Origin: Candidatus Alangreenwoodia gallinarii
GTDB taxonomy: Bacteria > Bacillota > Clostridia > Peptostreptococcales > Anaerovoracaceae
Direction: 5' to 3'
Assembly (NCBI GenBank): GCA_904398315.1
Contig: CAJFPD010000119.1
Span: forward strand, 1-64,000
DNA length: 64,000 nt
Positions within the stretch are counted from its first letter, which is position 1. Every line of letters begins with the position of its first letter. The notes beneath the pieces are model-generated. The model saw only the letters and a program-made list of their open reading frames with translations. It searched no databases and had not been told where the DNA came from. Of the stretch, positions 1 through 64,000 are shown one piece after another. The translations under genes and the position numbers were made by a program.

Positions 1-1
1 C

Positions 2-154
2 GGAAAAGAAGGAATCGGTCTGGGGCTTTATCTGGCTAAGAAAATTATCGTCGACCAGAACGGCTATATTAAAGTTTCCTCTGCCGGGCTCACAGGCACC
101 TGTTTCTCCGTTTTTCTGAAAAAGGCACAGGAGGGCGAGTTATGCGTATCTTAA
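2..154 (+). CDS. Sensor histidine kinase, C-terminal fragment (5' truncated by window edge)
   Basis: Frame reads GKEGIGLGLYLAKKIIVDQNGYIKVSSAGLTGTCFSVFLKK..., a G2-box-like HATPase end; overlaps the response regulator start by 13 bp. Confidence 0.8.
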   Translation, partial: GKEGIGLGLYLAKKIIVDQNGYIKVSSAGLTGTCFSVFLKKAQEGELCVS

Positions 155-831
155 TCGTGGAAGATGACAGAGATCTGAATAAAATTATCTCAAAAAAGCT
201 GAAGGCGGAGGGATTCACCGTCGAAAGCGCGTACGACGGACAGGAGGCTCTGGATTATCTGGAGCTCCTCCCTTATGATCTGGCCATCATGGATATCATG
301 ATGCCGAAATCCGACGGTCTGGAGACGATACGCCATCTGCGCGCCGAGGGGAATCTTACCCCCGTCATCCTTCTGACGGCCCGGGATACCGTGCAGGACA
401 AAGTAGACGGGCTGAACATCGGAGCCAACGATTATCTCGTCAAGCCCTTTTCCTTTGACGAGCTGATCGCGAGAATCCACGCCGTGACGCGGACGGCTGC
501 CGGCAATCCGGGCAATACGTATTCTCTTGCGGATCTCACTCTCGATGTAAAGACGCATACGGTCACGCGCGGCGGCCGGGAAATCACGCTGACAGCAAAA
601 GAATACTCCCTTCTGGAATTTCTTCTGAGAAATAAAAATCAGGTGCTCTCCCGGCAGAAAATAGAAGACAACGTATGGAACTTTGATTACGGCGGAGGTA
701 CCAATATCGTCGATGTCTACATCAAATATCTGAGAAAGAAAATCGACGAAGGTTTCCCGGTACGGCTGATTCACACCGTCCGGGGAGTTGGGTATATCCT
801 GAAGGAAGGAGAGGCGAAAGAGAACAACTGA
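142..831 (+). CDS. OmpR/PhoB-family response regulator
   Basis: Receiver domain (VEDDRDLNK, MDIMMPKSDG, LLTARD, VKPFSFDEL) plus winged-helix C-terminus (LTAKEYSLLEFLLRN, TVRGVGYIL). Confidence 0.95.
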   Translation: MRILIVEDDRDLNKIISKKLKAEGFTVESAYDGQEALDYLELLPYDLAIMDIMMPKSDGLETIRHLRAEGNLTPVILLTARDTVQDKVDGLNIGANDYLVKPFSFDELIARIHAVTRTAAGNPGNTYSLADLTLDVKTHTVTRGGREITLTAKEYSLLEFLLRNKNQVLSRQKIEDNVWNFDYGGGTNIVDVYIKYLRKKIDEGFPVRLIHTVRGVGYILKEGEAKENN

Positions 832-1006
832 CATTCTTCCGGATTTTCTCAATTTTTTCACGCTTTCTAATCTTTTTCTAATTCTTTGACGTTACACTGT
901 GAACATAAGATAAACACTGCGCAGGCAGAAAACGGAAAGGGAGAATGAAAATTTCCTGCGCAGAGCAGAATAAACAGTAAGAGAAGAACGCAAAGGAGAT
1001 GAAACG

Positions 1007-1639
1007 ATGATGAAGAAATTGAGAACTTTATTCGTACTGGTACTGGCAGTTTCCTGTATTTTCCTGGCAGCGGGGTGTTCCTCCGGCGGATCCGGAGGCA
1101 ATTCCAACAGCGGCACTTCCGGAACCTCCGGCAATGCCTCCGGAACGGCTTCCGGTAATAATTCCGGCACTCAGACAGAAATCGGCCTCGATGAGGCGGA
1201 AAGAATCGCTCTGGAGAACGCAGGCGTCGCGGAAGCCGACGCTGTCTACGTCACGGCGCATCCGGAATATGATGACGGCGCATATATTTACAACGTAGAA
1301 TTTTATTCCGGAAATACGGAATACGACTATGAAATCGACGCATATACCGGAGAAATCAGATCCTTCGACCAGGATATCGAGGATTATACCATCGGATCGA
1401 CACCGTCTCAGAGCGGCGGCGATGTACAGATTGACGTAGAAACAGCCAAGAACGCGGCATTCCGTCAGGCCGGTGTAACGGAAGATGCTGTAACGCTGAC
1501 GAAAGCCGAGCTGGAATACGACGACGGAAGAGCCATGTATCAGATTGAATTCATCCACGACAATATGGAGTATGAGTTCGAAATCGACGCGACAGACGGA
1601 AGTGTCATCCAGCAGGAGAAGGAATCCGTTTATTCCTGA
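1007..1639 (+). CDS. PepSY-domain lipoprotein (two PepSY-like repeats, Ser/Gly-rich linker)
   Basis: Signal peptide with lipobox LAAGC; two repeats of the Y-x-x-E(F/Y)..ID..TG-I/V type; directly downstream of the HK/RR genes. Confidence 0.8.
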   Translation: MMKKLRTLFVLVLAVSCIFLAAGCSSGGSGGNSNSGTSGTSGNASGTASGNNSGTQTEIGLDEAERIALENAGVAEADAVYVTAHPEYDDGAYIYNVEFYSGNTEYDYEIDAYTGEIRSFDQDIEDYTIGSTPSQSGGDVQIDVETAKNAAFRQAGVTEDAVTLTKAELEYDDGRAMYQIEFIHDNMEYEFEIDATDGSVIQQEKESVYS

Positions 1640-1723
1640 TAAAATTCATTTATTTCTGATGAAATCAGAAAACAGCCCGGGAACCGGGCAACGGATTCCA
1701 TATAACAGGGTTACAAACAGATA

Positions 1724-1793
1724 AACCGTATCATGACGGGCTGCCGGCAGGATTTTCCGCAGAACCGGCAGCCCGCGTGATACGGTTTTTTTA
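1724..1793 (+). terminator. Rho-independent terminator after the PepSY gene
   Basis: AACCGTATCAnnnCGGGCTGCCGG...CCGGCAGCCCGnnnGATACGGTT followed by TTTTTTATTTTTT. Confidence 0.85.
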
Positions 1794-1992
1794 TTTTTTA
1801 TGGATTTTTCCATACGCAGATATTTATGCTGCGGTGGAAAAACAGAATTCGAAAAACGAAAAAAAATAGTGCGGCAGGCAGGGCAGGCAGAAAGTAATAA
1901 TACAGGCACGCGCAAAATCGCGCGAAACGCAAAAATTGTATACAAAATAGTGACCGATGGAAAAAATATCATTTTTCCGTCTCGCGAGTTAT

Positions 1993-2026
1993 AACTATTC
2001 CTAAAATTAATATTTTAGGAATAGTT
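1993..2026. repeat. Perfect AT-rich inverted repeat (15-bp arms, TAAT spacer)
   Basis: AACTATTCCTAAAAT-TAAT-ATTTTAGGAATAGTT. Confidence 0.9.
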
Positions 2027-2129
2027 GTCTGTCTCTCACATGCGCTTCCCCGTTTGTGATTCTTTGGATATTCCCACAGAGAAAAATCCAGATAAATCCT
2101 TACATTTAAATAAAACATGAAAATCCGCA

Positions 2130-2185
2130 AACAAAAAATATCAGAGGAATCTTCCCGCACAGATTGCGTGCGGGAAGATTCCTCT
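2130..2185 (-). terminator. Terminator for the efflux operon
   Basis: 18-bp perfect arms AGAGGAATCTTCCCGCAC/GTGCGGGAAGATTCCTCT; minus strand continues GATATTTTTTGTTTG. Confidence 0.85.
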
Positions 2186-2271
2186 GTCCGTTGTTTGTCC
2201 GTTGTTGTCCGTCCATCCCGGCAGACCCCGGCCCGGAATCCGTAAATGCTGCCGAAAATGATCTGCTGGCG

Positions 2272-4209
2272 TCAGCTGAACGAAATCCGCGTCGTGCCGA
2301 CGCCTGTCTCAAACAGAATATCATAAACCGCCTCGTTATAAGCGACAATCGCGCTCATCAGCGCCTGCTGCGACTGCGTCAGCGTCAGCTGAGCGCTTTC
2401 GATCTCCGACATCGTGGCCAGGCCGTTTTCATACTGCACCTTTGCCAGTTCCAGAGAACTTTCCGTCAGGTCGATCAGCGATTCATACCTCGAAATCTGG
2501 CTTTCCAGAGCCGACAACTCCTCGTAAGACGTTCGCAGCGATGTCTCCTTGGCTTCCGTCATCTGAGAAATCGCCATCTGCGCCTGATCGTAAGCCAGCT
2601 CCGCGTTTTTATACGCTGTAGAAGAATGGTTTGTGGTATATCTCAGCGACCGGATCTGGATGTCGGTCACTTCCGTCAGATAATCATAGTACTTCAGTTC
2701 CAGATTGTTCTCCAGCATGGATTCCAGAGCCTCCGACAGCGACGGAATTTCCAGATCTGTCTTTTTTAGCTCTGTCGTCAGCACGATCTGCGTATCGCTG
2801 TCCAGTCCCAGCAGCATGCGGAAATTCGCCCCGGCGGATTCGGCGGTGTTTTCCGCCTGAACGAGACTGTCCTCTGCGGCGGCTACACTGTTTTCCTGCG
2901 TCTTCACTTCGATGGCGGAAGCGTCGCCGAGTTCATATCTCGTCCGGACCAGCTCCAGCGTCCTGCGCTCGGAGGCCAGCGTCTCCTCACAGACCTTTGC
3001 GTTTTTCTCCGCCTGCAGCAGTCCGTAATAGAGCTGTATCGTACTCTGCTCAATCTGATTCATATCGGCTTCATAATTGTTGTCGATATTTTCTCTCACG
3101 AAATCGCGCTGAAGCTGAGCGAGCTCGAGATTGTATTTCGTGACGCCGCTCTGCTGAAGCTGATACTGCTGTTCCAGAGGCAGAAACTTCATCATATCCA
3201 GAGAGTCCGATATGCTGGAAGCGGTATCCTGGTATCCGGCGGCAATCGCCTCGTCCGACCGTCTGGACATCTGCGCCGCCTCCGCCTGTGTGCCCCCTGT
3301 CTGCATCCGCTCTACCGCTTCCTCCAGAGAAAGCTCTGTTTCAGGCAGAGGCAGCAGAACGGAGATCACCTCCTCCGGAATCTCATAGCCCGCCTGCGCC
3401 TGCTCCTGAATTTTCTCATAAGCGTGATAAACCGCGATGGCGGTATTGCCGCGGGAAGCGGCTTCCGACCCGTCGCCCGTCTCAGGATCGAACTCCTTCA
3501 TCCCTTCATAGATTCCGAGCTTGTCGGCTGCGCGGACATAATTGTCCGGCCAGCTTCCGGTAAGCTCCCGGGCGCTGATTCCGGCGGCTCTCACACAGAT
3601 GGCCGCCAGCTCGTTGTACGTGATGTTTCCCTGCGGCCGGAATATCCTGTCTCCGTATCCGTTGACGATACCGCACAGAGATGATGCGGCGATATACGGC
3701 TGAGCCCAGACGCTGTTTTCCAGATCATCGTAAAGAGACAGGGCGAGCTCTCTCATGCTGCTCTCCTCTCCCATGGATACGGCCAGCTGCTGTGCGTATT
3801 TTTCCGCCTCGTTCCCGCTGTCGTCCTCCGTTTTTCCGTCAGCGCTTCCCTCTTCTTCCTGAGGCAGCCTTTCCGCGGCCGACTCCGGAAGAAGAAGAGC
3901 CGCGTCCGATTCCGTAAGAAGAACGGCAAACATCTTCGCCGCCTCCGCGCGGGTAATCCTGCCGTCCGGTCGGAACGTTCCGTCCTCATATCCGCTGAGG
4001 ATCTGCGCCTCCGACAGAAAATTTACCGCTTCTTCGCAGGTCTCGTCCCGGATATCGGAATACTGCCGTTCCGCTGTATCCGATGAGCCTGCCGCATCCG
4101 CCGCACAGACAGGCACCGCAAAGGATGCCGCGCACAGTCCCGCCGCCGTCACGGCTGCCGTCAGACGCAGCTTCCATCTTCCGCTGCGTTGTTTTACATT
4201 TTTTACCAT
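2272..4209 (-). CDS. Secreted SLH-domain protein fused to a TolC-like outer-channel coiled-coil domain
   Basis: Signal peptide; SLH motifs (YSDIRDETCEEAVNFLSEAQILSGYEDGTFRPDGRITRAEAAKMF; AASSLCGIVNGYGDRIFRPQGNITYNELA); C-terminal TolC-type helices (YYGLLQAEKNAKVCEETLASERRTLELVRTRYELGDASAIEVKTQENSVAAAEDSL...). Confidence 0.8.
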   Translation of the reverse strand: MVKNVKQRSGRWKLRLTAAVTAAGLCAASFAVPVCAADAAGSSDTAERQYSDIRDETCEEAVNFLSEAQILSGYEDGTFRPDGRITRAEAAKMFAVLLTESDAALLLPESAAERLPQEEEGSADGKTEDDSGNEAEKYAQQLAVSMGEESSMRELALSLYDDLENSVWAQPYIAASSLCGIVNGYGDRIFRPQGNITYNELAAICVRAAGISARELTGSWPDNYVRAADKLGIYEGMKEFDPETGDGSEAASRGNTAIAVYHAYEKIQEQAQAGYEIPEEVISVLLPLPETELSLEEAVERMQTGGTQAEAAQMSRRSDEAIAAGYQDTASSISDSLDMMKFLPLEQQYQLQQSGVTKYNLELAQLQRDFVRENIDNNYEADMNQIEQSTIQLYYGLLQAEKNAKVCEETLASERRTLELVRTRYELGDASAIEVKTQENSVAAAEDSLVQAENTAESAGANFRMLLGLDSDTQIVLTTELKKTDLEIPSLSEALESMLENNLELKYYDYLTEVTDIQIRSLRYTTNHSSTAYKNAELAYDQAQMAISQMTEAKETSLRTSYEELSALESQISRYESLIDLTESSLELAKVQYENGLATMSEIESAQLTLTQSQQALMSAIVAYNEAVYDILFETGVGTTRISFS

Positions 4210-4222
4210 ATATTTTATCCTC

Positions 4223-4837
4223 TCAGCAGGCGATCCCGTGAAAGATATAATCGATCACCAGATCGCTGCTCCATTCCTCCGGAAAAGAAAACAGCTGTCC
4301 GAAGACACACTTTTCCGAATCTTTTGCGTCACTGGCCGCCCGCTGCAGCGATAAAAAAGCGCCCGCAAGCATGGTAGCGACAAATTTCGGATCGATTTTC
4401 CGGAATTCTCCCCTTTTCTGTCCCTCCTCGATGATAGACAGAATCAGTTCGTTGTGATACGTCAGAATGGCGGAGATTTCTCTCAGAAAGCTGCTTTCTT
4501 CATTGGAAAAAACAGCATTTGCCTCAAAAGCCGTCAGAAAGTGGCCGGAAAACGTCCGGATCTGTTTTAGATCGAGGCGGATCATCGCCTTCATCTTTTC
4601 CGACGGACTGTCATGAACCAGCACATCCCGGGCTACCCGTTCTTCATACTCTCTTCGGAACCGGCGCGACCATTCCGCCGCCAGTTCCTCCTTGCTGCGG
4701 AAATATTCGTACATCGTCGCCTTGGCGATTCCGCACGCTTCCGCGATATCCGCCATCTTTGTCTCCCGATACCCTTTTCTTTCAAAGAAGCAGGAAGCGG
4801 TATCGAGAATTTCTTTTCTCCTGTCATTTTTTCTCAT
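4223..4837 (-). CDS. TetR/AcrR-family transcriptional regulator
   Basis: MRKNDRRKEILDTASCFFERKGYRETKMADIAEACGIAKATMYEYFRSKEELAAEW: TetR HTH; start reassigned to the Met at 4837, overlapping the RND gene end. Confidence 0.9.
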   Translation of the reverse strand: MRKNDRRKEILDTASCFFERKGYRETKMADIAEACGIAKATMYEYFRSKEELAAEWSRRFRREYEERVARDVLVHDSPSEKMKAMIRLDLKQIRTFSGHFLTAFEANAVFSNEESSFLREISAILTYHNELILSIIEEGQKRGEFRKIDPKFVATMLAGAFLSLQRAASDAKDSEKCVFGQLFSFPEEWSSDLVIDYIFHGIAC

Positions 4838-7800
4838 GCTTCGCACCCCGTCTCGCAAGCCACAGAGCTTCGCGGTAAAGGCTGATCTTCTTCCTCGCCA
4901 GACGTCTTCTGCCTCTCTTCGTCTCGATATCATCCACGATCGCATACAGAACAGGAATGATAAAGAGGGTAATCAGCGTGGACGCGCTCAGGCCTCCGAT
5001 GATCGACATCGCCATAGGAGCCATGATCTCCATACCGTCTCCGGAGCCGATGGCCATCGGGATCATGCCGATTACCGTCGTCAGCGTCGTCATCAGAATC
5101 GGTCTCATACGCGTGCTTCCCGCCTGCGCGATGGCCTCGTCTCTTCCCATCGTCATCCGGTTCTGCTCGATAAATTCCACCAGCAGTATCGCGTTGTTGA
5201 CGACGATGCCGATGAGAATGATCAGGCCGATCAGCGACGGCATGGACAGCTTCATGCCCGACAGGAACAGAGCCAGAAAAGCTCCCGACATGGCAAACGG
5301 AATCGACATCATGACCATCAGCGGCAGGATAAAGGATTCGAACTGCGCCGCTAAAACGATATATACCAGCAGGATGGAAATGACGAGTGCAAGGAGAAGA
5401 TCCGAAAAGGTATCCAGCATCTGTTCCTGCATACCGCTCTCTCCGTAATACACGCCGTCCGGGAAATCGTATTCTTCCACGATATCGTAAATTTCTCCGG
5501 AAGCCCTGTTATTGTCCGCGCCTTCCGCCAGCGTGATATCGATATTCTGGATGACCTTCTGCCCCGTCTTATTGATCGCCACCGGAGAATTTCCCGATTC
5601 AAAGTCGGCGATCTGATAGACGGGAACAGTCAGCCCCGTGGAACCTGTCACATTGATATTTCTCAGGCTGTCCAGAGAAGCGGAATCCGCATCTTCCAGA
5701 GCGAGCACAACGTCGATATCTGTTCCGTCGACAGTGACGCTTGTGGCCGTCGTTCCGGACAGCGAACCCGACAAGGCGGATGCCAGCTGATATGCCGTGA
5801 TGCCGTAGCTTGCCGCTGCCGTCCGGTCGAGGTTAACCTGCATCTCCGGGCTGCCCTCTTCCACATCGGTGGTGACCTCCTCCACGCTGCCAAGCTCACC
5901 TATCCGCGCCGCCAGATCGAGAGCCGCGTCGCTGACGGAATCCACATCTTCGCCGAGAATTTCCACTGTAACATCAGAGCCGGTGAGAGTCATGCTCATG
6001 CTGGACGTCATCTCATACGTCATCTCCGCTCCGGCCAGATCCCGGAACTGTTCTTTCACATTGTTCATGACCTGCTCCGTCGTACGATCCCGCTCCTCCC
6101 TGTCGACCAGCGTCACGGAAATGGAATCCGAAGAGGACGAAGATGTCAGCGCGGAGGAAGAGCTTCCCACACTGTAAGTGACATGATCCACCTCCGGCAG
6201 TGCGAGACAGTATTCCTCCACCGGAGAGAGAAAGGCATCCCGCTCCGAAAGCGAAGTTCCGTAAGGCATCTTTGCCGTCACGGAAAACGTTCCTTCATCT
6301 GTCGCAGGCAAAAGCTCCCAGCCAACCAGCGATAGCAGAGAAACGGAAGCGGCAAAGATCGCCAGCAAAAGTGCCAGAACGCGTTTTCTGCGCTTCAGGA
6401 TCCAGTGACATGCGGATTTGTATCCTTCTGTCATGGCATCGATGAAGGAGGCAAAGCGGTTGACGATGTGATACCGGTAAAAGAACGGACCGATTTTCAC
6501 ATAATCCTGGGAAACCGAACTGTCCAGCAGCTTGGAACAGAGCATGGGAACGATGGTGAGCGAGACCACAAGAGATGCCAGCAGCGCGCCGATGATCGTA
6601 TAACAGAAATCCTGAAATACCATGCCCGCAAGGCCGCCGGAAAGGGCTACCGGCAGATAGACGACGACGCTGGTCAGCGTCGAAGCCATGACGGCCAGCC
6701 CTACTTCTCTGCTGCCTTCTACGGAAGCTTCCCGGGCAGAAAGCCCCATTTTATTGCGCCGGAAGATATTTTCCAGCACGACGACAGAATTGTCCACCAG
6801 CATTCCCACCGCCAGCGTCAGCGATCCCAGAGTGATAAGGTTCAGCGACATACCCAGCACTTTCATGATGCAGAATGTCGCGAAAATCGATGTCGGAATC
6901 GAAATGCCGATGACGAGTGTGGAACGGATATTGCGCAGAAAGAAGAAGATGACGATAACCGCCAGAATTGCTCCCTGCACCGCCGATTCCGCCACAGAAC
7001 GGATCGAGCTTCGCACAAAATCCGACTGATCGAATCCGATCGCAAACTGCACTTCATCTCCGAATTCCTCTGTTAAAGATTCCATCGTCTCCTGCACCGC
7101 ATCGGACAGCTCCACAATATTGGCATCCGATGATTTGCTGATGCTGAGCGCGATCGCTTCCTTTCCGTCCAGACGGCTGACGGAGGATGCCTCCGAATCC
7201 TGATAATGAATGTCGGCGATATCTTTCAGCGTGATAACGCTGCCATCGTTGAGTGTGACCGGCATATCCGATATCTCCGTCAGACTTTCAAATTCGCCGT
7301 TTGTGCGGACGATGACTTCCTGCGAACCGTTTTTTACCGTTCCGCTCGGCAGACTGACATTTTCCGCCTGAAGCAGAGAGGCAATCGTAGAGATAGTGAG
7401 CCCGTATCCGGTCAGTTTGTTCTGATCGAAATCCACCGCGATCTGCGGATCGGTGCTGCCTGTCATCGAAACGGAAGCCACTCCGGAAATCCTCTCAAAT
7501 CTCGGTATGATATTATCCTCGAGATACTGTGCCAGCTCCGAGGTATCCCGGCCGGAGTAGGCGTAAATCTGCATGACCGGCACCGCATCCATATTCATCT
7601 TCATAATGGTGGGTTCCGACGCTCCGTCCGGAAAGGCGTTCTGCACGAGAGACAGCTTCTCCCGCATATCCAGCGTAGCGAAATTCATATCGGTATCCAT
7701 GTCGAATTCCAGCATCACGACGGAAACTCCTTCGGATGTCATGGAATACATTTCCTGCACACCTTCCACGGAAGCGAAGGTCTCCTCTATGGGCGTCGTA

Positions 7801-7985
7801 ATCAGAGAATCCACTTCTTCCGGTCCGGCTCCGGTATATGTAACCATCGTCAGCGCATAGGGATAGTCAATATCCGGCAGAAGTGCCTGAGGCAGCCGGA
7901 AAAGAGAAACCGCGCCGAGGATCAGAACGGCCGCCAGAATCATAATCATCGTTACAGGCCGTTTTACCGCTAATTTTGATAACAT
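4824..7985 (-). CDS. RND/MMPL-type efflux transporter (AcrB/MexB-like)
   Basis: 1053 aa; LAVKRPVTMIMILAAVLILGAVSLFRLPQALLPDIDYP start, GMLVDNSVVVLENIFRR and VNNAILLVEFIEQNR signature repeats. Confidence 0.95.
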   Translation of the reverse strand: MLSKLAVKRPVTMIMILAAVLILGAVSLFRLPQALLPDIDYPYALTMVTYTGAGPEEVDSLITTPIEETFASVEGVQEMYSMTSEGVSVVMLEFDMDTDMNFATLDMREKLSLVQNAFPDGASEPTIMKMNMDAVPVMQIYAYSGRDTSELAQYLEDNIIPRFERISGVASVSMTGSTDPQIAVDFDQNKLTGYGLTISTIASLLQAENVSLPSGTVKNGSQEVIVRTNGEFESLTEISDMPVTLNDGSVITLKDIADIHYQDSEASSVSRLDGKEAIALSISKSSDANIVELSDAVQETMESLTEEFGDEVQFAIGFDQSDFVRSSIRSVAESAVQGAILAVIVIFFFLRNIRSTLVIGISIPTSIFATFCIMKVLGMSLNLITLGSLTLAVGMLVDNSVVVLENIFRRNKMGLSAREASVEGSREVGLAVMASTLTSVVVYLPVALSGGLAGMVFQDFCYTIIGALLASLVVSLTIVPMLCSKLLDSSVSQDYVKIGPFFYRYHIVNRFASFIDAMTEGYKSACHWILKRRKRVLALLLAIFAASVSLLSLVGWELLPATDEGTFSVTAKMPYGTSLSERDAFLSPVEEYCLALPEVDHVTYSVGSSSSALTSSSSSDSISVTLVDREERDRTTEQVMNNVKEQFRDLAGAEMTYEMTSSMSMTLTGSDVTVEILGEDVDSVSDAALDLAARIGELGSVEEVTTDVEEGSPEMQVNLDRTAAASYGITAYQLASALSGSLSGTTATSVTVDGTDIDVVLALEDADSASLDSLRNINVTGSTGLTVPVYQIADFESGNSPVAINKTGQKVIQNIDITLAEGADNNRASGEIYDIVEEYDFPDGVYYGESGMQEQMLDTFSDLLLALVISILLVYIVLAAQFESFILPLMVMMSIPFAMSGAFLALFLSGMKLSMPSLIGLIILIGIVVNNAILLVEFIEQNRMTMGRDEAIAQAGSTRMRPILMTTLTTVIGMIPMAIGSGDGMEIMAPMAMSIIGGLSASTLITLFIIPVLYAIVDDIETKRGRRRLARKKISLYREALWLARRGAKHEKK

Positions 7986-7999
7986 AAATGACCCCCTGT

Positions 8000-9457
8000 C
8001 TATTCTTCCTCATCCGTCTGTCTTGTTTCGCCGGAGGCCTGTTCCACCACTCTCACCTGTTCTCCGTCGCTGACATAATCCTGACCGCGGACGACGATGG
8101 TCTCTCCCGCGTTCAGCGAGGATGTAATTTCCGCGTCCGTTCCGTTGTCTATTCCAACGGTGACCGGACGCAGCTCAATCTTATCATCTTCCGCGAGTAC
8201 GGCTACGTAATTCTGACCTCTCCTCGTCACTACAGCGTCAGAGGGAACGATCACCGCATCCGTTCTGTTCTCTGTCACGATCGAAACTTCGGCGAGCATG
8301 CCCGCTTTCATATTTTCATAACTGGAAAGAGCGATCTTTACTGTGTAAGTATATGTTCCCTGCTCCGGCATGTCGGCAATCTCGGTGACGGTTCCCGTAT
8401 ACGGCTCCTCCGATAAGGAACGGATATATACTTCCACCTGCTGACCTTCGGCGACACTGTTGATGAGATATTCCGAAACCTGTGCTTCCAGTATGAGAGA
8501 GGAGGTATTGGAAATCACGACAGAAGGAGAGGTCTGAGCCGCCGGACCTCCTGCCGTGACGCTGACCGTCTCGACAGTTCCGCTGGAAGGTGCCGTCACA
8601 TTATAGTATCCGAGGGCCGAGGAAGCGCTGTCCACTCCCAGACGCGCCTGTTCCACGGCATTCAGTGCGCTGTCATACTGAGCCTCGGCGCTGTCACACT
8701 GAGCCTCAGCGCTGTCGTACTGCATCACGGCACTTTCATGCTGCGTCACAGCGGCATCATACTGCGCCTGCGCCGATTCCAGATCCGACAGCGAGATGGC
8801 TCCTGCATCGTACAGCGACTGCATCCTGTCGAGAGTTTTCTTCATCGTATCCACGCTGTCCTGGGCTGACTGAATCGCCAGCTGAGCCTGCCGCACCTGT
8901 GTCTGTGCCTGCTGCACCTGCGTCTGTGCCTGCTGTACCTGTATCTGTGCCTGATCCACCTGGAGCTGTGCCTGATCTATCTGCGTCTGCGCCTGATCGC
9001 TGTCGATGGTAAACAGTGTCTGTCCCGCCGTAACGTAATCTCCTTCCTCCACAAAGACCTCCGTCACCTCTCCGGATACCATCGGAATCACGTTGACAGC
9101 ATCCTCGGAAGATACGATTCTTCCGGAAACGGGAGAGTACTGAGCGATATCTCCTGTCTGTACCTGCTGTACCTGCACATTCGTGAGAACGGCCGCTTCC
9201 GCCGTCTGTCTGTTTTCCTCCATCTGCAGCTGGACGACACGGATCACCGCCAGCACGATAAAAACAGCGAGTATCAGAAAAAAAATCACGCCCGCCTTGC
9301 TGCGCTTCGGCATGTCTTTTTTCGTATCGCTGATTTTCTGACGGATTTCCGGAATCATTTCCTCCGCTTCCGCGCCTTCCGCCTGCGCGGCGAGATTCCG
9401 CGTCTTGAGAGCATTTTCTCTTTCGCTCCGTCCGTCATCTCTGTTTTCTACTTCCAT
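8000..9457 (-). CDS. HlyD-family efflux periplasmic-adaptor-like subunit
   Basis: N-terminal TM, biotinyl-lipoyl-like halves, long coiled-coil hairpin, beta-barrel region; upstream of RND. Confidence 0.92.
   Translation of the reverse strand: MEVENRDDGRSERENALKTRNLAAQAEGAEAEEMIPEIRQKISDTKKDMPKRSKAGVIFFLILAVFIVLAVIRVVQLQMEENRQTAEAAVLTNVQVQQVQTGDIAQYSPVSGRIVSSEDAVNVIPMVSGEVTEVFVEEGDYVTAGQTLFTIDSDQAQTQIDQAQLQVDQAQIQVQQAQTQVQQAQTQVRQAQLAIQSAQDSVDTMKKTLDRMQSLYDAGAISLSDLESAQAQYDAAVTQHESAVMQYDSAEAQCDSAEAQYDSALNAVEQARLGVDSASSALGYYNVTAPSSGTVETVSVTAGGPAAQTSPSVVISNTSSLILEAQVSEYLINSVAEGQQVEVYIRSLSEEPYTGTVTEIADMPEQGTYTYTVKIALSSYENMKAGMLAEVSIVTENRTDAVIVPSDAVVTRRGQNYVAVLAEDDKIELRPVTVGIDNGTDAEITSSLNAGETIVVRGQDYVSDGEQVRVVEQASGETRQTDEEE
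8880..9003. repeat. 21-bp-period coding tandem repeat in the HlyD coiled coil
   Basis: Protein IDQAQLQVDQAQIQVQQAQTQVQQAQTQVRQAQLAIQSAQ; heptad units. Confidence 0.85.
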
Positions 9458-9491
9458 ACTCTTCTCCTTTTATCTTTTGCTTTCTGATTTT

Positions 9492-9507
9492 CCGACCCGC
9501 GGGTCGG
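9492..9507. promoter_or_regulatory. Perfect 16-bp palindrome, candidate TetR operator of the efflux operon
   Basis: CCGACCCGCGGGTCGG just downstream of a minus-strand promoter (TTGACT-18-TACACT, 9522-9546) and upstream of the HlyD start. Confidence 0.65.
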
Positions 9508-9607
9508 TCCGATATAAGTGTAACCTCTCCCTCCCGATCAAGTCAATCACTATCTGTTCTCTGTACGGCTGCCGCCGGCTCTGAAGAATGAAAATGCGGC
9601 AGAAATA

Positions 9608-9643
9608 AAAAAACAGGGCTCCGCCCTGACAGGCGAAGCCCTG
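9608..9643 (-). terminator. Terminator downstream of map
   Basis: Minus strand CAGGGCTTCGCCTGTCAGGGCGGAGCCCTGTTTTTTTA. Confidence 0.85.
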
Positions 9644-9649
9644 AAAAAA

Positions 9650-10519
9650 TTATCGCGAAAGGATCTCCGTACCGTCCTCTGTAACCGCGATCGTATATTC
9701 ATACTGGGCCGATGGAAGACCGTCGGAAGTATAGATGGTCCAGCCGTCCTCCTCATCCTCAAAGACGTCCGGCTTTCCCATATTGATCATGGGTTCGATG
9801 GTGAATACCATACCCGGAACCAGAAGGATGTCCTGTCCCGGACGTCCGATATGGCTGACCCAGGGATCTTCGTGAAATCCTCTGCCGATTCCGTGACCTC
9901 CGATCTCACGGACGACGGAATAGCCGTTTGCAGAGGCGTGCTGCTGAATCGCATACCCCACATCTCCGAGAAATCCCCAGGGCTTCACTGCCTGCAGTCC
10001 CAGGTCGAGACACTCCTTCGTCACCTGCACCAGTTTTTTCCTCGCTTCGCTGACCTCACCGATGCAGTACATTCTGGAAGCGTCACCGTAATACCCGTTA
10101 TAGATAGTGGTACAGTCGATATTGACGATATCTCCTGCGGAGAGGATCGTATGTTCGTCAGGAATTCCGTGGCAGACCACATCGTTGATCGAGATACAGA
10201 CACTCTTCGGATAGCCTTCATAATTGAGCGGCGCCGGAATTCCTCCCAGTTTCCTGGTATATTCGTCGATAATCACGTTGAGCTCTTCCGTGGAGATACC
10301 TTCCCGCACGAATTGCTCCGCATAATCGAGCACCATGGTGTTCATCTTTCCGGCTTCCCGCAGAGCCTCGATATCCTCGGGCGTCTTGATCATCTCCCGC
10401 GTCGGTACTTCATGCCCCTCCATCCGGAGATCGTGAATTCTTTTATCAAATCCGCTGTGGCAGTTCTTGTACTTCCGACCGCTGCCGCACCAGCACGGAT
10501 CGTTTCTTCCGATTTTCAT
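9650..10519 (-). CDS. map: Type I methionine aminopeptidase with N-terminal SEC-C zinc motif
   Basis: MKIGRNDPCWCGSGRKYKNCH plus a MetAP catalytic core (GHGIGRGFHEDPWV, GMVFTIEPMI). Confidence 0.95.
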   Translation of the reverse strand: MKIGRNDPCWCGSGRKYKNCHSGFDKRIHDLRMEGHEVPTREMIKTPEDIEALREAGKMNTMVLDYAEQFVREGISTEELNVIIDEYTRKLGGIPAPLNYEGYPKSVCISINDVVCHGIPDEHTILSAGDIVNIDCTTIYNGYYGDASRMYCIGEVSEARKKLVQVTKECLDLGLQAVKPWGFLGDVGYAIQQHASANGYSVVREIGGHGIGRGFHEDPWVSHIGRPGQDILLVPGMVFTIEPMINMGKPDVFEDEEDGWTIYTSDGLPSAQYEYTIAVTEDGTEILSR

Positions 10520-10974
10520 ATTACTCCGCTTCCTTCCTCTCTTCTTCTCGCCGCACTGTCGAGATAACTCTGCAGTATGAGTACAGCAGCCTGCTTGTCG
10601 ATCACTTTTTTGCGCTTCGCCCGCGAGAGGTCCGCTTCGATAAGGACGCTTTCCGCTATCTTCGTCGTAAAGCGCTCATCCTGGAAGATGATGCTGATCC
10701 CTTTCATACCGGTACTTCTCATTTTATTTTCCAGCATCGTCCGGAATTCCCGCACCTTCTGTGTCTGTACACTGTCGCTTCCGTCCAGATTCAGCGGAAG
10801 TCCCATGACGATCACATCGCATCCGTTCTCCTTTACGAGATTCAGAACCCGGTCGGCGTCTTTGCGTATACCGATCCGCTCAATCGTCATCAGTCCGTTA
10901 GCCGTAATCCCCAGAGGATCGCTGAGGGCGACGCCGATCGTCCGGTCGCCCACATCCAGAGAAATCGCTCTCAT
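10516..10974 (-). CDS. ruvX: Holliday junction resolvase-like protein RuvX/YqgF
   Basis: MRAISLDVGDRTIGVALSDPLGITANGL; QDERFTTKIAESVL; start moved to Met at 10974. Confidence 0.92.
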   Translation of the reverse strand: MRAISLDVGDRTIGVALSDPLGITANGLMTIERIGIRKDADRVLNLVKENGCDVIVMGLPLNLDGSDSVQTQKVREFRTMLENKMRSTGMKGISIIFQDERFTTKIAESVLIEADLSRAKRKKVIDKQAAVLILQSYLDSAARRREEGSGVI

Positions 10975-11090
10975 CGTTTCCTTGTCCTTTCCTGTCCTTT
11001 CCGCCCTGCGTCCGATCCGGTCCGCCGGCCTGTTCCTGCCGCTTCCGGAAAAGCCCCGATTACCGGCCGCGCAATCTCCGGTCACAACGA

Positions 11091-11113
11091 GTGCCCGGGC
11101 AATGCCCGGGCAC
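11091..11113. repeat. GC-rich near-perfect palindrome between ireB and ruvX
   Basis: GTGCCCGGGCAATGCCCGGGCAC; no U-tract on the minus strand. Confidence 0.8.
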
Positions 11114-11120
11114 CGATATC

Positions 11121-11378
11121 TTACTTATCCAGAAAACTTTTCAGCAGTGTCTCCACCAGATCGTCGCGTTCGATCTGTCTGACGAGATTTCTTGCATTGT
11201 TATGACCCGTAATATAGGAAGGGTCTCCCGATAAAATATATCCGACTATCTGATCGAGAGGATTATATCCCTTTTCTTCCAGAGCATCATAGACATTCTG
11301 AAGAATCGCTTTCAGAGTCCTGTTCTGAACCTTCTCCGGACTGTTGAACATAATCGTATCTTTATCCATATCTGCCAC
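11121..11378 (-). CDS. ireB: IreB-family regulatory phosphoprotein (DUF965)
   Basis: [74 protein letters not shown]; conserved alaS-ireB-ruvX order. Confidence 0.9.
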
Positions 11379-11525
11379 CTCCTCAGGCTTGAGAAGAAAT
11401 CTCCATCATGTGAAATATTCTGTCTTCCGTTTTCTGTTCGTGAAACAGAAAGCGCATTTCTTCTTACTTCTGCAGAATATATACACATCCTGCGAAATAA
11501 TTTAATCGGCGATGATATGTCTATC

Positions 11526-14150
11526 TTAAATCAAAGTCTCGGCAAATGCAAGTGCCTCTTCGATCTTTGAAGCGTCCTTCGCGCCGGCCTGAGCCATGTC
11601 AGCCTTTCCGCCGCCGCCGCCGCCGGCAACCTTTGCGATCTGCTTGATCATGTTGCCCGCATGATATCCTTTTTCCACAAGAGGATCGGAAACCGAGACG
11701 AGGAATGTTACTTTTCCGTCGTTTTCCGCAGCCAGGACATTGATCACATCCTTAGACAGCGCTTTCAGACGGTCGGAAAGGGAACGGAGATCTTCGATAC
11801 CCGCATGATCCAGTTTCGCCGTAACCAGACGAACGTCACCGATCTGCTTCGCCTCTTGAATCAGCTTCTCGGCTGAACCGCCGATGGCCTGACGCTTCTG
11901 CTCCTCTATCTCCTTCTTCAGCTGCTTTACCTCTTCTGTCAGCGAGCTGACTCTGCTGAGAATATTATCCTCAGGTGTCTTCAGTTTTTTCGACAGCTCG
12001 TTCAGCAGAGAATCTTCCTTCACGATATGATCGTACAGTCCCATACCGGTGATCGCTTCGATCCGGCGTGTGCCTGCGGCGATTCCGCTTTCGCTCACAA
12101 TTTTCAGAGCTCCGATCTGTCCGGCATTGCGCAGATGTGTTCCGCCGCACAGTTCCTTGCTGAAATCTCCCACCGATACGACGCGGACAGTATCTCCGTA
12201 TTTTTCACCGAAGAGCGCCGTCGCTCCCGTCTTTTTCGCATCCTCGATGCTCAGAATCTCTGTGGTCACGTCATCGAATTCAGCGATGACGCGGTTTGCC
12301 AGCATCTCGATTTTCTCCAGATCATCCTTTGAGATCGCTTCAAAATGCGTGAAGTCGAACCGGAGACCGTCAGCCGTCACACTGGAACCGGCCTGCGCCA
12401 CATGATCTCCCAGCACCTTTTTCAGCGCCGCATGCAGAATATGAGTAGCCGTATGGTTCCTGGCGATGCTGTTGCGGCGGATCCTGTCGACCTTCGCCTC
12501 CGCCGTTTCCCCTGCGGAAATGCTGCCGGATTCCACCTTCACCTTATGGGCATACAGATTTTTCGCTTTCACCGTATCGCTGACCGACATCCGTCCTCCG
12601 GCCGTCTCGATGACACCGCGGTCTCCGGCCTGTCCGCCCATCTCCGCATAAAACGGCGTGCGGTCGAGAATGACGACGGCCTCATCACCTGCGGAAATCT
12701 GATCCACCTGTTTTCTGTCTTTTAACAGAGCAACGATCTTCGCCGTGTCTTCCAGACGGTCATAACCGGTAAATACAGTCTCTTCTTCTGATGTGAAAAA
12801 TCCCAGAAGCTCATCCTGCCAGGCGATCTCATCGTCCGACTTTCTGGCGGCTCTTGCTTTTTCCTTCTGTTCTTCCATGCACGTCTGGAAACCGTCTTCG
12901 TCCACGCGGATGCCGCTCTCTTCGAGAATCTCCACCGTAAGTTCGAGAGGAAAACCGTAGGTATCGTAAAGTTTAAAAGCTTTTCTGCCGTCGAGGATAT
13001 CTTTTCCCTCTTTTTTCAGCGCTTCGATATATTCACTGATGATGTTCGTTCCCTGATCGATGGTCTCGCTGAATTTTTCCTCTTCCACCGAGAGAATTTT
13101 AAAGATATAGTCCTTGCGCTCTTCCAGAGCAGGATACGCGTCCTTTGACATTTCGATGACACGCTTTGAAAGATCCGCCAGGAATTTTCCGCGGATTCCC
13201 AGAAGTCTGCCGTGTCTCGCCGCCCTCCGCAGAAGTCTCCGAAGAACATATCCTCTGCCTTCGTTGCCCGGTATGATACCGTCGCTGATCATGAAGGTGA
13301 CGGAACGGATATGGTCTGTGATAATGCGGATGGAGATATCCTCCTTCGCTTTTCCCTCATGATACGGAACACCGGAGATTTCCACCACGCCGTCGAGGAT
13401 ATAGCGGATCGTATCGATGGCGAAGATAGAATCTGTCTCCTGCATGATACAGGCCATTCTCTCCAGGCCCATTCCCGTATCGATATTCGGATGTTCCAGC
13501 GGAGTATAATTGCCGTCCTCATCTCTGTCGAACTGCGTAAATACGTGATTCCAGAACTCAATATACCGGTCACATTCACATCCCGGCTTACAGTCCGGCC
13601 TGCCGCAGCCGTATTCCGGACCTCTGTCAAAATAGATCTCCGAGCAGGGACCGCACGGACCGATGCCGATCTCCCAGAAATTATCGTCCTTTCCAAGACG
13701 AACGATGCGTTCTTCCGGTATGCCGATCTTGTCCCTCCAGATGGCATAGGCTTCATCATCTTCCTCATAGACTGTGGCCCAGACTCTCTCTTCCGGAAGT
13801 TTCAGCCATTTTGTAATGAACTCCCATCCCCACGTCAGCGACTGTTCCTTGAAATAGTCTCCGAAGGAGAAATTTCCCAGCATCTCAAAAAACGTACCGT
13901 GCCGGTCGGTGTGGCCGATATTATCGATATCACCCGTCCTGATACACTTCTGGCAGGTCGTCATTCTCTTGCTCGGCGGAGTTTCGAGTCCCGCAAAATA
14001 CGGTTTCAGCGGAGCCATGCCGGAATTGATGAGAATCAGGCTCTTATCCTTTTCCGGAACGAGAGAAAAACTCTCGTGTACCAGATGCCCCTTACTCTCG
14101 AAAAACTCGAGAAACATCTTCCGAATCTCATTCAGACCTAACTTTTCCAT
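11526..14150 (-). CDS. alaS: Alanine--tRNA ligase
   Basis: MEKLGLNEIRKMFLEFFESKGH..., ARNHTATHILHAALKKVLG, AGGGGGGKADMAQAG; start at Met 14150 behind an AGGAGG. Confidence 0.97.
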   Translation of the reverse strand: MEKLGLNEIRKMFLEFFESKGHLVHESFSLVPEKDKSLILINSGMAPLKPYFAGLETPPSKRMTTCQKCIRTGDIDNIGHTDRHGTFFEMLGNFSFGDYFKEQSLTWGWEFITKWLKLPEERVWATVYEEDDEAYAIWRDKIGIPEERIVRLGKDDNFWEIGIGPCGPCSEIYFDRGPEYGCGRPDCKPGCECDRYIEFWNHVFTQFDRDEDGNYTPLEHPNIDTGMGLERMACIMQETDSIFAIDTIRYILDGVVEISGVPYHEGKAKEDISIRIITDHIRSVTFMISDGIIPGNEGRGYVLRRLLRRAARHGRLLGIRGKFLADLSKRVIEMSKDAYPALEERKDYIFKILSVEEEKFSETIDQGTNIISEYIEALKKEGKDILDGRKAFKLYDTYGFPLELTVEILEESGIRVDEDGFQTCMEEQKEKARAARKSDDEIAWQDELLGFFTSEEETVFTGYDRLEDTAKIVALLKDRKQVDQISAGDEAVVILDRTPFYAEMGGQAGDRGVIETAGGRMSVSDTVKAKNLYAHKVKVESGSISAGETAEAKVDRIRRNSIARNHTATHILHAALKKVLGDHVAQAGSSVTADGLRFDFTHFEAISKDDLEKIEMLANRVIAEFDDVTTEILSIEDAKKTGATALFGEKYGDTVRVVSVGDFSKELCGGTHLRNAGQIGALKIVSESGIAAGTRRIEAITGMGLYDHIVKEDSLLNELSKKLKTPEDNILSRVSSLTEEVKQLKKEIEEQKRQAIGGSAEKLIQEAKQIGDVRLVTAKLDHAGIEDLRSLSDRLKALSKDVINVLAAENDGKVTFLVSVSDPLVEKGYHAGNMIKQIAKVAGGGGGGKADMAQAGAKDASKIEEALAFAETLI

Positions 14151-14215
14151 GAATCGACTGCCTCCTCTTTTCTCTGTCATTCCCGAATTCTATCTGCAGT
14201 TCTGCCGACAACATG

Positions 14216-14248
14216 ATAAAAACCCGTCCCTATTTTAAAATAGGGACG
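14216..14248 (-). terminator. Leader terminator (candidate attenuator) upstream of alaS
   Basis: 24-bp palindrome CGTCCCTATTTTAAAATAGGGACG followed on the minus strand by GGTTTTTATC, between promoter and alaS. Confidence 0.75.
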
Positions 14249-14296
14249 AGTCTTTTTCCCGCGGCCTGACCGTCCGTTTTCAAATAATACGCATTT

Positions 14297-14326
14297 ATTA
14301 TACTAAATCGACATAAAAACTGTCAA
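14297..14326 (-). promoter_or_regulatory. Consensus sigma-A-type promoter of alaS
   Basis: Minus strand TTGACA-N18-TATAAT. Confidence 0.8.
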
Positions 14327-14359
14327 TGATTTTCCCTCTTTTTTCACGCGCCGTCGGCA

Positions 14360-15337
14360 TCAGACGGACGATGCGGCGTCCTGATATTTTTTCATCCCGG
14401 CATTCCATCGTCTCAGCGTCTCATCGCTGTAATTTTCGCGGAAATGATAGTTGTCTCTCAGATATTTTCCGAGATAATCGGTCACCTTCTCCGCACCGCT
14501 GAGATTGAGATGGTCGCCGCCGTCATAGCTGTCTTTCTGCCAGTCGATGCCGATTTCCTCCGTCATACAGTTCAGATCCAGAAACGGGATCCCCAGCTCT
14601 TCGGCACACTGTGCCGTTCCGTTGTGCTTTTCCGTATTCCAGTTTTTCGGAGACGGAACGCCTAAAAGCAGCAGCCCGCAGTTCTCTCTGCGGCAGAGTT
14701 CCTGTATTTTTTCCAGATAAAATCTCACAGGCAGGCTGATCTTTGCCGCATTTTCTGCCGGTTCCATATATTTTTTTCCTTCATAGGGACAGGCACTCTT
14801 TCTGATCTGAAATCCCTTGTAGGACGTCTCATCCTGAGGCATCTGCAGCTGTTCAGACAGCCCGGCTGCCTCTTTCCAGCGGTTATGATACGTCAGAACG
14901 GGAAAATGGGATTTCATCGCTTCCGTAACGGCAAGCTCCGACTCTCCTTTCAGACCGGCGCAGGTAAAGAGTTCGTCTGTCTCCAGAATGACCAGCTTCG
15001 GATTCTGCAGCCTGAACGCCCGCTTCAGCAGATAATACGCCTCAGCAGTGTGCTGTGCGCTCTGCCCGCAGACATAAGAAGTAATTTTCTGCTTTTCCCA
15101 GAGACGATAGGGTGAGATCGCCGTAAAACTCTCGCTGTCCCCCGTGATGACAATATCTATCGTATTCTCTTTTTCGCTGATGATACCGGCGGCGCCGAGA
15201 TCTCGCGGATCGATCCAGTCTTTCTGCGGAATATGCGTCATAGGCTGAGGCACAGTCAGAGACGAGAGAAAGGAAAGGAACACAGCGAGCAGAAACAGAA
15301 ACAGCAGTATTTTTCCGGTATTCTTTAAAATCTTCAT
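14360..15337 (-). CDS. Membrane-anchored SGNH-hydrolase-like protein (DltD/AlgX-like)
   Basis: N-terminal TM; IDIVITGDSESFTAISPYRLWE block-I-like motif; late DxxH-like DGGDHLNLSG. Confidence 0.6.
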   Translation of the reverse strand: MKILKNTGKILLFLFLLAVFLSFLSSLTVPQPMTHIPQKDWIDPRDLGAAGIISEKENTIDIVITGDSESFTAISPYRLWEKQKITSYVCGQSAQHTAEAYYLLKRAFRLQNPKLVILETDELFTCAGLKGESELAVTEAMKSHFPVLTYHNRWKEAAGLSEQLQMPQDETSYKGFQIRKSACPYEGKKYMEPAENAAKISLPVRFYLEKIQELCRRENCGLLLLGVPSPKNWNTEKHNGTAQCAEELGIPFLDLNCMTEEIGIDWQKDSYDGGDHLNLSGAEKVTDYLGKYLRDNYHFRENYSDETLRRWNAGMKKYQDAASSV

Positions 15338-15736
15338 TGAACATCACCTCTGTCAGATCCGATATTTCATATCAGACTCAGTATTTCACAGATGTGTCCG
15401 AAGAATCAATTTAATAATTCTTAAATCTTTTCAAGCCGATGATTCTCAAATTACAAACAGAAAATCGGTCAAAAAAACTATTGATAAAAACATAGACAAG
15501 TTGTATGATAGGATTTGTGCATAAACACAGTTTCGTTTCCTCTGTACAGAAGAGCTTCCGATTTCTTTTTCACCTCACAGGCGACTGCATTTTCAGGCGG
15601 CTGTATTTTTTTCCGGTTCTTTCCGGCCTTCACGCAGACGTTCTTTCCGGCCTGCACACTGCCGCATGAAAAAGAGACCGGAAAAGAGACTATCAAAAAA
15701 GAGATTATCAGAATCAGAAATTTATCCGGAAAAAGA

Positions 15737-15768
15737 AAAAGCCTGCGAAACTTACATTTCACAGGTTT
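15737..15768 (-). terminator. Terminator of tRNA-Leu copy 1
   Basis: Minus strand ACCTGTGAAATGTAAGTTTCGCAGGCTTTTTCTTTTTCC. Confidence 0.75.
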
Positions 15769-15773
15769 CTAAA

Positions 15774-15858
15774 TGGTGCGGTCGATGGGACTTGAACCCA
15801 TACGTCTGCTGACACACGCCCCTCAAACGTGCCTGTCTGCCTATTCCAGCACGACCGC
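15774..15858 (-). tRNA. tRNA-Leu (anticodon GAG), CCA encoded, copy 1
   Basis: GCGGTCG acceptor / CGACCGCACCA, loop TTGAGGG, T-arm ATGGGTTCAAGTCCCAT, long variable arm. Confidence 0.95.
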
Positions 15859-15871
15859 AAGCAACATTGTT

Positions 15872-15900
15872 ATAATACCGTAATACGAGGATGTTGTCAA
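15872..15900 (-). promoter_or_regulatory. Promoter of tRNA-Leu copy 1
   Basis: Minus strand TTGACA-N17-TATTAT. Confidence 0.75.
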
Positions 15901-16312
15901 CTCTGTTTCTTTCCATAAAGAGAGAAATCTGTTTATTCAGATTTTCGATTACGCTGTTCCGACCGCCTCTTCCATGCCGGCGCGCATCATACTTCTGATA
16001 CTCGCCATCGTCATCACAGGCATCGGCGCCGCTCTTACTGTAGGCATGAGGATCGTTCCGAATCCGGCGGACGGAATGGCGGATGTGGTGGGACTGAAAC
16101 TGAAAAAAAATTTCGGCTTCGGAAAAAACTGTTTTGATCTCTTCAGCATCGGCATTTCCTGTCTGATCGGTCTGATTTTCAGCGGCCATATTATCGGCAT
16201 CGGACTGGGAACGATCATCTCCATGCTTCTTACCGGACGTGTTATCGCGCTGCTTCAGAAAAATGTAAACCGCATCTATTCCTATACATCCTCTTCGTAT
16301 CTTCCGAAATAG
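15881..16312 (+). pseudogene. C-terminal remnant of a YczE/YyaS/YitT-like (DUF6198-type) membrane protein
   Basis: Open frame ...LFIQIFDYAVPTASSMPARIILLILAIVITGIGAALTVGMRIVPNPADGMADVVG...IGIGLGTIISMLLTGRVIALLQK resembles only the second half of that family; no start or N-terminal half upstream, where the tRNA promoter sits. Confidence 0.55.
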
Positions 16313-16347
16313 CGGGCAGATAATCATTTTATCGAAAAGAGCGCCGG

Positions 16348-16378
16348 TCACCGGAATTTATCCGGTGATTTTTTATTC
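16348..16378 (+). terminator. Terminator after the membrane-protein remnant
   Basis: TCACCGGA-ATTTA-TCCGGTGA-TTTTTTATT. Confidence 0.8.
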
Positions 16379-16420
16379 CATGATACGGCTTTCATCGGGT
16401 AACTGGTCTCTGATAAGATA

Positions 16421-16482
16421 AAAAAACGGAAAAGCTCCCGCATCGGAATTACAGCTCCGGATGCCGGCTTTCCCGTTTTTGC
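16421..16482 (-). terminator. Terminator of the capA/ABC operon
   Basis: Minus strand AAAAACGGGAAAGCC...GGGAGCTTTTCCGTTTTTTT, with CATCCGGAGCTGTAATTCCGATG inside. Confidence 0.75.
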
Positions 16483-16529
16483 TATTCATATCACCTTTTT
16501 ATATTTCCGTCCGCATTTCCGTCCGCAGG

Positions 16530-17852
16530 TCAGATCACTCTGATCTCTCCGCTTTCCTCATCATAGCGCAGCCGTGTGCCGTAGCAGGCACTCTTTCTCG
16601 TCAGCTCCGCGGCAATCTTTTTTCCCGTTTCCGTAGAAGCGATCTCCGGCAGTCCGCGATGCAGAGGATTTTCCCGATCCATTCCCAGATCCAGCGGAAT
16701 CAGACTGAAGGAAAGTTTTCCGTCCTCCAGATCGAACTGAACCATACAGTTTTCCGAAAAGCGCCGGTCAGCGTTAAACCCTATGAAATTTCCCTCACTG
16801 TCTTTTGCACGGCCGCTGTGCAGATCCGAAGGCCGGCTGTCGATATCGTATCCGTAGCTTTCGTACATCTCCGGAGCGATAATCGACTCTCCCGCTTCAA
16901 ATTCCATGAGCAGACTTCCGAGATTATAAAAAATCGGACAGCCGTGATAGATCTCCACTCCGCGCAGGAAATGAGCGCCGTGGCCGATGACTGCATCCGC
17001 CCCGGCATCGATAGCTTCACGGGCGATTTTTTCGATGAATTCCGGAGGCTGTTCCGCGTACCAGTTTTCCGCCGTTCCTTCATGGGTATGAAGGCTGAAC
17101 AGCGTCAGGTCCGAACGCCTGGAAGCATCCCGGATGCTTTTCAGAATTTCCTCCTCATCCTTTTCATGCAGATAAGTGCGGACATACGCTCTGTCGCCTC
17201 TTTCAATCATGAGGTTTTCCTCGTACATGGATCCGAAACGGAAGGTACCTTCGGCAAAAGGCTGCCAGGTTTCCACCCGTATTCCTTCCTGCGCGCTGTC
17301 ACAGGTGCCGAGCATCCTGTCGATCTGCCGGAGCTGCTCAAATTCCTTTTCCGGCAGCACATAGGAACGGAACCAGCGGAGCGGATTTGACCCCGGTCTC
17401 GCTGCGACGCCGGCTCCGCTGTCGCTGGCTGCAAAGACTTCCGAGCGCGTCGAAGAGGTCGCCACGATGCCGACTCTGCCGGAAGCGGTGTCGAGAAATT
17501 TCGGCAGGCGCGCTTCCCGCAGACTTCGCCCGAGGCCGCACGCAATCAGGTTTCTTTTCTCCGCCGCATTCATCGTATCGAGAACACCCTGCCAGCCGTA
17601 GTCTCCCGTATGATTGTTCACAAAGGACAGCATCCTGATGTTCAGGGACGCGAATTCATCCAGCAGAGACGGACGGACAGACGTCATATATCCCCGGCCC
17701 GCTGCCGGCGGCGTGGACGGTTCCGGCGTACAGAATTCCGCATTTGTAAACACACCGTCTGCCGCAAGCAGCAGACTCACCAGTTTCTGATCCAGACGTT
17801 TTTTCAGATTTCTGCTCGAAAACAGAGAATCCCCGCAAGCGATAAAACGCAT
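16530..17852 (-). CDS. CapA-family protein (poly-gamma-glutamate-type metallophosphatase fold), no signal peptide
   Basis: MRFIACGDSLFSSRN; FVNNHTGDYGWQGVLDTM; GADAVIGHGAHFLRGVEIYHGCPIFYNLGSLLMEF. Confidence 0.85.
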   Translation of the reverse strand: MRFIACGDSLFSSRNLKKRLDQKLVSLLLAADGVFTNAEFCTPEPSTPPAAGRGYMTSVRPSLLDEFASLNIRMLSFVNNHTGDYGWQGVLDTMNAAEKRNLIACGLGRSLREARLPKFLDTASGRVGIVATSSTRSEVFAASDSGAGVAARPGSNPLRWFRSYVLPEKEFEQLRQIDRMLGTCDSAQEGIRVETWQPFAEGTFRFGSMYEENLMIERGDRAYVRTYLHEKDEEEILKSIRDASRRSDLTLFSLHTHEGTAENWYAEQPPEFIEKIAREAIDAGADAVIGHGAHFLRGVEIYHGCPIFYNLGSLLMEFEAGESIIAPEMYESYGYDIDSRPSDLHSGRAKDSEGNFIGFNADRRFSENCMVQFDLEDGKLSFSLIPLDLGMDRENPLHRGLPEIASTETGKKIAAELTRKSACYGTRLRYDEESGEIRVI

Positions 17853-17899
17853 TCTTTCACCTCTTTTTCCGGAAACAGCGAACGCTTTTTTCTGCGCTG

Positions 17900-18634
17900 C
17901 TATCTCGTAATTCTCTGAAGAAACTGCTTTGTCCTCTCTTCACGGGTGTGAAGAAAGATCTCGTCCGGCGTGCCCAGCTCCCGGATTACGCCTTCATCGA
18001 AGAAGGCCACCTGGTCGGAGACATCCCGGGCAAAATTCATCTCATGAGTGACGATGATCATCGTCATACCCTCTTTTGCGATGGATTCGATGACATCCAG
18101 AACACCGCCCACCATTTCGGGATCCAGTGCAGAAGTCGGTTCATCGAAAAGCATGACCTCCGGCCGGATCGCCAGAGCCCGGGCGATTCCCACCCTCTGC
18201 TGCTGGCCTCCCGACAGCTGATGCGGATAATATCCCGTCCTGTCGCTGAGTCCGACGCGGTTCAGCTCTCTTAGGGCGATCTCCCGCGCCTCCTGTTTAC
18301 TCTTCTTCTGAACCACCACCAGCGCTTCCATGACATTTTCCAGCGCCGTGCGGTGTCGGAGGAGATTGTAGGACTGAAAGACCATGGCTGTATTTCTCCG
18401 CAGCTTCAGGATATCTTCTTTCGACGCTTTCGCCGCATCCACCGAGAGATCATTCAGAATGATCTCTCCTTCATCCGCCGGCTCCAGAAAATTGATGGTA
18501 CGCAGAAACGTGGATTTGCCGGAGCCGCTGGCTCCGATGATGCTGACGACTTCACCGTCCTGAACGGTGAGATTCACTCCCCGGAGTACGTGATGATTTC
18601 CGAAAGATTTATGAATGTTCCTGAGCTGAATCAT
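17900..18634 (-). CDS. Polar amino-acid ABC transporter ATP-binding protein
   Basis: [54 protein letters not shown]. Confidence 0.95.
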
Positions 18635-19349
18635 TCAGCGTCACCTCCCGTTCCAGAATATTAAACCGTTTTTCCAGCTTGCGGACGATAAATTCGAAAA
18701 TCAGGCAGATCACCCAGTACAACAGGGCGAGACCTATGTACGCCTCGAAAAAGCGCATATTGTTGCCGGCCGTAACTTTGGCCTGACCCATCATGTCCAT
18801 CACGCCGATGGCATATGCCAGAGACGTGGCTTTTACCAGATTGATAAAGCTGTTTCCCAGATTCGGAATCGCCACGATCATCGCCTGAGGCAGGATGACG
18901 CGGCGCATCGTCTGTGCCCCTGTCATGCCCAGAGAGTGCGCCGCCTCGATGTCCTTTCTGTCCACAGAGAGAATCGACGCCCGGATTGTCTCCGCATTAT
19001 ATGCCGCCTCATTGAAGGAAAATGCGGCAAAGGCGAAGACGATATTCGAAATACTGCTGATATCAAATGATGTATCGAAGTTGTAATTGATGATCCTCAG
19101 CAGCATCGGTATTCCGTAATAGGACAGAAACAGCTGTACCAGCAGCGGCGTTCCTCTGATAAAGGAAATATACAGAGTGGCCAGCTGAGCCAGCACCGGT
19201 ATTTTCCTGATCCGGATCACCGCCAGGACAAAACCGAACAGCAGTCCCAGGACGCCTGAAACCACCGTAATGGCCATCGTAGTGGGAATACTCGGAATGA
19301 TGGCGAGAATCGAATCCCATATGACGGAGGGTTTGAATATCTGTTCCAT
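18609..19349 (-). CDS. Amino-acid ABC transporter permease
   Basis: His/Glu/Gln/Arg/opine family motifs ([50 protein letters not shown]). Confidence 0.93.
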
Positions 19350-19390
19350 TTCTTATCTTTTTCTTATCTTTCCTGCGCTTCCTGTATCTC

Positions 19391-20248
19391 CTATGCTTCC
19401 GGAATGTAATCTTCTCCGAAGTACTTGATGCTGAGCTCAGACAGGGAGCCGTCCTGCTTCATCTTCGTAAGCTGTTCATCGAAGAAATCGCGCAGCTGCG
19501 TGTTCGTCTTGGAGAACAGGATCCACGCCTCCGGCTTTTCGATCTCATCCGCGTTCGGAATCTCATATACATTGAAATGATATCCGTATTCCTTTGTCAG
19601 ACTGGATACATATGTCGTATTGTAGATGCAGGCATCGTATCGTCCGTTGTAGAGATCGATCAGTGCCGCGCTGGCATCCGCATCGGTATACTGGATATCG
19701 ATGGGATTGTCCGGATGCTCTTCGTTATATGACTCCATGAACAGTGCATTGGCTCTGCCCGCACCGGCCGGTACCTTTTTGCCGCCCAGGTCCTCCACAG
19801 ACTTGATGTCGGTGTTGTCTTCCGCCGTAATCAGAGCGATCTCGCTCTTAAAATACGGCTCCGAGCTGAACAGGTATTTTTCTTCACGTTCCGGTTTTTT
19901 CGAGATATTGCCGATGATCAGATCGTACCGTCCGGCATCGAGACCGACGAACATGGACTCGAATTCCGTAATCTCATAGCTGAGATCGATATTATTCTCC
20001 TCAGCGATGTGATTGAGCATGTCCACTTCCAGTCCTGTCAGCTCCCCGTGTTCATCCTGATAGTTAAACGGCTTCGGCGATGCGCTGATGCCCACTACCA
20101 GAGACTCCGGCGTCCCGTCCGCCGCCGCTCCGTCTGCGGAACCGCTGTCTGCAGATCCTCCGCCCGATCCGCCGCCGCACGCCGTCATACTGAACGCCAG
20201 AACGAGCGACAGAGCGGCAAGAAATATTTTTCTGCTCTTCCTTTTCAT
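19391..20248 (-). CDS. Amino-acid ABC transporter substrate-binding lipoprotein
   Basis: MKRKSRKIFLAALSLVLAFSMTACGGGS lipobox; SBP_bac_3 fold sequence; start reassigned to Met 20248. Confidence 0.93.
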   Translation of the reverse strand: MKRKSRKIFLAALSLVLAFSMTACGGGSGGGSADSGSADGAAADGTPESLVVGISASPKPFNYQDEHGELTGLEVDMLNHIAEENNIDLSYEITEFESMFVGLDAGRYDLIIGNISKKPEREEKYLFSSEPYFKSEIALITAEDNTDIKSVEDLGGKKVPAGAGRANALFMESYNEEHPDNPIDIQYTDADASAALIDLYNGRYDACIYNTTYVSSLTKEYGYHFNVYEIPNADEIEKPEAWILFSKTNTQLRDFFDEQLTKMKQDGSLSELSIKYFGEDYIPEA

Positions 20249-20611
20249 GATGTTTCTCCCTTTCTTTCTTAAGATATTACGCGGGCCTTTCCGGCCCCGC
20301 CGCTTCACCTGCCGGGATACGGATTTCCGCTGCCGGCCCTTATGCGGCATAAATCTGCAGGTCAGGCACAGGCCGGAGCAGGAGCACTCAGCCCGTAAAA
20401 AATCCGGTAAGGATCCGGTGAAAATCTCCTGCAAATTAAATAAGATTATACCGTTTTTCTTTACCACTGTAAAGTGCGGCAATTTTAAAAATGTCAGGTT
20501 CTTCTTCCGCTGTTTTCCGAACAGCCACCACGCTTCTCAGGCATCTGCACCTGTCCGTAAAATTCTGCAGCGCCGTCAGGAAATAACCGGGATATGACAG
20601 ATATCCGGCAA

Positions 20612-20652
20612 AAAAGAAATCCGGTCTCTCCTTATCGGAAAAACCGGATCAC
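20612..20652 (-). terminator. Terminator of tRNA-Leu copy 2
   Basis: Minus strand ATCCGGT...ACCGGATTTCTTTTTT. Confidence 0.8.
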
Positions 20653-20661
20653 TTTCCTGTC

Positions 20662-20746
20662 TGGTGCGGTCGATGGGACTTGAACCCATACGTCTGTTGA
20701 CACACGCCCCTCAAACGTGCCTGTCTGCCTATTCCAGCACGACCGC
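20662..20746 (-). tRNA. tRNA-Leu (anticodon GAG), CCA encoded, copy 2
   Basis: Identical to copy 1 apart from one variable-arm base (GTCAACAG vs GTCAGCAG). Confidence 0.95.
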
Positions 20747-20760
20747 AAACAACAATAATT

Positions 20761-20789
20761 ATAATACGCTTCCTTCGTCTTTTTGTCAA
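20761..20789 (-). promoter_or_regulatory. Promoter of tRNA-Leu copy 2
   Basis: Minus strand TTGACA-N17-TATTAT. Confidence 0.75.
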
Positions 20790-20884
20790 TCCCTTTTTGG
20801 GAAAATTTATATCCATTTTTGCAGATCCTTCTCCGGCGGATACTTCCGCCGCACTACCGAACCTCTCTGCCGCTGCAGGTTCTT

Positions 20885-20937
20885 ACGGCACGCAAAAAAA
20901 ACGCGCGCCGAAGGAAAAAAGAGTTTTCCTTCGGCAG
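20885..20937 (-). terminator. Terminator of the downstream hypothetical gene pair
   Basis: Minus strand GCCGAAGGAAAACTCTTTTTTCCTTCGGCGCGCGTTTTTTTT. Confidence 0.8.
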
Positions 20938-20982
20938 CAGATTCTTATCTGTCCGTTTCTCTCCGGAAGCGATCCGCGGGTT

Positions 20983-21408
20983 TTACAGATCCGGCATATT
21001 GAGTCCGAGACTGTCGCTCAGAGGCGTAATCTTTTCCTCCGGCGCACCTTCCGGCCTCATCTCGTTGTAAAACCGGTTAAAGGCCTCTTCCGCATCATAT
21101 TCGTCCTTCGCCGTATAGAGGACAGCGATATGATCCGGATCATCGCCGTAGATGAAAGTGATTTCATTGCAGAGGCCATAGTCCCACACCAGAGTGCCCT
21201 TCTCGCCCTGATAGACTGCTTCCCGCTCTACCACGATCATTCCGATATTGGGCGCGGAATCCATCAGCTTCTGATAGATGATGGAACGGTCTCCGCCTCT
21301 CTTCTCGACAATCATCTCCATCGCCAGACGATAGGCTTCATCAAACTCTCTGTCGAATTCTTCTCCCAGTCCCGACGTATATTTCTTTCCTTCATCTTTT
21401 TCCGACAT
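20983..21408 (-). CDS. Hypothetical protein (141 aa)
   Basis: Intact ORF in the operon direction with a terminator downstream; no recognised domain. Confidence 0.65.
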   Translation of the reverse strand: MSEKDEGKKYTSGLGEEFDREFDEAYRLAMEMIVEKRGGDRSIIYQKLMDSAPNIGMIVVEREAVYQGEKGTLVWDYGLCNEITFIYGDDPDHIAVLYTAKDEYDAEEAFNRFYNEMRPEGAPEEKITPLSDSLGLNMPDL

Positions 21409-21431
21409 TTCCGACCTCCGTCTTTACGCGC

Positions 21432-21806
21432 TTACAGACCGATATGGCCGAAGAGCATCCGTTCCCGTTCTCTTGCGTCAAACAGAATCGCTTTTCCCGT
21501 ATACTTCTGGTCGATCGGCATCTGAAGATTGCATGTGCTGACGCCGGCTTCCACAAAATCCAGCTCGGAAATCGGCACTTTTTTGCCGTCCACGATCCGA
21601 TAGAGCTTATCCTCGCCCCGCATGCCGATGTTCTTGATCACCACGCAGGCGAAGGAAAGCTCCAGCACCAGAACCTCCGCCACATCGAAATAGCGGGTAT
21701 CCGGCATACAGAAATGATATTCGTCGAAGGATCCCACCTGAACCGGCTTTCCGTGAATCATAACCGGCTGCTGTTCTTCCGCTGCTGCATTATTTTTCTC
21801 TTCCAT
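21432..21806 (-). CDS. Hypothetical protein (about 124 aa)
   Basis: MEEKNNAAAEEQQPVMIHGKPVQVGSFDEYHFCMPDTRYFDVAEV...; intact ORF upstream of the previous gene. Confidence 0.65.
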   Translation of the reverse strand: MEEKNNAAAEEQQPVMIHGKPVQVGSFDEYHFCMPDTRYFDVAEVLVLELSFACVVIKNIGMRGEDKLYRIVDGKKVPISELDFVEAGVSTCNLQMPIDQKYTGKAILFDARERERMLFGHIGL

Positions 21807-21893
21807 GTCAATCTGCCTCCTGTCTGTAAATATCTTCAAACATCTGTAAAATAACAGCTTCCGAGCTGCGGCCCGCCGCGTGACGGCTGCTGT

Positions 21894-23534
21894 CTATTCC
21901 TGAGAATCATCTGTTTCCGCGTCTTCCGCGTTTCCATTATCCTCGTCTTCTATTTTCTGGAAAAATTTCACTTTCCAATCCTGGCAGCCGTAGTAATAAT
22001 CATTAAACCTCGAAGCGATCAGGCCTTCAAAGTCAGCCGATGTGACGGCTGCATACGTCTTATAACAGAGACACAGATACGGGACTTCATCCGCCAGGAT
22101 TTTCTTCGCCTCTGTGACAGCCTCTTTCATCGCATCGGCGGAAATTCCTGAAAACATCCGGTCTAAAAGACCGTCCACCTCATTATTCACATATCCTGCC
22201 GGATTCCCGTAACCGCTGTGATAAAACATTCTCAGATCAAAGTTCTCTTCGACGCTCCATCCGGCGATAAACATATCATATGTGCCGGAATATACCGCCC
22301 GGGAGAGAGACTCTGCCGGGACTTCCGTAACCTTTACGGAGATGCCGACACCCGCCAGCTGCTGGACGATCATCTGAGCTGCCATGCGCCTCGACTCGTT
22401 TTCCGAGCTCGTGACCATCGTCAGTGTCAGATCGTTTCCGTCTGCATCCTCCACATATCCGTCCGCATCGCTGTCCGTATAGCCCGCCTGCTGCAGAAGC
22501 GCCGAAGCCGCCTCTCTGTCCGGAGAAAAGTCATTCGTCGTCTCCGTCCCCAGGTATCCCGGAAAATACAGATCATCGCTTTTCGTTCCGCTTCCGTAAT
22601 ATGCAGAGGAGATGATCTCATCCCGGTCCACCGTCATGCTGACAGCCTGCCGGACATATTTATCGGAACAGCCTCCGGTACAGTTGAATCCCAGCGTTTC
22701 AAACTCATTGCTCGTAAAAGGAGTCACTCTGAGGCTCTTATCTCCGGAAACCTCTTCTCTGTTGAAATCATCCATGACCATGATGCTCAGATCTCCGGAG
22801 GATACCAGGCCCGGATACAGATTTTCCACCGGCATAACCTTCAGTGTAATCGTATTGGAAGGGGCGCCGCTGAAAGAATACTCGTTGGCTGTCAGCTCGA
22901 TTTTCCGGTTCAGTGATGCGGATTCGATCCTGTAGGGCCCGGTACCGATAAGCGGTTCTTCTGCATTCTCCAGGAATCCGCTGGTTCCGGAAAACTGCGA
23001 TGAGCTGAAAATCGGAAAATCGAAATCCGCGATCGACGTGTCAGAAGGATCCCGGAGTTCCATCGTCAGCTCACTGTCGCTGTGTACGATCACGTTTGAG
23101 ATGTTCGCCACCTTAGACGCATACGGCGACGTATCGCCCGCCGCTTTCAGAACACTGACAGTAAACGCCACGTCATCGGCGGTGAACGAAGAACCGTCGC
23201 TGTAGCGAACTCCGCTTCTCAGAGTAAAATCGATGCCGCCCTCTCCGTCATATCCCCAGGAGGAAGCCAGCTCTGCCACCGGCTCCATCGTATCTCCCAG
23301 ACGGATCAGGGAACTGTACACCAGCTTTGCCATCTGATAGATGTCCGCGTCCGTCGACGTAGCCGGATTGATATTTCTGATTTTTGTTACGGGAATAGTC
23401 AGCTTGTCGGAAGTTTCGTAGGTTCCCGTCTCCCCGGCTGTATTGGTGAGCAGCTCGCCCTGCTGACATGCGGTGAGTGACACAGCCAGAACCAGAGCGA
23501 TGATCACACAGGACAGCCTTTTCCTTTTCCCCAT
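21894..23534 (-). CDS. Family 5 (oligopeptide/nickel-type) ABC substrate-binding lipoprotein
   Basis: Lipobox LAVSLTACQQ; SBP_bac_5 features (DTMEPVAELASSWGYDGEGGIDFTLRSGVRYSDGSSFTADDVAFTV). Confidence 0.9.
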   Translation of the reverse strand: MGKRKRLSCVIIALVLAVSLTACQQGELLTNTAGETGTYETSDKLTIPVTKIRNINPATSTDADIYQMAKLVYSSLIRLGDTMEPVAELASSWGYDGEGGIDFTLRSGVRYSDGSSFTADDVAFTVSVLKAAGDTSPYASKVANISNVIVHSDSELTMELRDPSDTSIADFDFPIFSSSQFSGTSGFLENAEEPLIGTGPYRIESASLNRKIELTANEYSFSGAPSNTITLKVMPVENLYPGLVSSGDLSIMVMDDFNREEVSGDKSLRVTPFTSNEFETLGFNCTGGCSDKYVRQAVSMTVDRDEIISSAYYGSGTKSDDLYFPGYLGTETTNDFSPDREAASALLQQAGYTDSDADGYVEDADGNDLTLTMVTSSENESRRMAAQMIVQQLAGVGISVKVTEVPAESLSRAVYSGTYDMFIAGWSVEENFDLRMFYHSGYGNPAGYVNNEVDGLLDRMFSGISADAMKEAVTEAKKILADEVPYLCLCYKTYAAVTSADFEGLIASRFNDYYYGCQDWKVKFFQKIEDEDNGNAEDAETDDSQE

Positions 23535-23559
23535 CTATTCACCTCTTCTGTGCCTGACC

Positions 23560-24207
23560 TCACGGCAGCCGCCTGTCGAGAGCCTCGATCTGGGCGTCCA
23601 CATTTCGGAAAAGCTGCTCCTTTGTTCCGGAATTATCGATGACATAGTCCGCACGATCCAGCTTGTACTGGCGTGACGACTGTGAATTGATCCTTTTGAT
23701 GATATCATCTCTGAGCAGGCAGTCTCTGTCCATGATTCTGCGGATTCTGGTCTCATCATCCACATCGACGACCCAGGCTTCGTTAGCCGGCTCAATATTG
23801 TAAGGAACTTCAAACAGAAGCGGATGATCGTAGAAGATGACCTTCTTCTGCAGATAATCATCCGGATTCGTCTGTCTCGTCACATTTTTTCCCGCCTCGC
23901 GAAACCGGTCTGTGCGCGCCGTAATCAGGACATCCACATATTTTTGTATGATTCTGTCCAGCTTTTTTTTCTCTTCCGGATCGGAAAAAACGATTCTGCC
24001 CACGTACTTGCGGTTCATGGTACCGTCCGGGAGGAGCGCCTCCGGACCGAAAGTCTCCACAATCTCTTTTAGTGCAGGTTCTCCCGGTTCTTCCAGTTCT
24101 CTCGTCGTCAGATCAAAATCGATAATCTCGAATCCTTTCTTTCTCAGATAATTTGAAACAGTCGTTTTTCCGGAGCCAGTGCCGCCGGTCAGTCCTATAA
24201 TATACAT
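23560..24207 (-). CDS. coaE: Dephospho-CoA kinase
   Basis: MYIIGLTGGTGSGKTTVSNYLRKKG; DHPLLFE. Confidence 0.93.
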   Translation of the reverse strand: MYIIGLTGGTGSGKTTVSNYLRKKGFEIIDFDLTTRELEEPGEPALKEIVETFGPEALLPDGTMNRKYVGRIVFSDPEEKKKLDRIIQKYVDVLITARTDRFREAGKNVTRQTNPDDYLQKKVIFYDHPLLFEVPYNIEPANEAWVVDVDDETRIRRIMDRDCLLRDDIIKRINSQSSRQYKLDRADYVIDNSGTKEQLFRNVDAQIEALDRRLP

Positions 24208-24296
24208 GCCACCATCAATCCCTAATTCATTTCAGCATTTCTGCCAGAACTATTTACCATTTTATTTATACCTTCAAACACGACAAATTTCAATAC

Positions 24297-27044
24297 TTAT
24301 TTGACGCTGTACCAATCGTTTCCCGCGCTCACCTCAGCTACCAGAGGCACCTTCAGCTGTGCCGCTCCGCACATGGATTCCTTCAGAACCTCCATGGCCT
24401 GTTCTTTGACAGAAACGGGCACATCCAGAATCAGCTCGTCATGAACCTGAAGAATCACACGGGCTTCCGGAATTTCCCGGCCCAGACGCCGGTAAGCCTC
24501 CGTCATGGCCAGCTTCATGATATCCGCCGCCGTTCCCTGCACCGGAGTGTTCATAGCCAGACGTTCTCCCAGCTGTCTCGTCATATAGTTGGAAGCGTGA
24601 ATCTCATTGATTTTTCTCCTGCGGCCGCTCATCGTGGTGACAAAACCGTTCTCACGGCATTCCTCCACCATCCGGTCCATATATTCTTTCACTTTCGGAT
24701 GCTTCCGGAAATAATCGTCGATATACTGCTGAGCTTCTTTGCGCGATATTTTCAGATCAGAGGAAAGACCGAAGGCGCTGATGCCGTAAATTACGCCGAA
24801 ATTGACGGCCTTTGCTCTGCTCCGCTGAAGCGGAGTCACGTCCTCCGGTGCCACGTCAAAGACGCGGGCTGCCGTGCTCTGATGAATATCCTTCCCGTTC
24901 TCAAAGGATTCGATCAGCGCCGGATCTTCCGAAAGATGCGCCATGATGCGCAGCTCGATCTGGGAATAATCGGCGCCCACCAGAATATGTTCCTCATCGG
25001 AAGCGGTAAATACCTTTCTCAGCATTCTGCCCAGCTCCTGCCGGACAGGAATATTCTGGAGATTCGGCTCCGTGCAGCTCAGCCGCCCCGTGGCTGTCAC
25101 CGTCTGCTGAAAATGGGCGTGAATCTTTCCTTCGCTGTCGATCAGCGGCAGCATCCCTTCCACATAAGTTCCGTTCAGCTTCGTCAGCATGCGAAATTCC
25201 AGAACCTGCTCCGCGATGGGATAATCCTGCGCCAGTCTTTCGAGCACTTCCGCATTTGTGGAATAGCCCGACTTTGTCTTCTTTCCCGGCGGCAGCTTCA
25301 GCTTTTCAAACAGTACGGCTCCCAGCTGTTTCGGCGAATTGATGTTGAATTCCTCGCCGGCTGCATCGTAAATTTTCTCCGTCACTTCGGAAATCTTTTC
25401 TTTCAGAAAATCACCGATCGTTTCCAGCTCCTCCGCATCCACCCGAATTCCGTTTTTCTCCATATCCGCCAGGACTTCGATCAGAGGCAGTTCGATGTCC
25501 TGCAGTACGGAACTCAGCTGTTCTGCTGCCAGACGTTCCGCCTGCAGCGCGGCGATCTTCGAAGATGCCGCCAAAATCCGGAGACCTGCCTGAGCCTGCT
25601 TCTCGTAAATTTCCCCGAACATATCGATGACAGACATCTCTTCAGTCAGCTCTTTATCCGTCGGGAATTCCTCATGGAAATATTCCAGCATCAGCTGCGA
25701 CAGCCCGTAGGAACTTTTCTGCGGTTCCAGAACATATTCCGCTACAGCCGTGTCGAATCCTGTCTCAAAGGCGAATCCGCGTTCTTCGCGTACTTCAGCC
25801 GCCCGCGCGCACAGAAGCGCATAATAATCCGGCTTGAGATCGTGGCCGCAGATTCTGCCCTGAAATCCGCGGAAAAACTCCGCCAGAAGAGGAGCTTTTT
25901 CCTCTGACCAGCGGATAAAATACATGCTGTCTTCGGAAGCGAGACAGACAGAAGAAATCTCAGGAGGAAGGATATGGGAATTGTCATGAAAGACTTTCAG
26001 CCATACAGTCTCTTTCCCGGACAGCGCTTCCGACATATGATGCAGCTCTTCCTCCGTCTCCGCACGGACGATATCGGTTTTTTCGGATACGGGACACAGA
26101 AACGGAAACGCCGATATGTCAGGCTGCTCTCTTTCTTCCTGCTTTCTCTCTTTCCGCGTTCCGGCATCCGTCTCTTTTTTTCCCTTCATCTTCTTCAGAA
26201 AAGAATTGAACTCCAGCCGCTTGTACAGTTCCACCAGCCGGTCCGTATCGGGTTCTTCAAAGCGCATGGATTCAAAGTCAAATTCGATGGGGACGGCGGT
26301 ATTGATCGTGGCAAGCCGCTTGCTCATCACGGCCAGCTGTGCATTTTCTTCGATTTTTTCCTTCAGCTTGCTCTTTTTCATGGAATCCACGGAAGCGATG
26401 AGATTCTCTACCGAACCGTACTCCAGCAGCAGTTTTGTGGCCGTCTTCTCTCCCACACCGGGGATGCCCGGAATGTTGTCGGAAGCGTCGCCCATCAGCC
26501 CTTTCAGATCGATAAACTGTTCCGGCGTCAGTCCGTAGCGCTGCAGCATGGCTTCGCGGTCATAGACTTCAAATTCCGAAATTCCCCGCTTCGTAAAGAT
26601 GACCTTTGTGATATCGGTGGCCAGCTGCAGCGCATCCTTATCTCCTGTGATGATCCGCGGCGCAAGTCCCGCTTTCTCTCCTGCCACTGCCACCGTTCCG
26701 ATGATGTCATCCGCCTCAAAGCCGTCGATCTCCAGCATATGGATCCGCATCGCTTCGAGAATCTCCTTCAGTACGGGAAATTCCATCGCCAGCTCCGGCG
26801 GCATTTTCTTTCTGCCCGCTTTGTATTCGGAATATTCGAGATGACGGAATGTGGGAGCTTTCCGGTCGAAAGCCACGGCGATATATTCCGGAGAATAATC
26901 GGCCAGAATCTTATTCAGCATATTCAGAAAGCCGTAAATTCCCTGGGTATACATGCCTTCCGCTGTGATCATCGGTCGCTGTATCGCATAATACGCGCGG
27001 TTCAGCAGGCTGTTTCCGTCTATAATGACAAGTGCTTTTTCCAT
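24297..27044 (-). CDS. polA: DNA polymerase I
   Basis: 5'-3' exo domain (ITGDKDALQLA; GIPGVGEKTATKLL) and family A polymerase (GADYSQIELRIMAHLSEDPALIESF; VQGTAADIMKLAM; QVHDELILDVP). Confidence 0.97.
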   Translation of the reverse strand: MEKALVIIDGNSLLNRAYYAIQRPMITAEGMYTQGIYGFLNMLNKILADYSPEYIAVAFDRKAPTFRHLEYSEYKAGRKKMPPELAMEFPVLKEILEAMRIHMLEIDGFEADDIIGTVAVAGEKAGLAPRIITGDKDALQLATDITKVIFTKRGISEFEVYDREAMLQRYGLTPEQFIDLKGLMGDASDNIPGIPGVGEKTATKLLLEYGSVENLIASVDSMKKSKLKEKIEENAQLAVMSKRLATINTAVPIEFDFESMRFEEPDTDRLVELYKRLEFNSFLKKMKGKKETDAGTRKERKQEEREQPDISAFPFLCPVSEKTDIVRAETEEELHHMSEALSGKETVWLKVFHDNSHILPPEISSVCLASEDSMYFIRWSEEKAPLLAEFFRGFQGRICGHDLKPDYYALLCARAAEVREERGFAFETGFDTAVAEYVLEPQKSSYGLSQLMLEYFHEEFPTDKELTEEMSVIDMFGEIYEKQAQAGLRILAASSKIAALQAERLAAEQLSSVLQDIELPLIEVLADMEKNGIRVDAEELETIGDFLKEKISEVTEKIYDAAGEEFNINSPKQLGAVLFEKLKLPPGKKTKSGYSTNAEVLERLAQDYPIAEQVLEFRMLTKLNGTYVEGMLPLIDSEGKIHAHFQQTVTATGRLSCTEPNLQNIPVRQELGRMLRKVFTASDEEHILVGADYSQIELRIMAHLSEDPALIESFENGKDIHQSTAARVFDVAPEDVTPLQRSRAKAVNFGVIYGISAFGLSSDLKISRKEAQQYIDDYFRKHPKVKEYMDRMVEECRENGFVTTMSGRRRKINEIHASNYMTRQLGERLAMNTPVQGTAADIMKLAMTEAYRRLGREIPEARVILQVHDELILDVPVSVKEQAMEVLKESMCGAAQLKVPLVAEVSAGNDWYSVK

Positions 27045-27228
27045 ATGATCTTTGTATCCTTTCGGTTTCTTCCCGAGCGCTTCCGCTCTTCTGAATCCTG
27101 TGATGACTTCCGGGATTTTTTATTTACCATAATTATTTACGGAAATCAATTCTTTCGGAATTGCAAAACTTCAGACTTTTTGTTCTTTATCCCTGTCATA
27201 TTTTGTCACGTCTCTTTTCCACAACACC

Positions 27229-27810
27229 TCAGGATTTTTTCTCTGCCATTCTCACTTCCCCCGTCACCGGATCCATGATCATGGCGCTGACGCTGACATC
27301 ATCCGGAATCAGCGGATGGTTGCGGATGATGTCAGCCGTCTCTGTCACCGCCTCCTCAACGTCATGAAACCCGCGAAGCCACTCCCGTATTCCGCCTGTA
27401 GCTCCGTCGCTTCTGGCGAGATCCACATCGGTGATCCCGTGCTGCTTCATCTTTTCGATGATATCATCGGTATCCACATTCTGCATGCCGCAGTCATCAT
27501 GACCGATTACCCAGATCTCTTCGACACCCAGTTCGTAGATGGCGATGATGAGGCTGTGAATGACACTTCCGTAAGGATGTGTGACGATGGCGCCTGCATT
27601 CTTGATCAGTTTGATATCGCCGTTTCGCACACCGAGAGCCGCAGGAAGCAGTTCTGTCAGCCGCGTATCCATACATGCCAGCACAGCCGTCTTTCTGGCC
27701 GGATATTTATCTGTCCGGTACTTTTCATATTCCTTCTTTTCAACAAATTCCCTGTTATATTTCAGCATCTCTGAAAGACTCATATTCTTCTCCTTCGTAT
27801 TCTTCCCCAT
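27229..27810 (-). CDS. Beta-class carbonic anhydrase
   Basis: AVLACMDTRLTELLPAALGVRNGDIKLIKNAGAIVT; GHDDCGMQ. Confidence 0.9.
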   Translation of the reverse strand: MGKNTKEKNMSLSEMLKYNREFVEKKEYEKYRTDKYPARKTAVLACMDTRLTELLPAALGVRNGDIKLIKNAGAIVTHPYGSVIHSLIIAIYELGVEEIWVIGHDDCGMQNVDTDDIIEKMKQHGITDVDLARSDGATGGIREWLRGFHDVEEAVTETADIIRNHPLIPDDVSVSAMIMDPVTGEVRMAEKKS

Positions 27811-27971
27811 ACACTGCTTTTCCTAACCGTTTTTTCATTTTATATAAATTATTTTCATATTAAGAAATCATTTCCGCGCCGGATATTTTATCCTGCTCCG
27901 GTATTCCCTGATCCTCTGTCATTTTCCGCACCTTCCTCCGGTTCCTAAGTCTTCCGCAGTTCTTCCTGTTC

Positions 27972-28394
27972 TTATTTCCGTTCCTGTTTCTGCACAAGCG
28001 GAGATACCGGAAAATCCCGGTAAAAGCAGGTAAAATTTCCCGTATGGCAGGCTGCTCCAACCTGACGCGCGATCACCAGAATCGTATCGCCATCGCAGTC
28101 ATAGCTTACCCTCGACACATACTGGAAATGGCCGGAAGTCTCGCCTTTATTCCAGAGCGCCTGTCTGCTCCTGCTGTAAAACCACGTGGTGCCGGTGCAG
28201 AGCGTACGCCGCAGAGATTCCTCATTCATATAGGCGAGCATGAGAACCTGCTTCGTCTCCTCATCCTGAACGATAGCCGGAACAAGTCCCCTCCCGTCGT
28301 ATCGGATTTCCGCCATTATCTCCTCCGCCTCCGGACTCAGATCATATATCGATGCCGGATGCTGCTCTCCGCTCTCTTTTTTTATCTCTTCCAT
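27972..28394 (-). CDS. hisI: Phosphoribosyl-AMP cyclohydrolase (no HisE domain)
   Basis: [64 protein letters not shown]. Confidence 0.93.
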
Positions 28395-28413
28395 AAGTCA
28401 GTTTTTCCTCACT

Positions 28414-28620
28414 TTCCGCGGCGCTTCTCTAAGAAATCCTCGCGTACATGATACCTGCTGCTCTTCTTCGCCCTCCGGGCTCGACTCGCAGGGTATGACA
28501 GTCGCGGTAGATTTCTAAGCTCACCGCCGCCTTCCGCGGCGCTTCTCTAAGAAATCCTCGCGTACATGATACCTGCTGCTCTTCTTCGCCCTCCGGGCTC
28601 GACTCGCAGGGTATCATAGT
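28414..28620 (-). repeat. Tandem structured intergenic repeat (83-bp identical blocks 28414-28496 and 28532-28614, period 118 bp)
   Basis: Exact repeat TTCCGCGGCGCTTCTCTAAGAAATCCTCGCGTACATGATACCTGCTGCTCTTCTTCGCCCTCCGGGCTCGACTCGCAGGGTAT; internal stems described in findings. Confidence 0.95.
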
Positions 28621-28652
28621 AAAAAAGCGGACGGGCACAATGCCTGTCCGCT
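28620..28652 (-). terminator. Terminator downstream of hisF
   Basis: Minus strand GCGGACAGGCATTGTGCCCGTCCGCTTTTTTACT. Confidence 0.85.
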
Positions 28653-28752
28653 GCCGACTTTCTCAGTTTACCACATTGCCGGCCTTTTTGAAACCTCATG
28701 TTGTCAGCCTTTTTTCTTTTCTCCTGCCGGCACGGCAAAAGGCAGGACAGGA

Positions 28753-29517
28753 TCAGATCCTCATATTTATCCCGTTATCTTTCAGATAGCGCTTCAGTTC
28801 CCGGATATCGATCTCTCCGAAGTGGAAGACGCTGGCCGCCAGTCCCGCATCGGCTTTTCCCTCAGCGAAGACCTCCAGAAAATGCTCTTTCGTTCCCGCG
28901 CCGCCGGAAGCGATGACAGGAAGCTGTACCGCTTTCGATACGGTGCGGTTCAGTTCGATATCAAATCCGGTTTTCACGCCGTCCGCGTCGATGCTGTTTA
29001 AGACGAGCTCACCCGCTCCCAGCTTTTCGCCGCGGATCGCCCACTCCACCGCATCGATCCCGGTGGGAGTCCTGCCGCCGTCCACATAAACCTCCCAGGA
29101 GTTTCCCTTTCTTTTTGCGTCGATGGACAGGACGACACACTGATTTCCGAATTTCAGAGCGGCTTCCGTGATCAGTTCCGGATTACGAACTGCCGCGGAA
29201 TTGACCGATACTTTGTCAGCTCCCGCCCGAAGCACTTTATTAAAGTCATCGATCGTGCGGATTCCGCCGCCTACGGTAAACGGAATATAGACATTGTAGG
29301 CCGTCTTCTCCACCACATCCAGGAAAATATCTCTCTGCTCATTCGAAGCTGTGATGTCGTAAAATACGAGCTCATCAGCGCCGGCCTCGCTGTAATGCTT
29401 TGCCAGCTCCACCGGATCGTCCACATCCTGCAGTCCCTGAAATTTGACACCCTTCACTACACGTCCGTGATCCACGTCGAGACACGGTACGATTCTCTTA
29501 GTCAGCAATCTCTTCAC
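28753..29517 (-). CDS. hisF: Imidazole glycerol phosphate synthase subunit HisF
   Basis: [31 protein letters not shown]-like [15 protein letters not shown]. Confidence 0.96.
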
Positions 29518-30139
29518 CTTCTTTCAGAAAATTGCGCAGCAGGCGCATTCCGGTATCCGAGCTTTTCTCCGGATGAAACTGCATGCCGATGACATTGTCT
29601 CTGCGCACCACGCCCGGAACTCTCACGCTGTAATCCGCATAATACACGACATCCTCCCAGTTCTTCGGAACCGCATAGTAGGAATGGACGAAATAGGCAT
29701 ATTCGCCGTCCGCCACCCCGTCTGCAATGCGATCCTCCCTGTTTTTCACGAGCTGATTCCATCCCATATGAGGGATCTTGTTCGACTCGTCCCAGGATGC
29801 GTCGTTTTCCTTTCCGAACCGGACCACCTCTCCTCCGATCAGACCGAGGCCGTCACACTCGCCGTCCTCATAACTTCTGTCAAACAGCATCTGCATGCCG
29901 AGACAGATTCCCAGGAGGAGACGCCCTTCCGATACCGCCTTTTTTATGTAGCGGTCGAGCTCACCTGCTTTCAGGTTCTGTACCGCCTTCCCGAAGGATC
30001 CGACTCCCGGCAGGATGAGCGACGAACAGCCGTCCAGTACTTTCACATCCGATGTCAGTACCGGATTTCCGCCCAGCCTTTCCACAGCTTTCATGACGCT
30101 CTTCACATTGCCCGCGTCATAGTCGATTACTCCAACCAT
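29498..30139 (-). CDS. hisH: Imidazole glycerol phosphate synthase subunit HisH
   Basis: [43 protein letters not shown]. Confidence 0.95.
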
Positions 30140-30269
30140 AATTTCTTCCTCTCTTTATCCTGACTTTCTTTCGCTGACTGCCTGCCGCATCTGCGGTTTT
30201 TCTCCTGTTATCTCTGTATATCCTGTTTTTCGCCTGTCCTGATTCCGTGCGCCGTCTTTTCCCGACACC

Positions 30270-31586
30270 TTACGCCTTCGCCTTTTTTCCTTCGTTGCCG
30301 AAACGGACTCTGACGGCATTTGCGTGAGCCGTCAGCTCTTCGCTTTCCGCCAGGCGGATAATTTCGCGGTTTACCTTCTGCAGTTCCTCTCTGGAATAGG
30401 AGATCACGCTGGTTCTCGTCAGAAAATCGTAGACACCCAGCGGGGACGCGAAGCGTGCCGTTCCGCCGGTAGGCAGCGTGTGATTCGGCCCGGCCAGATA
30501 ATCTCCCAGCGGTTCCGGCGAATACTGTCCAAGAAAAACGGCTCCCGCGCAGTTCACCATATCAAGGCGCTTTTCCGCGTCCGGAATCATCAGCTCCAGA
30601 TGCTCCGGCGCGATCTCATCAGCGATGAGAAAAGCGCTGTCCAGATCCTCTGTCACAAAGATCACGGCATTATTTTCGACGGACTGTGACGCGATTTCTC
30701 TCCTCTCAAGAACGGAAATCTGACGCTGCAGCGCTGCAGCCGCTCTGTCCGCCGTCTCTTCAGAATCAGTGATGAGGATCGAAGAAGCCATCTCATCGTG
30801 CTCCGCCTGAGCCAGCATATCCGCCGCGATATATTCCGGATCCGCGGTGGAATCCGCGATAATGCACACCTCGCTGGGACCCGCGATCATGTCGATGTCC
30901 ACCGTACCGAAGACATACTTCTTGGCTCTGGCCACATAAGCGCTTCCCGGCCCCGTGATTTTGCTCACCGGCCGGATGCTTTCCGTCCCGTAAGCCATGG
31001 CGGCGATGGCCTGAGCGCCTCCCGCCTTATAAATCTCATCCGCTCCGGCGATCTTCGCCGCGGCGAGAATATATTTATTGATCTTTCCGTCACCTTCCGG
31101 AGAGGAACACATGACGATCCGCTCGCATCCGGCAATTTTTGCGGGAATCACATTCATGAGCACCGAAGAGGAGAGAGGAGCTTTTCCTCCCGGGATATAG
31201 ACGCCCACATTCCGGATCGGACGCACCAGCTGTCCGAGCAGAATCCCGTCGCCTTTCCGGTAGCTCCAGCTCTCTGACATCTGCTTTTCGTGGAAGGAAC
31301 GTATATTCTCCGCCGCCATCCTGAGAGCCTCCGTCAGCTCCGGCTCTGTAGCACGGCAGGCTTCCTCAATCTCTTCTTCGCTGACTCGCAGAGAACCGAT
31401 GCGTTCCTTTCCCGGTCCTCCGAATTTTTCACTGAAATAATACAGCGCCTCGTCTCCGTCGCGCTTCACTTTTTCGACGATCTCACGCACCGAGGCGTCC
31501 ACTTCGCCGAAGTCGCTGTCCGTGCGGTTGCTCAGAGATGCTGCCGCTCCCGCCTCTTCTCCTTTTCTTATCCTGATTTTCTTCAT
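30270..31586 (-). CDS. hisD: Histidinol dehydrogenase
   Basis: NVGVYIPGGKAPLSSSVLMNVIPAKIAG; GPSEVCIIADSTADPEYIAADMLAQAEHD; start reassigned to Met 31586. Confidence 0.95.
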   Translation of the reverse strand: MKKIRIRKGEEAGAAASLSNRTDSDFGEVDASVREIVEKVKRDGDEALYYFSEKFGGPGKERIGSLRVSEEEIEEACRATEPELTEALRMAAENIRSFHEKQMSESWSYRKGDGILLGQLVRPIRNVGVYIPGGKAPLSSSVLMNVIPAKIAGCERIVMCSSPEGDGKINKYILAAAKIAGADEIYKAGGAQAIAAMAYGTESIRPVSKITGPGSAYVARAKKYVFGTVDIDMIAGPSEVCIIADSTADPEYIAADMLAQAEHDEMASSILITDSEETADRAAAALQRQISVLERREIASQSVENNAVIFVTEDLDSAFLIADEIAPEHLELMIPDAEKRLDMVNCAGAVFLGQYSPEPLGDYLAGPNHTLPTGGTARFASPLGVYDFLTRTSVISYSREELQKVNREIIRLAESEELTAHANAVRVRFGNEGKKAKA

Positions 31587-31760
31587 CCTGTCCTGCTCCT
31601 TCCGGTTTCTTTCCGGCTTTAGCTCCTTCCGGCTCTTTTCCTGTTTATCTTCTGACATCTGAATGACTGACATCCGAATGACATCCGGGCCGGTCCGGTG
31701 CCGAATCTGAACGGATTCCGGCCGGTATCCCGTACCGCCCGGAATCCTGTCAGTGGCTGT

Positions 31761-33377
31761 CTATCGTTTCAGCGCTTCGATGATCTCATCGACCTGTCTC
31801 TGTTTTGTCTTGAGGCTGGCGCGGTTGACAATAAAGCGCGCGCTGATATCGGCAACCTTTTCCACCACCTCCAGACCGTTCTCCCGGAGCGTATTTCCCG
31901 TCTCCACGATATCCACGATGACGTCTGACAAACCGACGATAGGAGCCAGCTCCACGGAACCGTTGATCTTCGTCACTTCGATGGAACGTCCGAAGCTCTC
32001 AAAATATCTCTTGGCCACGCCGGGATACTTCGTAGCCACCCGAAGCTTTTTTATCCTGTCGTACTGAAAGCCTTTCAGCGCAGCCACCGCAAAGATACAT
32101 TTTCCGTAGCCGAGATCCATCATTTCAAATACGTCGGAACGACTCTCCATCAGCGTGTCTTTGCCGATGACGCCCACGTCGCAGGCGCCCTTCTCCACGT
32201 AGATTCCCACATCGACAGCCTTGACGAAAATGATGCGGAATTTTCCCGTCTCGTCGTCGAAGATGAGCTTGCGGCTCTCCTTGGAATAATCGGGAAAATG
32301 AATGCCGGCTTCCTCGAATTTCTGAAACGTGATATCCGCCAGGCGCCCTTTTCCCAGCGCGATCATCAGCGGCTTCTCCGCTTCGCTTTCCCCGCTTTCC
32401 TTCTGCGATTCCACCAGCATATCCACGTTGAGCCCGAAGCCCACCGCCGGAATATCTCTTCCGAATTTCTTCATGAGTTTGTCATAGCGGCCGCCGCTTC
32501 CCACGATCACGCCGGTCTTTTTGAGATAGATCTTGAAGATCATGCCGGAATAGTACTCGAGCCGGTTGATCAGCCCCATATCCACCGAGATACACTCTTT
32601 TTCCGCGATGCCGGAGCAGATTTCCCTGATATTTTGCACGGCTTTTCTCATCGTATCGTTGAGCGCGAGTTTCTCCGCCTTCGGCAGGATGTCCTGAGGC
32701 TTGCCGTACAGGAGCGGCAGCGACAGCATCACCTCCCGGATCTGCTCCGGAACGTCATGTTCCGTTGCGAACTGTCGGAGACCCGGTATATTTTTGCTCT
32801 CCGTCAGTTCTCTTATCTCCGCCTGGACGCTTTTTTCTTCCAGAACGCCGTATCCGCTCATCGCTTCCAGCAAGCCGTTGAAATATCCAGCGTCGCCGAT
32901 CTCCGCCTGCATATCGCTTCCCACGATGGTTTTCAGAGCCCTGACAGCCGTCTCGATGACGCTGACATCGGTATCCGCCGTATCGGATCCGAAATATTCG
33001 ATACCCGCCTGTTTGAACTCCCGCTTTTCCCCGGCTCTGAAATCCGCGGAGCGGAAAACTGTCGTCACGTACATCAGCTTCAGATCGCTGTCGCTTTCTT
33101 TATAATGTGTCGCCGCCATCCGCGCGATGGGAATCGTGGCATCCGGACGCAGCACCATCAGCTTTCCGCTCTTATCCGTAAGCTTGTAGATCTCATCCGT
33201 ATCCGAAAAGATCGTATCGTCGGCAAAGAGATCGTAATATTCAAAGGTCGGCGTCATAATCTGCCGGTACCCGTCTTCGCGGAACACGGCCGTCAGTTTA
33301 TCCTCCACCGACCGGATTTTTTCGTATTCATCATTGTTGAGATCGGAAACACCTTCCGGAATGAAATTTTTGATCAT
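31761..33377 (-). CDS. Fused HisZ (ATP-PRT regulatory subunit) - HisG (short-form ATP phosphoribosyltransferase)
   Basis: N-terminal HisRS-like HisZ (FIPEGVSDLNNDEYEKIRSVEDKL...RPDATIPIARMAATHY) continues in one frame into HisG (MIALGKGRLADITFQKFEEAGI...VDVGIYVEKGACDVGVIGKDTLME...VDIVETGNTLRENGL). Confidence 0.92.
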   Translation of the reverse strand: MIKNFIPEGVSDLNNDEYEKIRSVEDKLTAVFREDGYRQIMTPTFEYYDLFADDTIFSDTDEIYKLTDKSGKLMVLRPDATIPIARMAATHYKESDSDLKLMYVTTVFRSADFRAGEKREFKQAGIEYFGSDTADTDVSVIETAVRALKTIVGSDMQAEIGDAGYFNGLLEAMSGYGVLEEKSVQAEIRELTESKNIPGLRQFATEHDVPEQIREVMLSLPLLYGKPQDILPKAEKLALNDTMRKAVQNIREICSGIAEKECISVDMGLINRLEYYSGMIFKIYLKKTGVIVGSGGRYDKLMKKFGRDIPAVGFGLNVDMLVESQKESGESEAEKPLMIALGKGRLADITFQKFEEAGIHFPDYSKESRKLIFDDETGKFRIIFVKAVDVGIYVEKGACDVGVIGKDTLMESRSDVFEMMDLGYGKCIFAVAALKGFQYDRIKKLRVATKYPGVAKRYFESFGRSIEVTKINGSVELAPIVGLSDVIVDIVETGNTLRENGLEVVEKVADISARFIVNRASLKTKQRQVDEIIEALKR

Positions 33378-33516
33378 GTTCTTTCTCCTGTCGTCTGTCG
33401 CTTCCGACATGCGCTTTTTCAGCGGATGTCTCTGAATGCCTCATTCTCTGCAGGGTTTTCTGCTTTTTTCATCGCCGCTCTTCACTTTATTACTTTATCA
33501 CTTTATCATAGTAAAC

Positions 33517-33544
33517 ATTATATCAGCATGCACGTTAAAGTCAA
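33517..33544 (-). promoter_or_regulatory. Promoter of the his operon
   Basis: Minus strand TTGACT-N16-TATAAT. Confidence 0.75.
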
Positions 33545-33626
33545 CGAAAATCTGTATGCAATATTCCGATTTTTCATGCGGTTTTTCCCCTGCTGTGCTA
33601 TACTCGTCACATGGAGGTACAGACAG

Positions 33627-34427
33627 ATGTTTTACGATTATCATACACACACTTTTTTTTCCGATGACTCCGATGCACCCATGACACTGATGCTGGACGC
33701 CGGGATAAAGAACGGCCTCGCTGAAATGGCGATCACCGACCACTATGATCCCGGTTATCCCGACCCGGAATTTCCCTTCAAACTCGACTTTGACGAATAT
33801 CACCGCCAGCTCGAAGAAAAGCAGGAGGAATACCGCAGCCGCATCCGCCTGGTGAAGGGAATCGAGATCGGCATCCAGCACGACCAGCTGGACAACTGCC
33901 GGAAAGCTGCCAGAGCATACGACTATGATTATATCATAGGATCGTTTCACTGTGCGTGCGCAGAACCGCTTTACAACGGCCATTTTTTTGACGGAAAGAC
34001 GGCACGTCAGGTCTATGAGGATTACTACACTTATGTGCTGAATAATCTGAAAAAATATGACGACTTCTGCAATCTCGGCCACATGAATATCATCGACCGG
34101 TACGCACCGGAAATCGCTCCATTCTCGGATTACAGCGACATCGTTGAGGCGATTCTCCGCCATCTGATCGAAAACGGCCACGGTATCGAGCTGAATACGT
34201 CTTCTTTCCGCTATAATATGAAGGACACCTGCCCTTCGGAGGAAATTCTGAAGCTGTACCGCTCTTTAGGCGGCGAGATTATCACCACGGGCTCCGACGC
34301 CCACTATCCGGAGCACGTGGCGTACCATTTCCGCTTCGCGTACGAATATCTGGAATCCCTGGGCTTCCGCTACATCGCTTCCTTCCGGCAGAGAAAGCCG
34401 GAGTTTATTCCGATTAAGAGCCTGTAG
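33627..34427 (+). CDS. PHP-domain histidinol-phosphatase (HisJ/HisK type)
   Basis: MFYDYHTHTFFSDDSDAPMTLMLDAGIKNGLAEMAITDHYDP; ITTGSDAHYPEHV; RBS GGAGG upstream; divergent from hisZG. Confidence 0.88.
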   Translation: MFYDYHTHTFFSDDSDAPMTLMLDAGIKNGLAEMAITDHYDPGYPDPEFPFKLDFDEYHRQLEEKQEEYRSRIRLVKGIEIGIQHDQLDNCRKAARAYDYDYIIGSFHCACAEPLYNGHFFDGKTARQVYEDYYTYVLNNLKKYDDFCNLGHMNIIDRYAPEIAPFSDYSDIVEAILRHLIENGHGIELNTSSFRYNMKDTCPSEEILKLYRSLGGEIITTGSDAHYPEHVAYHFRFAYEYLESLGFRYIASFRQRKPEFIPIKSL

Positions 34428-34445
34428 GAGATGATATTAAGGATA

Positions 34446-34494
34446 AAAAAATACTGCCGCCCGGTAAAGAGAGGCAGTATCCGTTATTTTTCCG
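34446..34494 (+). terminator. Terminator of the PHP gene
   Basis: ATACTGCC...GGCAGTATCCGTTATTTTT. Confidence 0.65.
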
Positions 34495-34529
34495 GAAACT
34501 CAGCCGGCGTCATCGCCGGAACAGAGAAA

Positions 34530-35096
34530 CAGGCAAAGTCACTGATATTTTGCGTAAGGATATAGCTTGCGCTGTTCCGCTACGGCCGATGCGGAGATCA
34601 GCCATTCCGTATCGGCTTTCATTGCGGCAACGATCATGGGAATTTCTCTTTTTTTTACCGCAGCTATAAAAGACTTCCGTTAGACTGCCGTTCAAATTCG
34701 GACAGCTCCATGGCAGCTGCTTCCGCCGCCGTTTTCTCCACTGAAAGCGGTTCGCTGAGAAGCCGGACCTCCGGATCTCCGCTCTCGTCTCCCCGCTCTC
34801 CCAGCCGCAGGACGAAAATCCGCATCAGATCATAATTCTTTTCTCCTTCCCGGTATTCTCCCCGCCAGAATTCCGACAGAACCGGAAAGTACCAGAAAAA
34901 TCCATGTCTCCGCCGTCAGAGTCCGGATTGCTGTCTGCGAGCCTGTGAGAAAAACCATGAGCCAGGAAAACAGCAGCACGATGACAGTCCGGACCGCGGT
35001 TGCTACAGTCGAGTCCGTCTTCCGGATCCCGCATTTTGCGAGAACCGCGGTAATTCCCGAAAAGAAAGCGGAACCAAAAGCAAATAAAATCCACAT
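34530..35096 (-). pseudogene. Decayed region: N-terminal fragment of an EamA/DMT transporter followed by unrelated ORF remnants
   Basis: 88-aa MWILFAFGSAFFSGITAVLAKCGIRKTDSTVATAVRTVIVLLFSWLMVFLTGSQTAIRTLTAETWIFLVLSGS is the start of an EamA protein, then truncated; short broken frames follow. Confidence 0.65.
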
Positions 35097-35124
35097 GATA
35101 TCATCTTATCCGTGCGCCTTGGCC

Positions 35125-37272
35125 TTATTTATGCGAAAAGAGATCGCGCAGCCGCTGCGCTATTCCGCCGTGATGATGCTGTTTCGGAGCGGCCATGCGG
35201 TTTTCCTCTTTGTGAAGCGATTTTTCCATAAAGACTACCTGGCTGTCGACAGGGAGACCGCCGTCGGCCTTTCTCCGGTATGTTCCGTCCGGAAGCATTT
35301 CGCTGGCTTTCACATTATCCTCAAGCTCCGTCCGGATAATCTCCCGCAGCATCTGACGGAGATCGGGATCGGTTACGGGACAGGCGATTTCCACCCTGCG
35401 GTTCAGGTTGCGCGTCATCATGTCCGCAGAGGATATGTACATCTCCGCGTCCTCTCCCCGGCCGAAGCAGTAGATCCGCGCGTGTTCCAGGAAGCGGCCC
35501 ACAATGCTGGTGACATGAATATTTTCCGTCAGCTCCGAAATTCCCGGCAGCAGACAGCAGATGCCGCGCAGAATCAGATCCACATGCACGCCGGCGCAGG
35601 ATGCCTCCTGCAGCTTGTCGATGATTCTGCGCTCCGTCATAGCGTTTGCCTTGATGCACACATAACCCTCCTGACCCTTCTGAATCTCCCGGTCGATTCT
35701 GTCCAGCAGATAGGAGCGGATTCCCGTCGGAGCCACCAGCAGCTTTTCATAATTTCCGTTCAGATTCCCCAGAAGCATATTCTGGAAAAAGACAGTTCCG
35801 TCCAGGCCGATCTTCGGATCCGCCGTCATCAGGCTGAGATCGGTATACATCGTATTTGTCTTCTCATTGTAATTTCCCGTGCCCAGCTGGGAGATATACT
35901 GCAGCTTTTCTCCCTGCCTGAGCGTGATCAGGCAGATCTTGCTATGACATTTATATCCTTCCACTCCATATATTACCTGGCATCCGGAATCCTCCAGTAC
36001 CTTCGACCAGGAGATATTATTCTGCTCATCGAAACGGGCCCGCAGCTCCATCAGAGCGGTGACTTCCTTTCCGTTTTCCGCCGCCCGGCAGAGAGCGTGA
36101 GCGATTTTCGATGTGGAAGCCAGCCGGTAAATGGTAATCTTGATGGAAATGACGTCGGGATGCTCCGCTGCTTCGTTCAGCAGGCGCAGGAAAGGATCGA
36201 CCCGGTCAAAGGGAAAAAAGAGCATTCTGTCGCGTGCCTGAATCTGTTCGATCATGCTCATATCTTCCCGCAGATCCTCCGGCCACCGCGGATGATACGG
36301 CTGATAGCTGAGAGATCCTCCGTCTTTTCCGGAAAGCTCGTCCTCCAGAGCGAATACATATTTCATATTGAGAGGAGCTTTCCCGATATAGATCTGATAA
36401 TCGGTGACATGGATTCTCTTTTTCAGGAGCTTCATGAATGCACCGCTGATCTCGTTGCTCAGTTCCAGGCGGATGATCGAAAGCCGGTTCCTCTTTTTGA
36501 GCAGCTCGCTCATATGAGTGCGGAAATCTCCTTCGATATCGTCGAATTTATCTTCATCGAAGCTGATGTCCGCGTTTCTGGTGACGCTGAGCACGCAGAG
36601 ATCTTCCGTCCGGAAACTCCCGAACAGTTCGGAAGCGTAATTTTTAATCAGTGTCTCCATCCGGATATAGCGTCCTTTTTCCCCCGGAAGCATGAGAAAC
36701 GGAGGAAGTGATGCCGGAACGGGAATCAGACCCAGAGAAATGTTCTCTTTCTTGTCATGCAGAAGTGCAGCGATATACAGAGCTTTGTTAATCAGATGAG
36801 GAAACGGATGATGGCTGTCCACAATCTGCGGAGAGAGAATCGGAAGAATCTTCGCCCGGAAATACTGCTGAATATACCGTTTTTCCGCTGCGTCCACCGA
36901 ATTCATATTCACATCGCAGATTCCCGCCTGCTCCAGCTTTTCGCTGACGATGCGGTAGAGCTGATCCCTGCGCACGATCATTCCCGGAATCATGCGGTAG
37001 ATCTTCTCCAGCTGTTCCGCCGGCGTCATCCCCGTCTTATTGTCGATCTCGTCCGGAGAGACGAGAGACAGATCGAAGAGACTGCCCACCCGTACCATAA
37101 AAAACTCGTCCAGATTGCTCGTAAAAATCGAAATGAATTTCAGACGCTCCAGCAGGGGAACCGTTTCATCCGCAGCTTCCTCCAGCACTCTGCTGTTGAA
37201 GCGCAGCCAGCTGATTTCTCTGTTCTGTGTATAAAGGTATTTTTTTACATTTCCGTCTGGATCTTTTGGCAT
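35125..37272 (-). CDS. ppk1: Polyphosphate kinase 1
   Basis: NREISWLRFNSRVLEEA; RARFDEQNNISWSKVLEDSGCQVIYGVEGYKCHSK; ADMMTRNLNRRVE. Confidence 0.96.
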   Translation of the reverse strand: MPKDPDGNVKKYLYTQNREISWLRFNSRVLEEAADETVPLLERLKFISIFTSNLDEFFMVRVGSLFDLSLVSPDEIDNKTGMTPAEQLEKIYRMIPGMIVRRDQLYRIVSEKLEQAGICDVNMNSVDAAEKRYIQQYFRAKILPILSPQIVDSHHPFPHLINKALYIAALLHDKKENISLGLIPVPASLPPFLMLPGEKGRYIRMETLIKNYASELFGSFRTEDLCVLSVTRNADISFDEDKFDDIEGDFRTHMSELLKKRNRLSIIRLELSNEISGAFMKLLKKRIHVTDYQIYIGKAPLNMKYVFALEDELSGKDGGSLSYQPYHPRWPEDLREDMSMIEQIQARDRMLFFPFDRVDPFLRLLNEAAEHPDVISIKITIYRLASTSKIAHALCRAAENGKEVTALMELRARFDEQNNISWSKVLEDSGCQVIYGVEGYKCHSKICLITLRQGEKLQYISQLGTGNYNEKTNTMYTDLSLMTADPKIGLDGTVFFQNMLLGNLNGNYEKLLVAPTGIRSYLLDRIDREIQKGQEGYVCIKANAMTERRIIDKLQEASCAGVHVDLILRGICCLLPGISELTENIHVTSIVGRFLEHARIYCFGRGEDAEMYISSADMMTRNLNRRVEIACPVTDPDLRQMLREIIRTELEDNVKASEMLPDGTYRRKADGGLPVDSQVVFMEKSLHKEENRMAAPKQHHHGGIAQRLRDLFSHK

Positions 37273-38165
37273 AGATATCCCTCCCGCACACTGTACCTGC
37301 TTACGATCATTCTGGATACTCCAAATCTTTCAGCGATATACTGCAGAATCATCATCCCCGGAACCAGCGTGTGGATCCGCTCCGGTGCCGTTTTCAGAAT
37401 GAGATCGCAGGCAGCTTTATCCGCCTTGAAGAGTATCTCACAGAGCCGGTCGAGCTGTTTTCGTGAAATGTGGTTCTGGCCTGCGGGCAGAGAAAAGACT
37501 TTTGCCGCCAGTTTCAGCACAGCTCTCGCCGTTCCGCCGATGCATACCATCTGCACGTCGGAAGCCGCTTCACAGGCAAATTTCCTGTCCTTAAACTGCG
37601 CTTCGATCTGCGCCCCGATTCTCTTCATGGATCCTTTGCCGGGAACGATATTTCTGACACACTCCCGATAAAGCTTCAGCGAGCCTGTCGGAAAACTCTC
37701 CGCGCTCCGGATTCTGCCTTCGCAGAAAATAGAAATCTCCGTACTCGCTCCTCCGATATCCGTGAAAATTCCGTCGGTGGCGGCCACGTCACACATAGCT
37801 CCGCTGAACCCGTACATCGCTTCTTCATAACCGGAAATCACTTCCACCGCAAAACCGGTCTTCGCATAAATCTGATTCAGAGCATCTTCCGTATTGGTGA
37901 TATTTCTCAACGATGCCGTCGCGAAGACATAGATATCCCTGATTTCCAGAACCTCGAGCCTTTCGCGGAATTCCATCAGGCCGCTGCAGGCGCTTTCAAT
38001 TCCCTCTTCGCTCAGCGCGCCGTACTCCACATAACTGGCCAGCGCTGTCATAATCTTTTCCTTGAAAAGAATCCGGAACGTATTCCTCTCCGCGTCATAA
38101 ACCGTCAGACGCATGGAATTCGATCCGATATCAATTACTCCACACTTCAACGCAACTCTCCTCAT
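37245..38165 (-). CDS. Ppx/GppA exopolyphosphatase family protein
   Basis: VIDIGSNSMRLTVYD; DIGGASTEISIF; overlaps ppk1 start by 28 bp. Confidence 0.9.
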   Translation of the reverse strand: MRRVALKCGVIDIGSNSMRLTVYDAERNTFRILFKEKIMTALASYVEYGALSEEGIESACSGLMEFRERLEVLEIRDIYVFATASLRNITNTEDALNQIYAKTGFAVEVISGYEEAMYGFSGAMCDVAATDGIFTDIGGASTEISIFCEGRIRSAESFPTGSLKLYRECVRNIVPGKGSMKRIGAQIEAQFKDRKFACEAASDVQMVCIGGTARAVLKLAAKVFSLPAGQNHISRKQLDRLCEILFKADKAACDLILKTAPERIHTLVPGMMILQYIAERFGVSRMIVSRYSVREGYLCQKIQTEM

Positions 38166-38301
38166 TCTCCCTGTCGTTTTCGGCCCATCAGGCAGAAAAC
38201 ATTTTCCTGGTTATATTATAATAAATTCAGCACTCTTTCATCTACCTTGAATTCATCAATATTATGTTAAATATACGACAGAATCATGTAAAATCCGTCC
38301 T

Positions 38302-38336
38302 TTGAAAAAAGAGGGCACCGCCTTTTTGCAGTACCC
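38302..38336 (-). terminator. Terminator after panB
   Basis: Minus strand GAGGGTACTGCAAAAAGGCGGTGCCCTCTTTTTTC. Confidence 0.85.
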
Positions 38337-38356
38337 TCCTGTCTTTTTTCAACGTT

Positions 38357-39181
38357 TTACAGATCCTTCAGATCTTCTTTCGTCACACCGCCGAAGGAAT
38401 GCTTTTCCTCCGGAAAGGCTCCCGCTTTGACGTCTGCGATATATTCCTGCACTCCGCCGACAATTTCCTCTCCGATCTGACGATATTGTCTGACAAATTT
38501 CGGAAGGAACTTGTCAAACAGGCCGAGCATATCGTGATATACGAGAACCTGACCGTCTGTTCCGTTTCCTGCTCCGATACCGATCGTAGGAATGGTGAGA
38601 CGCTTCGTAATCAGCGAAGAGAGCTCTGCAGGCACGCATTCAAGTACGATCATGAACGCTCCTGCTTCCTGCACCGCCATGGCATCGGCCAGTACTTCTC
38701 CGGCAGCTTCGCCTTTTCCCTGGACTTTGAATCCGCCCAGCTTCGATGTGGTCTGAGGCGTCAGGCCGATATGCCCCACCACCGGTATCCCGGCATCCAC
38801 GACAGCTTTGATGACGTTCTTCATATTCACGCCGCCCTCGATTTTGACCGCATCGCAGCGGCCCTCTTTCATGATACGCGTCGCGTGCTCCACCGCTTTC
38901 TCAGGGGAAGAACAGGAGCCGAACGGCATATCGGTCACTACGAATGTATCAGGCGCGCCTGTTACCACCGCCTTGGTGTGGTGTATCATCACGTCCGTGG
39001 TCGCCGCGATGGTGGAAGTATCGCCCAGCATGACCATCTGCAGAGAGTCACCCACCAGGATCATATCGATTCCCGCCTTCTGCACCAGAGACGCCGATGA
39101 ATAATCATACGCTGTGATCATCGTAATCTTCTCTCCGTTTTCCTTCATAGTTCCCAGAGACAGTGTCGTTTTCTTTGCCAT
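38357..39181 (-). CDS. panB: 3-methyl-2-oxobutanoate hydroxymethyltransferase
   Basis: KITMITAYDYSSASLVQKAGIDMILVGDSLQMVMLG; VKIEGG; VVGHIGLTPQ. Confidence 0.96.
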   Translation of the reverse strand: MAKKTTLSLGTMKENGEKITMITAYDYSSASLVQKAGIDMILVGDSLQMVMLGDTSTIAATTDVMIHHTKAVVTGAPDTFVVTDMPFGSCSSPEKAVEHATRIMKEGRCDAVKIEGGVNMKNVIKAVVDAGIPVVGHIGLTPQTTSKLGGFKVQGKGEAAGEVLADAMAVQEAGAFMIVLECVPAELSSLITKRLTIPTIGIGAGNGTDGQVLVYHDMLGLFDKFLPKFVRQYRQIGEEIVGGVQEYIADVKAGAFPEEKHSFGGVTKEDLKDL

Positions 39182-39267
39182 ATCGTTTTCAACCTCCTAT
39201 GGTATGACGCCGGCTATCCGGCTGTCATTCATAATATCAGAAAATTTCCCGGCCGGCGGGCCGGAAT

Positions 39268-40113
39268 CTATATGCCAAACTCTGCGGATTCGATCAGGTG
39301 TCTCAGAAGTATGGCCGAGGTAACCGTTCCGACGCCTCCCGGCACCGGACTGATGGCTGAAACGACATCGCATACCTCGTCATATCTCATATCTCCACAC
39401 ATGCCTTTCTCCGTAAAGTTTATGCCTACATCTATGACAGTCATATAAGGGGATACGGATTCTTTTCCGAAATATTCCGGTTTTCCCACGCCGGAAACCA
39501 GAATATCCGCTCCGGAAGTGATTTCCGCCAGTTTTTCCGTACGGGAGTGACAGACGGTAACCGTGGCGTCCTCAGCCAGAAACAGCATCGCCAGAGGTCT
39601 TCCGAGAACGAGACTGCGGTTTATGATTACCACATTTTTCCCGCGGATTTCGTGACCGTAAAACTTCAGAATTTCGATCACCGCTTCCGGCGTACAGGGG
39701 GCGATCCCGGCAGCGTCTCCCATAAATACCTTTCTCAGATTCTCCGGATTCATACAGTCCACATCCTTGCGCGGATCGATGAGAAATCCTGCTTCGTCGC
39801 TGTTCACCTGCTGCGGAAGAGGACGAAGTACCAGAATTCCGTGAACGCTCCTGTCTCCGGAAAGTCCCTTCAGCGCATCGGTAAATGTATCGTGGGCTAC
39901 ATCCGCCGGAAACGTGACATTGACCGTCTCGATACCAACCTCGCTGCAGTTTCTGATCACTCTGTTCTCATATGCGATATCATCCTGTCTTTCTCCTGCC
40001 CGCATCACGGCCAGCAGCGGCTTTCTGCCGGCAGCCTTCAGCCTTTCTGCACGTACGGCGATATCGGATTTTATCGCATCAGCCACCGGTTTTCCCTTTA
40101 ATATTTCTGCCAT
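39268..40113 (-). CDS. folD: Bifunctional methylene-THF dehydrogenase/methenyl-THF cyclohydrolase
   Basis: VHGILVLRPLPQQV; DVDCMNPENL; VIINRSLVLGRPLAMLF; ISPVPGGVGTVTSAIL. Confidence 0.95.
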   Translation of the reverse strand: MAEILKGKPVADAIKSDIAVRAERLKAAGRKPLLAVMRAGERQDDIAYENRVIRNCSEVGIETVNVTFPADVAHDTFTDALKGLSGDRSVHGILVLRPLPQQVNSDEAGFLIDPRKDVDCMNPENLRKVFMGDAAGIAPCTPEAVIEILKFYGHEIRGKNVVIINRSLVLGRPLAMLFLAEDATVTVCHSRTEKLAEITSGADILVSGVGKPEYFGKESVSPYMTVIDVGINFTEKGMCGDMRYDEVCDVVSAISPVPGGVGTVTSAILLRHLIESAEFGI

Positions 40114-40136
40114 ATCATACTGATCGTCCCTCCCCG

Positions 40137-40763
40137 CTATTCCGAACAGGCTTTTTCCACACGGGCATACGTCATTTCCGCCAGATGGATTCCCGAATCG
40201 GTGACAGCGTCGATTTTATCGGACAATTCCTTTCTTTTTTCTTTATCTTTCATAAGCCTGAGATTTACGAGAACATTCAGTCTCGCCCCCTTCAGCGCCG
40301 CGAGACAGATAGCCGCACCCGTTCCGGCATCGCTGACAGCCATACGGCTTCCGATCAGTGAAAAACTGTCCAGAATGCGCAGTGCCTTCAGGCAGGTTTC
40401 CGCGATTTCCAACGGTGCTTCTGCCGCTGTCACGAGAGCTGCCTGGATCGCAGACTCTCTTGCGGCGGTCTCCTCCGGCGTCGATTTCGGCATCCGGTAG
40501 GCCTCCGATAATGGAAGAAATGCCTTCGCATCTTCCTCAACCAGTTCTTCAAAGCGATGTATCAGCTCCTGGGAACGGAAAAGCAGCTCTGAAATCTCCG
40601 TATCATATTCCTCATACTGTTTTTTTCCCACTGTCAGCTCGCCGACCATGGAACCGAGAGCCATCCCTACCGCACCTGCCAGTGCGGAAGCTCCCCCGCC
40701 TCCGGGAACGGGCTCCCGTGAGGCGAGAGCATCGATAAAATCTCTGCATGTCTGATTCAGCAT
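40137..40763 (-). CDS. fchA: Methenyltetrahydrofolate cyclohydrolase / cyclodeaminase family
   Basis: REPVPGGGGASALAGAVGMALGSMVGELTVGKKQYEEY. Confidence 0.88.
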   Translation of the reverse strand: MLNQTCRDFIDALASREPVPGGGGASALAGAVGMALGSMVGELTVGKKQYEEYDTEISELLFRSQELIHRFEELVEEDAKAFLPLSEAYRMPKSTPEETAARESAIQAALVTAAEAPLEIAETCLKALRILDSFSLIGSRMAVSDAGTGAAICLAALKGARLNVLVNLRLMKDKEKRKELSDKIDAVTDSGIHLAEMTYARVEKACSE

Positions 40764-40785
40764 AATTCACTTCTCCGCCATTTAT

Positions 40786-42465
40786 TTAAAACAGACCGGT
40801 GATTTTTCCCGTGCTGTCCACATCGATGTTTTCCGCAGCCGGCACCTTCGGAAGTCCCGGCATCGTCATGATGTCGCCTGCCAGCGCGACGACAAATCCG
40901 GCGCCCGCAGACACTTTAACACCGCGGATGCTGATGCGGAAACCTCTCGGACGTCCGAGTTTCTTCATGTCATCGGAAAGAGAATACTGTGTCTTCGCGA
41001 TGCATACAGGCAGACCGCGGAAGCCGAGAGATTCGATGGTATCGATTTCCGATGCCGATTTTCCCACGAAATCCACGCCGTCCGCTCCGTAAATCTTCGT
41101 AGCGATGGCTTCGATCTTTTCCCGGATCGACAGGGAATCCTCATAGGCAAAGCGGAAATCGCTCTTTCCTTCATCGATAAGTTTGACCACTTCCTCAGCC
41201 AGAGCACGACCGCCTTCGCCGCCTTTGCCCCATACCTCCGTCAATGCCACATTTACGCCGATCTCACGGCATTTTTCCTCGATGCACTTCAGTTCCGCCT
41301 CCGTATCCGTCGGGAAACGATTGATGGCGACGACCACGGACATTCCGTAGACATTCTTCATGTTATCCACGTGCTTGAGCAGATTTTCGATACCTTTTTC
41401 GATAGCAGCGACATTTTCACTGTTCAGATCCGTCTTCGGTACGCCTCCGTGCAGTTTGAGAGCTCTCGCCGTAGCTACAACGACGACGGCATCCGGTCTC
41501 AGACCGCTCTGACGGCACTTGATGTCGAGGAATTTTTCCGCTCCGAGATCCGCGCCGAATCCTGCCTCCGTTACCACATAGTCGCCCAGCTTCAGAGCGA
41601 TCTTCGTCGCCATGACGCTGTTGCAGCCATGAGCGATATTGGCGAAAGGACCGCCGTGAATGAAGGCAGGTGTATGCTCCAGCGTCTGTACGAGATTCGG
41701 CTTCAGAGCGTCTTTCATCAGAGCCGCCACTGCGCCCTGCGCTTTGATGTCGGCCGCTGTAACCGGTTTTCCGTCATAAGTATATGCTACGATGATTCTT
41801 GCAACGCGGGCTTTCAGATCGTCGATGTCCTTTGCCAGACACAGAATGGCCATGATTTCGGATGCCACGCTGATGTCAAAGCCGTCTTCTCTCGGCGTGC
41901 CGTTTGCCTTACCGCCCAGACCGTCGACGAGGAATCGCAGCTGACGGTCGTTCATGTCCAGACATCTCTTCCATACGACTCTGCGCACGTCAATGCCGAG
42001 ACTGTTGCCCTGCTGAATATGATTGTCCAGCATCGCTGCGATGAGATTGTTTGCCGTCGTAACGGCATGTATGTCACCGGTAAAATGCAGATTGATATCT
42101 TCCATCGGAATGACCTGTGCGTATCCGCCGCCGGCAGCTCCGCCCTTGACACCGAATACCGGTCCGAGGGAAGGTTCTCTGAGTGCAATTACCGAATTTT
42201 TTCCGATTTTTCTGAGCGCATCTCCCAGACCGACGGAAACCGTCGTCTTGCCTTCTCCTGCAGGCGTCGGGTTGATGGCCGTAACGAGAATCAGCTTTCC
42301 GTTTTCCTTATCTTTCAGATCGTTCAGGATGTTATAATCCACCTTCGCCTTGTACTTCCCGTACAGTTCGAGGTAGTCTTCACCGACTCCTGCGATCTTC
42401 GCGATCTCGTTGATGTGCATAAGTTCTGCTTCCTGAGCAATTTCGATATCTGACTTGAATCCCAT
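40786..42465 (-). CDS. fhs: Formate--tetrahydrofolate ligase
   Basis: [61 protein letters not shown]. Confidence 0.97.
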
Positions 42466-42589
42466 CTGCTTTCTCCTTTGCCTCCTGTCGATATTTCTTG
42501 ATTTCTTTTACGATTTCCTGCCGCCTTTCCCGGCCGGTCAGGATAAACACCGGCATTCTGCGGGATCAGAGCGTTCCGCCTGCCGTGAA

Positions 42590-42780
42590 AAAACAAAAGT
42601 ATCCCAAAATGCCGTCTGATCACTAATTCACTCCCTATCTGCTGATAGGTGGGTACTCTGTTCAGCATGTCAGCCTTCCCGTCCGAAGCGGAGGGCCTGA
42701 CTTTCACTGCCGAAACCCGAATTCCCGTGAAAGTATTGTAGGTTAAATTACATGACCATAACGCACATCCTAGGATACTT
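42590..42780 (-). ncRNA. ssrS: Candidate 6S RNA
   Basis: About 180-nt RNA whose ends form a 13-bp closing helix (GTATCCTAGGATG / CATTTTGGGATAC), then TTTTGTTTTTT; upstream TATAAT; core ...GTGCGTTATGGTCATGTAATTTAACCTACAATAC... resembles Firmicutes 6S RNAs. Confidence 0.75.
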
Positions 42781-42948
42781 TATTATATATTGCTCTATAA
42801 TATAAAATTATATGAGTAATATACCATCTTAATTAAAATATTCTGAATCTTTCCGTGCACCCGAAATCCGCCGGAATGCTTCCGTCAGACGGCACGGCTT
42901 TTTCCCGATCTTCCGCGCTCCGGACTTCTCCGGCCAGCCGCCGGTCCG

Positions 42949-43674
42949 CTAATTTTCCAGATCGAGACTGCAGTTTGTCGTCACTTTCTGAACATCATCG
43001 TTGTCCTCCAGATCTGCAATCATCTTCTTAAGAGCCTTGATATCCGACTCATCCGTCGGCGTCGATTCCATGGACGGCAGATATTCGATATCCGCTTCCA
43101 CAAACTCATATCCTGCTTCTCTCAGCGCATCGCTGACCGTATTGAAATCCTCTACGGAAGTATATATTTCAAAAGAATCATCGAGAACCTGCATATCTTC
43201 CATGCCGGCCTCCATGCCTACCTCCATGAGAGCATCTTCGTCGATGCTGTCTGTCTTTTCGATGATGATCAGACCTTTTCTCTCAAACATATAGGAGACA
43301 CATCCCGGCTTCCCGAGATTTCCGTTGTGACGGTCAAATGTATGCTTGACGAAGGACGTCGTCCGGTTGTTGTTGTCCGTCAGCACATCGACGATGACAG
43401 CCACTCCGCCCGGCCCGTATCCTTCAAAGGAACCTTCTACGAGAACTTCGCCTTCCAGTTCGCCGGTTCCTTTCTTGATCGCTTTCTGAATCTTGTCATT
43501 CGGCATATTGATGCTTTTCGCTCTCTCAATGGCATGTTTGAGAGAAACGTTGTAATCCGGATCTCCGCCTGCCTTTGCAGCGATCGTAATAACTCTTGCA
43601 TATTTCGTAAAATTTGCGGCCCGCTTCGCATCCTGCGCAGCTTTTCTGCCCGCAATGGTACCGTGTCTTCCCAT
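42949..43674 (-). CDS. YebC/PmpR/TACO1-family regulatory protein
   Basis: MGRHGTIAGRKAAQDAKRAANFTKYARVITIAAKAGGDPDYN...YEGYGPGGVA-type motif. Confidence 0.93.
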   Translation of the reverse strand: MGRHGTIAGRKAAQDAKRAANFTKYARVITIAAKAGGDPDYNVSLKHAIERAKSINMPNDKIQKAIKKGTGELEGEVLVEGSFEGYGPGGVAVIVDVLTDNNNRTTSFVKHTFDRHNGNLGKPGCVSYMFERKGLIIIEKTDSIDEDALMEVGMEAGMEDMQVLDDSFEIYTSVEDFNTVSDALREAGYEFVEADIEYLPSMESTPTDESDIKALKKMIADLEDNDDVQKVTTNCSLDLEN

Positions 43675-43924
43675 ATTGACAAACTCTCCTTAAACTTTCT
43701 GTATTTCATCCGACCGGTCCGGCTTGTGAATATCCCGTCAGGGATTCCAGAGCCCGGCGGATATTTTCCTCTCTGTTTCACCGCACTTTCTCCTGCCACA
43801 CGCGGCAGGTACTGCAGCCTGAGCTTTGCGATGCTCATCGTTCACTCTGTTCCTTGAAGCAGTATAGCACATTTCCCATCGGAATTCAACGTGTGAATCC
43901 TATGTAAATTACGGCGTATTTCCG

Positions 43925-45283
43925 TTAATTCTTCATAGAGTGAATCGGAGCCGGAATTCTGCCTCCTCTGGCCACGAAATCCTCACAGCTGAAGCGGCTC
44001 ACCGGCATGACAGGCGCTGTGCCCAGCAGTCCGCCGAGTTCGATGCTGTCTCCTTCCTTCTTTCCGATAACAGGAATGATCCTCACAGCCGTCGTCTTGT
44101 TGTTGATCACCCCGATAGCGGCTTCATCGGCGATGATTCCGGAAATCGTCGCAGCGCTGGTATCTCCCGGGATAGCGATCATGTCAAGACCGACAGAGCA
44201 GACACAGGTCATCGCCTCCAGCTTTTCCAGTGACAGTGCGCCGTTCCGCACTGCCGCGATCATACCTTCATCCTCACTGACGGGGATAAATGCTCCGCTG
44301 AGTCCGCCCACATGAGAAGAAGCCATGACGCCGCCTTTTTTCACCGCGTCGTTGAGCATGGCCAGCGCAGCTGTCGTTCCCGGAGCTCCGCACGCTTCCA
44401 GTCCGATTTCCTCCAGAACTCTGGCGATGCTGTCTCCCACCGCCGGCGTCGGAGCCAGAGACAGATCCACAATGCCGAACGGCATGCCGAGACGCTTCGA
44501 CGCTTCGCTTGCCACCAGCATTCCCATGCGCGTTACCTTAAAGGCCGCTTTTTTAATGGTATCGGCCACCACATCAAAAGGCTGCCCTTTGCAGGCTTCC
44601 AGTGCGACCTTCACGACGCCGGGACCGCTGACTCCCACATTGATCACCGTATCCGGCTCGCCGACACCGTGAAAAGCTCCCGCCATGAACGGATTGTCTT
44701 CCACCGCGTTGGCGAAGACCACGAGTTTTGCGCAGCCGATGCAGTCTCTGTCCGCTGTCAGCTCCGCCGTCTCGACGATTTTTTCGCCCATCAGACGCAC
44801 TGCGTCCATATTGATACCTGACCGCGTGGATCCCACGTTTACGGAAGAACAGACAAACTCCGTCTCGCTCAGCGCCTGCGGAATCGAACGGATGAGAATC
44901 TCATCTCCTTTGGAAAATCCCTTCTGCACGAGAGCGGAAAATCCTCCGATAAAATTCACACCGGTCTCTTTCGCTGCACGGTCCATCATTTTCGCGAAAG
45001 CTACATAATCGTCATCTGTGCTGGCACCTGCAACGAGCGCCATGGGTGTCACCGATATTCTCTTGTGGATGATCGGTATACCGTATTCCCGTTCGATGCT
45101 TTCGCCCACCGATACGAGGTTTTCCGCCTTCTGTGTGATTTTATCATACATCCGCTGTCTGGCGATCTCTCCGTTGGAATGAGCACAGTCGAGAAGAGAG
45201 ATTCCCATCGTTATCGTCCGGCAGTCCAGCTTCTCCTTATCGAACATGCGGAGGGTACTCAGTATATTTTCTACGTTAATCAC
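43925..45283 (-). CDS. UPF0210 (PFL/DUF711) family protein
   Basis: [45 protein letters not shown]; probable GTG start after AGGAGG. Confidence 0.88.
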
Positions 45284-45293
45284 CGTAAACCTC

Positions 45294-45563
45294 CTAAATC
45301 TCACTCATGGCACGAAAGATGCCCTCATGCTGGATCCGGATAGACATACCCATTTCTTTTCCTTTTTCTTCCAGTTTTTTCTGAAGTTCCTCGAAGGAAA
45401 CCGGTGTCTTCGTCGTGTCGACCACCATCATCATCGTAAAGACATCCTGCATGATCGTCTGATTAATATCGAGGATATTGACGTCATACTCCGCCAGTAC
45501 AGAGGTCACCTGATAGATAATTCCTATCTTGTCCTGGCCGATTACCGTTATCACTGCTTTCAT
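45294..45563 (-). CDS. ACT-domain protein (UPF0237)
   Basis: [49 protein letters not shown]. Confidence 0.92.
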
Positions 45564-45629
45564 AATTCCTGTCTTTCTCCTTTGTCCGATATTCTTAAGA
45601 TGCGGTTTTGCGGAATTCCGCCGCTGTCC

Positions 45630-45654
45630 GCCTGCCTGAGCTCCTCAGGCAGGC
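45630..45654. repeat. Perfect 11-bp-arm hairpin between the activase and ACT genes
   Basis: GCCTGCCTGAG-CTC-CTCAGGCAGGC; no U-tract, so transcript stem or weak terminator. Confidence 0.8.
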
Positions 45655-45690
45655 GATCCTTTTCCCACAGCATTGTAACATATAATCCGC

Positions 45691-48600
45691 TTATCTGCTC
45701 TGCGATCTGTCCTGATTTTGTTTTTTCTCCAGATTCGCATGAGCATTTGCCATCATCAGTTTGATGCGGTTCAGCTGATTGACGTCGCTGGCACCGGGAT
45801 CGTAATCGATAGCGGCGATATTTGCCATCGGATTGTGTTTTCTCAGAGGCTTGATCATCCCCTTGCCCGTAACGTGATTCGGCAGGCAGGCGAACGGCTG
45901 AAGGCAGACGATATTTTCCACACCGCTGTCCAAAAGCTCCGTCATTTCACCGGCCAGCAGCCATCCCTCTCCGCACTGGGTTCCGAGAGAAGTGACCGTC
46001 TCCGCTTTTTCCGCGATTTTATCGATATGAAGAGGAGGTTCAAAACGCCTGCTCTTCTCCAGTTCTCTGGATATGACATCCCGGTAGCGGTAAATAATTT
46101 TCATGGCCACGCGGGATATCATATGCATGGAATAGCTTCCCGCCATCACCTCATAGTTAAAATCATTATTCTTCAGACAGTACATGAAAAAGTCCAGAAG
46201 ATCCGGAACGACGGCTTCTCCGCCCTCTTTTTCGATGATGCCGACGATATCGTTGTTGGCATTCGGATGGTACTTTACGAGGATTTCCCCCACGACGCCC
46301 ACCTTCGGCTTTTCGATATCGAGAAGAGGTATCTCGTCGAATTCCTTTACGATCTGTCTCACATTCTTTTTGAACTGTGAAAAACTCCGGCTGACCACGT
46401 TCTGACGTGCGATCTCGTTCCACTTCCGGTACAGCTTTTCCACGCTCCCCGGCTCCGCCTCATACGGCCGTGTGGCATTCGTCACCCGCATAAACAGATC
46501 GCCGTAAAGAACTGCATACAGCACGCCGAAGATCAGTTTCGGCGTAAATTTCATACCCGGATTTTTCTCCAGCCCCACGTAATTGAGAGATACTACTGGA
46601 ATCTGTTCCATTCCCATCTCCCGGAAGGCCTTTCTCAGCAGAGCGATATAGTTGCTGGCCCGGCATCCGCCGCCGGTCTGCGTCATGATGACCGCGGTGC
46701 GGTCGAGGTCGAACTCGCCGGACTGCAGAGTGCTGATGATCTGCCCCAGGGAAACGATAGTCGGATAGCAGGCATCGTTATTGATATAGCGCAGACCGGT
46801 TTCCACCGCATTTTTATCCACCGCCGGCAGCACGACAGCCCGGAACCCTGCCTCCTGAAAAGCAGTTTCCACCAGATCGAACTGCATCGGAGCCATCTGA
46901 GGAATGATAATGGTATAATCCTTTTTCATCTGTTCGGTGAAGAGGACGCGTTCAAACGGCTTCGTCTCATCGCGGTGATGCAGGCCGTTTTTCTCCCGTT
47001 CCTCGATGGCAGCCTTCAGTGAACGGATACGGATCCTTGCCGCTCCGAGATTTGACCCCTCGTCGATCTTCAGCACGGTGTAGAGTTTATTGTGCTCGGA
47101 AAGAATCTCCTCCACCTGATCCGTCGTCACCGCATCCAGACCGCAGCCGAAGGAATTGAGCTGTATCAGATCGATGTCATCCCGCGTTCCGGCAAAATCA
47201 GCCGCCCGGTACAGTCTGGAATGATACATCCACTGATCCAGAACCCGTATCGGCCGTTTCAGGTGCCCGCGTTCTGCCACAGAAGATTCTGTCAGTACGG
47301 CAAATCCGAAGGACGTGATGACCTGATCGATGCCGTGATTGATCTCCGGATCCAGATGATACGGTCTGCCCGCCAGGATGATGGCATTTTTTCCGTTCTT
47401 CTCTATGTAATCGATAATCTCATCCGCGCGTTTTCTGATATCAGCTTTGAAAGCCGCATCCTCTTCTCTGCCTGCACGTACAGCTTCCCGCACTTCGGAT
47501 GCCCTGATTCCCAGAGACGCCATCTCTTCCGCCAGCCTCTCCGTCAGCCTCTTATCGTCGTAATACGGCAGAAACGGATGCAGCAGTTTTACTCCGGCTG
47601 CTTCCAGTTCATCATCCATATTTCCGGCGATCACTTCCGGATACATAGCCACGATAGGACAGTTATAGTGATTGTTGGACTCCTCATCTTCGATCATCTC
47701 ATAGTTGATGCTCGGATAAAAGATTCTCTTCACTCCCGTCTCGATCAGCGCCTTGATATGTCCGTGGACGAGTTTCGCCGGATAACAGGCTGTATCGGAG
47801 GATATGGTATCCATGCCTTTCTCGTAAATCTCCTTCGAGGAAGCCGGTGACAGGACGACGCGGAATCCCAGCTTCGTAAAGAAAGTAAACCAGAACGGAT
47901 AATTTTCGTACATATTCAGCACTCTCGGAATGCCGATTTCTCCGCGTACCGCTTCCGCCCTGCTGAGAGGGACATAGCTGAACAGCCTTTCATATTTATA
48001 GCGGAAGAGATTCATCTCATCGCTTTCATTTCTGCTCTTACCCGCTCCGCGTTCGCAGCGGTTTCCCGTCACAAACCGGCTGCCGTCGCTGAATTTGCTG
48101 ATGGTCAGCTGACAGTTATTTTCGCACAGACCACATCTCGTATGCAGATTCGTCATCGTGAAATGGTCGAGTCCTTCCCTGCTCACGAGACCGGATCTGC
48201 TCTTTCCGTCATATCTTTCGATTCCGATGAGCGCAGCTCCGTAAGCTCCCATGTTTCCGGCGATGTCGGGACGTATCACCTCTCTGCCCAGAATCATTTC
48301 GATACTCCGGAGAACGGCATCATTGAGAAACGTTCCTCCCTGCACGACGATATTTTCCCCGGCCTCCGACACATCGCGCAGCTTTATGACCTTATACAGC
48401 GCATTTTTGATGACGGAATAAGACAGTCCCGCGGAAATATCACCGATCGTCGCCCCTTCCTTCTGCGCCTGCTTAACTTTCGAATTCATAAATACGGTAC
48501 ACCGCGTCCCCAGATCGACGGGCTCTGCCGCGTGAACCGCTTCCTCCGCAAAATCGGAAACGCTCATATCCACCGACTTCGCATACGTTTCGATAAAAGA

Positions 48601-49935
48601 GCCGCATCCGGAAGAGCAGGCTTCATTCAGCATGATATTGTAGATAGCCCCGTCTTTGATGCGGATACACTTCATGTCCTGTCCGCCGATATCGAGAATA
48701 AAATCAACATCAGGCAGGAAAGAACGTGCCGCTTTATAGTGGGCGATCGTCTCGATCTCTCCGTAATCGGCGCCGAAAGCCGCCTTGATGAGCTGTTCGC
48801 CGTATCCCGTCGTCACCGTATAGGCGATATACGCATCATCCGGCATCAGAGAATAGATCTCCTCCAGAAGAACTCTGCTGGTGTCCACCGGACTTCCTTC
48901 ATTACCGCGGTAAAATGTATAGAGAAGACTCCCTTCCCGGTCCGTCAGCGCAGCCTTCGTCGTGGTGGATCCCGCGTCGATTCCCAGAAAAAGAGGTCCT
49001 TTCGCTTCCTTTATCTCTTTTCTCTTCACCTTATGCTGACTGTGACGTCTCTGAAACACCTCATAGGCTTCATCATTTTCAAACAGTGCCGGCAGATATT
49101 TGGAATCTCCGTTCTCCTGTCCGCCGGGCCTGTGGATTCTCTCGATCAGCGTATCGATGGAAACCTCAGGATATTTTTCGGACATCAGCGCTGCGCCGAT
49201 AGCAACATAATATCTGGAATCTTCAGGAAATATGACCTGATCCTCCGAAAGGCCGAGAGTTTCGATAAAGCGCTTTCTAAGTTCGGAGAGAAAAGAAAGA
49301 GGCCCCCCCAGAAAAGCCACATTGCCCCGGATTACACGTCCGCACGCCAGGCCGCTGATGGTCTGATTGACGACGGCCTGAAAGATAGAGACCGCCAGAT
49401 CCTCGTGAGCGGCTCCTTCGTTGATCAGAGGCTGGATATCCGTTTTGGCGAAGACGCCGCAGCGGGCGGCGATAGGATAGATCGTCTGATAAGATTTCGC
49501 CAGCTCATTCAGCCCGGCGGGATCTGTGTTCAGAAGAACGGCCATCTGATCTATAAAAGCTCCCGTTCCGCCTGCACACGTACCGTTCATCCTCTGTTCC
49601 ACAGTGCCTTCATAGAAGGTGATTTTTGCGTCTTCCCCGCCCAGTTCGATGACTACGTCTGTTTTGGGAATCATTCTGTTTACCGCCGCCGAACAGGTTA
49701 CCACTTCCTGCTCAAAGGGGATCTGCAGCTTTTCAGCCAGAGATAACCCGCCGGAACCGGTAATGGCTACATGAAAATCGCCGGAATATTCCCTGCGGAA
49801 TTCCTCAAGAAGCTCCGCCACTTTTTCAAAGACATTCGACATATGCCGCTCATAGCGCTTATACAGTATTTCATCCCGGTCGCCGAGCAGAATCAGTTTT
49901 ACCGTCGTCGATCCTACATCAATTCCCAATCTCAT
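45691..49935 (-). CDS. 2-hydroxyacyl-CoA dehydratase activase-like ASKHA ATPase (two BadF/BcrAD domains + DUF2229 and dehydratase-like region)
   Basis: MRLGIDVGSTTVKLILL; second LGIDAGSTTTKAALTD; LNEACSSGCGSFIETYAKS; start reassigned to Met 49935. Confidence 0.92.
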   Translation of the reverse strand: MRLGIDVGSTTVKLILLGDRDEILYKRYERHMSNVFEKVAELLEEFRREYSGDFHVAITGSGGLSLAEKLQIPFEQEVVTCSAAVNRMIPKTDVVIELGGEDAKITFYEGTVEQRMNGTCAGGTGAFIDQMAVLLNTDPAGLNELAKSYQTIYPIAARCGVFAKTDIQPLINEGAAHEDLAVSIFQAVVNQTISGLACGRVIRGNVAFLGGPLSFLSELRKRFIETLGLSEDQVIFPEDSRYYVAIGAALMSEKYPEVSIDTLIERIHRPGGQENGDSKYLPALFENDEAYEVFQRRHSQHKVKRKEIKEAKGPLFLGIDAGSTTTKAALTDREGSLLYTFYRGNEGSPVDTSRVLLEEIYSLMPDDAYIAYTVTTGYGEQLIKAAFGADYGEIETIAHYKAARSFLPDVDFILDIGGQDMKCIRIKDGAIYNIMLNEACSSGCGSFIETYAKSVDMSVSDFAEEAVHAAEPVDLGTRCTVFMNSKVKQAQKEGATIGDISAGLSYSVIKNALYKVIKLRDVSEAGENIVVQGGTFLNDAVLRSIEMILGREVIRPDIAGNMGAYGAALIGIERYDGKSRSGLVSREGLDHFTMTNLHTRCGLCENNCQLTISKFSDGSRFVTGNRCERGAGKSRNESDEMNLFRYKYERLFSYVPLSRAEAVRGEIGIPRVLNMYENYPFWFTFFTKLGFRVVLSPASSKEIYEKGMDTISSDTACYPAKLVHGHIKALIETGVKRIFYPSINYEMIEDEESNNHYNCPIVAMYPEVIAGNMDDELEAAGVKLLHPFLPYYDDKRLTERLAEEMASLGIRASEVREAVRAGREEDAAFKADIRKRADEIIDYIEKNGKNAIILAGRPYHLDPEINHGIDQVITSFGFAVLTESSVAERGHLKRPIRVLDQWMYHSRLYRAADFAGTRDDIDLIQLNSFGCGLDAVTTDQVEEILSEHNKLYTVLKIDEGSNLGAARIRIRSLKAAIEEREKNGLHHRDETKPFERVLFTEQMKKDYTIIIPQMAPMQFDLVETAFQEAGFRAVVLPAVDKNAVETGLRYINNDACYPTIVSLGQIISTLQSGEFDLDRTAVIMTQTGGGCRASNYIALLRKAFREMGMEQIPVVSLNYVGLEKNPGMKFTPKLIFGVLYAVLYGDLFMRVTNATRPYEAEPGSVEKLYRKWNEIARQNVVSRSFSQFKKNVRQIVKEFDEIPLLDIEKPKVGVVGEILVKYHPNANNDIVGIIEKEGGEAVVPDLLDFFMYCLKNNDFNYEVMAGSYSMHMISRVAMKIIYRYRDVISRELEKSRRFEPPLHIDKIAEKAETVTSLGTQCGEGWLLAGEMTELLDSGVENIVCLQPFACLPNHVTGKGMIKPLRKHNPMANIAAIDYDPGASDVNQLNRIKLMMANAHANLEKKQNQDRSQSR

Positions 49936-49975
49936 AAATTCATATTCCTCCTGAATAGAATGACCGGAGACGTTC

Positions 49976-50569
49976 TCATTCGTCCTCCTCATCCTCTCCT
50001 GCAAGGCCCGCTTCGTACGGAACAGTTTTCAGTCCCGCCAGCGTCACCTCTGCGATCCGTTCCACAGGCCAGCCCAGCAGCTCGGCCGCTTTTTCCGTGA
50101 CATCGCGGTTTATATAAGGCGCAAAAGACAGATCATGAAATTTCTCCATGATATCCGACAGCTCTGTATCCGCGATGTTTTTTCCGGGCTGTGCCAGGAC
50201 GACAGCCGTAATGAGCTCTGTCATGCCGTCCACGGCGTAGAGAGCCTTTTCCATCGGAGTCTCCGGCTTCACATCTGTATATACCATATAACCGTGACTT
50301 ACAATCGCCCGGATGAAATCTTCATCGTATCCGGCCTCTCTCATGATTTCCTCTGATTTTCTGCAGTGTTCCTCCGGATACTCCTGATAATCAAAATCAT
50401 GCAGAAGACCTGTGAGACCCCATTTCCGCACTGTGATGGGATCGCAGCCCTCCTGCTTTGCACAGTATCTCATGACTCCTTCCACTGCCAGAGCATGGCG
50501 CAGCATTTTCTCATCATCTACCCAGTCCTGAAGCAGATCGCTGGCCTGCATTCTTCCCGCTGGCATCAT
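49976..50569 (-). CDS. HD-domain (HDIG-type) hydrolase
   Basis: LRHALAVEGVMRYCAKQEG...WGLTGLLHDFDYQEYPEEH. Confidence 0.88.
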   Translation of the reverse strand: MMPAGRMQASDLLQDWVDDEKMLRHALAVEGVMRYCAKQEGCDPITVRKWGLTGLLHDFDYQEYPEEHCRKSEEIMREAGYDEDFIRAIVSHGYMVYTDVKPETPMEKALYAVDGMTELITAVVLAQPGKNIADTELSDIMEKFHDLSFAPYINRDVTEKAAELLGWPVERIAEVTLAGLKTVPYEAGLAGEDEEDE

Positions 50570-50707
50570 AATCGTTCACCTCTCGTCTCATCATTTTATC
50601 TGTTCATGAATATATCCGTTTGAATTTTCTTACGCATTGTCTTATAGAATACCTTGAAACGGAAATCTTTACAACAAAAGAAACGCTATTTCCTCTTTTT
50701 TCGCTGT

Positions 50708-50745
50708 AATTCGATAAAAAAGAACGGACGCTCCTGCGGAGGTCC
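50708..50745 (-). terminator. Terminator of the 121-aa gene
   Basis: Minus strand AGCGGACCTCCGCAGGAGCGTCCGTTCTTTTTT. Confidence 0.75.
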
Positions 50746-50794
50746 GCTCTCTCAATTCCATTTTCAGGAAGAAACGTGTCTTTTCATACGTCCG

Positions 50795-51160
50795 TCAGTT
50801 ATCCCGGTCATCGAGATCGATGTCGTCCAGAATCGTTTCCACATCGTCATCATCGGAAAGTGCGGTGTCTACGACTTTTATATCGTCCTCTCCGCTTCCT
50901 ACCATTTCCTTTTCTCTTTCGAGAGATGCGATGTCTGCATAGACTGTATCGATCTCCGAACAGATCGCCTTTACCTTGTCATCGATCTCATGTCCGCTCT
51001 TAAACTGCTGATAGATATACTTTCCGAGTTCAAATTTCAGAGCTTTCGCGTCGCGCTCCTTTTTTTTGATCTCCATCGTGATCTTGCCAGTCTCGACAAA
51101 TTCTCCCGATTTCTGTGCCACCGACTTGCCGATGTCGCTCAGTCTGTCTAAAAATGCCAT
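50795..51160 (-). CDS. Hypothetical coiled-coil protein with acidic C-terminus
   Basis: MAFLDRLSDIGKSVAQKSGEFVETGKITMEIKKKERDAKALKFELGKYIYQQF...DDDDVETILDDIDLDDRDN. Confidence 0.75.
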   Translation of the reverse strand: MAFLDRLSDIGKSVAQKSGEFVETGKITMEIKKKERDAKALKFELGKYIYQQFKSGHEIDDKVKAICSEIDTVYADIASLEREKEMVGSGEDDIKVVDTALSDDDDVETILDDIDLDDRDN

Positions 51161-51310
51161 CGTCCGTCCTCCTTTGTCCGCTTCCGGTACCCTGTATCTT
51201 CTGTAAATTAATGTATTCTAAGGATAAATATATATGGAGTTTTCCGTTATATATCTCATTTTACTCCCGATCCTGTCGCCTTCGACGGATCTCTGAGATC
51301 AGGATTCAAT

Positions 51311-51649
51311 GTGAGCAAGTCTGTAAGCCGAGTTCTGTATCAGACAATCATCTTTCTAGACGCGCCGTCACCGGCGCGTTCGAGCGACCTACCTTCCGGG
51401 CCGCGACGGGCCGCCGCTTTAAAAGCCCTTTCTTGGTCTTGCTCCAGGTGGGGTTTACACAGACATGCGCCGTTACCGGCGCACCGGTGAGCTCTTACCT
51501 CGCCTTTTCACCCTTACCGTAAAAACGGCGGTAATTTTCTGTTGCACTTTCCTTGAAGTCGCCTTCACCGGACGTTATCCGGCACCTTCGCCCTGCGGAG
51601 CTCGGACTTTCCTCATCGCGGATGCGATGCGACTGTCTGACTTACTCAC
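51311..51649 (-). ncRNA. rnpB: RNase P RNA (bacterial type A)
   Basis: Minus strand GTGAGTAAGTCAGACAGTCGC... to ...ACAGAACTCGGCTTACAGACTTGCTCAC; internal conserved blocks (GAGGAAAGTCCGAGCTCCGCAGGGCGA; CCCCACCTGGAGCAAGACC). Confidence 0.95.
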
Positions 51650-51781
51650 ATGAAATCCGAATCCTCATGTAGATATGATACCACAATACTTTTAATATAT
51701 CACTATTTTCCCGTATCCGGTACGGAAAAACTCCTTCCTATTTTTTTCATCCACTCACGCCGCACCTGTCCGGCGTATACA

Positions 51782-52594
51782 TCATGCTTTCACAGGACAC
51801 GCTTCATATCCGCGGAACGGATTCAGATCGGAAGCTGAAATCAAAATTTCAAGATCCTTCAGACCTTTTTGCTGAAGCTGTCCGGCAAAATTTCCGGAAA
51901 AAATATTCTCCGTCCCGAAATGGCCGGCATCTACGACGCAAATTCCCTTTTCACAGGCATCTCTGGCATCGTGATATTTTACATCTCCGGTAATATAGAC
52001 ATCCGAGCCGTTTTTCCGGGCGGTGTCAATGAATTCCGCACCCGCACCCGTACAGAGAGATACTCTGAAAACCGATTCCGGAGCAGATCCGGCTATGCGG
52101 TAAATATTCCGGTCACAGACCGCGATCAGACGCTTCATAAACACATCGAAGGGAAGTCCGTTCCGGTAAATCCCCTCTCTTCCCATGCCGCATCCTTCTT
52201 CTCCTGCAGGAAACAGCGGACGTATCTCCTCGAGACCGAGTTTTTCCGCCAGATGCTGATTTGTCCCGTGCAGAGCCGAATCAAAGGAAGTATGCGCGGA
52301 ATATACGGAAATTCCCGCCTGAATCAGACGAACAATATAGTTTCCGATAACGTTTTTATCGTCAACCGATGAGATTTTCCCGAAAATCAGAGGATGATGC
52401 GTTATGATCATATCGGCATGAATCCCGATCGCTTCAGAGATGACATCATCCGAAATCTCCAGGCTGACCAGTATCCGTCTGATCTGTCCGTCTCTGCAGC
52501 AGCGGATCTGAAATCCGCTGTTGTCCCACTCTTCGGCCAGATACGGGGGTGCGATGCTCTCGATGGCTGCCGTTACCGCTTCTATATCTGCCAT
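51782..52594 (-). CDS. Nif3-like dinuclear metal-center hexameric protein
   Basis: IAPPYLAEEWDNSGFQI; MIITHHPLIFGKISSV; AHFGTEN-type motif. Confidence 0.93.
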   Translation of the reverse strand: MADIEAVTAAIESIAPPYLAEEWDNSGFQIRCCRDGQIRRILVSLEISDDVISEAIGIHADMIITHHPLIFGKISSVDDKNVIGNYIVRLIQAGISVYSAHTSFDSALHGTNQHLAEKLGLEEIRPLFPAGEEGCGMGREGIYRNGLPFDVFMKRLIAVCDRNIYRIAGSAPESVFRVSLCTGAGAEFIDTARKNGSDVYITGDVKYHDARDACEKGICVVDAGHFGTENIFSGNFAGQLQQKGLKDLEILISASDLNPFRGYEACPVKA

Positions 52595-52600
52595 ATCTTT

Positions 52601-53419
52601 TCACCTCTCATTCCGGAAATTTTCACTAACAGTAAATTCTCTGCCGGACAGAGCGTATTCTTCAATCCGGCGAAGCTGGGCGAGCCGGTTTTCACTTCTG
52701 CGCATCCTCGCTGCCGCGTCATCATTTTCGGCATTGCTGTTTCTGCGTATCCGTTCTATGATCTCGCTTTCCTGCCGGATCTTCCTTCTCACAAAATCCA
52801 GCGAATGCATCCTGCTTTCTGCATAATACAGAAGAGGAATCTCCCGCTCCAGATCCTCGCTGACCTCCAGCTTCTTCTTCAGCTTTTCCGCCGTGTCCTT
52901 TCTGCGGCGCACCTGTTCCGTCTGAGCAAACTCTGTCTGTTCTACCGTTATGATCTCACACAGTCTTCTGCCTTCACGGGCCAGAGATTCATCGGTAATC
53001 TCAAGATACGGCGTCTTCTCTATCCATGTACGCAGCCTTCTGGCATAATTACGGGGCTGCAGGATAAATTTAGGAAAACTTTTCGTTTTCTCCTCATTTT
53101 CTGCCAGAATATCACGGATCAGAATTCCTCCCATCCCGGCGATGATCACTGCGTCCGCCTCTCCGTCCTGAAGCACGGAAATGCCGGTTCCCTGGCGAAT
53201 ATCCAAAGAGACGTCCGGAAGATGACGCCGGATATTTCCGCGCGCTTTCTCGAGCGGTCCCGAATTGATATCCGACAGAATCACTTTTCTGCACGCTTCA
53301 TGCTGTATCAGCCAAATCGGAATATATCCGTGATCCGTTCCGATATCCGCCACGGTTCCCTCGCCGCGCACGCTCTCCGCTATGAGCAGCAGCCGTTCCG
53401 ACAATTTCAGATTCATCAC
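52601..53419 (-). CDS. trmK: tRNA (adenine(22)-N(1))-methyltransferase TrmK-like
   Basis: [58 protein letters not shown]. Confidence 0.92.
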
Positions 53420-54549
53420 TCCAGATAATCCTTCAGTTTTTTGCTGCGGCTCGGATGACGCAGCTTCCTCAGCGCTTTCGCCTCAATCTGACGGATACGT
53501 TCCCGCGTTACGTCAAACCTGCGTCCCACTTCTTCAAGAGTACGTGCTCTTCCGTCCTCCAGGCCGAACCGGAGCTTCAGCACTTTCTGCTCCCTCTCTG
53601 TCAGCGTGTCCAGAACTTCCACCAGCTGCTCTTTAAGCATGGAAAAAGCCGCCGCATCTGCCGGTGCCGGAACATCATCATCCGGGATAAAATCTCCCAG
53701 ATGGCTGTCCTCTTCCTCTCCGATCGGCGTCTCCAGTGAAACCGGTTCCTGTGCGATCTTCAGAATTTCTCTCACTTTATCCACGGAAATCTCCATCTCT
53801 GCGGCGATCTCCTCCGGCGTAGGTTCTCTGCCCAGCTCCTGAAGGAGCTGACGTGAAATCCGGATCAGTTTATTAATAGTCTCCACCATATGAACTGGAA
53901 TCCGGATCGTCCTGGCCTGATCCGCAATGGATCTGGTAATCGCCTGCCGGATCCACCATGTGGCATAGGTACTGAATTTATATCCTTTCCGCCAGTCGAA
54001 CTTGTCCACCGCCTTGATCAGTCCGAGATTTCCCTCCTGAATCAGATCTAAAAAGAGCATTCCTCTTCCTACATAGCGCTTCGCGATGCTGACGACAAGC
54101 CTCAGATTAGCTTCACAGAGCTGTTTTTTCGCGTCATCATCGCCGAGCTCCATGCGCTTTGCCAGTTCGATTTCCTCCTCCGCCGTCAGAAGAGGAACTT
54201 TTCCTATCTCCTTCAGATACATTCTCACGGGATCATCCACCGCGATTCCCTTTGAGAGTGAAGCTTCCAGATCCTCTTCGCTGTCATCGACGACGTCAGT
54301 ATCAGCGTCCTTTTCCTCCTCGAGCTTCTTCAGTTCATAATCCTCAGGGTCCGCTTCGGAGATAATCTCGATTCCGTTTGAAATCAGTGTATCATAGATC
54401 TCATCCATCTGATCCTTGTCGAACTCGATGTGATCCACCTGATCGGAAATATCCTTATATGTGAGATTTCCCTTTGCTTTCCCCTTCTCAAGGAGAGCCG
54501 CGAGGCATTCCACTTTTTGCTGTTCTAAGTTATTTGCTTCATGTTCCAT
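53416..54549 (-). CDS. rpoD: RNA polymerase primary sigma factor
   Basis: [67 protein letters not shown]. Confidence 0.97.
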
Positions 54550-54565
54550 CGGTAGCCACACTCCA

Positions 54566-56395
54566 TCATCCTAATTTTATATTTTGCATCGTTCTCTGCA
54601 GTTCGATGAGCTCTTTTGTCAGAGCATCGGCTCTGTTACGGTCACTCTCCTCCTCGGTCAGAAGCGTAAGCGCTTCCAGTATCTCATTCTGGCGCTTCTG
54701 AAGCTTCTCATAGCGTATCTTTTCGACACATTCGCGAAAGACCTGATCGCTGTTTTCAGGAAATACGACTCTTTCCAGAGCCTTCCGGAAAAGAACGTCA
54801 TCTTCCGGCAGGAGATTGTCCGAAACTTTATTTATATCTACCTCGGAATCCTCCAGGTAAACATCCTTTATCATATTATAAATTCTGGCGTAAGCCGGAT
54901 CCTCAAAGACGAATTCATAGTCTTTCATCGGTTCCAGATAATCCGGATTGACAGCGGCCAGTTTGATGAAATGCATCTGAATCATCTCATCTCCTTCCAC
55001 GCGCCGTATATCCGGCACACGCCCGCCTGTGCCGGCCGGATAAAGAGTCTGCGCCGGTTGCTGTCTGCCGCCGGCTGCTGTGCGGCCGGTTCTTGCGGAT
55101 TCCGCCGTTTCGTTTACTTCTCTGCGGATCGCACTCTCCGATATGTGCGTCTCCGCTGCGATTTTCTTTATGTATACATCAGCTTCTACAGGACTCAGAT
55201 CAGCGAGAATTCCCCGTATCTCCCGCAGAAATCCGATCCCTCCGGACGGCGTCCCTATATCGTATTTTCCGCGCGCGACGGAAATCCGGTAATCCGCATA
55301 AGGCAGTGCCTGATCTACCAGCTTCAGAAAAGCTTCCTTCCCGTTTTTCGTAATAAATTCGTCAGGATCCTTTCCATCCGAAATGTGAAGTACTCTGGCG
55401 CTGATCCCGGCGTTTCGTAGCAGCTCGATCCCCCGCAGCGCCGCTTTCTGACCCGCTGCATCCGCATCGTAGGATAACACCACATTCTGCGTATATCGCT
55501 TCAGCAAAGCGCACTGCTGCTCTGTCAGAGCGGTTCCCAGAGAAGCCGCCACATTCCTCACGCCGTTGCGGTACAGAGAGACGAGATCCATATATCCTTC
55601 CACAAGAATCGCGCAGTTGCTGCTGTTGATCTCATTTCTCGTCAGATTCAGTCCGTACAGATTATTTTTCTTTGAGAAAACGCTTGACTCCGGCGAATTG
55701 AGATACTTCGGTCCGCTGTCACCCAGCGTCCGTCCGCCGAATCCGATTACCTTTCCTCTCGTATTGAATATGGGAAACATCACACGGTTTCTGAATTTAT
55801 CGTACCGCTTTCCGTTTGAAGCGGAAAGCAGACCTGCCTGCATCATCATCTCTTCGGAATACTTTTTTTCCAGAAGATGATTCTGCAGCGCGTGCCAGCT
55901 GTCTTCCGCAAACCCGATGCCGAATCTGGCGATCGTCTTCGGATTCAGCCCGCGTTTTTTCATATATTCATAGCCGGGATTCGGTTTCTCCGTCAGATTT
56001 CTGTAAAAAAAGACTGCCGCCTCGCGGTTCATCTCGTATATCTCATTTTTTTTCCCCTCATTTCGGTATCCGAATCGATCCATGTCGATACCATACTCTT
56101 CGGCCAGTTTGGAAACGGCCGCATGAAAATCGATATTCTCAATTTTCATGAGAAAGGAAATTACATCGCCGGATGCCCCGCATCCGAAACAGTAAAAAAA
56201 CTGTCTGCTTTCGGAGACATTAAAAGAAGGCGTCTTTTCGCTGTGAAACGGACAAAGTCCCTTATAACTGCTGCCGCTCCGCTTCAGTTCGACGTAGCGT
56301 CCGACAATATCCACGATATTACATCTGCTCTTTATTTCATCTGCTATCGTACTGCCGCTCACTCTAAAACCTCCCACGTTCTTATTATTCGACAC
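54566..56395 (-). CDS. dnaG: DNA primase
   Basis: [51 protein letters not shown]. Confidence 0.96.
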
Positions 56396-56420
56396 AGACG
56401 ACGCAACTCCTCTATTTTTT

Positions 56421-56582
56421 ACTGAAAAACCCCGTGAGACGTGTCCGGAGGACGATGACGAACGGCTGGTTTTTCGTATGCGCAGATTTCTTAGTGAGGC
56501 GCCGAGACCTGCGGCGGTGAGCTTTAGAAATCCACCGCGACTGAAAAATCCCGTGAGGCCGGAGAATCCCTACATTCTCCGG
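56421..56582 (+). repeat. Diverged copy of the structured intergenic repeat, ending in a terminator-like hairpin
   Basis: ACTGAAAAACCCCGTGAGACGTGTCCGGAGGACGATGACGAACGGCTGGTTTTTCGTATGCGCAGATTTCTTAG...CTTTAGAAATCCACCGCGACTGAAAAATCCCGTGAG + CCGGAGAATCCCTACATTCTCCGG. Confidence 0.85.
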
Positions 56583-56653
56583 TTATTTTATCCGTTTTTT
56601 CCTGTTTTATACTTTCCGTTTTTTCTCTGCCCTGCACCGGGCATTCACTTCGT

Positions 56654-57685
56654 TTATGTATTCAGATCGTAATTCAGTCTCCATCCTGTAGGAACGAAAA
56701 TGGACTTATACATGCTGATAGCATATCTGTCTGTCATTCCTGCGATATAATCCTTTACGACCTCCTCCGGCCCGTACAGATACAACATTTCGATGTGTTC
56801 GTCCGGCATTTTCTCCGGATGCTCCATGAAATAGTCGTAGAGTGAGAAGATGAGATTTCTGATTTTTGAAAGCTCCGCATCCTGCTTCACGACTCTGCTT
56901 TTGTAAACATGTTCAAACATATAATCCCGCAGCTTGTTCATATAATAACTGCAGTCCTCACTCTGGCAGATCATGCCGTTTTCCTCACTGGAGTGTATCA
57001 TATCCAGCACCAGCGTATTGATGCGTGCACTGTGATCTGATCCCAGATACGCAATACAGTCACGCGGAAGGTCGCTCTCCCGGATGACGCCTGCGCGCAC
57101 AGCATCGTCGATATCGTGGTTGATATAGGCGATCCGGTCGCTGGTACTGACAATCTGTCCTTCCGGTGTAAACGGTCTACCCGCTCCCGAATGATTCAGA
57201 ATACCGTCCCGCACTTCTGCTGTAAGATTGAGTCCCCGTCTGCCAGGCATATTCTCAAGAATATCCACGACCCTCAGGCTCTGGACATTGTGATGAAAAC
57301 CGTTCGGATGGCGCATGGAAAGGTACTCCTCGCCGTTATGTCCGAACGGAGTATGTCCGAGATCATGTCCGAGAGCAATAGCTTCCGTCAGATCCTCATT
57401 GAGAGCCAGTCCCCTGGCGATACTTCTGGAAATCTGTGCTACATCCATCGTATGAGTCAGACGTGTCCGGAAATGATCTCCTTCCGGCGAGAGAAAAACC
57501 TGTGTTTTGTGCATCAGCCTTCGTATCGCTTTGGAATGAATGATTCTGTCCCGGTCACGCTGAAAAGCGGTTCTCAGAGCGCAGGGCTCCTCCTGTTCAA
57601 TCCTCCCTTTCGATTCCGCAGCTTTTGTAGCCATCGGAGAAAGATTTTTCATCTCCAGCTCTTCATACATTTCCCTTGTAACCAT
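56654..57685 (-). CDS. dgt: dGTPase-like deoxyguanosinetriphosphate triphosphohydrolase (HD)
   Basis: FRTRLTHTMDVAQISRSIARGLALNEDLTEAIALGHDLGHTPFGHNGE. Confidence 0.92.
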   Translation of the reverse strand: MVTREMYEELEMKNLSPMATKAAESKGRIEQEEPCALRTAFQRDRDRIIHSKAIRRLMHKTQVFLSPEGDHFRTRLTHTMDVAQISRSIARGLALNEDLTEAIALGHDLGHTPFGHNGEEYLSMRHPNGFHHNVQSLRVVDILENMPGRRGLNLTAEVRDGILNHSGAGRPFTPEGQIVSTSDRIAYINHDIDDAVRAGVIRESDLPRDCIAYLGSDHSARINTLVLDMIHSSEENGMICQSEDCSYYMNKLRDYMFEHVYKSRVVKQDAELSKIRNLIFSLYDYFMEHPEKMPDEHIEMLYLYGPEEVVKDYIAGMTDRYAISMYKSIFVPTGWRLNYDLNT

Positions 57686-57704
57686 CGATTCCCTCCTTTG
57701 CCGC

Positions 57705-57748
57705 CGGACGTTCCTCGCGGAACCTTCTCCCTCGCAGGATTTTATAGT
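57705..57748 (-). repeat. Truncated copy of the structured repeat directly after the obgE terminator
   Basis: Minus strand TTTTTTACTATAAAATCCTGCGAG matches TTTTTTACTATGATACCCTGCGAG of the hisF-hisI copy, followed by a GTTCC-GCGA-GGAAC hairpin. Confidence 0.65.
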
Positions 57749-57780
57749 AAAAAAGCGGAAACACCTCTCCTCTCTTTCCG
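57747..57780 (-). terminator. Terminator downstream of obgE
   Basis: Minus strand GCGGAAA...TTTCCGCTTTTTT. Confidence 0.75.
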
Positions 57781-57820
57781 CCGAATACGCCGGTCAGAGG
57801 CGGAAATTTCCACTCTTCCA

Positions 57821-59113
57821 TCATTCTTCCGAATATTCGAATTCGTAGTCCCGGATTCTTACCGTATCTCCCTCGGACAGTCCCAGCTCTTTCAGCTCCG
57901 CAATCGCGCCTTTTTTTTCGATATATTTATACAGATATCTCAGGGATTCCATATCATTGAAATTGGTCGAATTAAAAATTTTACTCAGCTGCTTTCCCTC
58001 GATGACAAAAACTCCGTCTTCCTCATCTACATATGTGTAGATCTCCCGATAATCCGGGTCTTCACCGTGAAAATCGATCTCGACCAGATCGGATTCCTCC
58101 TCATTTTCTCCTTCTTCTTCCAGGCGTGTAAGTTCCTGTAAGACTGCTGCCAGAACCTCCCGGATGCCCTGGCCGGTGACAGCGGAAATCAAAAAGAAAC
58201 GATATCCTCTCTCCTCCACATATTTTTGAAATTCTTCCGCCCTGCGGCTGTCAAACAGGAGATCTGCCTTGTTTCCGACGACGATCTGCGGTTTTTTGGC
58301 CAGTTTCGGAGAATATTGTTCCAGCTCGCTGTTGATCTTTTCGAAATCTTCAACAGGATCCCGCCCTTCGGATCCCGCCACGTCGACGACATGGATCAGA
58401 ACTTTTGTCCGTTCCACATGTTTCAGAAAATCCAGTCCCAGTCCTGTACCTTCGTGAGCGCCTTCCACAAGTCCGGGAATATCCGCCAGCACAAAACTCG
58501 AGTCATACAGATTGACAACGCCCAGATTCGGCGTAATCGTCGTGAAATGATAATTTCCGATCTTCGGTCTCGCGCTGGTGGATACAGACAGAAAGGTTGA
58601 TTTTCCTACATTTGGAAATCCAAGAAGACCGGCATCCGCGATCAGCTTCAGTTCCAGAATGATCGTTCGTTCCCGTGCCTCACCGCCGGCTTCTGCAAAA
58701 TTCGGCGCCTGACGCACGGAATTCTTGAAATGGACGTTTCCTTTTCCGCCTTTTCCGCCTTTGACGGCCACCACACGATCACCGTGATGAACGAGATCTT
58801 TCATGACCAGACCTGTCATCTCATCGATAACCACCGTGCCGGGCGGAACCATGATGATGAGATCTTCTCCGCTCTTTCCGTATTTTTTCTTTTTCATGCC
58901 ATCTTCGCCGTTAGGAGCTTCATATTTTCTTTTATACCGGAAATCCATCAGCGTCCTGTAGCTGTTATTCGCTTCAAAGATGACGTCGCCGCCTTTTCCT
59001 CCGTCACCGCCGTCCGGACCGCCTTCCGGCACGAAAGGTTCCCTGCGGAACGAAACACTTCCGTTTCCTCCTTTTCCGGATTTTACCGTAATGCGGGCTC
59101 TGTCTACGAACAT
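57821..59113 (-). CDS. obgE: GTPase ObgE/CgtA
   Basis: MFVDRARITVKSGKGGNGSVSFRREPFVPEGGPDGGDGGKGGDV; LLGFPNVGKSTFLS. Confidence 0.96.
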   Translation of the reverse strand: MFVDRARITVKSGKGGNGSVSFRREPFVPEGGPDGGDGGKGGDVIFEANNSYRTLMDFRYKRKYEAPNGEDGMKKKKYGKSGEDLIIMVPPGTVVIDEMTGLVMKDLVHHGDRVVAVKGGKGGKGNVHFKNSVRQAPNFAEAGGEARERTIILELKLIADAGLLGFPNVGKSTFLSVSTSARPKIGNYHFTTITPNLGVVNLYDSSFVLADIPGLVEGAHEGTGLGLDFLKHVERTKVLIHVVDVAGSEGRDPVEDFEKINSELEQYSPKLAKKPQIVVGNKADLLFDSRRAEEFQKYVEERGYRFFLISAVTGQGIREVLAAVLQELTRLEEEGENEEESDLVEIDFHGEDPDYREIYTYVDEEDGVFVIEGKQLSKIFNSTNFNDMESLRYLYKYIEKKGAIAELKELGLSEGDTVRIRDYEFEYSEE

Positions 59114-59183
59114 CGCCTGCTCACCATCCTTTCGTCTGTCTTATCATTACAGAAATTTCCATTTTCAATTTCCTGCATAATGA

Positions 59184-59212
59184 AGAAAAAAGCCCCTTGG
59201 TACAAGGGGCTT
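59184..59212 (-). terminator. Terminator between rpmA and obgE
   Basis: Minus strand AAGCCCCTTGTACCAAGGGGCTTTTTTCTTC. Confidence 0.85.
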
Positions 59213-59228
59213 CTGGCATTCATTATTT

Positions 59229-59495
59229 TCAGGCCTCGATTTCGACCGGGTAAACGCTTACCTTTTTTCTGGTCCTGCCTTCTCTTTCGAATTTTACCGT
59301 TCCGTCGATCTTGGCGAACAGCGTATCATCGCCGCCTCTGCCTACATTCGTGCCCGGATGGAACTTCGTTCCTCTCTGACGTACGAGGATGCTGCCTGCG
59401 CTGACTACCTGTCCGTCTGCTCTCTTGACGCCGAGACGTTTCGATTCACTGTCACGACCGTTCTTCGAGCTTCCTACACCCTTCTTACTTGCCAT
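59229..59495 (-). CDS. rpmA: 50S ribosomal protein L27 (no N-terminal extension)
   Basis: [29 protein letters not shown]...; AAAGGAGG RBS, in-frame TGA just upstream of ATG. Confidence 0.96.
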
Positions 59496-59590
59496 AGATC
59501 ACACCTCCTTTTTTTCTGTCGCTGTGATATTTCCTTCTGTCATATGCTGTCATCTCTGTTTTCCGCCGGATATTCCGATCCCGGCATCTG

Positions 59591-59902
59591 TCAGATGTTC
59601 AGTGCGTCGATCCTGACAGTGGTATAAGGCTGTCTGTGGCCCTGCTTCTTTCTGTAATCCTTCTTCGCTTTGTACTTGAAGATGATCACTTTCGGACCTT
59701 TTCCGCTCTCTACCGCGGTAGCATCTACCGTACATCCTTCGATATATGGCTTGCCTACTTTAATCTCAGCGCCTTCACCTGCCGCGAGAACCTTATCGAA
59801 TACGACTTTCTCGCCGTCAGCAACGCTGAGCTTCTCTACTGTGATGACATCGCCTTCCTGTACTTTATACTGCTTACCGCCTGTTTCCACAATTGCGTAC
59901 AT
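59591..59902 (-). CDS. rplU: 50S ribosomal protein L21
   Basis: [25 protein letters not shown]. Confidence 0.96.
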
Positions 59903-59986
59903 TCTTACTCTTACCTCCTCTTCCCGGACTCGCCGTAAGGGCAGTCTTCCGACATTTTATACCCTTTCCGTGCGGCTTACCGATTT

Positions 59987-60015
59987 ATGATACTACAGGA
60001 AGAGAAAGAAGTCAA
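59987..60015 (-). promoter_or_regulatory. Promoter of the rplU-rpmA operon
   Basis: Minus strand TTGACT-N17-TATCAT. Confidence 0.6.
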
Positions 60016-60133
60016 CGAAAAATAAAAACAAAAGTACAGATGTGCCTCAGCTCCAAAATCCGCTGCATGCCGCAGTCCCTGTTCTGCTGGCGAAAAGAAA
60101 ATCTATCAGATCTCTCACACGCACACGGAAAGA

Positions 60134-61321
60134 TCAGGAAAGAATTTCTCCTGTCTGCGGATCGATATCTCCGACAAATTCTCCCAGAATCTCGTCAGAA
60201 TCGTCATCCGCCCCTGCAGCTTCCGAAATGTCTTTCACCGTTCCTGCGGTTTCGGAATTTCCGGCGGCAGGGGAAGCTCCCTCTTTTTTTCCATCCTCTT
60301 CTTTCTCTTTTTCCTGAAGGGATTCCTTCAGAAGCGACTCGATGCGGTTCAGGACATCGGGATTTTCCGCCAGATATTTCTTGACATTTTCACGACCCTG
60401 TCCGATCCTGTTGCCTTCAAAGCTGTACCATGCGCCCGCCTTGTCGACGATTTTGTGTTCTACGGCACAGTCCAGCGTATCGCCTTCCCGTGAGATTCCG
60501 CGGCCGTACATGATGTCGAACTCCGCCTGTTTAAACGGAGGAGCGACTTTATTCTTTACAATCTTCACTCTGGTCCTGTTGCCGATGATCTGATCTCCGG
60601 CTTTGATGCTTTCGATTCTGCGAACATCCATCCGCATGGTCGCATAAAACTTCAGTGCCCGTCCGCCCGTGGTAACCTCCGGACTGCCGAACATGACGCC
60701 TACCTTTTCTCTCAGCTGATTGATAAAGATGACAGCCGTATTAAAACGGTTGATAGCTCCGGCCAGTTTGCGAAGAGCCTGAGACATCAGCCGTGCGTGC
60801 AGGCCCACATGACTGTCCCCCATTTCTCCCTGGATCTCCGCTTTCGGCACCAGAGCGGCGACAGAATCGACGACGATGACATCCACAGCTCCGCTGCGCA
60901 CCAGTACCTCGCAGATTTCCAGTCCCTGTTCGCCGGTATCCGGCTGCGAAACCAGAAGTTCATCCACATCGACGCCGAGATTCGCCGCATATTCCGGATC
61001 CAGAGCGTGCTCCGCATCGATAAAAGCAGCCCTTCCTCCCGTCTTCTGAGATTCTGCGATGATATGCAGAGCCAGCGTCGTCTTGCCCGAAGATTCCGGT
61101 CCGTAAATCTCCGTAATTCTGCCCTTCGGAATGCCGAAAACGCCTGTAGCGATATCGAGACTCAGAGAGCCGGTGGAAATGGTCTCCACATCGAGTCCCC
61201 TGTTTTCCCCGAGCTTCATAATCGCGCCCTTGCCGTACTGCTTCTGGATCTGCTGAAGAGCAGACTCCAGCGCTTTATCTTTATCCAGTATCTTTCCGTC
61301 TGTCTTATTCACTGTAGCCAT
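60134..61321 (-). CDS. recA: Recombinase A
   Basis: [43 protein letters not shown]; start reassigned to Met 61321. Confidence 0.97.
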
Positions 61322-61386
61322 ATTCTGTGAAATCCTTTCCTCTTCCTCCCCGGCCCGCACCGTCGTTCTGCGGCCGCCGTCCTTTT

Positions 61387-61402
61387 AAGAACGTTTGTTC
61401 TT
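61387..61402. promoter_or_regulatory. LexA (SOS) box upstream of recA
   Basis: AAGAACGTTTGTTCTT = GAAC-N4-GTTC Gram-positive SOS box immediately downstream of the -10. Confidence 0.8.
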
Positions 61403-61406
61403 ATAT

Positions 61407-61435
61407 ATCATAATGTCTTTTTCCCGCCCGGTCAA
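61407..61435 (-). promoter_or_regulatory. recA promoter
   Basis: Minus strand TTGACC-N17-TATGAT. Confidence 0.7.
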
Positions 61436-61511
61436 GCGGTTTATCCTTTCCACTACAATGATTATACTACAGAACCCGTAATTGTAAATATATGGAATAT
61501 AAAAATACGGA

Positions 61512-62765
61512 TCAAAGCTTCTCCGAAGGAGATTTTCCCTGAAGGAGCAGATTGATAAAGTGGAGAACGCACAGTGAAATGAAATCAATATTCAGTGACA
61601 TTCCGCGGGAATCGTGATAATACCGGCGCGTCGTCAGCTTTCCGTCATACAGGGCGCTGATAAAAAAAGTGCCGGGTTCCACGCCGTCGCAGAAATCCGG
61701 TCCGGCATTTCCCGTCACCGAAACACACATCCTGCATCCCGTCTTGCGCTGAAGTCCTTCTGCCAGCGCTTCCGCCGCTTCGGGGCTGAACGCCGTATGC
61801 TCATCGAATATCTTTCTCGGAACGGATAATTCATCGATCTGTGCCTTTTCCTCCGGTACGACGACAGAACGATCAAAGACGGCCGAAATTCCCGGATATC
61901 TGCTGAGTTTCGCCGCAACAGCACCTCCTGTCACCGTCTCGCAAAGAGCCAGAGAAATATTCTGACTCAGCAGCTTTTCCGCAGTCTCTTCGTACAGCTC
62001 TCTGCCCTCGGTACTGTAGACGCTGTCGCCCATTACCGACGCCACTCTGCCTGCCATGTCGTCCACAGCTTCCACAGCCTCCTGTTTTCTTCTCCGTTTC
62101 GACGTAATGCGGATCTCCACTTCTCCTTCTTTCGCGTAGGTCGCGATGGTCGGATCGGTCTGCCCGTCGATAAACTGCAGAAGCATCGTCTCCACCAGCG
62201 ATTCGCCGACGCCGAAGACGCGCAGAGACCGGGAAATGATATAAGCGTCAGCCATCTTCATCAGATACGGTTTGACGGAATCCTGAAACATCCGCTTCAT
62301 TTCCCTCGGTACACCCGGCATGCAGATAAATGTCCTTCCGTCCTTTTCCACCGCAAAGCCCGGCGCTGTACCGTTGAGATTGCGGAAGACGACAGCATGT
62401 TCCGGCACGAGAGTCTGTTTCATGTTATTTTCCGTCATTTTCATCTGTACGCGTTCAAAAAAAGCATTGATATATTCCACAGTAGGCTGATGAACCACCA
62501 GCTTTTCTCCCAGCATGTCGCAGAGCGTTTCTTTCGTCAGATCATCCTCCGTAGGTCCCAGTCCTCCGGTGATGAGAAAGAGATCACAGTCCTGCATGGC
62601 AAACTCCATCACGCGGCGAAACCGCTGGGGATTGTCCCCCATCGTATAATGATACAGGACATCGACGCCCATATCGTTGAGTTCCTGAGACAGATACGCC
62701 GCGTTCGTATTGACGATCTGACCGAATAAAAGCTCTGTTCCCACAGATATCACTGCCGATTTCAT
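61512..62765 (-). CDS. cinA: CinA-like competence/damage-inducible protein
   Basis: MKSAVISVGTELLFGQIVNTNAAYLSQELNDMGVDVLYHYTMGDN; ITGGLGPTEDDLTKE; CETVTGGAVAAKLSRYPG. Confidence 0.94.
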   Translation of the reverse strand: MKSAVISVGTELLFGQIVNTNAAYLSQELNDMGVDVLYHYTMGDNPQRFRRVMEFAMQDCDLFLITGGLGPTEDDLTKETLCDMLGEKLVVHQPTVEYINAFFERVQMKMTENNMKQTLVPEHAVVFRNLNGTAPGFAVEKDGRTFICMPGVPREMKRMFQDSVKPYLMKMADAYIISRSLRVFGVGESLVETMLLQFIDGQTDPTIATYAKEGEVEIRITSKRRRKQEAVEAVDDMAGRVASVMGDSVYSTEGRELYEETAEKLLSQNISLALCETVTGGAVAAKLSRYPGISAVFDRSVVVPEEKAQIDELSVPRKIFDEHTAFSPEAAEALAEGLQRKTGCRMCVSVTGNAGPDFCDGVEPGTFFISALYDGKLTTRRYYHDSRGMSLNIDFISLCVLHFINLLLQGKSPSEKL

Positions 62766-62803
62766 ATCTTCTACCTGTCCTTTCTTGCTTATTCTCCTGA
62801 GTC

Positions 62804-63334
62804 TTATCTCGAGCGGAAAAGTTCTCTGCTCTTGTAGAGATACTCCACTCCGGAATACACTGTCATGATCACGGCGATCCAGAGCATGATCCTGTCAAAC
62901 GGGAAGGAGATCAGGCTGAACGGCCAGTTGCCGATCAGAAGAAAAATGATAGCGATCATCTGTGTCACCGTCTTGATCTTTCCCGACCATGCCGCTGCGA
63001 TGACGATGCCCTCACTGGCAGCCACAGACCGCAGTCCTGTAATCGCAAATTCTCTGGCTAAAATGACGATGACCATCCAGCCGGCGACGATCCCCTCCTG
63101 AACCATGCATACAAAGGCGGACGTTACCAGAAGCTTGTCCGCCAGAGGATCCATGATCTTTCCGAAATTGGTGACGAGATCATATTTCCTCGCCAGATGT
63201 CCGTCCAGAAAATCCGTCAGCGAAGCGGCGATGAAGATCACCGCTGAGACATAATGGTATCCTGTAAGATATACGATGATAAACACCGGAACGAGGATCA
63301 TCCGCAGTGTCGTAAGTTTATTTGGAAGATTCAT
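62804..63334 (-). CDS. pgsA: CDP-diacylglycerol--glycerol-3-phosphate 3-phosphatidyltransferase
   Basis: MNLPNKLTTLRMILVPVFII; SLTDFLDGHLARKYDLVTNFGKIMDPLADKLL. Confidence 0.95.
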   Translation of the reverse strand: MNLPNKLTTLRMILVPVFIIVYLTGYHYVSAVIFIAASLTDFLDGHLARKYDLVTNFGKIMDPLADKLLVTSAFVCMVQEGIVAGWMVIVILAREFAITGLRSVAASEGIVIAAAWSGKIKTVTQMIAIIFLLIGNWPFSLISFPFDRIMLWIAVIMTVYSGVEYLYKSRELFRSR

Positions 63335-63335
63335 G

Positions 63336-64000
63336 TTATTCGCCTTCTTTCTCAGTCTTCACCTGTTCCTGCCGCGGACCGCCCGCCGCAGGCCGCATAC
63401 TCTCATCCGCACTTTTCTCTCCGGTATTTTCGATTATTCTGCCGCACAGGTCATAATCGAAAGCGTCTGTTACCTCGACAAATACATATTCGCCCGGCCT
63501 CAGAACTCTTTCCGACGTGAAGATGACACCGTCGTCGATTTCCGGAGCGTCCCAGCGCGTTCTTCCGAGATAAGTATTTTCTTCTTCCTGCTCCTCGACC
63601 ATTACTTCAAATATCTGTCCCACTTTTTTCAGATTATTTTCCAGGGAAATCCCGCGCTGTATTTCCATCAGCAGATCTCTCCTGCTGTCGCGGATCTCCT
63701 GCGGAATCTGATCCTTCCGCTCTCCCGCTATCGTGTTTTCCTCCTGCGAATAGGAAAAGACACCCATCCTGTCGAAGCGCGTTTCCTCCACAAAGGAAGC
63801 AAGCCTGCCGAAAGCCTCTTCGGATTCACCGGGAAATCCCGTGATAAAGGTAGTGCGTATATGGATATCCGGAATCGCCTCCCGCAGGCGGGAAACGGTG
63901 CTCCGTATCGAGGCGGATGTGGAATTGCGGTTCATGTCCGCAAGAATCCGGTCATCCACATGCTGCAGAGGAATATCGATGTAGTCGCAGATCTTCTCTT
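63336..64000 (-). CDS. rimO: Ribosomal protein S12 methylthiotransferase RimO (partial, N-terminus beyond window)
   Basis: ICDYIDIPLQHVDDRILADMNR...IRTTFITGFPGESEEAF...DRMGVFSYSQEENT; TRAM-like C-terminus; gene order rimO-pgsA-cinA-recA. Confidence 0.88.
   Translation of the reverse strand, partial: EKICDYIDIPLQHVDDRILADMNRNSTSASIRSTVSRLREAIPDIHIRTTFITGFPGESEEAFGRLASFVEETRFDRMGVFSYSQEENTIAGERKDQIPQEIRDSRRDLLMEIQRGISLENNLKKVGQIFEVMVEEQEEENTYLGRTRWDAPEIDDGVIFTSERVLRPGEYVFVEVTDAFDYDLCGRIIENTGEKSADESMRPAAGGPRQEQVKTEKEGE

Follow-up and report, generated by a model that had tools for sequence, protein, structure and literature searches.

The window, a 64,000-nt stretch of DNA from Candidatus Alangreenwoodia gallinarii, carries one structured repeat in the hisF-hisI spacer and another in the dgt-dnaG spacer. 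A first-pass annotation had described them as copies of a dispersed intergenic repeat with compensatory base changes, forming a selected RNA fold. Both copies (28414-28620, minus strand, and 56424-56475, plus strand) read exactly as it had written them. The hisF-hisI site was further found to be a tandem of two units, about 118 nt each, in the order S1-S2-S1'-partial S2; this tandem was missed in the first reading, as were the basal helix and the AG/TAC internal loop of S2, an ∼87-nt two-hairpin insert present in some copies elsewhere, and the spread of copies over the whole genome and the sister species. The dgt-dnaG locus has the order S1-S2-partial S1'. The T-run of the hisF terminator ends directly at the left end of the element, and this T-run is conserved in the sister species, which has no element there. 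Rfam also places a class A RNase P RNA (51308-51648, minus strand) and a 6S RNA gene (42597-42779, minus strand) in the window.

Features of the two repeat loci in the window
Feature	Position	Strand	Basis
S1 hairpin, unit 1 of hisF-hisI locus; element's left end at 28620	28563..28620	-	covariance model R1, 76.7 bits; covariation
S2 stem, unit 1 (basal CGCG helix, AG/TAC loop, GATTTCT/AGAAATC, CGCCG/CGGCG)	28503..28565	-	sequence; covariation
S1' hairpin, tandem unit 2, 97% identical to unit 1	28445..28502	-	model R1, 70.6 bits; identity
S2' cut off in apical loop; element's right end, just upstream of hisI	28414..28447	-	sequence; by-eye comparison with unit 1
Intrinsic terminator downstream of hisF (context, outside element)	28621..28652	-	fold of upstream 45 nt, -18.3 kcal/mol
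S1 hairpin of dgt-dnaG copy, antisense to both genes	56421..56478	+	model R1, 73.4 bits
S2 stem of dgt-dnaG copy	56476..56541	+	sequence; row L007 of alignment A2
Partial S1' (left arm only), right end of dgt-dnaG copy	56540..56557	+	by eye; absent from sister species

On the element strand, one unit reads (TT)AC-N-S1-GTA-S2-CCG and spans about 118-128 nt. S1 is composed of an 8-bp helix (P1), a 4-bp helix (P2), a purine internal loop, a short P2b and the P3 hairpin; tandem sheared G.A pairs could form in this internal loop. The S2 stem, which falls into two sub-types (type-I and type-II), has CGCG/CGCG or ACG/CGT as its basal helix, followed by the AG/TAC internal loop, P4 and the apical stem. 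The left end of the element is fixed (AC-S1) and the right end is ragged, a second unit often following the first and stopping at differing places. The second unit resembles the first unit of its own locus: the likeness of S1 to S1' is 89% inside a locus and 72% across loci, with L011 and L091 as exceptions. Gene conversion could be an alternative source of this likeness. Several copies contain the ∼87-nt insert at one fixed point of S1, and full-length inserts were found inside S1 only. We saw the insert at L002, L003, L006, L009, L016, L031, L040 and L045; the perfect, terminator-like palindromes of L046 and L038 look similar to its first hairpin.

The claim of a dispersed repeat was borne out throughout the host genome (G000, a MAG that is 88% complete) and in the other species of the genus examined (G001, the sister species; 92% complete). 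The S1 covariance model gave 35 matches in the former and 21 in the latter, grouping into about 29 and 18 loci, respectively. On host contig C179, the same element with its flanks lies near both ends in opposite orientation (L087, L089); the ends look like an inverted assembly duplicate, and the two copies therefore count as one locus. No matches were obtained in 19 other genomes of the family or order. Across 200 genomes of the family, S1 matches occurred in nine, namely the two of the genus and seven others. Inspection by eye revealed a full S1-S2 unit in G158 and related S1-core hairpins, several in arrays, in G061, G087, G048, G177, G069 and G082. When 392 genomes of the class were scanned with a broader model, five genomes, none of them from the family, had one or two copies, and two of these five (G356 and G421) have, by eye, an S1-GTATG-S2 architecture. 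This composite unit stands at L160 and L161, in another family of the class, and its recurrence suggests that the S1-S2 module pair is old or horizontally spread. In the one-contig genome G447, an S1-like hairpin lies between the apparent 23S and 5S rRNA genes of both rRNA operons (L162, L165). An exact pattern scan over GTDB genomes returned the sister MAG as the sole plausible holder, and the plasmids and phages searched gave no match to the element. The annotation had recognised no Rfam family in the element, and an Rfam 15 scan of the window element together with L002 and L003 gave no match, the best sub-threshold hit being P31 (21.7 bits against a gathering threshold of 40).

The fold and its compensatory changes were confirmed. 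In 13 S1 copies, standard pairs fill 98.1% of 208 pair cells, and both sides have changed in 12 of 16 pairs, compared with 2-3 pairs in slid controls; the 32 double-change cells were equalled in none of 500 shuffles. Fifty-one distinct copies fitted to the S1 model, an alignment that thereby leans towards the structure, are 92.5% paired with double changes in 15 of 19 pairs (114 double-change cells vs 37 in shuffles). The second stem, also claimed by the annotation, is present in both window copies and covaries as well (88.6% paired; double changes in 10 of 19 pairs, slid controls 1-3), its poorly paired cells being mainly due to the two S2 sub-types having been aligned together. Selection on a single RNA strand should favour G.U over A.C mispairs. 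Among the non-Watson-Crick cells we counted 31 G.T and 29 A.C, and in the top 36 copies 15 and 11, with a model fit that is biased towards G.U; the RNase P RNA in the window, a weak control consisting of one sequence, has 6 G.U vs 2 A.C. The orientation of the element to neighbouring genes is mixed, and the dgt-dnaG copy runs antisense to its operon. Given the equal mispair counts and the mixed orientation, we favour a role of the hairpin as single-stranded DNA, or copying between its arms, over a role as RNA.

Site occupancy was compared by searching the coding sequence adjoining 14 host elements in the sister species, where 13 were found. None of these 13 sites holds an intact element there; 12 have no element and one (C39, L150) has a decayed S1 remnant. 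In most site pairs, homology stops at the element's left end or a few bases away: at the terminator T-run at the hisF site, at a leader terminator before ileS (T-box-like, by eye), at the terminator that follows the TPP riboswitch (an Rfam hit) ahead of thiC, and upstream of dnaG at the dnaG site. In C148 and C79a it ends about 35 and 12 nt before the left end. Because the sister spacers are unrelated sequence, exact insertion points are unreadable in these intergenic sites, and loss from the sister species is indistinguishable from gain in the host. At least three intergenic loci are common to both species. The two bases before the left end are TT in 34 of 44 loci when scored by script (6.4% of background AC sites), and by eye in four further rows that the script had misplaced; at least four of the last six bases before the element are T in 23 of 44 loci, against a background of 5.4%. 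Seven elements directly follow a terminator-like hairpin of -15 kcal/mol or better. Sequence comparison indicates that the hairpin-module repeats are probably mobile.

The most precise filled and empty sites lie inside a protein gene. Four copies occupy one site of rpn-type nuclease genes (Pfam PF12784): C139 in the host, and C62, C35 and a fragment, C30, in the sister species. These rpn/PD-(D/E)XK elements (L090 1439-1568, L064 1431-1558, L072 83-210, and L074) sit at the same codon boundary in the two species, and uninterrupted paralogs are found in L108, L111 and L116. The inserted length is exactly 128 nt in C139, C62 and C35, and the unit contains stop codons. Uninterrupted host paralogs (C100, C159, C180) give the empty site, written in gene orientation, as AGA^AGC or AGA^AGT, with CGA^AGC in C100; filled and empty copies coexist in a single genome at the identical nucleotide. 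From this empty site, AC is part of the element, and the joint is compatible with no target-site duplication or with a 2-bp TT duplication. Compared with one another, the rpn elements are 91-96% alike; their likeness to the remaining copies reaches no more than 84%, and the 5' coding half flanking them is 79-85% identical. Either they arrived recently by a site-specific or gene-conversion route, or they are old and tolerated through removal.

Both halves of the rpn genes are conserved and stay open over all the sequence that the contigs provide (C35 runs out 27 codons past the site), and dN/dS of the 5' half between interrupted copies is 0.066-0.141 (dS 0.74-1.5). The shared codon boundary in two species, the open halves and the low 5' dN/dS together raise the prospect, a slim one, that the element is precisely removed from the interrupted gene at the RNA or DNA level. 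If so, it would be a ∼128-nt intron-like or programmed-excision element, for which we know of no counterpart, and precise excision is directly testable in these genes. C62 carries a long in-frame deletion, and the fragmentary element of C30 (L074) is joined to a different reading frame starting MMDPYLKGNKAG, a joint that is either a fusion or a misassembly; rpn gene decay or misassembly is therefore possible. Ribosome bypassing was rejected, as the take-off and landing codons differ (by eye).

We consider it probable that the repeats at 28414-28620 and 56421-56557 are members of a new family of mobile DNA repeats, small and non-autonomous, whose building blocks are hairpin modules. We counted in favour of this reading the copy numbers, site occupancy, rpn empty sites, TT and T-rich sites, end shapes, the within-locus likeness of S1 and S1', the mixed orientation and the equality of G.T and A.C. 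Counted against it were the failure to find a mobilising enzyme, the diverged spacers at the intergenic empty sites, the few elements common to both species, the strong structure kept even between such common sites, and the fact that near-identical strains gave no sign of a recent jump. A dedicated RNA gene or switch at 28414-28620 is unlikely, since there are about 30 scattered copies whose presence varies between related gut Clostridia.

The mobile repeat could work as follows. An enzyme acting in trans would recognise the folded single strand through the purine-loop hairpin of S1 and the AG/TAC stem of S2, and would attach the element's left end at a TT site; copying that runs past one unit or stops early would produce the ragged right end. 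What keeps the arms complementary may be the hairpin's role as substrate, or correction by arm-to-arm copying; in both cases the compensatory changes require no RNA function. Insertion into a spacer or immediately behind a terminator would do the least harm, and any effect on transcripts would be secondary. As to the mobilising enzyme, PF01797 is absent from the two genomes of the genus, a result that is not final at 88% and 92% completeness. As to an autonomous parent element, no transposase was found among the reading frames between neighbouring copies.

The covariation of S1 and S2 is very strong, the loop purines are constant, the S1-S2 order is kept in distant genomes, and differences at loci common to both species are compensated (L009/L062 and L010/L033, by eye). 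All this would suit a functional structured RNA, such as a 3'-UTR stabiliser, a processing site or a protein-binding leader, carried on many transcripts with its fold under selection. However, orientation to genes is mixed, most tested host copies have no same-site counterpart in the sister species, G.U is no commoner than A.C, many copies lie beyond a terminator, and a precise filled/empty pair sits inside a protein gene. We thus regard the functional RNA as unlikely, and the annotation's selected RNA element at these loci is not supported. Hammerhead and twister ribozymes, considered for the GAUGA/GAAG motifs, were rejected on a wrong core and the absence of an Rfam score.

Quite unlikely, too, is a GTAG-REP/BIME family moved by RAYT or IS200/IS605 TnpA that has been lost from the genomes or is missing in the assemblies. 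Many type-I S2 stems begin with GTAG on the opposite strand (CTAC on the element strand; alignment A2), CTAC recurs at the same place in related genera (by eye), the modules form mosaics as in BIMEs, and Y1 transposases occur in two repeat-bearing relatives. However, PF01797 is absent from seven of the nine repeat-bearing genomes, including both of the genus, and neither of the two PF01797 genes in G082 has an S1 motif nearby. The tag itself is confined to most type-I S2 stems, as type-II reads GTGAG and S1 has no GTAG, so that the element fails as a GTAG-REP by its tag. One Y1 transposase gene of G082 has copies of an unrelated repeat, GGGGACGGTTCTCTGTTC, on either side (L142 1057-1108 and 2027-2081). 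RAYT/IS200 was also rejected as the mobiliser, the host genomes having none and one RAYT-like gene of G082 being flanked by a different repeat.

Old immobile repeats whose arms are kept complementary by quasipalindrome correction, that is, by replication errors copying one arm, with no selection, would account for the equal rarity of G.T and A.C, the A-T to T-A double transversions in P1 and the decayed copies, but leave the conserved unpaired bases, the fixed left end, the TT preference and the between-species occupancy difference unexplained, and are highly improbable.

The mobile repeat was compared with known systems. It resembles BOX elements of Streptococcus, which have the structure boxA-boxB(n)-boxC (Croucher 2011, PMC3049150), in being a composite of about 50-nt hairpin modules that vary in number and shuffle between elements, and in being mostly intergenic, gene-free and occasionally gene-interrupting; here S1, S2, the insert and tandem units occur in variable number at about 29 interspersed loci. 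BOX terminal inverted repeats resemble those of an insertion sequence of the same host (PMC3049150), whereas no terminal inverted repeats of the classical MITE kind were seen here (by eye, left ACTGTGAAACC and right CTCACCG mirror GTGA only), the right end is ragged, and sequence and host group differ.

GTAG- and CGTC-tagged REPs and BIMEs (Di Nocera 2013, PMC3733652) are likewise palindromic extragenic repeats with an unpaired tag beside the stem and mosaic arrays. One strand of type-I S2 frequently carries GTAG, and the CGTC class also lacks a dedicated transposase (PMC3733652). In contrast to REPs, the present element is far larger and has a more elaborate structure, with three helices plus a conserved purine loop in S1; its units run head to tail and not as the inverted dimers usual among REPs, its tag is inconstant, and its host genomes are without RAYT. 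A hairpin near the left end, a short T-rich target and the lack of a long target duplication are shared with IS200/IS605-derived elements. TT^AC recalls the TTAC of IS608. The differences are that neither genome of the genus has TnpA, a single base separates the hairpin from the end, the right end is ragged, and AC belongs to the element.

With REP tag, RAYT and terminal inverted repeats all failing, we file the element under neither BOX nor REP/BIME; it is best read as a new family within the known broad kind of BOX/BIME-like structured repeats. The annotation had named a known mobile repeat as one outcome that would overturn its RNA reading: the element is mobile in its pattern, but matches no described family that we found, and a limited literature search yielded no published description of it. 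Site occupancy between relatives and G.T/A.C symmetry are simple tests that RNA-discovery pipelines can use. The Clostridia gain a modular repeat family absent from the literature searched, and a clear case in which textbook covariation probably reflects a mobile structured DNA repeat and not a dedicated RNA.
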